Source: Verrucomicrobiia bacterium Tous-C4TDCM (GTDB taxonomy: Bacteria > Verrucomicrobiota > Verrucomicrobiia > Verrucomicrobiales > Akkermansiaceae). Taken from it: a DNA stretch of 34,576 bases. Below, piece by piece: positions 1 to 34,576 of the stretch. The position numbers and the translations under genes are program-made. Below the pieces are notes generated by a model. That model was given only the letters and a program-made list of their open reading frames with translations. It was not told the origin of the DNA and did not search any database. Each line of letters starts with the position of its first letter. The first letter of the stretch is position 1. Where the stretch lies: NCBI GenBank assembly GCA_002304315.1, contig NEUO01000023.1:1-34576 (forward strand), given 5' to 3'.

Positions 1-125
1 GGACCCAGCGCTTCATCCGGTGGGTGCGGGTCTGGATCTACAGACAGACTCCCTGGGGCGATTCCATCGCCAGGCTACGGCAAGTCTGGGCCGGAAAAAC
101 AACGTAGTTTTCCACACCGATCCTT

Positions 126-708
126 CACGACGCAGAGGGACATACCCCCCTGATGACCGCCAGCCTCAGCCCGGAGGCAGGCCTTGACACGCTCGAAATG
201 CTGGTTGCCCGGGGTGCGGATGTGAATGCGGGAGTGCAGCAGCCATCCACCGTCGATCCGGAACTCGATGACTTCGGGGAGTTTGACGACCTCGACCCCG
301 AGACCCGGGACCTGCTTGAAAAAAGCCGTTCGCAGATTCTCGAAAGCCGTGCCCTCCTCCGGAAACGCGATGAGGAAGTCCGCTCCGAGCTCATGGTCGC
401 AGTGCGGTCCGCCAGCGTGGAGAAGCTTCGCAGGCTGATCGAGCTCGGGGCCGATCCGGCCTTCTTCACGAGCGACGGCTACTCACCGGTGGTTCTGGCC
501 GCCTGCGGCGGACGCATGGATCTGATCGAACTGCTGATCGCCGCCGGCGCATCGGCGGATGGAGCTTCCAAGCACGGTGAATCCGCCGTCCGGCTGTTTT
601 CACGCACCGGCGAATTCATCGTGGTAAGGCGATTGCTCGAACTCGGCACCGATCCCGAGCCGCTGCGATGGACCGGGCTTCATCAAGCGATCGCGTTTTC
701 CAGCTCGG
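126..708 (+). pseudogene. Decayed ankyrin-repeat protein gene fragment
   Basis: The frame encodes ankyrin-type repeats: a GHTPLM start of a repeat just before the first ATG at 153, then ARGADVNA, IELGADP, DGYSPVVLAACGG and LLIAAGASADG. The repeats are interrupted by an acidic, charged insert (about residues 35-80 from the ATG). Ankyrin proteins mediate protein-protein contacts; no partner can be named. The gene looks broken at both ends. The repeat consensus starts upstream of the only ATG, and the same frame is closed by a stop at 105-107. At the 3' end the repeat after TGLHQAIAF stops matching near 708, although the frame stays open to 914 through what looks like non-coding sequence. A short shift near 115-131 would join FHTD to AEGHTPLM and give a better repeat, which hints at an indel. 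It could still be expressed from 153 as a short protein. Confidence 0.5.
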
Positions 709-885
709 GCGTCAGGGAAACACGCATGGGGAAGGATACAAAGATTGACAAGGTTTGTCAAACCGCCGGTTTCGGGCCGTTTCCATGTGCTTCCCTCTCG
801 CTTCGCTCGGTTCAAGTGCCAAGGGAAGAAGGGGATGAAAGGCTGCTGCGGGCGAGCCGCTCGCGCCCCTCTTGGGGTTCCAGGG
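709..885. other. Non-coding stretch with inverted repeats
   Basis: No gene is supported between the ankyrin remnant and the M16 peptidase stop. The stretch holds a perfect inverted repeat TTGACAA-GGT-TTGTCAA at 745-761. A longer-range pair CTTCCCT (790-796) and AGGGAAG (822-828) also occurs, and there is an imperfect GC-rich hairpin near 861-880 which could terminate the minus-strand peptidase gene. None has a clear T-tract, so terminator function is uncertain. Confidence 0.35.
745..761. repeat. Perfect 7-bp inverted repeat with 3-nt spacer
   Basis: TTGACAA is followed by GGT and then TTGTCAA, an exact palindrome in otherwise GC-rich DNA. It could be a regulator site, or the remains of the promoter of a lost gene because TTGACA is an ideal -35 box. 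No intact downstream gene on the plus strand uses it. Confidence 0.4.
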
Positions 886-3396
886 TCAGGCGGAAGGGAG
901 GACGCGGACGGTGACGGGCGGGGTGGCGAGGAGATCGGCGGCGGCGGATTTCACTTCTTCGGCGCTGAGGGCTTGGAAGATGGTGGCCATTTCGCGGTGG
1001 TGGTCGACCGGGAGGCCGAAGAGGACGTCGATGGCGGCGAGGCGGGCGATCGAGGCGGGGGACTGCATGCCGATGGCAAGGCTCGACAGGACGGTGGCGC
1101 GGACCCGTTCGAAGGCCTCGGCGGGGATGCCGTTTTCGGCGATTTTTTGGATCTCGGCGGCAAGTTCGCGCTGGGCGAAGTCGATCTGGGCGGGATCGGT
1201 GGCGAGGTAGAAGCCGAAGAAGCCGGCGTCGTGGCCGTGGAACTGGGTGGCGCCGACTTGATAGGCGAGGCCGAGTTCCTCGCGGATGCGGATGAAGAGC
1301 GGGCCGGCCATGTCGCTGCACCATTCCTGGATCATGCGGAGCGCGAAGCGGCGGGGATCGAGCGCGCCGCAGCCGGGGTAGGCGAGGGCGAGGACGGCCT
1401 GCTTTTTCGGCAGTAAGGCCTCGATCTCGAAGTCGCCGCGGACCGTGGCGATGGGGGCGGTCCACGGGGTGCCGGTGGGGAGGGCGGCCAGGCCTTCGGC
1501 GAGGAGGTCTCGGGCTTCTGCGGGATCGAAGGCACCGGCAAGGGCGACCACGGTGTTCGCGCCTTGGAAATGGCGGGCGTGGTGGGCGGACAGCGCGAGG
1601 CGGTCGAGCTTCGCGAGCGATTCCTCGGTGCCGAGCGAGGGCAGGCCGTAGCCGGTGCCGTCGAAGAGGTGCTGGCGGGCCAGGCGGAAGCCGGTGGAGA
1701 GGGGGTCATCCAGCGATTCGCGCAGCGAGGCGAGCTGGCTGGCGCGCTCGCGTTCGATCGAGTCGCCGTGGAAGGCGGGCTCGGCGAGAACTTCGGCGAG
1801 CAGCGGGAGCAGGGCGGGGAGGTCGGGCGAAAGGCCGGACATCTGGACTAAAAGGGCGTTGTTGCCGGAGCCCGCGCCGAGGGTCGCGCCAAGGGCTTCG
1901 AGGGTGCCGGCGAGTTCCGCGGCGCTGCGGCGGACCGTTCCCTGCGGCAAGGTGGCGGCGAGCAAGGTGTTGAGACCGGCGTTTTCCGGAATCTCTGAAA
2001 TCACGCCGGCGCGGACGGCGACCTGGGCGGCGACGATCGGCACGCGGGGGTCGGGCAGCAGGGCGACGATCGCGCCGTTCGGCAAGGTAATGCATTCGGG
2101 CTCCGGGCGGCGGCGGGCGGCGGCCTTCAGCGCGGCGGGGGCGGGTGCGTCCTCGGGGTCGACGATGGAGATGGTGACCTTGTCCGGAGTCAGCAGGGCG
2201 ACGGCGCGGCGGACATCGGCGGCGGTGGTGGCTTCCAGCGCGGCGAGGTAGCGGCGGGTGAAGTCGAGGTCGCGGGCCTCGTGCCAATTCGACGCGAGGT
2301 CGGTGGCGCGGCCGGAGGCGCTGGTCAGGGTCTTGAACTGGCTGGCGGCGATCTGGCGGCGGGCTTTGGCGAGCTCGGCATCGAGCTCGCTGGACGGCAG
2401 CGCGGCGATCTCGGCGAAGATGGCGGCGATCAGTTCGTCGCGTTTTTCCGGCTCGGCCTCGGCGGAGACGGCGAATAGGCCTTCGCGGCCGGACTGGCTC
2501 CAGGACCAGGCTGAAATTTCAAGTGCCAAGCCCTTTTCCTCGCGTAGCCGGCGGTAAAGGCGGGCCGAGCGGCCGCGGCCAAGCAGGGCGGCGGCGAGGT
2601 CGTACGCGGGGACGTCGGGATGTCCGAGAGCGGGGATTTTCCAAGCCAGGCTGAGCTTGCTGGCGGGCACGGCGAAACGCATGTGGCCGCGCCGCGGGCC
2701 GAGCTGGGTGCTGTCTTCGGGGACCACCGGTTCGGCACCGCTGCCGCGGGGGAAGCCGGCGTAGAATTCGTCGATCTTTACCCGCACCTCGTCGGCATCG
2801 AAGTCACCGGACAGGCAGAGGCAGCAGCGGTCCGGGGTGTAGCGGGCGCGATGGTAGCCGGTCAGGTCGGCATAGGTGATGGCGTCGAACAGCGCGCGGT
2901 GGCCGATGACCGGGTGGCGGCGCGGGTCGGACGCGAAGGCGGTCGAAAAGAGCAGCCGGCTCGACATGTCGTCGGGGTCGTCGAGCCCCATGTCGATCTC
3001 GCGGCGGATGACGTCCTTTTCTTTCTCGAACTCGTGCTCCGGCAGGGCGGGCGTGAAGACCATCGCGGCGAGGACTTCGAGGAAGGTCGTGAGGCCGCTC
3101 GCCGGGCCGTCGATGTAGTAAACGGTGCGGTCGAAGGTGGTGTAGGCGTTCCAGTGGCCGCCGGCGCCTTGGACGGTGGTGGCGAGTTCGTCGGCACCGA
3201 AGCGGCCGCCACCTTTGAAGACCATGTGTTCGAGGAAATGCGAGATCCCGGAGCCGAGGTTGGCCCCTTCGTGGAGGCTGCCGCTTTCCACCCAGAGTTG
3301 GGCGCTGATGACCGGCGCGGCCGGATCGGGATCGAGAATCAGGGTGAGTCCGTTCGGCAGGCGGTCGAGAATTGCGGCGGTGACAGGGTATTCCAT
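886..3396 (-). CDS. M16 family zinc metallopeptidase (pitrilysin/processing-peptidase type)
   Basis: The 836-residue protein carries two consecutive M16 units. The N-terminal unit has the inverted zinc motif HFLEH at residues 53-57, and the third zinc ligand is expected at Glu133 in VIRREI, 76 residues later, which is the normal M16 spacing. The C-terminal unit (from about residue 440) lacks the HxxEH motif, as is usual for the inactive partner half in single-chain M16 enzymes. Such enzymes degrade peptides inside a clamshell chamber. There is no signal peptide, so it is probably cytoplasmic, although bacterial M16 proteins can be exported. The ATG at 3396 was chosen because homology begins immediately after it (RLPNGLTLIL); upstream codons look non-coding. 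The gene is divergent from the small membrane protein at 3442, with about 45 bp between the starts. Confidence 0.93.
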   Translation of the reverse strand: MEYPVTAAILDRLPNGLTLILDPDPAAPVISAQLWVESGSLHEGANLGSGISHFLEHMVFKGGGRFGADELATTVQGAGGHWNAYTTFDRTVYYIDGPASGLTTFLEVLAAMVFTPALPEHEFEKEKDVIRREIDMGLDDPDDMSSRLLFSTAFASDPRRHPVIGHRALFDAITYADLTGYHRARYTPDRCCLCLSGDFDADEVRVKIDEFYAGFPRGSGAEPVVPEDSTQLGPRRGHMRFAVPASKLSLAWKIPALGHPDVPAYDLAAALLGRGRSARLYRRLREEKGLALEISAWSWSQSGREGLFAVSAEAEPEKRDELIAAIFAEIAALPSSELDAELAKARRQIAASQFKTLTSASGRATDLASNWHEARDLDFTRRYLAALEATTAADVRRAVALLTPDKVTISIVDPEDAPAPAALKAAARRRPEPECITLPNGAIVALLPDPRVPIVAAQVAVRAGVISEIPENAGLNTLLAATLPQGTVRRSAAELAGTLEALGATLGAGSGNNALLVQMSGLSPDLPALLPLLAEVLAEPAFHGDSIERERASQLASLRESLDDPLSTGFRLARQHLFDGTGYGLPSLGTEESLAKLDRLALSAHHARHFQGANTVVALAGAFDPAEARDLLAEGLAALPTGTPWTAPIATVRGDFEIEALLPKKQAVLALAYPGCGALDPRRFALRMIQEWCSDMAGPLFIRIREELGLAYQVGATQFHGHDAGFFGFYLATDPAQIDFAQRELAAEIQKIAENGIPAEAFERVRATVLSSLAIGMQSPASIARLAAIDVLFGLPVDHHREMATIFQALSAEEVKSAAADLLATPPVTVRVLPSA

Positions 3397-3441
3397 GAAT
3401 TTCCGGCTTGGAGGCAGAGAAATGGAGGATACACGGATGAC

Positions 3442-3909
3442 ATGCAACGATGGATCGTGCTTGCGGCGCTGGTTCTCTGCCTTCTGGGCGGCGGGTCGGT
3501 CTACGGGTATTGGAAGTACAAGCAGAACCTGCCGGACAAGCGGTGGGTGCCGCTTCCCTTCAATCCCGAGGCGAGCAAGGCCCAGCGTCTCGAAAGCGTG
3601 AAGATGATGCGCGAGCGTCTGCTGACCGATGAGATCCTGACCGGGTTGGCCCGGGACTGCGATGTGCAGGGGAAATGGGCGCTCACTTCCGAAGAGGCTG
3701 CGGTAGAAGAATTGAGAAAGCGGGTTTTCATCGAGGAGGGAGAGACTTTGTTCAAAGGCATTCCCGCCGCGACCCTGAACATCGGCTTCAAGGGCAAGGT
3801 CGGCGAAAGTCACGATCTTGACCTGCTCGCCGAGCGGCTGATGGAAGACGTGAAGCGCTTTATCAGAGCCCCGGCACCGGAGCCTACGCCCGAAGCTCCG
3901 AAATTCTGA
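3442..3909 (+). CDS. Small single-pass membrane-anchored protein of unknown function
   Basis: The 155-residue protein begins with a hydrophobic segment (about residues 4-22) ending in a Tyr/Lys-rich stop-transfer stretch. This fits an uncleaved N-terminal anchor or an inefficient signal peptide. The rest is charged and probably helical, with a Pro/Glu-rich tail. I recognise no domain. The start at 3442 has a GGAGG sequence about 13 nt upstream; it is chosen because the hydrophobic segment begins right after it. The gene is divergent from the M16 peptidase and convergent with metG, whose stop lies 6 nt beyond. It is a real gene by its signal-anchor architecture and position, but its role is unknown. 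Confidence 0.7.
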   Translation: MQRWIVLAALVLCLLGGGSVYGYWKYKQNLPDKRWVPLPFNPEASKAQRLESVKMMRERLLTDEILTGLARDCDVQGKWALTSEEAAVEELRKRVFIEEGETLFKGIPAATLNIGFKGKVGESHDLDLLAERLMEDVKRFIRAPAPEPTPEAPKF

Positions 3910-3915
3910 GCGGGC

Positions 3916-5481
3916 TCAGGCTTCCTCAGTCACGATTTTCGGAAACACCGGCTTCGGCTTGCCGGTTTCGTGGCCATCGGGGACCAGTCCCCACTGGAGG
4001 TCGTCGAACTTGAGATCGAGCAAGCTGTCCATCCGGAGCTGCGCGGCGATCCGCGCGGCGGGGTCGGGCAGCACCGGCGAAATCAGCACCGCGCAGTGGG
4101 CCAGGCTTTCGACCAGGTGGGCGAGCACGCTGTCGAGACGTGGCTTGAGTGCGGCATCCTTGGCGAGTTCCCACGGCTTGTTCCGCTCGGCGTAGGCGTT
4201 GCAAACGGTGACGTGGCGGTTGATCGCCTTCAGCCCTTCGGCGATGTCGTAGGCGTCCATCGCGACGCGGTATTCGGCCGTCACGGCTTTCAACGACGCC
4301 CGCAGCTCGTGATCGTCCGCATTGGTGGCGGCGCCGGTCGCGACGATGCCCCCGCTGTAACGGGCGGTCATGTTGAGCGCGCGGTTGCAGAGGTTTCCGA
4401 GTTCGTTGGCCAGCTCCTGATTGTAGAGCATCACCAGCCGGTCGAGGTCGAAGTCAGCGTCCTTGCCGGTGACGATGTCGCGGACCAGGTAGTAGCGCAG
4501 GGCATCGACGCCGAACTTGTCGGCCAGTTCGTCGGGATCGACGACGTTGCCGAGCGACTTCGACATTTTCTCGCCCTTCATGTTCCACCAGCCGTGGACC
4601 AGGATTTGCGGCAGTCGCTTGTCGGGGAAGCCGATCGCGTGGAGCATGGACGGCCAGTAAACGCCGTGGGCGGGGACCAGGATGTCCTTGCCGATCACGT
4701 GGACCGGCCGGCCCGCGTCCCAGATGCTTGTGAAATCCGGCAGTCCCGCGTTGTCCGCGGCCAGGTAGCCGGCGAAGGAGATGTAGTTGATGAGCGCGTC
4801 GAACCAGACGTAGGTCACGAAGTCGGGATCGAAGGGGAACTCGATGCCCCAGCGCAGGCGTTCTTTCGGGCGCGAGATGCAGAGGTCGAGGTCCGCCGGG
4901 TTGGCCAGCGCGCCGAGCAGTTCGTTGCGGCGGAAGCCGGGGATGACGAAGTCCGGGTTGCTGGAGACGTAGTTTTTCAACCACTCGGCGTGGGCGCTGA
5001 GGCGGAAGTACCAGTTTTCCTCCTCGATTTCGACCACCTCGCCCCATTCCGGGCCGAACTCGCCGGCCTCGTTGCGGTCGCGATCGGTGAGGAATTGCTC
5101 CTGCCGGACCGAGTAATGGCCCTTGTAGCCCTTCTTGTAGAGTTCGCCGCGCTCCTTGAGGTCGCTGAGGATGGCCTGCACGCAAGCCTTGTGGCGGTCA
5201 TCGGTGGTTTCCGCCCAGCCGTCGTAGTGGACGCCGAGCTTTTTCCAGAGGTTGAGGAAAAGCTTGGTTTTCTTTTTCGCGAAGGTGGCCGGGTGGATCC
5301 CTTCCTTCTCCGCGGTCTGCTGGACTTTCTGCCCGTGCTGGTCGACGCCGGTGAGGAAATACACCTCCTCGCCGCGCAGCCGCCGGTAGCGGGCGATCAC
5401 GTCGGCGAGCACCTTTTCATAAGCGTGCCCGATGTGCGGTGCGCCGTTGGTGTAGTCGATGGCGGTGGTGATGAAGAACAT
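3916..5481 (-). CDS. metG: Methionyl-tRNA synthetase
   Basis: This class I aminoacyl-tRNA synthetase charges tRNA-Met in the cytoplasm. At 521 residues it is the short form, without the C-terminal dimerising tRNA-binding domain. The HIGH signature appears as PHIGHAYEKV near the N-terminus and the KMSKS loop as GEKMSKSLGN. The connective-peptide region where many MetRS carry Cys-based zinc knuckles reads GHYSVRQEQF here and has no Cys pairs, so this is a zinc-free knuckle type. The ATG at 5481 is chosen because MFFITTAIDYTNG is the typical MetRS beginning; a longer start 12 codons upstream adds no family sequence. The leader has no Shine-Dalgarno site but a CTT-based repeat (see 5482-5523). 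Confidence 0.97.
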   Translation of the reverse strand: MFFITTAIDYTNGAPHIGHAYEKVLADVIARYRRLRGEEVYFLTGVDQHGQKVQQTAEKEGIHPATFAKKKTKLFLNLWKKLGVHYDGWAETTDDRHKACVQAILSDLKERGELYKKGYKGHYSVRQEQFLTDRDRNEAGEFGPEWGEVVEIEEENWYFRLSAHAEWLKNYVSSNPDFVIPGFRRNELLGALANPADLDLCISRPKERLRWGIEFPFDPDFVTYVWFDALINYISFAGYLAADNAGLPDFTSIWDAGRPVHVIGKDILVPAHGVYWPSMLHAIGFPDKRLPQILVHGWWNMKGEKMSKSLGNVVDPDELADKFGVDALRYYLVRDIVTGKDADFDLDRLVMLYNQELANELGNLCNRALNMTARYSGGIVATGAATNADDHELRASLKAVTAEYRVAMDAYDIAEGLKAINRHVTVCNAYAERNKPWELAKDAALKPRLDSVLAHLVESLAHCAVLISPVLPDPAARIAAQLRMDSLLDLKFDDLQWGLVPDGHETGKPKPVFPKIVTEEA

Positions 5482-5523
5482 GGGTGGAGACACAAGATGG
5501 GAAGCCTCAAGACACAAGACTGG
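5482..5523 (-). promoter_or_regulatory. CTT-core heptamer repeat leader directly before metG
   Basis: Read on the minus strand, the 42 nt before the metG ATG split into imperfect 7-mers with a CTT core: GTCTTGT, GTCTTGA, GGCTTCC, CATCTTG and then TGTCTCC. They are followed by ACCC and the ATG. No Shine-Dalgarno site is present. Similar leaders precede the aminotransferase at 29732 and gmd at 31991. The function is unknown; a pyrimidine-rich ribosome-recruiting leader is an inference. Confidence 0.45.
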
Positions 5524-5535
5524 AAAATGCGGAAC

Positions 5536-5877
5536 TCAGGCGTCCCGGACGACCCTGCCGCCGAGGGAGAGGATACGGGCGTTGCCCTTGGCGAACTCCG
5601 CCTCGCCGATCTGGCCGTCGCGGACGTACATCTGGGAGAGGGAAGTCCAGGCGAGCAGGTCGTTCGGCCGGAGGGTGGTGGCTTGAAGACCGCAACCGAT
5701 GGCTTCCTTCACCGCGCCGAGCTTTAGCAGGCACATGCCGAGGGCGTGCCAGCCGTCGAAGAACCCGGGATCGAGCGCCACGCAGCGGCGGTAGAGAGCC
5801 ACCGCTTCTTCCAGATCGCCGAGGGCCAGGCAGCCGTTGGCGTCGTCGAAAAGGATATCGCGTTCGGTGTCAGGCAC
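5536..5877 (-). CDS. Small TPR-repeat protein
   Basis: The 113-residue product contains about two tetratricopeptide repeats: DANGCLALGDLEEAVALYRR...ALDPGFFDGW, then ALGMCLLKLGAVKEAI...LRPNDLLAW, and a partial third unit. TPRs form helical scaffolds for protein contacts. The GTG at 5877 is taken as the start because it lies just after the stop of the upstream chaperone gene (14 nt gap) and gives MPDTERDILF. An upstream ATG at 5946 would overlap the chaperone heavily and adds low-complexity sequence. No signal peptide is visible, so it is probably cytoplasmic. It is likely co-transcribed with the PpiD-like gene, but no specific function can be assigned. Confidence 0.75.
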   Translation of the reverse strand: MPDTERDILFDDANGCLALGDLEEAVALYRRCVALDPGFFDGWHALGMCLLKLGAVKEAIGCGLQATTLRPNDLLAWTSLSQMYVRDGQIGEAEFAKGNARILSLGGRVVRDA

Positions 5878-5891
5878 AGGTTGCGCGCGGA

Positions 5892-7529
5892 TCAGCGCGT
5901 GGTGATTTGCTCGACCTTGGTGGCCTCGAGCCGGTCGGTCAGCCAAGCGGAGAAGGCTTGCCGCTGTTGGGTCTGGCCGAGGTTCCTGTGCGCACTTGCG
6001 ACGCGCTCGGCACGGGCCGGGTCCTTCACCATTTCGCGCTTCTCGACGAAGATGAACAGAGCGCCGTCCGGCTGCAGCACCGGGTCGGCAAGGGCACCGG
6101 GATCGACGAGCGCGGCGGTCTGGAAGAGCGTGGAAACGTCGGCCTCGCCGTCGAGTTTGTCGGTGGCCTTGAAGGGACCGTGGGCCTTGGGCTCGAGTCC
6201 CAACTCCTTGGCGAGGTCGGTGAAGCTTTTCCCGGCCACGAGTCCTTCGCGGATCTTGGCGGCTTTTTCGTCGGCGTCCTTTTTCAGAGCCTCGCCGGAA
6301 GCCTTGGCAATGAAGTCCGTGCGGACTTCCTCCTTGGCTTCTTCGAAGGTCTTGTCGCGAGCAGCTTCCTCTTCATCGAGCTGCGCCACGAGGAAGGCAC
6401 CATCGGCGATTGGCAGGGCGTCGGTGAAACGGGACATCGCTTCGGTGCCGAAGCCGAGGTCGAAGATGAGATCGGCGACGGGGCGAGGATTGCTGGCGGA
6501 GCGGAGATCGATGGCGAGCGCGGGCGGCACCGCGGCACGGGCGAACATTTCGGTGCTCGCGAAGGGCCAGTTGTATTCAGTCGCCAGCTTTTCGAAATCC
6601 TTGCCCTCGCTCGCTTCGAGCTCTTGCAGGAAGGTGTCCACCAGATCGGCAAGCTCGTTGTCGACCTTGCGCTTGTCTTCGGCGAGCTTGGCATCTTCTG
6701 CTGCCTTCTTGTCGGCGGCCTCCTTTTCCGCGGCCTTCTTGGCCTCCTCGGTCACGGCGTCCGGCAGCTTGGGGATTTCCTTCTTGGGCTCGGGATACTT
6801 CGGTTGAGCGATCACGTAGCTGACTTTCACCCGGCGCTCGGTCTGATACTTGTCCTTGGTGGTTTCCCAGGCAGCCTTGAGTTCCTCGTCGGTGGGCATC
6901 AAGGACTCCTTGAACTTGGAGAGTGAGACCCGGGCGAGCTGAATGCTGACCTGCTGATCTCCGGCGGCGGTCTGGGCTTCGGCGATCTTGGGGTCGGCCG
7001 CAAGTCCGCCGCCGATGATGACGGCGAGCTTGCGGGAAGCCAGATTGTCGGCCATCAGGTCAAGCAGGTCCTGCTCGCTCATACCCCGGCTGCCGAGGTT
7101 CTTCACGACGTTGTTGTAACGCTCTTGATCGAAGGTGCCGTCTTTGCCCTGGAGGGTGAAAAGGGTCTTGCGGGACTCCGCGATTTCTTCGCTGGAAGGA
7201 TGGACTCCGAACTCATTGCGGGCCTGTTTGAGGATCTGGCGGTTGACGAAGAAACGTTGGTCCGCTTGAGCATCGTCACCCATGCTGAAGGCATCGGTCG
7301 CGCCGAGAAGGTCGGTCAGGTAAAGCTCCATGGCCAGTCGGCGGGCGGACTTGCCGCCTTTTTGCAGGTCGCTGTAAGAGTAGCTGGTGCCGTCGACCGA
7401 CAGGACCGGCGGGTCGTTCGCGTTGCTCTGGCCGAGGTTGGCGTTGTCGCCGAAAAAGGCCAGGCCGACGAAGAGCAGGGCGACCACGACAATGATCAGG
7501 CCGGTGTATTTGCGAAGGTGTTCGATCAT
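5892..7529 (-). CDS. PpiD/SurA-like membrane-anchored periplasmic chaperone
   Basis: The 545-residue protein starts with MIEHLRKYTG followed by one transmembrane helix (about residues 11-27). This is the layout of PpiD, which is anchored in the inner membrane with its body in the periplasm. A SurA/PpiD-type N-terminal helical chaperone domain follows, with DQERYNNVVKNLG and MSEQDLLDLMADNL. Around residues 225-290 lies a Lys/Glu/Ala-rich coiled-coil insert, and then a parvulin-like region (FVAQL-type segments, KSFTDLAKELG). I cannot identify an intact rotamase active-site motif, so isomerase activity is doubtful. The ATG at 7529 is preceded by AAGAGAGAG. The likely role is folding of secreted or outer-membrane proteins. 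It shares a divergent intergenic region with rsmA. Confidence 0.85.
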   Translation of the reverse strand: MIEHLRKYTGLIIVVVALLFVGLAFFGDNANLGQSNANDPPVLSVDGTSYSYSDLQKGGKSARRLAMELYLTDLLGATDAFSMGDDAQADQRFFVNRQILKQARNEFGVHPSSEEIAESRKTLFTLQGKDGTFDQERYNNVVKNLGSRGMSEQDLLDLMADNLASRKLAVIIGGGLAADPKIAEAQTAAGDQQVSIQLARVSLSKFKESLMPTDEELKAAWETTKDKYQTERRVKVSYVIAQPKYPEPKKEIPKLPDAVTEEAKKAAEKEAADKKAAEDAKLAEDKRKVDNELADLVDTFLQELEASEGKDFEKLATEYNWPFASTEMFARAAVPPALAIDLRSASNPRPVADLIFDLGFGTEAMSRFTDALPIADGAFLVAQLDEEEAARDKTFEEAKEEVRTDFIAKASGEALKKDADEKAAKIREGLVAGKSFTDLAKELGLEPKAHGPFKATDKLDGEADVSTLFQTAALVDPGALADPVLQPDGALFIFVEKREMVKDPARAERVASAHRNLGQTQQRQAFSAWLTDRLEATKVEQITTR

Positions 7530-7880
7530 GGACTCTCTCTTGGGTGTGCCCGCGGGGCGCGGAAGTAAAGGGAGCAGCCGGAGCCGCTTCAACCCTTATT
7601 CGCAGGCATTTGGTCACTTGCCACGGGCAAAAAAGAGCCGCCGGAGAGCACCCACTCCCCGACGGCCAAGTTCGTCAACCCACGCCGGACCCGTCAGACG
7701 AAATCCGGCAGAAGCTGACAACTGCTGTTCACCCTTACATGAAAACTGCACTTGCGCGCGGTTTCCAAGGGTTTCAGACCGAGTCGCGCTCGTTCCGTTC
7801 AAATGTTTTGCAAATTTTTCGGGCGGTAGGCTTGAAATGCGATCTTGCCGGGAATCGGCCGAGGGGGCATCGCTCGGGGC
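7530..7880. other. Divergent intergenic region between the ppiD-like gene and rsmA
   Basis: This 351-bp gap contains no convincing gene. It must hold promoters for both diverging transcripts. The most AT-rich part (about 7798-7842, including TTTTGCAAATTTTT) lies just upstream of rsmA and is the best place for its promoter, though no good -35/-10 pair stands out. A short hairpin TTGCC-ACG-GGCAA at 7618-7630 is flanked by an A-run on the plus strand. Confidence 0.4.
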
Positions 7881-9212
7881 GTGACAGGACATGAGATTCG
7901 CGACGCGCTCGAAGCCGCCGGGGTGATGCCGAGCCGGCAGTTGGGCCAGAATTTCCTCTGCGATCCGAACATGGCGCGCTGGATCACCGATCAGCTCGAC
8001 GCCCGACCCGAAGATACCATCGTCGAGGTGGGGCCGGGGACGGGGGCTTTGACCGAGCATCTGGTCGGGCGGGTGCGGCGGCTGGTGCTGGTGGAGTTTG
8101 ATTCCCGGCTGGCGGCCTGGTTAAAAGAGCGCTTCGCCGATGAGCCGACGGTCGAGGTGCACCACGCCGACGCGGTGAAGTTCGACGCCCGGAGGCTGTT
8201 CAAGCATCGGCCGGTGAAGTTCCTCGGGAACCTTCCCTATTCTTGTGGCGGTGCCATTATGCGGAACTTCCTGTCGCGGCCGAATCCCTATGAGCGGGCG
8301 GTGGTGATGCTCCAGAAGGAAGTCATCGAGCGCCTGGCGGCCGGTCCGTGCTGCAAGGAATACGGAGTTCTGACGCTGCGGGTCCAAAGTGAGTGGGTGG
8401 TCCGGCCCTTGAGGACGGTGCCGCCGGAAGCCTTCCACCCGCGGCCGCAGATCGACTCGTCGGTGGCGCTGCTGGTCCCGCGGGGCAAGGATTTGCCGGC
8501 CTTTGATGCCCGTCGATTTGACGGGCTGATCCGCCGGGGGTTCGCGCAACGGCGCAAGCAGATGGGCAAGCAGATGCCGGAAAGCCCGCCGTGGGAAGAG
8601 GTCTCCGGAGCGATCGGCGCGGCCCTGACTGCTCGTGCGGAAGAGCTTTCCCTGGAGCAGTGGGTCGAGCTGGCGCGGCGTTATGACGACCATCCTTTGC
8701 GCGACATCCCGCAGCGTGGGGACGAGGTCTTCGATGTGGTGGATGAAGCCGATGAGGTGACCGGTCAGGCGACCCGGCGGGAGGTGCACGAGCGGAATCT
8801 GCTGCATCGGGCGGTCCACGTGTTCGTGCTGAACCGGCACGGCGAACTGCTGCTGCAGAAGCGGTCTCGCTTTAAGGATGCGCACCCGGGGGTCTGGGAT
8901 TCCAGTGTCGCCGGGCATCTGGATGCCGGGGAGAGTTATGAGGCGGCGGCGACTCGTGAGCTGGACGAGGAAATGGGGATTCAGGGGGTGCCGCCGGAGG
9001 AAATCGGGCGCATTTCGCCGTGTAAGTCGACCGGTTGGGAGCACGTCCGGCTTTTCCTCGTCCGCTGGGACGGGGTGCCGCGGTTCCCTTCTTCGGAAGT
9101 GGAAGCGGCGCTTTGGCTGGGATCGGACGAATTGCAGGCGTGGATCGACAATCGGCCCGAGGACTTCGCGGGAGGTTTTTTGGAATGCTGGAAAGTCGCG
9201 CGAGGAAAATAG
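7881..9212 (+). CDS. rsmA: RsmA (KsgA) 16S rRNA dimethyltransferase fused to a Nudix hydrolase domain
   Basis: Residues 1 to about 270 are RsmA, which dimethylates two adjacent adenines in the 3' hairpin of 16S rRNA using S-adenosylmethionine. Visible motifs are LGQNFL (21-26), the SAM loop EVGPGTG (49-55), the catalytic NLPY (117-120) and FHPRPQIDSS (185-194). After a linker, residues 280-443 form a Nudix domain of the IPP-isomerase/YfcD-like type (FDVVDEADEVTGQATRR). It has a perfect Nudix box from Gly345 to Ile367: G-x5-E, then REL, and EEMGI at its end. No stop separates the halves. The GTG at 7881 fits the RsmA N-terminus; a TTG at 7845 would add 12 unsupported residues. The Nudix substrate is unknown. 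A fused enzyme might link ribosome maturation to nucleotide housekeeping, which is only an inference. Confidence 0.93.
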   Translation: MTGHEIRDALEAAGVMPSRQLGQNFLCDPNMARWITDQLDARPEDTIVEVGPGTGALTEHLVGRVRRLVLVEFDSRLAAWLKERFADEPTVEVHHADAVKFDARRLFKHRPVKFLGNLPYSCGGAIMRNFLSRPNPYERAVVMLQKEVIERLAAGPCCKEYGVLTLRVQSEWVVRPLRTVPPEAFHPRPQIDSSVALLVPRGKDLPAFDARRFDGLIRRGFAQRRKQMGKQMPESPPWEEVSGAIGAALTARAEELSLEQWVELARRYDDHPLRDIPQRGDEVFDVVDEADEVTGQATRREVHERNLLHRAVHVFVLNRHGELLLQKRSRFKDAHPGVWDSSVAGHLDAGESYEAAATRELDEEMGIQGVPPEEIGRISPCKSTGWEHVRLFLVRWDGVPRFPSSEVEAALWLGSDELQAWIDNRPEDFAGGFLECWKVARGK

Positions 9213-9243
9213 CCTGTATTTGCTGAAAGTTTTTAAAATTATC

Positions 9244-9271
9244 TTGTCAGGAACAGTTGAAATTGTAGGGT
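9244..9271 (+). promoter_or_regulatory. Possible promoter for the pseudopilin gene
   Basis: A locally AT-rich patch holds TTGTCA at 9244-9249 and a weak TAGGGT at 9266-9271, 16 nt apart, about 50 nt before the gene at 9322. The -10 match is poor. Confidence 0.3.
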
Positions 9272-9321
9272 ATCCCCACTCCCCGTAAGCAGCCCCCTCT
9301 GTTTCGCAACCTGTCCCGAAC

Positions 9322-9765
9322 ATGAAACTTACACGCCTTGATCGGCTTGCCCGGACCAGCCACCGGTGCCGCCGCCTCAGCCAATTACGAGTCAGGGGAA
9401 TGACTCTCCTCGAACTCACCGTCGTCATCCTGGTCTTGCTCGTCCTGATCTCGGTGATCTTCATCGGAGCGAATGCTTGGAAGCAAGGATCCGACCGGAC
9501 CTTGTGCATCATGAATCTTCAGAACGTCCAGAAGGGCGTTCGGAGCTTCGCCAATCTCAACGGCTACAATGCCGGGAGCACCGTCTCCGGTCTGGAAAGC
9601 CAGGTGATCGGTTTGGGCCGCTTCGTCGAAGCCATGCCGGAATGTCCCGGTGACGGCAGCTACACCTCCGGTGGTGACGTGATTCCGTCTATCGGAACCC
9701 TGTATTTCAACTGTTCGCTTTCCGCTTCGGGAGAGCACGAACCGATGAGTCCCGAGGGCTGGTGA
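9322..9765 (+). CDS. Type IV prepilin-like / type II secretion pseudopilin protein
   Basis: The 147-residue protein has a class III prepilin signal. A basic leader of about 26 residues ends in Gly, followed by MTLLELTVVILVLLVLISVI with Glu at position 5 of the mature protein, and then a hydrophobic helix. Prepilin peptidase would cut after that Gly. The globular part (SDRTLCIMNLQNVQKGVRSFANL...) resembles the small pseudopilins common in Verrucomicrobiota and Planctomycetota, with Cys residues in LCIMN, MPECPGD and FNCSLS. It acts at the cell envelope, probably in a pilus or secretion pseudopilus, but no other secretion genes are nearby. It lies just upstream of the TonB/ExbB/ExbD-type genes (63-bp gap) and may be transcribed with them. 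Confidence 0.85.
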   Translation: MKLTRLDRLARTSHRCRRLSQLRVRGMTLLELTVVILVLLVLISVIFIGANAWKQGSDRTLCIMNLQNVQKGVRSFANLNGYNAGSTVSGLESQVIGLGRFVEAMPECPGDGSYTSGGDVIPSIGTLYFNCSLSASGEHEPMSPEGW

Positions 9766-9828
9766 CCCCGGTGAATTTCGCGGATTGCAGCGTCGGCCAA
9801 TCCGGGTGAGGCTCGCCGCCGAGTTCCA

Positions 9829-10986
9829 ATGAACGCGGCGGGCCCTCCATTTCAAAGCCAGGCAAAGCTATGGCTGACCGCTTTCGTGGTCTCAGCGCTG
9901 ATCAACGCCCTGTTGATTCTTGCGATTGGCTTTTGGGTGGTCGCGAATCTTGTGATTCATACGCCGCGGCACGAAGCGGCGTCTTTTGAATCGGTGGCAC
10001 TGATTGTTCCGCAGGTGGTGGCGGGGGGGGCAATCGTGGGCGAGGAGGAGGCCGCGCCGGCGGTGCCGCCACCTGCAGAGCCCTCGTTTGCCCGGACTTC
10101 GCCTGATCAGGTGGAAGAGAAGCCGGATTCACCGGACTTCATCGGGGAGCGGAACACCCGTGCCACCAGCGACGCCGCGCCTCTGGCCGAGGCTCCGGAC
10201 TTGCCCCGCCAAAAGGGCCGGGAGCCTCGGTGGGAAGACGAGATCGAAACGACGGAAAGCGATTACCAAGATGGCGATCTCGCGCACAACCAGAGCGCGA
10301 CGCCTGACTCGCCGGCCATGCAGCAGTCGGTGGTTCCACCCGCGGAGCCACTGGACCCGGCGGACCCGGTCCAGCCGCCGGCAAGCGATACGGGGGTGCC
10401 GCCGCTGCCCGAGCCACCGCTGGAGCGTCTCGCCGAAGGTCCCGTGCCTGTGGATCGCCGGGTGAAAGAATCTCCGGAGCCCGAGGAACTGCCGAAACCG
10501 GCCCCGCCCGAGCGGTCCGAAGAGGGCAAGGAGGAACCGGAAGAACCAGAAAAGCCGGTCGAGCCGACCCAGCCAGCCACTCCAGCGCCGGAATCGCCCT
10601 CATCGCCGGGCTTCCGCGGGAATCAAAAAAAGACCCGTCTGGAGGGCTCGATCTCGCGGCTAGGACGCTCCGCGCTCGATGTCGAAGATTCGCTTCTCGG
10701 CCGCTACCATGCCGCCGTCAGCCGTGCGGTGGAAAAGGAATGGCAGCGCAACTGTGTCCGCAACCGCGACTACATCACGCCCGGCCAGCTAACCATGCGA
10801 GTCATGCTCGAAGCCTCCGGCAAAGTCCGGTCGGTCGGCTTCATGGAAGAACTCGGGGTTGGAAACATCCCGAAAGGATTCACTCTTAATAGCATCCGAG
10901 ATGCTGAGATCCCCGCCATGCCAGGCGAACTCAAGAAGCAGCTCGACGGCGAACCGCTGGAATTGATTTACCGCTTCAACTTTTGA
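9829..10986 (+). CDS. TonB/TolA-like energy-transduction protein
   Basis: The 385-residue protein has one N-terminal transmembrane helix (about residues 15-42). A very long Pro/Glu/Ala-rich spacer runs to about residue 275, as expected for a protein crossing the periplasm. The C-terminal domain of about 95 residues (YHAAVSRAVEKEWQ...LTMRVMLEASGKVRSVGF...LELIYRFNF) resembles the TonB/TolA C-terminal fold. It is followed directly by exbB and exbD genes, so it is the partner that carries proton-motive-force energy to an outer-membrane receptor or envelope complex. The spacer is acidic rather than the classic Lys/Pro type. It could belong to a Tol-like rather than a Ton-like system; no receptor, TolB or Pal gene lies nearby to decide. 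Confidence 0.82.
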   Translation: MNAAGPPFQSQAKLWLTAFVVSALINALLILAIGFWVVANLVIHTPRHEAASFESVALIVPQVVAGGAIVGEEEAAPAVPPPAEPSFARTSPDQVEEKPDSPDFIGERNTRATSDAAPLAEAPDLPRQKGREPRWEDEIETTESDYQDGDLAHNQSATPDSPAMQQSVVPPAEPLDPADPVQPPASDTGVPPLPEPPLERLAEGPVPVDRRVKESPEPEELPKPAPPERSEEGKEEPEEPEKPVEPTQPATPAPESPSSPGFRGNQKKTRLEGSISRLGRSALDVEDSLLGRYHAAVSRAVEKEWQRNCVRNRDYITPGQLTMRVMLEASGKVRSVGFMEELGVGNIPKGFTLNSIRDAEIPAMPGELKKQLDGEPLELIYRFNF

Positions 10987-11003
10987 TCCTCGCTCCGACT
11001 CTC

Positions 11004-11705
11004 ATGCCGATCCCACCGTTTCTCGCCGCCGCCCCTCAAAGCACGAGCCTCCAACAAGTCTGGAAGTTCTTCGAAGATGGCGGGTTCTTCATGATTCTTC
11101 TCGCCGTTTGCTCGCTGGTCGCGGTGGCGGTCATTCTCTTCAAGCTGCTTTCGTTGCGCCGCGAAACCGTGATTCCTGCTGCTTTGGCCGCCAAAGTGGA
11201 GGGTTTCGAAGACCGGGCCCGGCAAGCAAATGGGGAGGCGCTCGTCCGTGAATTCGAGGAGGGTCGCAGCACGCTGGCCCGCCTCTGTGCCGTCGCAAAC
11301 CGGAACCGCGGCAAGAGTCAGGCGGAAATCACCGAGGCGGTGCAGGCGGCTGCGCGCGAGGAAATCGTGCATCTTCACGCCGGGATGATCGCGCTCGATG
11401 TCGTTATCACGGTGGCCCCTTTGCTCGGATTGCTCGGCACGGCCAGCGGTTTGGTGGTGGTCTTCGGTGGCCTTGGCGACAGTTCCAACCACACCGCCAT
11501 CGCGCTCGGTATCGGCCGCGCGCTGAACACGACGATCGTCGGTCTGGCGATTTCGATCCCCGCGGTGGTCGCGCAAGGCTGGTTCCAGCGGCGCATCGAC
11601 ACGATGGCCGCCCGCATGGAAGTGCTGCTGACCCGCTTGGCCCACGCCTTCGAGCGCGCGCCCCACTCCGCGGTCGTTCCGCCGTCCATCCCCACGCAAT
11701 CCTAA
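11004..11705 (+). CDS. exbB: ExbB/TolQ-type proton channel protein
   Basis: The protein of about 233 residues belongs to the MotA/TolQ/ExbB family. It has a hydrophobic helix near the N-terminus (GGFFMILLAVCSLVAVAVIL), a cytoplasmic charged loop, and two C-terminal helices. The family signature lies around LDVVITVAPLLGLLGTASGLV and GIGRALNTTIVGLAISIPAVV. With ExbD it forms the inner-membrane motor that uses proton flow to energise the TonB-like protein. The ATG at 11004 is chosen, 17 nt after the upstream stop. A TTG at 10983 overlaps that stop and would allow translational coupling, adding seven residues. Confidence 0.92.
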   Translation: MPIPPFLAAAPQSTSLQQVWKFFEDGGFFMILLAVCSLVAVAVILFKLLSLRRETVIPAALAAKVEGFEDRARQANGEALVREFEEGRSTLARLCAVANRNRGKSQAEITEAVQAAAREEIVHLHAGMIALDVVITVAPLLGLLGTASGLVVVFGGLGDSSNHTAIALGIGRALNTTIVGLAISIPAVVAQGWFQRRIDTMAARMEVLLTRLAHAFERAPHSAVVPPSIPTQS

Positions 11706-11711
11706 GGACCA

Positions 11712-12131
11712 ATGCGTTTCGAACGACCCGTCAAAAGTTCCCGCGGAGTGCCGATCGTGCCGATGATCGACATCCTGTTCATCGTACTGATTTTCCTGAT
11801 CGTCTCTACCACGTTCAAGAAGCCACGGACCATCCTGCCGATCGAGCTGCCCACCGTGCATGAGATCGCGAGCACTGAAGTGATCGACGAGCGCTCCGTG
11901 CTGGCAGTCGATAAGGATGGCCGGATCACGCTCGATTCGCTGGTCGTGCCGGATGCCCAGTTGCTTGATGCCTACCTCAAGGCTTTCCTTAAAGAGAACC
12001 CCGGCCGCAAACTCGAGTTGGAGGCCGACAAGCAGATCCCGCTGGAGAAATTGCTTGGGGTGTGGGACGCGTTGACCCGCGCCGGCATCCAGATTAAGGA
12101 CGTGCCCGCCCGCATCCGGCTCCCTGAATAA
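11712..12131 (+). CDS. exbD: ExbD/TolR-type proton channel protein
   Basis: The 139-residue protein has the ExbD layout: a short cytoplasmic N-terminus, one transmembrane helix containing the essential membrane aspartate (VPMIDILFIVLIFLIV, Asp at about residue 20), and a periplasmic domain ending in VWDALTRAGI. It starts 6 nt after exbB, so the two are translated from one message and assemble into a proton-driven motor serving the TonB-like protein encoded upstream. Length is normal for the family. Confidence 0.93.
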   Translation: MRFERPVKSSRGVPIVPMIDILFIVLIFLIVSTTFKKPRTILPIELPTVHEIASTEVIDERSVLAVDKDGRITLDSLVVPDAQLLDAYLKAFLKENPGRKLELEADKQIPLEKLLGVWDALTRAGIQIKDVPARIRLPE

Positions 12132-12156
12132 CCAGCTAACCCGCGGATTTTTCCCG

Positions 12157-12705
12157 ATGATCCTCGAAATCGTCCAATACGGCCATCCCGTCCTGCGAGA
12201 GCGCTGCAAGCCCGTCGTCGAGATCGACGACGCGCTCCAGCAGCTTGTCGCCGACATGCTCGAAACGATGTATGACGCCAATGGTGTGGGCTTGGCCGCG
12301 CCCCAGGTCGGGGTCGCGCTCCGGCTCGCGGTCGTCGATGTCTCGCACGATCCCGAATGCATCAGCTTTCTCAAGGTCGCAGGGCAAGATGCTCCACTCG
12401 CTTCCATCATGCCGCTGGTATTCATCAATCCGGAACTCGAGTTCACGGGTCCGAAGGAACGCGATACCGAAGGGTGCTTGAGCATCCAGGACCTGCGGGC
12501 GGAGGTGAACCGGCCCGGCGCGATCAAGGCGAAGTTGCCTCAGCTCGACGGCAGTGTTCTCGAGATCGAGACGGATGGACTGCTGGCGCGGGCCATCCAG
12601 CACGAGACGGATCATCTCAATGGCGTGCTTTTCATCGATCGGGTGTCGCCCGCCGCGAAAATCAGCTTGCGCCGGAAACTTCGCCGGCTGGCGGATGAGG
12701 AATGA
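12157..12705 (+). CDS. def: Peptide deformylase
   Basis: Peptide deformylase removes the formyl group from the initiator methionine of new proteins in the cytoplasm. All three catalytic motifs are present: GVGLAAPQ (43-50), EGCLS (105-109, metal-ligand Cys107) and QHETDHLNG with HExxH at residues 149-153. Length (182 residues) is normal. It begins 25 nt after exbD and could belong to the same transcript, although it is functionally unrelated to energy transduction. Confidence 0.97.
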   Translation: MILEIVQYGHPVLRERCKPVVEIDDALQQLVADMLETMYDANGVGLAAPQVGVALRLAVVDVSHDPECISFLKVAGQDAPLASIMPLVFINPELEFTGPKERDTEGCLSIQDLRAEVNRPGAIKAKLPQLDGSVLEIETDGLLARAIQHETDHLNGVLFIDRVSPAAKISLRRKLRRLADEE

Positions 12706-12795
12706 TGCACCCCGCCATTTGTGGGCTCGACTTTCCGGAAATCCACAGTTATCTCCTCGCCCGGATCATTTCATCTTCTAACAACGTCCGACGCC

Positions 12796-13692
12796 ATGAA
12801 TAGCAGCCGCGGTATTTTCGAACCTCAGGAAGGCTTCGCCCCCGTCCCTCCTTCCAAGAGCCCATTTTCCGCAGCCGATGACGGTCCGGCGAGCAGCCCC
12901 TTCGCCATTGTTTCGGAGCCCGAGTCTCCTTTCGCCTCGATGAAGGATGATCATTCGCCGCGGCCGGCAATGGATCCCGGCCGTCCCGCGAAGCTACCCG
13001 AGCGTCGTCCTACGGCCGGGGAAGCCGTTATCCTTGATGCCCGCTCCCCCTTTGCTTCCGAACCGATGGCCCAGTCGCCCTTCGATGCGCCAGCGGCGTC
13101 TGTTTCGCCCTTCGGAGCCACTCCGCCGCCCGTCCCGTCCTCGGCTCCGGCTTCCTCTCCGTTTGCCTTTGCCCAGGAGCCGACCCCTGCCGCTGCTCCT
13201 GCTCCGGTGGTTGCGCCCGTCGAAGTGATCGCGACCCCCGCCCCGGTGGCCGCCGCTCCGGCGCCTACGCCAGTCGCGGCACCTGCTGCTGCAACTGCCG
13301 CCGCCATCCATCAGGCTCCCGCCGCAGTGGCGGTTGAAGCGGATTCTTACGAGTCCGACTCGAGCACGATCCGGCAGTTGGCGCTTCGCGCGATTTTCGG
13401 TGTCGACCGCGAACTCGGGGCGGAAGAAATGCTTCAACGCGCCCGCGGTCTCTCGGGAATCCGCCATGTCGCCCGTATCCCGGCGGCGGAAGTCGCGACG
13501 GTTGATGCGTTCAAGCGCGTCATCGGTAGTCTTGGTTTCCCGGGTGGCCAGGTGAAGCTCGTTGCGGGAACCACGCCGATTGAGTTCATCCGCGAAGGCG
13601 GAGTTGTCCTTGCGGTTCAGAACGACGGTTCCTTCGCCCCTGGCGTGCGCGAGACGCTGATGATCGTCGCCCGCGAACTGGGCACACTCTGA
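12796..13692 (+). CDS. SPF-repeat, Pro/Ala-rich protein with possible roadblock-like C-terminal domain
   Basis: The 298-residue protein has two parts. Residues 1 to about 180 are low-complexity and probably disordered. They carry seven exact Ser-Pro-Phe motifs starting at residues 22, 34, 44, 84, 94, 104 and 121, often 10 residues apart, followed by an Ala/Pro tract. Residues about 187-298 form a compact domain whose end (QVKLVAG, IEFIREGG, VVLAVQND, then a final helix) suggests two or three strands followed by a helix. This recalls roadblock/LC7 proteins such as MglB. The next gene, 13 nt on, encodes an MglA-like GTPase, which supports an MglB-like partner role; this assignment is inference. 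No signal peptide or membrane helix is seen. The ATG at 12796 gives the first SPF-rich residues; upstream frame is non-coding. Confidence 0.7.
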   Translation: MNSSRGIFEPQEGFAPVPPSKSPFSAADDGPASSPFAIVSEPESPFASMKDDHSPRPAMDPGRPAKLPERRPTAGEAVILDARSPFASEPMAQSPFDAPAASVSPFGATPPPVPSSAPASSPFAFAQEPTPAAAPAPVVAPVEVIATPAPVAAAPAPTPVAAPAAATAAAIHQAPAAVAVEADSYESDSSTIRQLALRAIFGVDRELGAEEMLQRARGLSGIRHVARIPAAEVATVDAFKRVIGSLGFPGGQVKLVAGTTPIEFIREGGVVLAVQNDGSFAPGVRETLMIVARELGTL

Positions 13693-13705
13693 CTCCCTCC
13701 TCCGC

Positions 13706-14284
13706 ATGACGGTGGAGCAAGATGGACGGCAAGTCTCGGTCAAGGTCGCCCTGGCCGGGGCGGCCGACTCCGGAAAACTAGCCATGCTGCGCGCGATCGC
13801 TGCGCGCTTTGGGTATGCGACTGTCCGGGAACACTTCATCGGCGCGATGCGGGTCCATCGGGTCGAATGGACCGAACCTGCCATCTTGCCGGACGGACGA
13901 ATCTTGAATGTAGCGATCCATTCCCTGACCGGGCAGGCCGAATACAACGCGGCCGAGGAACTCCTGCTTCGCGGTGCGTCGGGGATTGTCTTCGTGGTCG
14001 ACGTCGATCCCGCAAAATTCCAAGCAACCTGGGATAGCCTGATGCGGCTCTCCGACAACACCCGGCGCAATGGCTACGACCTGCATGAGGCAGGGCTGGC
14101 CATCCAGTATCACCGGGCCGACCTGTATCCGGACTTCGATCCGCAGAAGCTCGACCAGCGACTCGGCGTCCCGCCCGGATTGATTCCCCGTTTCGTCTCC
14201 TCCAGCAAGGAGCCGGACGCGGAGGGCCTCGCGTTTGACTCGGTGCTGGCGCAGATCAAGGCCAAGTTGGCGCAGCCCGACTAA
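13706..14284 (+). CDS. MglA-like small GTPase with degenerate nucleotide-binding motifs
   Basis: The 192-residue protein resembles MglA, the bacterial Ras-like polarity GTPase. The best match is TGQAEYNAAEELLLRGASG followed by IVFVVDVD, against the MglA consensus PGQ-x-YN-x-RK-x-ILKG-x-DGVVFVAD. Key motifs are altered. The P-loop is G18-AADS-G23-K24 followed by Leu25, where Ser/Thr normally coordinates magnesium. The base-specificity motif NKxD reads HRAD (136-139). Nucleotide binding may therefore be weak or lost, making it a pseudo-GTPase candidate. It is coupled to the SPF-repeat protein upstream and convergent with pgsA (11 nt between the ends). It is probably cytoplasmic. A role in positioning or scaffolding is inferred from family only. 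Confidence 0.78.
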   Translation: MTVEQDGRQVSVKVALAGAADSGKLAMLRAIAARFGYATVREHFIGAMRVHRVEWTEPAILPDGRILNVAIHSLTGQAEYNAAEELLLRGASGIVFVVDVDPAKFQATWDSLMRLSDNTRRNGYDLHEAGLAIQYHRADLYPDFDPQKLDQRLGVPPGLIPRFVSSSKEPDAEGLAFDSVLAQIKAKLAQPD

Positions 14285-14295
14285 TTGGCGACGGC

Positions 14296-14886
14296 CTACT
14301 TGCTGATGAGGAGTTTGCGGCTGCTCCACACGTAGTTCCACCCGGAGATCATCGTCAGCGCCATGGCAGCCCAGAGTGAGACGGGCCGGAGCCAGTTCGC
14401 GGGGTTCGCCAGGTCCCGGAGTAGCCCGGCGACTCCTCCGTTGCTCTTTTCAAAGGTCAGCCACACCAGGCCGGTGATGCAAAAGATCAGTTGGAAGGTG
14501 GTCTTCCATTTTCCCAGGCGGTCCGCCGCCAGCACCTGTCCGGCTTCCACCGCGATCTGCCGGAGTCCGGTCACCAGGAATTCGCGGGCGATGATCAGCG
14601 CGGTCACCCAGACCGGGCAATGGTAGCCGCCCACGGGTTGGGCGGAGAAAAAGACGAAGGCCGCGCAGACGAGGATCTTGTCCGCCAGCGGGTCGAGGAG
14701 CTTTCCCAATGGCGTTACCAGCCCCATTTTCCGCGCCAGGTAACCGTCCAGCCAGTCGGTTGCTGCCGCGATCGAAAATGTCGCTAGCGCGATCGCATAA
14801 CCCGGATTTCCCGGAAATCCCACGGCCGCGACGAAAATGCCCGTCAGGACAAGCCGGGAAAGGGTGATCGCATTGGGAAGGTTCAC
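14296..14886 (-). CDS. pgsA: CDP-diacylglycerol-glycerol-3-phosphate 3-phosphatidyltransferase
   Basis: This integral membrane enzyme makes phosphatidylglycerol phosphate from CDP-diacylglycerol and glycerol-3-phosphate. The CDP-alcohol phosphatidyltransferase signature is exact: D-x2-DG-x2-AR-x8-G-x3-D-x3-D in DWLDGYLARKMG...GKLLDPLADK. Several hydrophobic helices surround it. The GTG at 14886 gives MNLPNAITLSRL, the usual PgsA beginning (196 residues). ATGs at 14910 and 14913 would add about eight residues and cannot be excluded; none has a clear ribosome-binding site. It is divergent from gnd, with about 100 bp between the starts. Confidence 0.92.
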   Translation of the reverse strand: MNLPNAITLSRLVLTGIFVAAVGFPGNPGYAIALATFSIAAATDWLDGYLARKMGLVTPLGKLLDPLADKILVCAAFVFFSAQPVGGYHCPVWVTALIIAREFLVTGLRQIAVEAGQVLAADRLGKWKTTFQLIFCITGLVWLTFEKSNGGVAGLLRDLANPANWLRPVSLWAAMALTMISGWNYVWSSRKLLISK

Positions 14887-14986
14887 GCGGCGAATGTGAG
14901 GAATGCATGGCATCATGGCAACAAGGGGTTGCACCGAAGCCGCGCCTTCCCTACATCGCCGACGTTTTCCGAACCGATTCAAGATC

Positions 14987-16405
14987 ATGAGCAACAGCGA
15001 TTTCGGCCTCATCGGCCTGGCCGTCATGGGCCAGAACCTCGTCCTCAACGTGGAATCCCGCGGGTTCCAGGTGTCTGTTTACAACCGCACCACCTCGGTC
15101 ACCGACGAGTTCGTCGGCAAGCACCCGGACAAGAAGCTCGTCGGCGCGAAGTCGCTGGAAGAGTTCGTCCAGTCGCTCGCTTCCCCGCGCAAAGTGATGA
15201 TCATGGTCAAGGCTGGCGGTCCGGTCGATGCCGTCATTGAGTCCCTCATCCCGCTGCTCGACAAGGGCGACATCATCATCGACGGCGGCAACTCGCTCTA
15301 CACCGACACCGAACGCCGCGACCAGTGGCTCGGCGACCTCGGCTTCCGCTTCATCGGTGCCGGCGTGTCCGGCGGTGAGGAAGGCGCGCGCAAGGGTCCG
15401 TCGATCATGCCCGGCGGCCCGGCCTCCACCTGGGACGTGATGAAGCCGATCTTCGAAAGCATCTCCGCCAAGGTCGACGGCGAGCCCTGCGTCATCCACA
15501 TCGGACCCGGCGGTGCCGGCCACTACGTGAAGATGATCCACAACGGCATCGAGTACGGCGACATGCAGCTCATCTGCGAGGCCTACAACATCTTCAAGGC
15601 CGCCGGCTTCACCCCGGCCGAACTCGCCACGGTCTTCACCGACTGGAACGCGGGCGACCTCGAAAGCTACCTGATCCAGATCACCTCCAAGATCTTCGCC
15701 CAGCAGGATCCCGCGACCGGCAAGCCGCTGGTCGACCTCATCCTCGACACCGCCGGCCAGAAGGGCACCGGCAAGTGGACGCTGATCAACGCCGTCGAAA
15801 ACGCCGTGGTCATCTCCACCATCAACGCCGCCGTGGAAGCCCGCATCCTGTCCTCCTTCAAGGACAAGCGCGTCGCCGCCAGCGAGTTCCTCCATGGTCC
15901 GAAGGCCGAGATCTCCAGCGAAAAGGCGGCGCTGGTGAAGAAGGTCCACGACGCGCTGTTCGCCTCCAAGATCATCTCCTACGCGCAGGGCCTCGACCTG
16001 ATCGCCGCCATGGGCAAGGAGAAGAACTGGGGTCTCGACCTCGGTAAGATCGCCGCCATCTGGCGCGGCGGTTGCATCATCCGCGCGCGCTTCCTCAACG
16101 ACATCACCGACGCCTACCGCGCCGATCCCGGCCTGAGCAACCTGATGCTGGCCCCGTTCTTCACGAAGCTCCTCAACGAGTTCCAGCAGAACTGGCGCGA
16201 AGTCATCGCCACCGCCACCCTGGCCGGCATCCCGGTGCCCGCGTTCAGCGCGTCGCTCGGCTACTACGACAGCTATCGTAGCGCCGTCCTGCCCGCCAAC
16301 CTGCTCCAGGCCCAGCGCGACTTCTTCGGGGCCCATACCTACGAGCGCACCGACAAGCCGCGCGGCCAGATGTTCCACACCGACTGGCCGGAGGTCATCG
16401 GCTAA
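14987..16405 (+). CDS. gnd: 6-phosphogluconate dehydrogenase, decarboxylating
   Basis: The 472-residue enzyme of the oxidative pentose phosphate pathway converts 6-phosphogluconate to ribulose-5-phosphate, CO2 and NADPH. The nucleotide-binding start is FGLIGLAVMGQNL. Substrate and catalytic motifs are GAGVSGGEEGARKGPSIMPG, HNGIEYGDMQLICEAY and GTGKWT. Length matches the long bacterial/eukaryotic form. The ATG at 14987 starts MSNSDFGLIG. Codon use is strongly C-ending, typical of a well-expressed gene. A hairpin follows the stop (16452-16473). The last codons and this terminator have a diverged second copy at 19194-19313. Confidence 0.98.
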   Translation: MSNSDFGLIGLAVMGQNLVLNVESRGFQVSVYNRTTSVTDEFVGKHPDKKLVGAKSLEEFVQSLASPRKVMIMVKAGGPVDAVIESLIPLLDKGDIIIDGGNSLYTDTERRDQWLGDLGFRFIGAGVSGGEEGARKGPSIMPGGPASTWDVMKPIFESISAKVDGEPCVIHIGPGGAGHYVKMIHNGIEYGDMQLICEAYNIFKAAGFTPAELATVFTDWNAGDLESYLIQITSKIFAQQDPATGKPLVDLILDTAGQKGTGKWTLINAVENAVVISTINAAVEARILSSFKDKRVAASEFLHGPKAEISSEKAALVKKVHDALFASKIISYAQGLDLIAAMGKEKNWGLDLGKIAAIWRGGCIIRARFLNDITDAYRADPGLSNLMLAPFFTKLLNEFQQNWREVIATATLAGIPVPAFSASLGYYDSYRSAVLPANLLQAQRDFFGAHTYERTDKPRGQMFHTDWPEVIG

Positions 16406-16418
16406 GCCATCCCTGTAG

Positions 16419-16437
16419 CGGCGGTCTGCGACCGCCG
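16419..16437. repeat. REP-like GC hairpin after gnd
   Basis: CGGCGGTC-TGC-GACCGCCG is a perfect 8-bp stem with a 3-nt loop, 13 nt after the gnd stop. This kind of short palindrome (preceded by TGTAG) is typical of dispersed REP-like elements; a counterpart lies at 19244-19261 after the gnd fragment. Confidence 0.5.
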
Positions 16438-16451
16438 GACATTCTCAAGGG

Positions 16452-16473
16452 CGGCCGGGAGCGATCCCGGCCG
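16452..16473 (+). terminator. Hairpin terminator of gnd
   Basis: A 9-bp perfect stem CGGCCGGGA / TCCCGGCCG closes a GCGA tetraloop, followed by TTCTTGCGTT. The T-tract is weak but the position 47 nt after gnd and the duplicated version at 19278-19313 support a terminator. Confidence 0.6.
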
Positions 16474-16570
16474 TTCTTGCGTTCATCGGGCCGCTTGCCA
16501 GCCAGCCGGTCCGCGGCGAAGCACCCCCTGATGAATGCCAAGCCCCCCTGATCCGTTCACCGCGGAGCCG

Positions 16571-17215
16571 TCAGTCCAAGTCGTGGTCTTCGGAAACGGG
16601 AGCAGTGGATGAATTTCCTTTGTCGGTTTCGTCGGGGTCGGCGTGTCTTTCTACAAGAAACCGATCCAAGCCCTTTTGGGCCTGCGATTCCAGGACGTCG
16701 AAAAGCTGGTCACAGGTGACGCCCGCCTCGGCGGCAAGGACGATTGCCGATCTCTCGTCAATCGAGCCGATGGCGCCGACATAACGGTCAAGCCATGCCG
16801 CAAAATCGGAATTGGAGTCGATGCCAGGCCCGACGGTTCCGCGATTCGTCAATCGTATCCAAGTGGGATCAACATCTCCGGGAGGAGACGCGGGTGGTTT
16901 CGGATGATTCCACGTCCCATCGGCACCCTTGACGATGGGTTTCAATTGGTAGGATTCTTCTGGCTCCGTCAGCGCAATTTCAAAAGAAACCGCGTGGTCG
17001 CCCCTTTCAAAACGTACGATGATGGGCTCCCTGCTCGCCTCGGCAATCAGCCCGATCGACTTTATCAAGGATGAGGCGTCGGTCTTTCCCAGACGGGACC
17101 CGGAAAGATCAAAGGTCGCAACGGCGGATGGAGGAGCCACAGGCGTTTTGGGCTCAGAGCACGCCAGAAGTCCGAGGATGAATGCACCCGATGTGAAGGC
17201 GTGGATGGTCTTCAT
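16571..17215 (-). CDS. Predicted lipoprotein of unknown function
   Basis: The 214-residue protein starts MKTIHAFTSGAFILGLLACS, a lipoprotein signal peptide with the lipobox LLAC, so Cys19 should be lipidated and the protein held on a membrane facing the periplasm. The mature part is soluble, with an acidic Asp/Glu-rich tail. I recognise no domain. It may fold into two small alpha/beta units (IIVRFERGDHAVSFEIALTE, then FAAWLDRYVGAIGSIDERSAIV). The start at 17215 is fixed by the signal peptide. It lies between gnd and the detached recQ fragment in the scarred accessory region. Its codon use is less C-ending than gnd, which fits accessory DNA. Confidence 0.72.
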   Translation of the reverse strand: MKTIHAFTSGAFILGLLACSEPKTPVAPPSAVATFDLSGSRLGKTDASSLIKSIGLIAEASREPIIVRFERGDHAVSFEIALTEPEESYQLKPIVKGADGTWNHPKPPASPPGDVDPTWIRLTNRGTVGPGIDSNSDFAAWLDRYVGAIGSIDERSAIVLAAEAGVTCDQLFDVLESQAQKGLDRFLVERHADPDETDKGNSSTAPVSEDHDLD

Positions 17216-17415
17216 GGGCAGAAACGGGGAGAAGCCGCGCCACTTGTTTGGGTCAGACCCCCGGCGACCGTCCATTTTCGAATCACATGACCGGTGTTGT
17301 TATCGGCGAATTGGCGGCATGGCGGTCCCGGAATGCAGGGTGCGCCATTTCACGCGGAGACCAAGAAAAGGGAGATAGGGTCCGCGCCGGGGCGAAGTCG
17401 GCGTCCCGCCCCGGT

Positions 17416-17644
17416 TCACGTGGCCGTTCCGGACTTCGCCGCTTGCTCGAAAGCGAGGAAGAGCCTGAGGCTGCCGTAGCTGATCCATTCGCCGAGCTTC
17501 TCGAAGACCAGCTTCAACGCGAGGCCTTCGTGGCCTTCGAAGGCGATGCGCATCTCCGCCTCCTCGTCCGCGTTGTAAAAGGCCCGCGGATCGAGCTTCT
17601 CGCCGCCTTCGACCGCCTTGGCGAGGTGGCTTTCCACGGTGCTG
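17416..17644 (-). pseudogene. Detached 3' fragment of recQ
   Basis: The last roughly 75 codons match the C-terminus of the intact recQ at 20372-22582. Shared stretches include STVESHLAKAVEGGEKLDPR, AFEGHEGLAL and SYGSLRLF, and roughly nine in ten bases agree by eye. Differences are mostly conservative (NADEE for SADEE, KLVFEKLGEW for KPVFEKLGER), and the copy keeps its own stop at 17416. Homology ends abruptly near 17644, in the codons before STVESH, and no helicase sequence lies upstream. The open frame continues to an ATG at 17772 but that part is unrelated. The fragment encodes only the C-terminal helix-turn-helix-like tail and is probably not functional. Confidence 0.85.
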
Positions 17645-17669
17645 GTGGCGGGTATTTTCGAAGGGCCCC

Positions 17670-17698
17670 ACCTTTCTTCCGGATGGACCTTTCTTCCG
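17670..17698. repeat. Short direct repeat beside the recQ fragment break
   Basis: ACCTTTCTTCCG occurs at 17670-17681 and again at 17687-17698. It lies within 30 bp of the point where recQ homology ends, so it may be a trace of the rearrangement. Confidence 0.4.
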
Positions 17699-17800
17699 CA
17701 TGCTGGATGGGTAGCGCTTCCCGGACCTGGCCGCCGACTTTCCAGATGGCTAGCGCTTCGGTCGATCCTCATGATTGCTAGGTGGGAATGCCCCTTCGAT

Positions 17801-19024
17801 TCAAATCCGGATGAAGATCTTCTTGCGATGCATCCACCAGAGAATCAGCCACTCGACCGCCAGCACACCCGCTCCTAGCAGGAGTGGCTCGTAGGGTTTT
17901 CCGGCGAAAGTGAACCAAGTATCTCCGAGGTGACGTGGCAGTGCGTCCTTGATAAACGATACGAATAAATGGGCGATGAGATAGGCGGCGATCGAATTCA
18001 TGCCCACAACCACCATGAAAAATGCCCATGAGCGGCGGTTCCACACGTCCATAACCAGATAGAAGCCCGCGAGAATCATAAAGCACCAGCCGCCGCTGGA
18101 CAGAACCCAACTGGGTGTCCAGATTTTCTTCACGACCGGGCAGATGCCCGCGGCGCCCAGCACCCAGCCACTGGCAAGGCCGATCAGACCGGCACAAGCC
18201 AGCCATTGCACCTTCTGAAGTTGGGACCGGTTGCTCCGTAGCACACCGCCCGCAAGCAAGCCGAGAATCATGGTGCCCAAAGTGGGGATGAAATTGAGGG
18301 TCGAGTAACCGCCGCGGTTGTTGATGAAGTCCTTCTCCCTGGGGAATAGATTCATGAACCAGGTGTCGAAGCGCCACGCGAAATTGGTGTTGAGATTCCA
18401 GTGGGCGGCAAATCCTGTCAGGTTGTGGGGCCAGTCCGGCCTTACCCCGGCCTTGCTCCAGTCAAAGTCCGGCCCAGGCATGGGATACATGGCGAAGGCG
18501 AGCCAGTAGCCTGCCAGAATGACACCGAATGCGATCCACTGCAGCTGCGACGAACGCATCCCGAGGACATGAAGAAAGCCATACCCCAGACCGATCTGAG
18601 TCAGCGTATCCTCGAAGGTCCAGTTGGTGCTGGGCCACTCGTTCGAGCGCAGCACCACGCCGAGCAATACCAGGATCAGCGCACGCCAGAACGCGTGCGC
18701 GGTGCGATGCCATTGAGGCTGGCCCTCCGCCGTGCGGCGGGCCAGCGAGAAGGGCAATGCCACGCCGACGAGGAACGAGAACGAGGGTTGGATCAGATCG
18801 TGCAACGAGCATCCGACCCAGTCGACGTGAGATTGATGCCGGTCGAGGAAACTCCACAAATTGCTATCGGGCAGCGCGCGCGCGACTTTCGAAAATTGCA
18901 TCACCTCCGCCATCATCAGCAGCATGACCATGCCGCGATAGCCGTCCATCGATGCCAGGCGTTGGGGCATGGCGGGAGATTCGCCCGATAGGGAGGATGT
19001 TGGGTTTGGTGGGGTGGTGATCAT
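17801..19024 (-). CDS. Heparan-alpha-glucosaminide N-acetyltransferase-like membrane protein (DUF5009 type)
   Basis: The 407-residue polytopic membrane protein has about ten hydrophobic segments. It carries the family opening RLASMDGYRGMVMLLMMAE and DLIQPSFSFLVGVALPFSLA, typical of bacterial relatives of the lysosomal HGSNAT acetyltransferase (COG4299/DUF5009). Family members are thought to transfer acetyl groups across the membrane to sugars; substrate here is unknown. The ATG at 19024 (MITTPPNPTS) is chosen because an upstream ATG adds no family sequence. No ribosome-binding site is clear. The gene sits exactly between the detached recQ and gnd fragments, so it may have arrived with the rearrangement. 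Confidence 0.85.
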   Translation of the reverse strand: MITTPPNPTSSLSGESPAMPQRLASMDGYRGMVMLLMMAEVMQFSKVARALPDSNLWSFLDRHQSHVDWVGCSLHDLIQPSFSFLVGVALPFSLARRTAEGQPQWHRTAHAFWRALILVLLGVVLRSNEWPSTNWTFEDTLTQIGLGYGFLHVLGMRSSQLQWIAFGVILAGYWLAFAMYPMPGPDFDWSKAGVRPDWPHNLTGFAAHWNLNTNFAWRFDTWFMNLFPREKDFINNRGGYSTLNFIPTLGTMILGLLAGGVLRSNRSQLQKVQWLACAGLIGLASGWVLGAAGICPVVKKIWTPSWVLSSGGWCFMILAGFYLVMDVWNRRSWAFFMVVVGMNSIAAYLIAHLFVSFIKDALPRHLGDTWFTFAGKPYEPLLLGAGVLAVEWLILWWMHRKKIFIRI

Positions 19025-19193
19025 TTCAGGTCGATGATGCGGTGTCCTCGAGGAGCATGATTTCAATTGATCCGCTGTGAAAGCAAGATGGCTAATTTGA
19101 ATTTGTTAGACCTTGGTTGCCCCCCGTCCGCTGCTTCGCTCTGGTACTACGCCCCGCAGCACCCAAAAAATGGTCTGTCCCCGCGTAAAATAC

Positions 19194-19238
19194 CGCGGCG
19201 AATTCTGCCACACCGATTGGCCGGAAGTCATCGGCTGA
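19194..19238 (+). pseudogene. Detached 3' end of gnd
   Basis: The codons RGEFCHTDWPEVIG followed by a stop at 19236-19238 match the end of the intact gnd (RGQMFHTDWPEVIG, stop 16403-16405). Sequence upstream of 19194 does not match gnd. The match is short, but it is reinforced by a REP-like hairpin and a terminator hairpin downstream in the same order as after gnd. It is non-functional. Confidence 0.75.
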
Positions 19239-19243
19239 GGAGC

Positions 19244-19261
19244 GGCGACACTCCTGTCTCC
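19244..19261. repeat. REP-like hairpin after the gnd fragment
   Basis: GGCGACA-CTCC-TGTCTCC forms a 7-bp stem with one mismatch, six bases after the fragment's stop. It occupies the same place as the REP-like hairpin after the intact gnd. Confidence 0.4.
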
Positions 19262-19277
19262 AGCTCTCAGTAACTTC

Positions 19278-19313
19278 AAACACGGCAGGGACGAATCCCG
19301 GCCGTGTTTGTTT
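19278..19313 (+). terminator. Rho-independent terminator, copy of the gnd terminator
   Basis: AAACACGGC (19278-19286) pairs with GCCGTGTTT (19301-19309). An inner stem GGGA/TCCC surrounds a CGAA loop with one mismatched pair, and TTTGTTT ends the structure. The core resembles the hairpin at 16452-16473, so it was probably duplicated with the gnd 3' end. Confidence 0.75.
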
Positions 19314-19354
19314 ATGGTTTTGGACGGATGGACTTCGCTTGAAGGAGCAAATCC

Positions 19355-19884
19355 ATGATCGCAAGGCGGTCCGCCGGGCTGCTTGTCATCCCGCAGGCGG
19401 CCTCCTCGCCGCGCAGACGGAGGGCACGCCGCCGCCGGCGCTGGACAATGGAAAGCTGAAGAAATTCGGGAGCATCATCACCCGGGGCAAGGCCAGGCAG
19501 GCGTACGACGAGGGAATGAAGACCTTCGGCCAGTCGAAAGGTGACGAGGCGATTGCGAAGTTCACCGAGGCGCTTTCCCACATCGACCACCGGGAACTTT
19601 CGCTGTGGAATCTCAAGCGGCCGGAGGAGGCGCTGAAAGAATTCGACATTGGCATCCTGAAGGCTCCGCGAATCTACAGTTTCCACGAATCTCGGGCAAT
19701 GCTGCTGGCCTCGCTGAAGCAGCCCGAGCGGGTGCTGGCCGACTACGACATGTTGGTCGCGCTGCAGCCGCTCTACCCGTCGAACCTGGAGCGCCGCGCC
19801 CGGCATCTGCGCGAGATGGGACGGAACAAGGAGGCGGACGAGGACCAGCGCCAGGCCAATCAATTGCGCGAGGCGGGTTTCTAA
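19355..19884 (+). pseudogene. Frameshifted TPR-repeat protein with lost signal-peptide frame
   Basis: A strong ribosome-binding site AAGGAG (19342-19347) stands 7 nt before the ATG at 19355. This opens a secretory signal peptide, MIARRSAGLLVIPQAAS, but that frame soon runs into a stop. The body continues in another frame from about 19400 (GGLLAAQTEGTPPP), with TPR-like units such as ALKEFDIGILKAPRIYSFHE and RVLADYDMLVALQPLYPSNL. Loss of one base or gain of two near 19385-19410 would join the frames as a signal peptide ending in LLAAQ. The first TPR also appears to lack roughly 8-10 residues, at ELSLWN-LKRPEEA. The intact ancestor would have been a secreted TPR protein. A sequencing error is the alternative for the shift, but not for the internal gap. 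Confidence 0.65.
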
Positions 19885-19888
19885 CAGA

Positions 19889-19905
19889 GCGGGCGAACCG
19901 CCCGC
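19889..19905. terminator. GC hairpin between TPR pseudogene and zinc-ribbon gene
   Basis: GCGGGCG-AAC-CGCCCGC is a perfect 7-bp stem, 4 nt after the TPR stop and just beyond the convergent zinc-ribbon stop. It could serve as a bidirectional terminator, although no T-tract follows on either side. Confidence 0.4.
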
Positions 19906-19916
19906 GCGGAGCCTGC

Positions 19917-20255
19917 TCAGTGCCCGTGTTCGCCGGCGACCGGGATGTCGGTGGAACCGAGGTGGCGTTCGAGCTGTTGTTCGATGAAGAGTAAGAAGAA
20001 CAGCAGGAACCACGCGCTGAAGTTCCGCCAGCGGCGGGTGATGACGAGGGTGTCGCCCAGCGTTTCCATCTTGAATGCGGCGGGGAGGGGAACTTCCGGC
20101 CGGGGGATGGATGCCGGGGAGGAAGTGGGCAGGGCGAACAGCGAGCGGCAGTGGCCGCAGCGCGCCGCGCCGAGCTGGGGCGAGATGTCCCCGGCGGAAA
20201 GCGCGGCTCCGCAGTTGCGGCATTTGAGGTCGGTGAGAGCGGGCGGCGGGGTCAT
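19917..20255 (-). CDS. Small zinc-ribbon membrane protein, probably C-terminally truncated
   Basis: The 112-residue protein has an N-terminal zinc ribbon (CRNCG at residues 12-16 and CGHC at 33-36), a Pro-rich linker, and a short strand LVITRRW. One hydrophobic segment follows (FSAWFLLFFLLFI). Related proteins I recall usually continue after this strand with two or more membrane helices. Here the frame ends soon in STDIPVAGEHGH, which reads like a translated REP-type repeat rather than protein. Truncation by repeat insertion is therefore likely, but this is inference. Function is unknown. It is convergent with the TPR pseudogene. Confidence 0.6.
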   Translation of the reverse strand: MTPPPALTDLKCRNCGAALSAGDISPQLGAARCGHCRSLFALPTSSPASIPRPEVPLPAAFKMETLGDTLVITRRWRNFSAWFLLFFLLFIEQQLERHLGSTDIPVAGEHGH

Positions 20256-20371
20256 CGTGCGGCGCCAGCTTTCATGGATCGGCCGGATCTGTCAGGTCCG
20301 CGTTTTCGGGTGGAGTGGACACGAGTGTGGACCTTCGGCCCACGCTCGTGTCGATAGGACGTCTTTGCTCT

Positions 20372-22582
20372 TTAGGTGCCGCTGGTGGCCCGGCTTTCGA
20401 AAGCTTGGAAAAGCCTGAGGCTGCCGTAGCTGACCCGTTCCCCGAGTTTCTCGAAGACCGGCTTGAGCGCGAGGCCTTCGTGGCCTTCGAAGGCGATGCG
20501 CATTTCCGCTTCCTCGTCCGCGCTGTAGAAGGCGCGCGGATCGAGCTTCTCGCCGCCTTCGACCGCCTTGGCGAGGTGGCTTTCGACGGTGCTGGCCGCG
20601 AGGCCGCGTTCCTTGGCGATCTGGTCGATGCTGACGCCGGACTTGTAGCGCTCCAAGGTCGCCAAGGCGGTGCCGTTGAGCTCGTTTTCGGACTTCATCT
20701 TCCGCACGGGCTCCGCGGAGGCGCGGATGGCGGCGAAAGTCTGCTGCGGGTGGGTGTCGATCCACACGGCGATCGTTTCGAGCATCGGCGTGCCGAAGTC
20801 AGCGAGCTTGCGTTCCCCGACGCCGGGGATGTGGAGCATTGCGGCGGGGTCCGATGGATATTCGCGGGCCATGTGCCGCAGCGAGACATCGGAGAAGACG
20901 ACGTAAGACGGCACGTCGCGGGCATCGGCCAGGTTCTTGCGAACGGCGCGGAGAGCGGCGAAGAGCCCTTCATCGCAGGGGATGTCGCCGGCCTTGGCGA
21001 TGGCAGTGGCGCTGTCCCGGGTGGAGGCGGGCGGGCGGACGAGGAGGAAGGGGCGGCCGTCCTTGAGCGCGGTGCGGCCGGCTTCGGTCAGGGCGACGGT
21101 CGAGAAGCCGTCCTGCGACTGGCGGATCAAGTCGAGCCGCAGCAACTGCCTGCCGAGCGCGACCCATTCGGCGCGCGGGGTGTCGCTGCCGATGCCGTAG
21201 GTACTAAGCGTCTCGTGCTTCCAACGGCGGATCTTCTCGGTGTTCGCACCGCAGAGGACATCGGCGACGTGCTGGAGACCGGTGGTGAAGCCGCCGTGCT
21301 GGCGGATGCGGAAGACGCAGCTCAGGAATTTCCGGCAGTCGAGCGTGGCGTCGTAAGTCTCGCGCGGCGACAGACAGGAGTCGCAGCCGCCGCAGTTGTC
21401 GTGAGGCCAGGCCTCGCCGAAGTAGCCGAGCAGGTGGCCGCGGCGGCAGCCTTCGTCCTCGGCGTATTCGGTCATCTGGTCGAGCTGCGATTTGGCGATC
21501 GCGTGGGCCTGCTCGTCGGTGATCTCGTCGAGAAAGCGCAGTTGCTTCATCACGTCGCCGCGCGAATAAAGCAGCAGACAATCGGCCGGCAGCCCGTCGC
21601 GTCCGGCACGGCCGGTTTCCTGGTAGTAGCCTTCGACGTTCTTCGGCAGGTCGGAGTGGATCACCCAGCGGACGTTCGGCTTGTTGATGCCCATGCCGAA
21701 GGCGACCGTCGCGCAGACCACGCGGGCCTCGTCGCGGAGGAAGGCGTCCTGGTTCTTGCTGCGTTCGGCGGCTTCCATCCCGGCGTGGTAGGCCACGGCG
21801 GAAATCCCTTCGGCGCGCAGCACGGCGGCGAGCGCTTCGGTCGATTTCCGCGACTGGCAGTAAACGATCCCGGCGTCCTGCGGCCGGGCGGCGGCGAATT
21901 CCCAGACCTGGCGCTCCGGCTTCGACTTCGGGATGACGCGGTAGCTGAGGTTCGGCCGGTTGAAGCTGGAGATGAAGACCTGCGGCTCCCGCAGGCGGAG
22001 CTGGCCGACGATGTCCTCGCGAACCCGCGGGGTGGCGGTGGCGGTCAGCGCGATGAAGGGGACGCCGGGAAAGCGTTCGCGCAGGGTGGCGAGCTGGCGG
22101 TATTCCGGGCGGAAGTCGTGACCCCATTCGCTGATGCAGTGGGCCTCGTCGACGGCGATCGCGCCGACGTTCCAGCCGGCGAGCTTGCGTGGGAAGTCCC
22201 CGGCGAGCAGGCGTTCCGGGGCGACATAGAGGAGGCGAAAATTGCCGGCATCGAGGTCCGCGTGGCGGGCGGCCATCTCGGCAGGCTCCAGGGTGGAGTT
22301 CAGGAAGGTCGCGGCGACCCCGGCGGCGTGGAGCTGGTCGACCTGGTCTTTCATCAGGGCGATCAGCGGCGAGACGACGACCGTCAGGCCATCGCGGACC
22401 AGGGCGGGGAGCTGGTAGCAGAGGCTCTTGCCGGCGCCGGTCGGGAGGATGGCGACGGTGTCGAGCCCGGCCAGGGTGGCGGCCATGATTTCCTGCTGGA
22501 GCGGGCGGAAGGAATCGTAGCCGAAGATCTGCTTGAGGAGGGCGGGGAGACGGTCGGCGGGGGAGGGGGCGATGGCTTTCAT
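20372..22582 (-). CDS. recQ: ATP-dependent DNA helicase RecQ
   Basis: The 736-residue 3'-5' helicase acts in recombination and fork repair. It has Walker A TGAGKS (48-53), the DEAH box VDEAHCISEWGHDFRPEY (DEAH at 145-148) and a helicase C domain with GRAGRDG. The RQC zinc site has four Cys (GCRRGHLLG...NCGGCDSC), followed by an RQC winged helix and an HRDC-like domain (IPGVGERKLADFG). A C-terminal helix-turn-helix-like tail ends the protein (IDQIAKERGLAASTVESHL...). The ATG at 22582 starts MKAIAPSPAD and is preferred over an ATG at 22666 that would add 28 unsupported residues. It is divergent from the methyltransferase gene. A second copy of its 3' end lies at 17416-17644. Confidence 0.97.
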   Translation of the reverse strand: MKAIAPSPADRLPALLKQIFGYDSFRPLQQEIMAATLAGLDTVAILPTGAGKSLCYQLPALVRDGLTVVVSPLIALMKDQVDQLHAAGVAATFLNSTLEPAEMAARHADLDAGNFRLLYVAPERLLAGDFPRKLAGWNVGAIAVDEAHCISEWGHDFRPEYRQLATLRERFPGVPFIALTATATPRVREDIVGQLRLREPQVFISSFNRPNLSYRVIPKSKPERQVWEFAAARPQDAGIVYCQSRKSTEALAAVLRAEGISAVAYHAGMEAAERSKNQDAFLRDEARVVCATVAFGMGINKPNVRWVIHSDLPKNVEGYYQETGRAGRDGLPADCLLLYSRGDVMKQLRFLDEITDEQAHAIAKSQLDQMTEYAEDEGCRRGHLLGYFGEAWPHDNCGGCDSCLSPRETYDATLDCRKFLSCVFRIRQHGGFTTGLQHVADVLCGANTEKIRRWKHETLSTYGIGSDTPRAEWVALGRQLLRLDLIRQSQDGFSTVALTEAGRTALKDGRPFLLVRPPASTRDSATAIAKAGDIPCDEGLFAALRAVRKNLADARDVPSYVVFSDVSLRHMAREYPSDPAAMLHIPGVGERKLADFGTPMLETIAVWIDTHPQQTFAAIRASAEPVRKMKSENELNGTALATLERYKSGVSIDQIAKERGLAASTVESHLAKAVEGGEKLDPRAFYSADEEAEMRIAFEGHEGLALKPVFEKLGERVSYGSLRLFQAFESRATSGT

Positions 22583-22729
22583 GGGATGTTCAGGCGGGTT
22601 GAGATGAGGAAGGCGGATATCAGAGGCTTTGAATGAGGTCAAATGAACAGTCGTTATTTTTCGCACTTTTTTGTGAGATGCGATGTTTCGCGGTTTCCAC
22701 GGCGGGGCGGGGCAGGTCTAAAGGGAGGG

Positions 22730-24196
22730 GTGAACGATCCCGTTAGACAGCTTTATTCCGAACGTCGCTACCCGGCGCTGAGCCATCCGGTGACGGACAT
22801 TTCCCGTCTTGCGGTGAGCGCGCGGGTGGCCGGGATGCAGCGGCTGGCGATGCCGGTGGCCTGCCGGGTGCTGGAGTTCGGCTGCGCGTCGGGCCACAAT
22901 CTGTTGCCGCTGGCGGCGCGGTATCCGAAGAGCGAGTTCACGGGGATCGACTACTCCGACACCGCGATCCGTGCCGCGCGGCAGGCGGCCTACGCCGCGG
23001 GGCTGGAGAATATCCGCTTTGAAGTGGCCGATCTGGAGCACTGGCGGCCGTCGCATCCCTGCGACTATCTGATCGCCCACGGCGTGCTGTCCTGGGTGCC
23101 GGACGCGGTGAAGGCGCGGCTGATGGACCTCTGCGCGCAGGTGCTTTCCGACTCCGGGGTGGCCTGCATCAGCTACAATACGCTGCCCGGCTGGTCGCTG
23201 CGGCGGGACGTGGTGCCGCTGGTCCGGGCGCTGGCGGGGAATCCGGCAGCCGCGGGGCTGGGCGGCAGCGTGGAGGCGGTGGCGGCGGCTTTGGCGGAGA
23301 TGGCGGGGTCGGGAACGCCCCACGCCTTGAACTTGCGGGCGATTTGCGGCGACATTGCGCGCAAGGGGGCCGCGGTGCTGCCCTTCGATGACTTCGCGCC
23401 GGTCTGCGATCCGCTGTATTTCGCGCAGTTCGCGGACTGGGCGGGGCAGCGGGGTTTGCGCTATTTGGGAGAAGCGCGGCTTCAGGACAATCTGCCGGAA
23501 GGGCTGGATCCTGCCTCTTGGGAAAAGCTCGCGCCGCTGGCGGCGGACCCGGTTTTGTTCCAGCAGACGATCGACCTGCTCTCGGGCCGGACGCATCGGA
23601 ACAGTCTGCTCTGCCGGCAGGAGGCACCTTTGGAAGAAGGCACGACCACGGCGGTGGTGCTGCATTTCGCGGCGGGGCGGGGGGAGGTGGCGTTGCCGGA
23701 GGCTCCCGGCGAGACGGCGGTGGTGAAGGTGTTCCGTCGGGTGATGGCGGAGGCCGGGAGCGATTGCCTGCCGGTGAGCGAGCTGATGGAGCGGACGGCG
23801 GAAAAACTCGGCGCGGGCTGGGAGCCGACCCGGCATTCGCAAGAGCTGGCGGGCTGGATCTTCCAAGCGGCCCGCTTCGGCGGTGTCGAACTCCGCTCGG
23901 AAGCGCTGGTCATCCCTCGGGGCGGACCGGAAAAGCCGCGGATTTCCGCCTTGAACCGGCACTTTTCGGAGAATGGCTACCCGATTGTCGATCCGCGCCA
24001 CATCACCTGCCATTTCCCGGCGGGGCACGAGCAGCTCCTCGCGGCGATGGACGGGACACGCCCGGCGGCGGAGCTGGCAGGATGGGCGGCCAGGGACTTC
24101 CCCGAGCTCGATTTCCCCCGCTGGCTGGCCCATCTCGCCGAAAGAGGCATCCTGGTCTGGGGCAACGAGGCAGCGGAATCGTTCATTTCAGATTGA
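22730..24196 (+). CDS. SAM-dependent methyltransferase with methyltransferase regulatory domain
   Basis: The 488-residue protein has a class I methyltransferase core with motif I VLEFGCASG (47-55), then FTGIDYSDTAI and the family-typical stretch YLIAHGVLSWVPDAVK and ISYNTLPGWSLRRD. This HGV-x-SWVP / YNTLPGW pattern belongs to proteins with a C-terminal regulatory domain, whose members are annotated as protein-lysine or small-molecule methyltransferases; substrate here is unknown. GTG at 22730 is chosen because homology begins there. The AAGGGAGG before it is unusually close, so the exact start is uncertain. Its stop overlaps the palindromic operator at 24181-24198, and it precedes the regulator gene of the glycan cluster. 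Confidence 0.85.
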   Translation: MNDPVRQLYSERRYPALSHPVTDISRLAVSARVAGMQRLAMPVACRVLEFGCASGHNLLPLAARYPKSEFTGIDYSDTAIRAARQAAYAAGLENIRFEVADLEHWRPSHPCDYLIAHGVLSWVPDAVKARLMDLCAQVLSDSGVACISYNTLPGWSLRRDVVPLVRALAGNPAAAGLGGSVEAVAAALAEMAGSGTPHALNLRAICGDIARKGAAVLPFDDFAPVCDPLYFAQFADWAGQRGLRYLGEARLQDNLPEGLDPASWEKLAPLAADPVLFQQTIDLLSGRTHRNSLLCRQEAPLEEGTTTAVVLHFAAGRGEVALPEAPGETAVVKVFRRVMAEAGSDCLPVSELMERTAEKLGAGWEPTRHSQELAGWIFQAARFGGVELRSEALVIPRGGPEKPRISALNRHFSENGYPIVDPRHITCHFPAGHEQLLAAMDGTRPAAELAGWAARDFPELDFPRWLAHLAERGILVWGNEAAESFISD

Positions 24197-24198
24197 AC
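24181..24198. promoter_or_regulatory. Palindromic operator, copy 1 (before the GbsR-type regulator)
   Basis: GTTCA-TTTCAGAT-TGAAC is an inverted repeat with an 8-nt spacer, overlapping the methyltransferase stop and 30 nt before the regulator GTG. The same motif recurs at 25310-25327 with identical flanks (ATTGAACAAAC on the right). The right arm TTGAAC could double as a -35 box. Binding by the GbsR-type protein is inferred from position and the paired copies. Confidence 0.65.
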
Positions 24199-24227
24199 AA
24201 ACCGAACTCGCGAGTTACCTCCCATCC

Positions 24228-24746
24228 GTGCCCCCGGTCCGCGAAGACGAAGAAGAAATCCGCGAATTCCCGTCGCTCGGCCCGGTTGAGGTACAGGTGA
24301 TCCAGGTCTTTGTCGATGGGGTCAAGGTGCTGGGTTTTCCCCGCTCGATTGGAGAAATCTATGGTCTTCTCTTCATCTCCCCGGATCCGCTTTCACTGGA
24401 CGACCTGGTGCAGCGGTTGGGCATCAGCAAAGGCTCCGCCAGTCAGGGTTTGCGTGCTTTGAAAGGGCTGGGCGCGGTGCGTGAGATCCCGGTCGAGAGT
24501 TCGCGCCGGAGCCACTATCAGGCGGATACGGAGTTGAAGCGTCTGGTCGGCGGCTTCATCCGGGAGCAGGTCCGGCCCCACCTAGAAAGCGGCCAGTCGA
24601 AGATCGGGCGCTTGCTCGATACGGCCGGCGACGAGCAGGACCCCGCCCAGCGGGAGTTCGTCCGAGAACGGGTCAAGCAGCTCGAGCGCTGGATTGACAA
24701 GGGGCGCATCGTGCTGCCGATCCTCCAAAAAGTCCTCGGCGAATGA
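24228..24746 (+). CDS. GbsR/MarR-family winged-helix transcriptional regulator
   Basis: The 172-residue protein contains the GbsR-type winged helix at residues about 37-100 (FPRSIGEIYGLLFISPDPLS, recognition helix near ISKGSASQGLRALKGLG). A helical dimerisation tail follows. GbsR relatives repress or activate in response to small ligands. The GTG at 24228 is a reasonable start, as the protein then begins about 20 residues before conserved sequence; no ribosome-binding site is obvious. The gene overlaps the NusG-like gene by 4 nt (ATGA), so the two are translationally coupled. It is preceded by one palindrome and the sugar genes by the other, which suggests autoregulation plus control of the glycan operon. 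The ligand is unknown. Confidence 0.85.
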   Translation: MPPVREDEEEIREFPSLGPVEVQVIQVFVDGVKVLGFPRSIGEIYGLLFISPDPLSLDDLVQRLGISKGSASQGLRALKGLGAVREIPVESSRRSHYQADTELKRLVGGFIREQVRPHLESGQSKIGRLLDTAGDEQDPAQREFVRERVKQLERWIDKGRIVLPILQKVLGE

Positions 24747-25288
24747 ATCCCCCCACTTCCACTCACGAGCCCGCCTGGTATTGCCTGAAAACGCAGACCA
24801 AGCGCGAGGCGATCGCCGCCGCGCACCTGCGGGAGCTCGAGAACGTGGAGGTTTTCTGCCCGATGCTCCGCTACCGCAAGGCCACCCGCCGCGGCAAAGT
24901 CTGGTGGGTCGAGGCGCTCTTTCCCGGCTACGTGTTGGCCCGCTTTTGCCTCGATCGCGACGAACGCGCCGTGATGTACAGCCAGGGAGTTCGCGGCTTG
25001 GTGCGCTTCGGCGAGAAAGTGCCCGCCGTAGCGGATGATTTTGTCGATGTCCTGCGCCAGGAAGTGGCCAAGCAGGGCACGGCCGAGGTGCTGACCGTGG
25101 GACCGCGGATCACGGAAGGCGAAGAAGTGGAACTCGCCCACGGCCCGCTCTGCGGGATCCGCGCCACCGTGGTGGAAGTCCTGCCCGCCCGCGAGCGAGT
25201 GAAAGTACTGCTCGAATTCCTGGGCCGCGATCAGGTCATCGAGGTGGATCTCTTCTCCCTGCTGCTCCCCCGCAAGCCCTTGCCATGA
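24743..25288 (+). CDS. NusG/RfaH-family transcription elongation (antitermination) factor
   Basis: The 181-residue protein has a NusG N-terminal domain (about residues 11-105: WYCLKTQTKREAIAAAHL, FCPMLRYRK, WWVEALFPGYVLARF) and a KOW-containing C-terminal domain (about 124-177: GEEVELAHGPLCGIRATVVE). It is a specialised paralogue like RfaH, LoaP or UpxY rather than housekeeping NusG. These bind RNA polymerase and prevent premature termination in long polysaccharide operons. It is coupled to the GbsR-type regulator by a 4-nt overlap and stands directly upstream of the glycan genes, the classic location for such a factor. A leader of about 195 nt separates it from the first sugar gene and may contain its recruitment site. 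Confidence 0.92.
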   Translation: MNPPTSTHEPAWYCLKTQTKREAIAAAHLRELENVEVFCPMLRYRKATRRGKVWWVEALFPGYVLARFCLDRDERAVMYSQGVRGLVRFGEKVPAVADDFVDVLRQEVAKQGTAEVLTVGPRITEGEEVELAHGPLCGIRATVVEVLPARERVKVLLEFLGRDQVIEVDLFSLLLPRKPLP

Positions 25289-25309
25289 AGTCGATGCGGT
25301 CGTTATTCT

Positions 25310-25327
25310 GTTCATTTTTTATTGAAC
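25310..25327. promoter_or_regulatory. Palindromic operator, copy 2 (before the glycan genes)
   Basis: GTTCA-TTTTTTAT-TGAAC has the same arms and 8-nt spacing as the site at 24181-24198. The flanks agree too, so almost all of some 22 positions match (GTTCATTT left, ATTGAACAAAC right). It lies 22 nt after the NusG-like gene and about 155 nt before the first sugar gene, in an AT-rich pocket that probably contains the operon promoter. Confidence 0.65.
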
Positions 25328-25483
25328 AAACACCTGGATTTTCGATCCATCAATCCGTCGAGGCGCTGCTCCTGATGCCGCCCGGAATTCCATTCTTTTG
25401 TTTCCCGCCGTTGGTTTTGTCCGAAATCCGGACATTCGACCACGGGCGGTAGCGTGCCCGCCTTTCCCCCCACCCAGAACCGC

Positions 25484-26449
25484 ATGAATTCCACCCAGGA
25501 CCTCAAAGGCAAGACCGCAATGGTCACCGGCGGTGCCGGCTTCGTCGGCTCCCACCTGGTCGACCGCTTGCTGGCCGACGGACTCCATGTGATCGCGCTT
25601 GATAATTTCGTCACCGGCCACGCCCGGAACATCGCCCATCTCGACGGAATTCCGGAATTCCGCTTCATCCAGCACGATGTTTCGGAGCCTTTCGACGTCG
25701 AGGGTCCGGTGGATTTCGTGTTTCACTTCGCCTCCCCGGCCAGCCCGATCGACTACGTCCAGATCCCGATCAAAACGCTGAAGGCCGGCTCTTACGCCAC
25801 CCACAATTCGCTCGACCTCGCCCTGCGCAAAAAGGCGACCTTCCTCGTCGCTTCCACTTCCGAAATCTACGGCGATCCGGAAATCCACCCGCAGCCGGAA
25901 AGCTATTGGGGCAACGTCAATTCAATCGGCATCCGCTCCTGCTACGACGAGGCGAAGCGCTACGCCGAGGCCGCCACCATGGCCTACCATCGGGCCCACG
26001 GTGTCGACACCCGGATCGTCCGCATTTTCAACACCTACGGCCCCCGCATGCGGCTCGACGACGGCCGCGTGGTTCCCGCCTTCATCGGCCAGGCCCTGCG
26101 CGGCGAGCCGATGACCATCTTCGGCGACGGCACCCAGACCCGCTCGTTTTGCTACGTGTCGGACCTGGTCGAAGGCATCTGGCGGCTCGCCCGCAGCCAG
26201 TGCCACGAGCCGGTGAACTGCGGCAATCCCCACGAAATGAGCATGCGCCAGTTCGCGGAAGCCATCGCCAGCGTCTTCGGGATCGAACTGAAAGTCGACC
26301 CCAAGCCGCTGCCGCCCGACGACCCGAAAGTCCGCCAGCCCGACATCACCCGCGCCAAGGAAGTCCTTGGCTGGGAGCCGGTCGTGCCCTTCGATCAGGG
26401 CATCCGCCAGACCGTCGAATACTTCCGCGGCCAGCTCCAACCCGCGTGA
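25484..26449 (+). CDS. uxs: UDP-glucuronate decarboxylase (UDP-xylose synthase)
   Basis: This 321-residue extended short-chain dehydrogenase converts UDP-glucuronate to UDP-xylose with bound NAD. It has the Rossmann loop GGAGFVG (16-22), and the catalytic Tyr154/Lys158 in [10 protein letters not shown]. Family signatures [32 protein letters not shown] and the C-terminal [13 protein letters not shown] closely follow eukaryotic and bacterial UXS. The ATG at 25484 was chosen over a GTG at 25454. It is the first sugar gene after the regulatory pair; no UDP-glucose dehydrogenase is present in the window to supply its substrate. The next gene starts 3 nt after its stop. Confidence 0.93.
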
Positions 26450-26452
26450 TTC

Positions 26453-27625
26453 TTGTCGCCTGATTCCAGCGTCGATTTCCTGATCGTGGGCGCCGGCTTT
26501 TCCGGCCTCGTCGCCGCCGAACGGCTGTCGAACGCCGGCTTCCGCTGCGTGGTCGTCGATCAGCGCGAGCACCTTGGCGGAAATGCGCACGACCGCATCG
26601 ATGCCGCCGGCGTCCGCGTCCACGACTACGGCCCGCACTACTTCCGCACGAACTCGCCGCGAATCGTCGAGTATTTGTCGAAGTTCACGGGCTGGCTCGA
26701 TGCCGACTACAAGATCAAGAGCTTCACCGACGACCGCTACTGGAGTTTCCCGGTCAATCTCAACACCTTCGAGGAACTCGTCGGCCACCCCGCCACCACC
26801 GCCGATTTTGAAACCTGGCTTTCAGCGCACCGGATCCCGGCGGAACACCCGCGGAATTCCGAAGAGCTGATGCTCTCAATCGTCGGCCCCGAACTCTACC
26901 GGAAGTTCTACGAAGGCTACACGCTCAAGCAATGGCGCCGCCACCCGCGCGAACTCGACCCCTCCGTCTGTGGCCGCGTTCCCGTCCGCACCAACCGTGA
27001 CGACCGCTACCTCGCCGAAGAGTTCCAGGCGCTCCCGAAAGAAGGTTTCACCGCGATGTTCCAGCGGATGCTCGATGCCTCGCCCGGCGTCGAACTCCAT
27101 CTCGGTGTCGATTTCGAAGAAGCCCGCCGCCGCTGGCACCACCGCCACCTGATCTTCACCGGCCCGGTCGACCAGTATTTCGGCCGCCGCTTCGGCGCGC
27201 TGCCCTACCGCTCGCTGCGCTTCGAGCACGAAAGCTTCACCCGCGAACAGCTCGCCGCCCGCGCCGCCGTATCCGGCAAGCCCGGCTTTTGGCAACCCGC
27301 CGTCCAGGTGAACTACCCGGCCGCCGACGTGCCGCACACCCGCATCCTCGAGTTCAAGCACATCACCGGCCCGCTGCCGGAGGGCAGCACGATCATCCGC
27401 GAGTTCCCGAAAGACTGGACGCCGGACGACGAGCCCTTCTACCCCGTCCCCGCCGCCGACGCGAAGGCCGCCTACCGCCGCTACGCCGAGCTCGCCGCCG
27501 CGGAGGAAAACACCAGCTTCATCGGCCGCCTTGCGACCTACCGCTATTACAACATGGATCAAGTCACCGGCATGGCCCTCGCCGAAGCCGAACGCCTGAT
27601 CTCCCGCTATTCCACCCATGCTTGA
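26453..27625 (+). CDS. glf: UDP-galactopyranose mutase
   Basis: This 390-residue flavoenzyme interconverts UDP-galactopyranose and UDP-galactofuranose, the donor for galactofuranose in surface glycans. The FAD-binding loop is IVGAGFSG (11-18), followed by [20 protein letters not shown] and GGNAHD. Family motifs include [18 protein letters not shown] and the C-terminal [12 protein letters not shown]. Length matches bacterial class I enzymes. A TTG at 26453, three bases after the upstream stop, is the best start since the FAD motif begins about 8 residues later; no ATG is available. The end overlaps the next gene by 8 nt. Confidence 0.93.
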
Positions 27626-28928
27626 ACGCCTGAAATCGAAACAAGGAGCCGTCGGCGTCGTCGGCCTCGGCTACGTCGGCCTGCCCTTGTTGCTCGCCTA
27701 CGCCAAGGCTGGCTTCCGGGCCGTCGGCATCGACATCGATCCCGCCAAGCCCGCCGCCCTGCTCGCCGGCCGCAGCTACATCAAGCACATTCCGAGCGAG
27801 GAAGTCGCCGCCGCCCTCGCTTCCGGGAAACTCGAAGCGACCACCGACTTCGCCATCATTTCCACCCTCGACGCGATCATCCTCTGCGTCCCGACCCCCC
27901 TCGACCAGCACTTCGAGCCGGACCTCAGTTACGTCACCGACACCGTCGATTCCGTCGTCCCCCACCTGAAAGCCGGCCAAGTCCTCAGCCTCGAAAGCAC
28001 CACCTACCCCGGCACCACCGACGAGGAAGTCGTCACCCGCGTCGAGAAAGCCGGCTTCACCGTCGGCACCGACCTCCACGTCGTCTATTCGCCGGAGCGC
28101 GAGGATCCCGGCAATCCGAAGTTCTCCGCGACCAACATTCCGAAGGTCGTCGGCGGCATCACCCCCGCCTGCCTCGCGGCCGGCGTCGTGCTCTATGAAG
28201 CCGCCTTCGAAAAGATCGTCCCGGTCAGCTCCTGCAAGGTCGCCGAACTGACCAAGCTGCTCGAAAACATCTACCGCGCCGTCAACATCGGCCTGGTCAA
28301 CGAGCTCAAGATCGCCGCCGACCGCATGGGCATCGACATCTGGGAAGTCATCCGCGCCGCCTCGACCAAGCCCTTCGGCTTCACCGCCTTTTACCCCGGC
28401 CCCGGCCTCGGCGGCCACTGCATCCCGATCGATCCCTTCTACCTCACCTGGAAGGCCCGCGAATACGGCGTGCACACCCGTTTCATCGAACTCGCCGGCG
28501 AAATCAACCGCGCGATGCCCGACTACGTCATCCATCGTACCATGGAGGCGCTCAACTCCCGCGGCAAGCCGGTCAAAGGCTCGCGGATCCTGCTACTAGG
28601 CCTGGCGTACAAAGCGAACGTCGACGACATGCGCGAGTCGCCGACCTTCGCCCTGCTCGATGGCTTCAAGCGCCTCGGCGCCGAAGTCGCCTATCACGAC
28701 CCGCATGTCCCGGTCGTCGGCCCGACCCGCGAGCACATGGACTGGGCCGGCCACCGCTCGCTCGACTGGACCGCGGAAAACCTCCGCGCCCAGGATTGCA
28801 TCGTCATCTCCACCCACCACGCCGCCTTCGACCTCGACCAGCTCGCCGCCTGCGCCGACCTGATCATCGACACCCGCAACGCCATGGCCGCCACCACCAC
28901 CCGCGACGGCCAGGTGGTCAAGGCGTAG
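27618..28928 (+). CDS. UDP-N-acetylhexosamine 6-dehydrogenase-type nucleotide sugar dehydrogenase (WbpA/VipA-like)
   Basis: The 436-residue NAD-dependent enzyme oxidises the C6 hydroxyl of a UDP-sugar to a carboxylate. It has the Rossmann start [17 protein letters not shown] (about 12-28), the central domain with [20 protein letters not shown], and the catalytic Cys268 in [13 protein letters not shown]. The C-terminal domain starts at [19 protein letters not shown]. The pattern [11 protein letters not shown] and STKPFGF fits UDP-GlcNAc/UDP-ManNAc dehydrogenases better than UDP-glucose dehydrogenase, but substrate is inferred. With the aminotransferase at 29732 it could contribute to a diamino-uronic acid pathway, though the needed oxidoreductase and acetyltransferase are not in the window. 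Confidence 0.9.
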
Positions 28929-29005
28929 GACCGCCGGTCCCCGAAAGCATGTCGTCCCGCGCTCTCCTCCCTTGCTCCCGCGTCCCGATTGGCTAAATTG
29001 CCCGA

Positions 29006-29248
29006 ATGATCGCCCTCGACCGCATCACCTGTGACCCCGGCACCATGAACGGCCAGCCGTGCCTGCGGAATCTCCGCCTTACGGTGCGGCGCGTCGTTGA
29101 AATCGCGGCTCTCTATCCCGACCGTGCCGAGCGCTCGGCCGAGTATCCCGAGCTCGAAGACGAGGATTTCCGGCAGGCTCTCCACTACGCGGCCCTTCAA
29201 CTGCCCGATCGAATCGTAGCTCTCGACCCGGATGCGCTGGTTGCTTGA
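29006..29248 (+). CDS. DUF433 family antitoxin
   Basis: The 80-residue protein matches the DUF433 helix-turn-helix family: RITCDPGTMNGQPCLRNLRL, then an ALYPD segment, then EYPELEDEDFRQALHYAA. Members are antitoxins paired with PIN-like toxins. It overlaps the DUF5615 gene by 17 nt, the usual coupled arrangement, and probably represses its own promoter in the 77-bp gap after the dehydrogenase gene. It belongs to a toxin-antitoxin unit inserted in the glycan cluster, on the same strand as its neighbours. Confidence 0.88.
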   Translation: MIALDRITCDPGTMNGQPCLRNLRLTVRRVVEIAALYPDRAERSAEYPELEDEDFRQALHYAALQLPDRIVALDPDALVA

Positions 29249-29597
29249 TCAAGGGGTTCCCCGCAGCGCTTCCGCCCTACTCAAGGATTGGTCCGAGGAC
29301 GCGATTCACGTCGGCGACATCGGAATGGCCGCAGCCTCCGATCGGGCCATCATCGAACACGCCATCTTAGAGGACCGCATCATTGTCACACTGGACGCCG
29401 ACTTTCATTCGCTGATTGCCACAAGTGGTGCCGCCGGGCCAACGGTGATACGGATCCGGGAGGAAGGCCTCAAAGGGGACGCCGTCGCGGAATTGGTTCT
29501 TCGCATCGCCCGTCGTTTCCCCGTCGATCTCGAAGCTGGTTGTCTGGCCACCTATTCCAACGGAAAAGTCCGGCTCCGCGGATTGCCACTTGGCTAA
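29232..29597 (+). CDS. DUF5615 PIN-like toxin (putative ribonuclease)
   Basis: The 121-residue protein is a DUF5615 PIN-like domain, typically an RNase toxin neutralised by a DUF433 partner. Acidic residues expected in the active site are Asp6 (MRWLLDQGVP, where LLDENLP is common) and Asp55/Asp57 in IIVTLDADFHSL. Gln7 where many relatives have Glu is a mild deviation. It appears intact. The start at 29232 overlaps the antitoxin end, which couples the two. Confidence 0.87.
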   Translation: MRWLLDQGVPRSASALLKDWSEDAIHVGDIGMAAASDRAIIEHAILEDRIIVTLDADFHSLIATSGAAGPTVIRIREEGLKGDAVAELVLRIARRFPVDLEAGCLATYSNGKVRLRGLPLG

Positions 29598-29699
29598 CCC
29601 ATCAACTCCCGTCCGCCAAGCCGACTAACGATCGGCGTCCTCCTTCGCTCAAGATACGGAGGACAGGCCCCCCATCCACCGTCTTCACGCCTTCCCTGG

Positions 29700-29731
29700 C
29701 ACTTGGCACTTCTCACTTGGAACTTCTCCCC
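29700..29731 (+). promoter_or_regulatory. CTT-core heptamer repeat leader before the aminotransferase gene
   Basis: Four tandem 7-mers, CACTTGG, CACTTCT, CACTTGG and AACTTCT, occupy 29700-29727 and are followed by CCCC and the ATG. No Shine-Dalgarno site is present. The final TTCTCCCC-ATG is identical to the bases before the gene at 33270. Function is unknown. Confidence 0.5.
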
Positions 29732-30916
29732 ATGCCCGTCCCACTCCTCGACGTCAACGCCCAGAACCTCCCGCTCGAAGCCGAGCTGAAGGCCGTCTTC
29801 GACAGCGTCCTCCGCTCCGGCCGCTTCATCCTCGGCGAGGAGGTGGAGGCCTTCGAACGCGAATGCGCCGCCGCCCTAGGCGCGAAGCACGCGATCTCGA
29901 TTTCCTCCGGCACCGACGCCCTGATCGTCGCGCTGATGGCCCTCGACATCGGCCCCGGCGACGAGGTACTGTGCCCCTCCTTCACCTTCTTCGCCACCGC
30001 CGGCAGCATCGCCCGCACCGGCGCGATCCCCGTCTTCTGCGACGTCTGCCCGGTCTGCTTCGGCCTCGATATCGACTCGGCGAAAGCCAAGTTCACCCCG
30101 CGCACCAAGGCCATCGTGCCGGTCCACCTTTACGGCCAGTCCGCCGACATGGGCTCGGTCATGGCCTTCGCGAAGGAACACGGGCTGAAAGTCGTCGAGG
30201 ACGTCGCCCAGTCCTTCGGCGCCACCTACAAGGGCCGCGGCTGCGGGACTATCGGCGAGCTCGGCTGCTTCAGCTTCTTCCCCTCGAAAAACCTCGGCGG
30301 CTTCGGCGACGGCGGACTCGTCACCACGGAGGACGCTGCCCTCGCGGAAAAAGTCCTGCGCCTCCGCAACCACGGCATGCATCCGCGCTACTATCACTCG
30401 ATGGTCGGCGGGAATTTCCGCATGGACGCCCTCCAGTGCGCCCTGCTCCGCGTCAAGCTCCGCCACATCAAGGACTACGAAGCCGGCCGCGCGCGCAACG
30501 CCAACTACTACCTTTCCCGTATTTCCGAACTCCCGGGAGTCGTCCAGGCCCTCGAGGCCGACTGCTGCTGCCCCGCCGGCCAAGCCGCGCGCCTCAAGGA
30601 CGCGAAACTCGTCCTGCCCGTCGCCTACCGCCACAACGGCCACGTCTGGAACCAGTTCTCCCTCCGTGTCCCCTGCGCAGGCCGGCGCGACGCCTTGAAA
30701 ACCCATCTCACCGCCCTCGGCATCGGCTGTGAGATCTACTACCCGGTCCCGATGCACCGCCAGGAATGCTTCGCGAAACTGCCGGCGCATTCGCTGTCCG
30801 ATTGCCCGGTGTCCGACCTGCTTTCTTCAGAAGTCCTCAGCATTCCGGTCTTCGCCGAGTTGCGGCAGGACCAGCTCGACGAGGTGCTCGGAGCGCTTGG
30901 TTCATTTTCATCCTAA
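29732..30916 (+). CDS. DegT/DnrJ/EryC1-family sugar aminotransferase
   Basis: This 394-residue PLP-dependent enzyme transfers an amino group to a keto-sugar nucleotide. It shows the family motifs SSGTDAL (58-64), [21 protein letters not shown] (Asp157 holding the PLP ring nitrogen) and the PLP-lysine Lys186 in [14 protein letters not shown]. Relatives include WbpE and ArnB; which keto-sugar is used cannot be read from the sequence. The C-terminal part has an odd Cys cluster (ADCCCPAGQ). The ATG at 29732 gives [11 protein letters not shown], the normal family start. It is followed 4 nt later by the GDP-fucose synthase gene. Confidence 0.93.
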
Positions 30917-30920
30917 TCCC

Positions 30921-31859
30921 ATGAACAAAATCTTCATCACCGGCCATCGCGGCATGGTCGGCTCCGCTCTTGTCCGCGAAGCCGCCCGCCTCGGCGGCCA
31001 CGACGTTCTCAGCGCCGGCCGCGACCGGCTCGATCTGCTCGACCAGCGCGCGGTCTTCGATTTCCTCGCCGCGGAAAGGCCCGGCATCGTGATTATCGCC
31101 GCGGCCAAGGTCGGCGGCATCCACGCCAACGCGACCTACCCGGCGGACTTCATCTACGAGAACCTTAGTATTGCCGCGAACCTCGTCGAAGGCAGCCGCC
31201 GCGCCGGGGTGCCGCGGGTGCTTTTCCTCGGTTCATCCTGCATCTACCCGAAGATGGCTACCCAGCCGATGACCGAGGACTGCCTGCTCACCAGCCCGCT
31301 GGAAACGACCAACGAAGCCTACGCCATCGCCAAGATCGCGGGCCTCAAGCTGTGCCAGCACTACCGCGCCCAGCACGGCCTGATGTATCACTCGGCGATG
31401 CCGACGAATCTTTACGGCCCCGGCGACAACTACCACCCGGAGAATTCCCACGTCATTCCCGCGCTCCTTCGCCGCTTCCACGAAGCGAAAGTCGCCAACG
31501 CGCCGAGCGTGACCATCTGGGGCACCGGCACCCCTCGCCGCGAGTTCCTCCACGTCGACGACCTTGCCGCCGCCTGCTTCCACCTGCTCGGCCTCGACAC
31601 GCCGCCCGACTGGGTGAACGTCGGGGTGGGGGAGGACGTCACCATCCTCGAACTCGCCACCCTGGTCGCCGAAACCGTCGGATTCACCGGCGAGATCCTC
31701 ACCGATCCCACCAAGCCCGACGGCACCCCGCGCAAGCTGATGGATGTCTCGAAAATCAACGCCACCGGCTGGTCGGCCGCCATTCCTTTCCGCGATGGCC
31801 TGGCCGGTGCTTACGGAGACTTCCTCGCCAGCCTCAAAGCCGGCGAAGCAAGGCTCTAA
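30921..31859 (+). CDS. fcl: GDP-L-fucose synthase
   Basis: The 312-residue epimerase/reductase makes GDP-L-fucose from GDP-4-keto-6-deoxymannose with NADPH. It has the Rossmann loop GHRGMVG (8-14), the catalytic Ser105 and Cys107 in LGSSCIYP, and Tyr134/Lys138 in EAYAIAK. These match the Ser107/Cys109/Tyr136/Lys140 set of the E. coli enzyme with a constant offset of two. Downstream NLYGPGDNY and [14 protein letters not shown] are also conserved. It starts 4 nt after the aminotransferase and is followed by gmd, which makes its substrate. Confidence 0.96.
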
Positions 31860-31884
31860 CAGCCGTCTCAAGGTCCGAAGCTTG

Positions 31885-31955
31885 AATGTCTAAAAGTCGA
31901 GGGAAAGCCCAAGCTCCCTCACTTCAGACTTTCAGACTTTCAGACTTTCGACATT
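31885..31955. repeat. Nested inverted repeats and CAGACTTT tandem repeat in the gmd leader
   Basis: The outer arms are AATGTCTAAAAGTC (31885-31898) and GACTTTCGACATT (31943-31955), complementary apart from one gap and one mismatch. The inner arms are GAGGGA (31899-31904) and TCCCTC (31915-31920) around a 10-nt loop. Within this lie three exact tandem copies of CAGACTTT (31925-31948) and a degenerate fourth. The RNA could form a stem-loop in the 131-nt leader of gmd. Confidence 0.5.
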
Positions 31956-31990
31956 TAAACATTAAGACTCTTCTTCCTTCTCTTCCCAAA

Positions 31991-33106
31991 ATGAAAAAAG
32001 CTCTTATCACCGGCATCACCGGCCAAGACGGTTCCTATCTCGCCGAGTTTCTCCTCGAGAAAGGCTACGAAGTCCACGGCATCAAGCGCCGCGCCTCGCT
32101 CTTCAACACCCAGCGCGTCGACCACATCTACGAGGACCCGCACGTCGAAAACTCGCGCTTCCGCCTCCACTACGGCGACCTCACCGACAGCTCGAACCTC
32201 ACCCGCATCCTCAGCGAGGTGCGGCCGGATGAAGTCTACAACCTCGGCGCGCAGTCGCACGTCGCGGTTTCCTTCGAAGCGCCGGAATACACCGCGGACG
32301 TCGATGCCGTCGGCACCCTGCGTTTGTTAGAGGCGATCCGTTTCCTCGGGATGGAAAAGACCACCCGCTTCTATCAGGCATCCACCTCCGAACTCTACGG
32401 CCTGGTGCAGGAGATCCCGCAGAAGGAAACGACGCCCTTCCACCCCCGCTCGCCCTACGCCGTGGCAAAGATGTATGCCTACTGGATCACGGTGAATTAC
32501 CGCGAAGCCTACGGCATGTATGCCTGCAACGGCATCCTCTTCAACCACGAGTCCCCGCGCCGCGGCGAGACCTTCGTCACCCGCAAGATCACCCGCGGCA
32601 TCGCGAACATCGCCCAGGGCCTGGAGAAGTGCCTGTTCCTCGGGAACATCGACTCGCTGCGCGACTGGGGCCACGCCAAGGATTACGTCCGCATGCAGTG
32701 GATGATGCTCCAACAGGAAACCGCGGACGACTTCGTGATCGCCACCGGCAAGCAGATTTCGGTCCGCGAGTTCGTCCGGATGTCCGCCCGTGAAGCCGGC
32801 ATCGAGCTTGAGTTCAGCGGCGAAGGCGTGGAGGAGATCGCTACGGTGAAATCGGCGGATCCTTTAAAAGCTCCGGGCGTCAATGCCGGCGACGTCATCG
32901 TCCGCGTCGATCCCCGCTACTTCCGCCCCGCCGAAGTGGAGACGCTTCTCGGCGACCCGACCAAGGCGAAGGAGAAGCTCGGCTGGGTACCGGAAATCAC
33001 GGTCGAGCAGATGTGCGCCGAGATGGTCGCCTCCGACCTCGATACCGCCAAGCAGCACGCGCTGCTGAAGGCCCACGGCCACCACGTTTCGGTGTCGAAG
33101 GAATAA
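31991..33106 (+). CDS. gmd: GDP-mannose 4,6-dehydratase
   Basis: The 371-residue short-chain dehydrogenase-type enzyme converts GDP-mannose to GDP-4-keto-6-deoxymannose, the first step of GDP-fucose synthesis. Motifs are the cofactor loop [20 protein letters not shown], the active-site STSELYG (131-137) and Tyr156/Lys160 in [25 protein letters not shown] and [10 protein letters not shown] are family hallmarks. The ATG at 31991 gives [11 protein letters not shown]. Unlike its neighbours it is preceded by a 131-nt leader with repeats. Immediately after its stop, in the same frame, lies a YoeB toxin fragment. Confidence 0.97.
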
Positions 33107-33109
33107 ACG

Positions 33110-33256
33110 GATCCCTTCGATGGCATCGGGAAACCCGAGCCGCTTCGCCACCTCGGCTCCGGCATCTGGTCCCGCCGCATCACCCAGGAGCATCGGCTGG
33201 TCTATCGGGTGAAGGACGACCGCATCCTGTTCGCCCAAGCGCGCTATCATTACTGA
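33110..33256 (+). pseudogene. C-terminal remnant of a YoeB/Txe-type toxin gene
   Basis: Reading from 33110 gives [20 protein letters not shown] then [20 protein letters not shown] and ends ARYHY-stop. This is the C-terminal half of YoeB (consensus [13 protein letters not shown]...WSRRI..EHRLVY.V......CRYHY). About 48 of the usual 84 residues remain. The N-terminal half and any YefM antitoxin are missing, and there is no start codon. The catalytic Glu of the missing half is absent, while the C-terminal EHRLVY and His-Tyr end remain. The fragment follows the gmd stop by three bases in the same frame. Confidence 0.87.
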
Positions 33257-33261
33257 GCGTG

Positions 33262-33269
33262 TTCTCCCC
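33262..33269 (+). promoter_or_regulatory. TTCTCCCC start-proximal pyrimidine box
   Basis: The eight bases before the ATG at 33270 are TTCTCCCC, identical to those before the aminotransferase ATG at 29732. No purine-rich Shine-Dalgarno sequence is present. Confidence 0.35.
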
Positions 33270-34352
33270 ATGAAGAAAGTCTTCGTCAGCGGCTGCTACG
33301 ACATCCTCCACGCCGGTCACCTCCAGTTCTTCGAGGAGGCCCGCGCCCATGGCGACTACCTGATCGTGTCGTTTGCCTCCGCCGAGGTGCTCTGGCACCA
33401 CAAGCGCCGCAAGCCTTCGATCCCGGACGATCACAAGCGGGTGTTGCTCGAGGGCCTTCGGATGGTCGATGAAGTGATCGTCACCCAGGGCCACGATGAA
33501 GGACTCGATTTCAAAGAGGACTTCCTGCGCATCCGGCCGGCCATGCTGCTGGTCACGGAAGACGACAAGTACGGCGCGCTGAAACGCGAGCTCTGCGCGC
33601 AGGTTGGGGCCGAATACCGGATCCTGCCGAAAACCCCGCCGAAGTTCGCGCCCGTCTCCACCTCGTCGATCGTCCGCTGGGTCCAGGCCCCGACCGAAGC
33701 CCCGCTGCGCGTCGATTTCGCCGGCGGCTGGCTCGATGTCCCGCGCTTTGCCCGCGACGGCGAGTTCGTCGTGAACTGCGCCATTTCACCGCTCGTCTCG
33801 CTCCGCGACTGGCCCTACGAAAAGCAGGCCGGCCTCGGTGGCAGCGGCGCGTGGGCCTTGCTCAACGGCAAGGATGGCATCGACTCCGAACTCGATCTCG
33901 GCGTCGGCTGGCAGGACCCCGCGGTGATCCGCGAGACCGGCCTCTGCGTCTGGCGCTCGGGTCAGCGGCCGGCGCTCGACTTCAAGCACAACGGCGATTT
34001 CCTCAAGGGCCGCATGGCGATTTACTGGACCGGCACCCCCCACGACACGCCCGGCGCCGCCGATCTTCCCCGCGACTACGACCGCATTGCGGAGTCCGGC
34101 CGGATCGCCCGCCAAGGGGTGCTGGAGTCCTCTCTCGAAGTGCTCTCCCGCGGGGTGGATCTTTACCACGCCACCCAGCTCGACGAAGGCATGGACCCGC
34201 TCCCGGATCTCCCCGGTGCCCTCGCCCGGAAGTACTGCGGCGGCGGTCACGGGGGTTACGCGCTTTATCTCTTCTCCCGCGAAGCCGCCCGTGCTTCCGC
34301 TCTCGCCACGACCGCTTCTCTCCGTCCCATCGAACTCTTCTGCCGGGTTTGA
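33270..34352 (+). CDS. Bifunctional nucleotidyltransferase / GHMP-kinase-like protein
   Basis: The 360-residue protein is a fusion. Residues 1 to about 137 are a cytidylyltransferase-type nucleotidyltransferase: VFVSGCYDILHAGHLQFFEE with the HxGH motif at 14-17, then LLVTEDDKYGALKRE and the STSSIV signature, as in HldE-C/TagD relatives. Residues about 144-358 resemble a GHMP sugar kinase of the heptose-kinase HddA or fucokinase type: APLRVDFAGGWLDVP (144-158), the phosphate loop GLGGSGAW (188-195) and a C-terminal Gly-rich motif CGGGHGGYALYLF (323-335). The kinase half is short (about 215 residues, versus 300 or more). It may activate a sugar by phosphorylation then nucleotidylation, for example fucose or heptose; the substrate is inferred from gmd/fcl context only. 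Confidence 0.82.
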   Translation: MKKVFVSGCYDILHAGHLQFFEEARAHGDYLIVSFASAEVLWHHKRRKPSIPDDHKRVLLEGLRMVDEVIVTQGHDEGLDFKEDFLRIRPAMLLVTEDDKYGALKRELCAQVGAEYRILPKTPPKFAPVSTSSIVRWVQAPTEAPLRVDFAGGWLDVPRFARDGEFVVNCAISPLVSLRDWPYEKQAGLGGSGAWALLNGKDGIDSELDLGVGWQDPAVIRETGLCVWRSGQRPALDFKHNGDFLKGRMAIYWTGTPHDTPGAADLPRDYDRIAESGRIARQGVLESSLEVLSRGVDLYHATQLDEGMDPLPDLPGALARKYCGGGHGGYALYLFSREAARASALATTASLRPIELFCRV

Positions 34353-34364
34353 AGAGGTAGTCCC

Positions 34365-34576
34365 ATGCGCACCCTTCCCGTCATCGGCCTTCCCTTGGCC
34401 TGCACCGACTACGCCGGGGCGGTCGATTGGATCCTCAAGAAAGCCGCCGATCGTAGTACGGCATTTGCCGTAGAAGCCGCGAACACCCACGTCGCCGCAC
34501 TCGCCCGATCCGACGAGGCCTTCGGCGCGACGATGCGCCGCTTCGATCTGATCGTGCCCGACGGCATGCCGCTGGT
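34365..34576 (+). CDS. WecG/TagA/CpsF-family glycosyltransferase, 5' part (cut by window end)
   Basis: The first 70 codons are present: MRTLPVIGLPLACTDYAGAV and then FAVEAANTHVAALARSDEAF, RFDLIVPDGMPLV. The combination ANTHV...RFD-x-I-x-PDGMP is diagnostic of the WecG/TagA/CpsF glycosyltransferases. These transfer a hexosamine-type sugar to a lipid-linked intermediate at the cytoplasmic face of the membrane. GAGG about 7 nt before the ATG serves as ribosome-binding site. It starts 12 nt after the fusion gene and continues the glycan operon beyond the window. Confidence 0.9.
   Translation, partial: MRTLPVIGLPLACTDYAGAVDWILKKAADRSTAFAVEAANTHVAALARSDEAFGATMRRFDLIVPDGMPL

Follow-up and report, generated by a model that had tools for sequence, protein, structure and literature searches.

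A candidate two-checkpoint control module pairing a GbsR-type regulator with a distant NusG paralogue and an ops-like leader at surface-glycan operons of Verrucomicrobiota

Introduction

In the part of one account cited here (PMC7593976), RfaH of Escherichia coli stands alone among specialised NusG paralogues in that its recruitment is understood in detail; LoaP has been added since. The RfaH side chains that touch the ops element are K10, H20, R23 and R73, and RfaH recognises T6 of ops (PMC5995543). The JUMPstart element is listed for gamma-Proteobacteria only (PMC2864571). RfaH targets often lack a Shine-Dalgarno sequence, and cis-encoded beta-RfaH proteins without the ops contacts act independently of ops (both from a preprint, PMC13015549).

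Here, we analyzed a 34,576-nucleotide stretch of DNA from Verrucomicrobiia bacterium Tous-C4TDCM (the whole stretch is called the window below), in which genes for a GbsR-type regulator and a NusG paralogue stand ahead of a glycan operon. The GbsR protein of Bacillus subtilis is a repressor. A search of the open-licence literature returned no relevant paper on Verrucomicrobia with RfaH/ops, nor on GbsR with NusG.

Results

Genes at the locus

The features of the locus are collected in Table 1. The gbsR product matched Pfam MarR_2 in a profile search of the window proteins and scored 44.9 bits against the NCBIfam CudC equivalog, under its cut-off of 218. Its closest solved structure, both by sequence profile (E=1e-22) and by fold, was PDB 1ku9 (MJ223), which places it among the GbsR-type MarR regulators with the winged-helix fold of MJ223 and GbsR. 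The recognition-helix region, ISKGSASQGL, is near-invariant across relatives, which is what conservation of the operator would lead one to expect. The gbsR stop codon overlaps the start codon of the NusG paralogue in an ATGA at 24743-24746, making translational coupling of the two genes probable.

Table 1. Features of the glycan locus, with positions in the window
Feature	Position	Strand	Basis or remark
Upstream methyltransferase gene	22643-24196		Stop codon overlapped by operator palindrome 1
Putative operator palindrome 1, GTTCATTTCAGATTGAAC	24181..24198	+	Upstream of gbsR in 71/79 named loci
Putative -35 box TTGAAC, the right arm of palindrome 1	24193..24198	+	Predicted
Probable -10 box TTACCT of the gbsR-nusG promoter	24215..24220	+	Predicted by comparison with relatives
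gbsR, GbsR/MarR-type winged-helix regulator	24228..24746	+	GTG start likely
NusG paralogue, RfaH-like	24743..25288	+	Profile, PDB and AF2 evidence
Putative operator palindrome 2, GTTCATTTTTTATTGAAC	25310..25327	+	Conserved among named loci
Putative -35 box TTGAAC, the right arm of palindrome 2	25322..25327	+	Predicted
Leader RNA hairpin UGGUUUUGUCCG-AAAUC-CGGACAUUCGACCA	25412..25442	+	Covariation; stem closes immediately 5' of ops
ops-like element GGCGGTAGCGTG	25445..25456	+	12/12 match to E. coli ops
NAD-dependent epimerase/dehydratase (SDR), glycan operon gene 1	25484..26449	+	Pfam Epimerase, GDP_Man_Dehyd
Rest of the glycan operon	26453..34352	+	Profile searches (Pfam, NCBIfam)

The paralogue belongs to the NusG superfamily, with an NGN domain and a KOW-type C-terminal domain (CTD): it matched Pfam NusG at 3e-13, and its fold matches those of NusG and RfaH. 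Among solved structures, its best match by sequence profile was RfaH (PDB, 6e-13). Assignment to the described specialised families was nevertheless rejected, as all three cut-offs were missed: it scored 82.5 bits against RfaH (TIGR01955, cut-off 144.5), 51.9 against UpxY (NF033644, cut-off 100) and 50.9 against LoaP (NF033641, cut-off 125). At the positions through which RfaH touches ops, K10, R23 and R73 are replaced by Q, E and Q, while H20 is kept in most sequences. AF2 predicts a beta-barrel CTD (pLDDT 88) in place of the metamorphic alpha-helical CTD, which gives no indication of autoinhibition by an alpha hairpin. An ordinary housekeeping NusG is encoded elsewhere in the genome (contig C104, 192.8 bits), as is a partial match to Rho (contig C128).

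Beyond its first gene, the glycan operon includes genes for a UDP-galactopyranose mutase, a UDP-sugar dehydrogenase, a DegT aminotransferase, a GDP-fucose synthase, a GDP-mannose dehydratase and a cytidylyltransferase. No Shine-Dalgarno-like sequence was seen at 25457-25483, ahead of the first sugar gene; genes that lack one may also be common in Verrucomicrobiota. Further upstream, an open reading frame of 773 amino acids (20315-22636) gave no match in the Pfam search.

Two palindromes that accompany gbsR

The palindrome GTTCA-N8-TGAAC stands at the two positions of Table 1, just where the first-pass annotation had placed it, the first copy lying about 30 bp ahead of the likely gbsR GTG start at 24228. 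The window holds these two copies and no others, against an average of 0.02 in shuffled sequences. The draft genome that we searched (4.28 Mb, 72% complete) holds four in all. The third, at C10:14535, is followed by an ops-like leader at a distance of 110 bp; the fourth lies on contig C156 and has an unrelated centre.

We examined 80 named loci of the NusG paralogue from Haloferula, Luteolibacter, Roseibacillus and other Akkermansiaceae and Verrucomicrobiales. In all but one of them (79/80), gbsR lies upstream of the paralogue, and each of these 79 carries the palindrome on one side of the gene pair or on both: the exact form is found upstream of gbsR in 71 and downstream of the paralogue in 42. 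One locus (L154) has its second site displaced; otherwise, these loci hold no further copies. For the first-pass annotation, a palindrome scattered at random or not conserved beside related gene pairs would have refuted the proposal; given four sites in the genome and 79 of 79 loci, neither is the case. Together with the counts in the window, these figures led us to reject a chance match or a scattered repeat. The same annotation had also pointed to a match between the two copies beyond the arms, in an inner TTT, an inner AT and a trailing AAAC. The match is there in the window, but the exact TTT/AT interior is not conserved at site 1, where relatives share the arms (core TTCA-N8-TGAA) and an AT-rich centre but nothing more; at site 2, TTCATTTT-N-ATTGAA is kept more strictly than the interior of site 1.

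The association extends beyond the family. There, 14 of the 21 loci that have gbsR carry the exact palindrome, against none of the 19 that lack it (p=5.5e-6, a significance that is overstated since these statistics treat genomes as independent), and several of the remaining gbsR loci (L198-L200, L208) carry a TTCA-N8-TGAA variant in the same place. The pattern is seen in several families of the phylum (L201-L207). In Roseibacillus and related loci (L155, L158-L160, L162, L163, L171, L175, L180), two palindromes 20 bp apart, one often a near-copy, stand before the glycan operon just downstream of the paralogue, an arrangement that suggests cooperative binding.

Aligning relatives on the palindrome revealed a -10-like hexamer (TA..T) 16-17 bp past the right-arm TTGAAC, as in TTGAAC-N16-TATAAT in L149 and TTGAAC-N16-TACAAT in L131. 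The gbsR start codon follows about 6-10 nt beyond the -10-like box (24215-24230; L118-L163), a gap so short that the gbsR mRNA probably has little or no leader. In the window itself, the -10 boxes match the consensus poorly. Since the right arm of the palindrome coincides with the putative -35 box, occlusion by GbsR is likely; from this overlap, the one feature from which the direction of control is read, the promoter geometry is likely to be that of a repressor operator. The autoregulated operator that had been proposed from the two copies thus gains comparative support from its presence at 79 of 79 loci, its covariation with GbsR and the identity of its right arm with the -35 box, and an autoregulatory GbsR operator pair is a strongly supported reading of the comparative evidence.

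A hairpin-ops leader

The first-pass annotation had overlooked a leader element in the stretch from palindrome 2 to the first sugar gene: an ops-like sequence about 110-130 bp past the palindrome, with a hairpin closing just before it. The GGCGGTAGCGTG at 25445-25456 is the sole exact copy in the draft genome. Relatives carry GACCA-NN-GGCGGYAGCKTR at the leader, and across 57 genomes the ops-like pattern gave about 70 true matches against one for a reversed-pattern control. At position 6, most of these elements have C; with most of the RfaH contacts missing from the paralogue, recognition cannot be exactly that of RfaH. Two module leaders (L016 2184 and L029 2136) have GGCGGACGC[TA]TG in place of GGCGGYAGCKTG, a natural variant of the core.

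The predicted hairpin consists of a UGGUU..GACCA closing stem and an inner stem of variable sequence. Among 22 leaders, 91% of pair cells were paired and 7 of the 12 pairs had changed on both sides; none of 500 shuffles reached the observed values, and slid versions were less than 50% paired. A second set of leaders (n=15, mostly deep) had double changes at 9 of 12 pairs. When mixed leaders were aligned by MAFFT alone (A2), the longer stems came out misaligned, and the pair counts were therefore taken from A1 and A7. It is these covariation counts that carry the argument for the hairpin, and not the single-sequence folding z-scores, which were modestly lower there (mean -0.74). The stem sequence and the loop vary freely among leaders, and GGCGGYAGCKTG is almost invariant. 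We considered and rejected an intrinsic terminator: no T-run follows the hairpin, and the invariant ops follows instead. In one deep lineage (L204-L207), the interval between paralogue and leader holds an extra inverted repeat, GGATATCCAATG..TTGGATATTC, shortly before the hairpin.

In the window as in its relatives, ops thus lies in the leader of a polysaccharide operon, as in RfaH/ops systems, and the window also has the JUMPstart feature of a hairpin ending in CCA just 5' of the element. Against the Rfam JUMPstart model (RF01707, gathering score 35), the window scored 14.2 bits and 0 of 38 relatives passed; the E. coli rfb leader, run as a control, scored 60 bits. Our own leader covariance model (R1) gave the window 69.6 bits, the window leader being part of its training set.

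Linkage of leader and paralogue

One orthologue of the NusG paralogue was found in 51 of 57 relatives, including all genomes of the same genus, and in the six closer relatives without it we found no ops-like motif. We extended the comparison to 289 genomes drawn from the phylum, 63 of which have the paralogue. The covariance model matched in 30 of the 289, a lower bound since the search filters were strict. The leader was present in 29 of the 63 paralogue-positive genomes but in only 1 of the 226 paralogue-negative ones (Fisher p=3e-21), and often follows the paralogue gene at a distance of about 60-200 bp, in other classes too. A strict ops regular expression matched directly downstream in only 44 of the 79 named loci; some named loci start the target operon elsewhere. 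A genus of the same family (g3; about 20 small genomes, G019 and G076 among them) has neither paralogue nor leader, which suggests loss of the system.

The two signals also keep a common spacing: 34 of 68 ops-like sites have an exact palindrome 108-196 bp upstream, where about 0.007 would be expected. On contig C10, the leader precedes a gene resembling a VTT-family protein that is found in the same place in relatives, and after it come genes for glycosyltransferases, a hexapeptide transferase and a methyltransferase, and one with a weak match to Wzx. The first genes after leaders outside the module are mostly polysaccharide genes, and leaders without a palindrome precede sugar transferases, epimerases, ABC-2 exporters, a pyruvyl transferase, RmlA-type nucleotidyltransferases and others. 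A minority of leaders precede unrelated genes (e.g., L088 and L046) and may be chance matches.

Discussion

The module, its two signals and their spacing, the covariation and the linkage can be read directly from the sequences compared. What they compose is, quite probably and as judged by comparison of genomes, a cis-encoded control module with two checkpoints for surface-glycan operons. GbsR would bind GTTCA-N8-TGAAC and repress the gbsR-nusG promoter and the glycan-operon promoter alike, until a ligand, perhaps a glycan precursor or an osmolyte, relieves repression. Glycan transcripts would then carry the hairpin and the ops-like pause in their leader; the co-produced RfaH-like paralogue would load on RNA polymerase paused there and keep it transcribing along the whole of the long operon, probably by countering Rho-dependent polarity. 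Where operator and leader recur together, as on C10, or the leader recurs alone, as in relatives, further polysaccharide operons would join the regulon. For both the postulated control of initiation by GbsR at its operator and the postulated loading of the paralogue at the leader, the comparative support is strong. The idea that one signal sets both initiation and elongation, already put forward in the first-pass annotation, finds independent support in the co-occurrence of the ops/JUMPstart-like leader with the paralogue across the phylum.

The role given to GbsR in this module could be wrong in its sign or in its bearer. With the module otherwise unchanged, GbsR might be an activator, or might switch sign with its ligand, and not be a simple repressor. 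The weak -10 boxes of the window are of the kind seen in activator-dependent promoters; still, the right arm of the operator is itself a near-consensus -35 box (TTGAAC), which favours steric repression, and the repressor role known for B. subtilis GbsR points the same way, so that we hold an activator to be unlikely. That the palindrome belongs to some unrelated transcription factor we consider very improbable: throughout the phylum it goes with gbsR in both presence and position, and nusG paralogues that have no gbsR beside them have no palindrome either.

As for elongation, the hairpin-ops leader might serve the housekeeping NusG, NusA or the ribosome, its linkage to the paralogue merely reflecting a shared glycan context. 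The ops-like sequences do match the consensus pause, and the residues with which RfaH contacts bases are not conserved in the paralogue. Yet across the 289 genomes the leader depends on the paralogue and is frequently met right after the paralogue gene, and relatives that lack the paralogue have no copy of it, which makes such a general role quite improbable. A variant of the loading step is harder to dismiss, possible though rather doubtful, in which the paralogue is recruited through the RNA hairpin, much as LoaP binds a leader hairpin with the help of a pause, the ops-like sequence contributing no more than the pause. The strong covariation of the hairpin agrees with this, and a LoaP-like or monomorphic factor is in keeping with the predicted beta CTD and the absence of ops contacts. 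Against it, stem and loop are free to vary around an almost invariant GGCGGYAGCKTG, pointing to ops as the sequence that is read, and no constraint to a UNCG tetraloop is seen in the leaders. The invariance of ops beside a variable stem favours readout of DNA, much as RfaH reads the non-template strand, the hairpin lending structural help to the pause.

Taken together, we lean towards an ancient RfaH-like antitermination system with a JUMPstart-type leader throughout Verrucomicrobiota, hard-wired to a GbsR repressor that shares the operator of the target operon. If this is true, the ops/JUMPstart signal either predates enteric RfaH by far or arose on two occasions, and ops can be read by a factor without the known RfaH contacts or fold switch. 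A phylum-wide leader with a distant paralogue makes the choice between an ops recognition older than RfaH and a convergent one directly testable, as it does the targeting of a factor that has neither the fold switch nor the known contact residues. It also offers a predicted surface-polysaccharide regulon for a little-studied phylum, and a case of one operator-regulator pair coupling initiation to elongation control.

Set beside known systems, this is RfaH/ops-type control in a new form, with a distant paralogue, a GbsR partner and a leader of its own. With E. coli RfaH-ops/JUMPstart (RF01707), it has in common a NusG paralogue, the 12-nt GGCGGTAGCGTG and its place in polysaccharide-operon leaders. 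A hairpin ending in CCA stands at the same distance 5' of ops in both (CTGG..CCAGG-ops in E. coli, TGGTT..GACCACG-ops in the window), and the E. coli rfb leader, CTGG..CCAGGGGCGGTAGCGTG, has the order and spacing of the window leader. Unlike E. coli RfaH, the Verrucomicrobiota paralogue is encoded in cis beside a gbsR gene, lacks most of the ops-contact residues and has a predicted beta CTD; its element mostly has C at position 6, and the covarying stem is longer, 12 bp against about 4. UpxY of Bacteroides is likewise a NusG paralogue adjoining the polysaccharide operon that it presumably serves, but neither an ops-type leader nor a GbsR partner is described for it in the portion of the literature covered. 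LoaP (Bacillus, dfn leader) resembles the Verrucomicrobiota system in combining a NusG paralogue with a leader RNA hairpin and a pause, and differs in its antibiotic operons, its UNCG hairpin and its lack of an ops sequence. The regulator is a winged-helix protein of GbsR type, as are those of the GbsR/CudC/MJ223 family, but it is linked to glycan genes and a NusG paralogue where they are linked to choline/betaine genes. The monomorphic beta-RfaH proteins (PMC13015549) are likewise cis-encoded, with a beta CTD and without key ops-contact residues; those tested act without ops, whereas here an ops-like leader is conserved phylum-wide. A cis-encoded beta-type factor tied to an ops-like leader is the unexpected part of this system.
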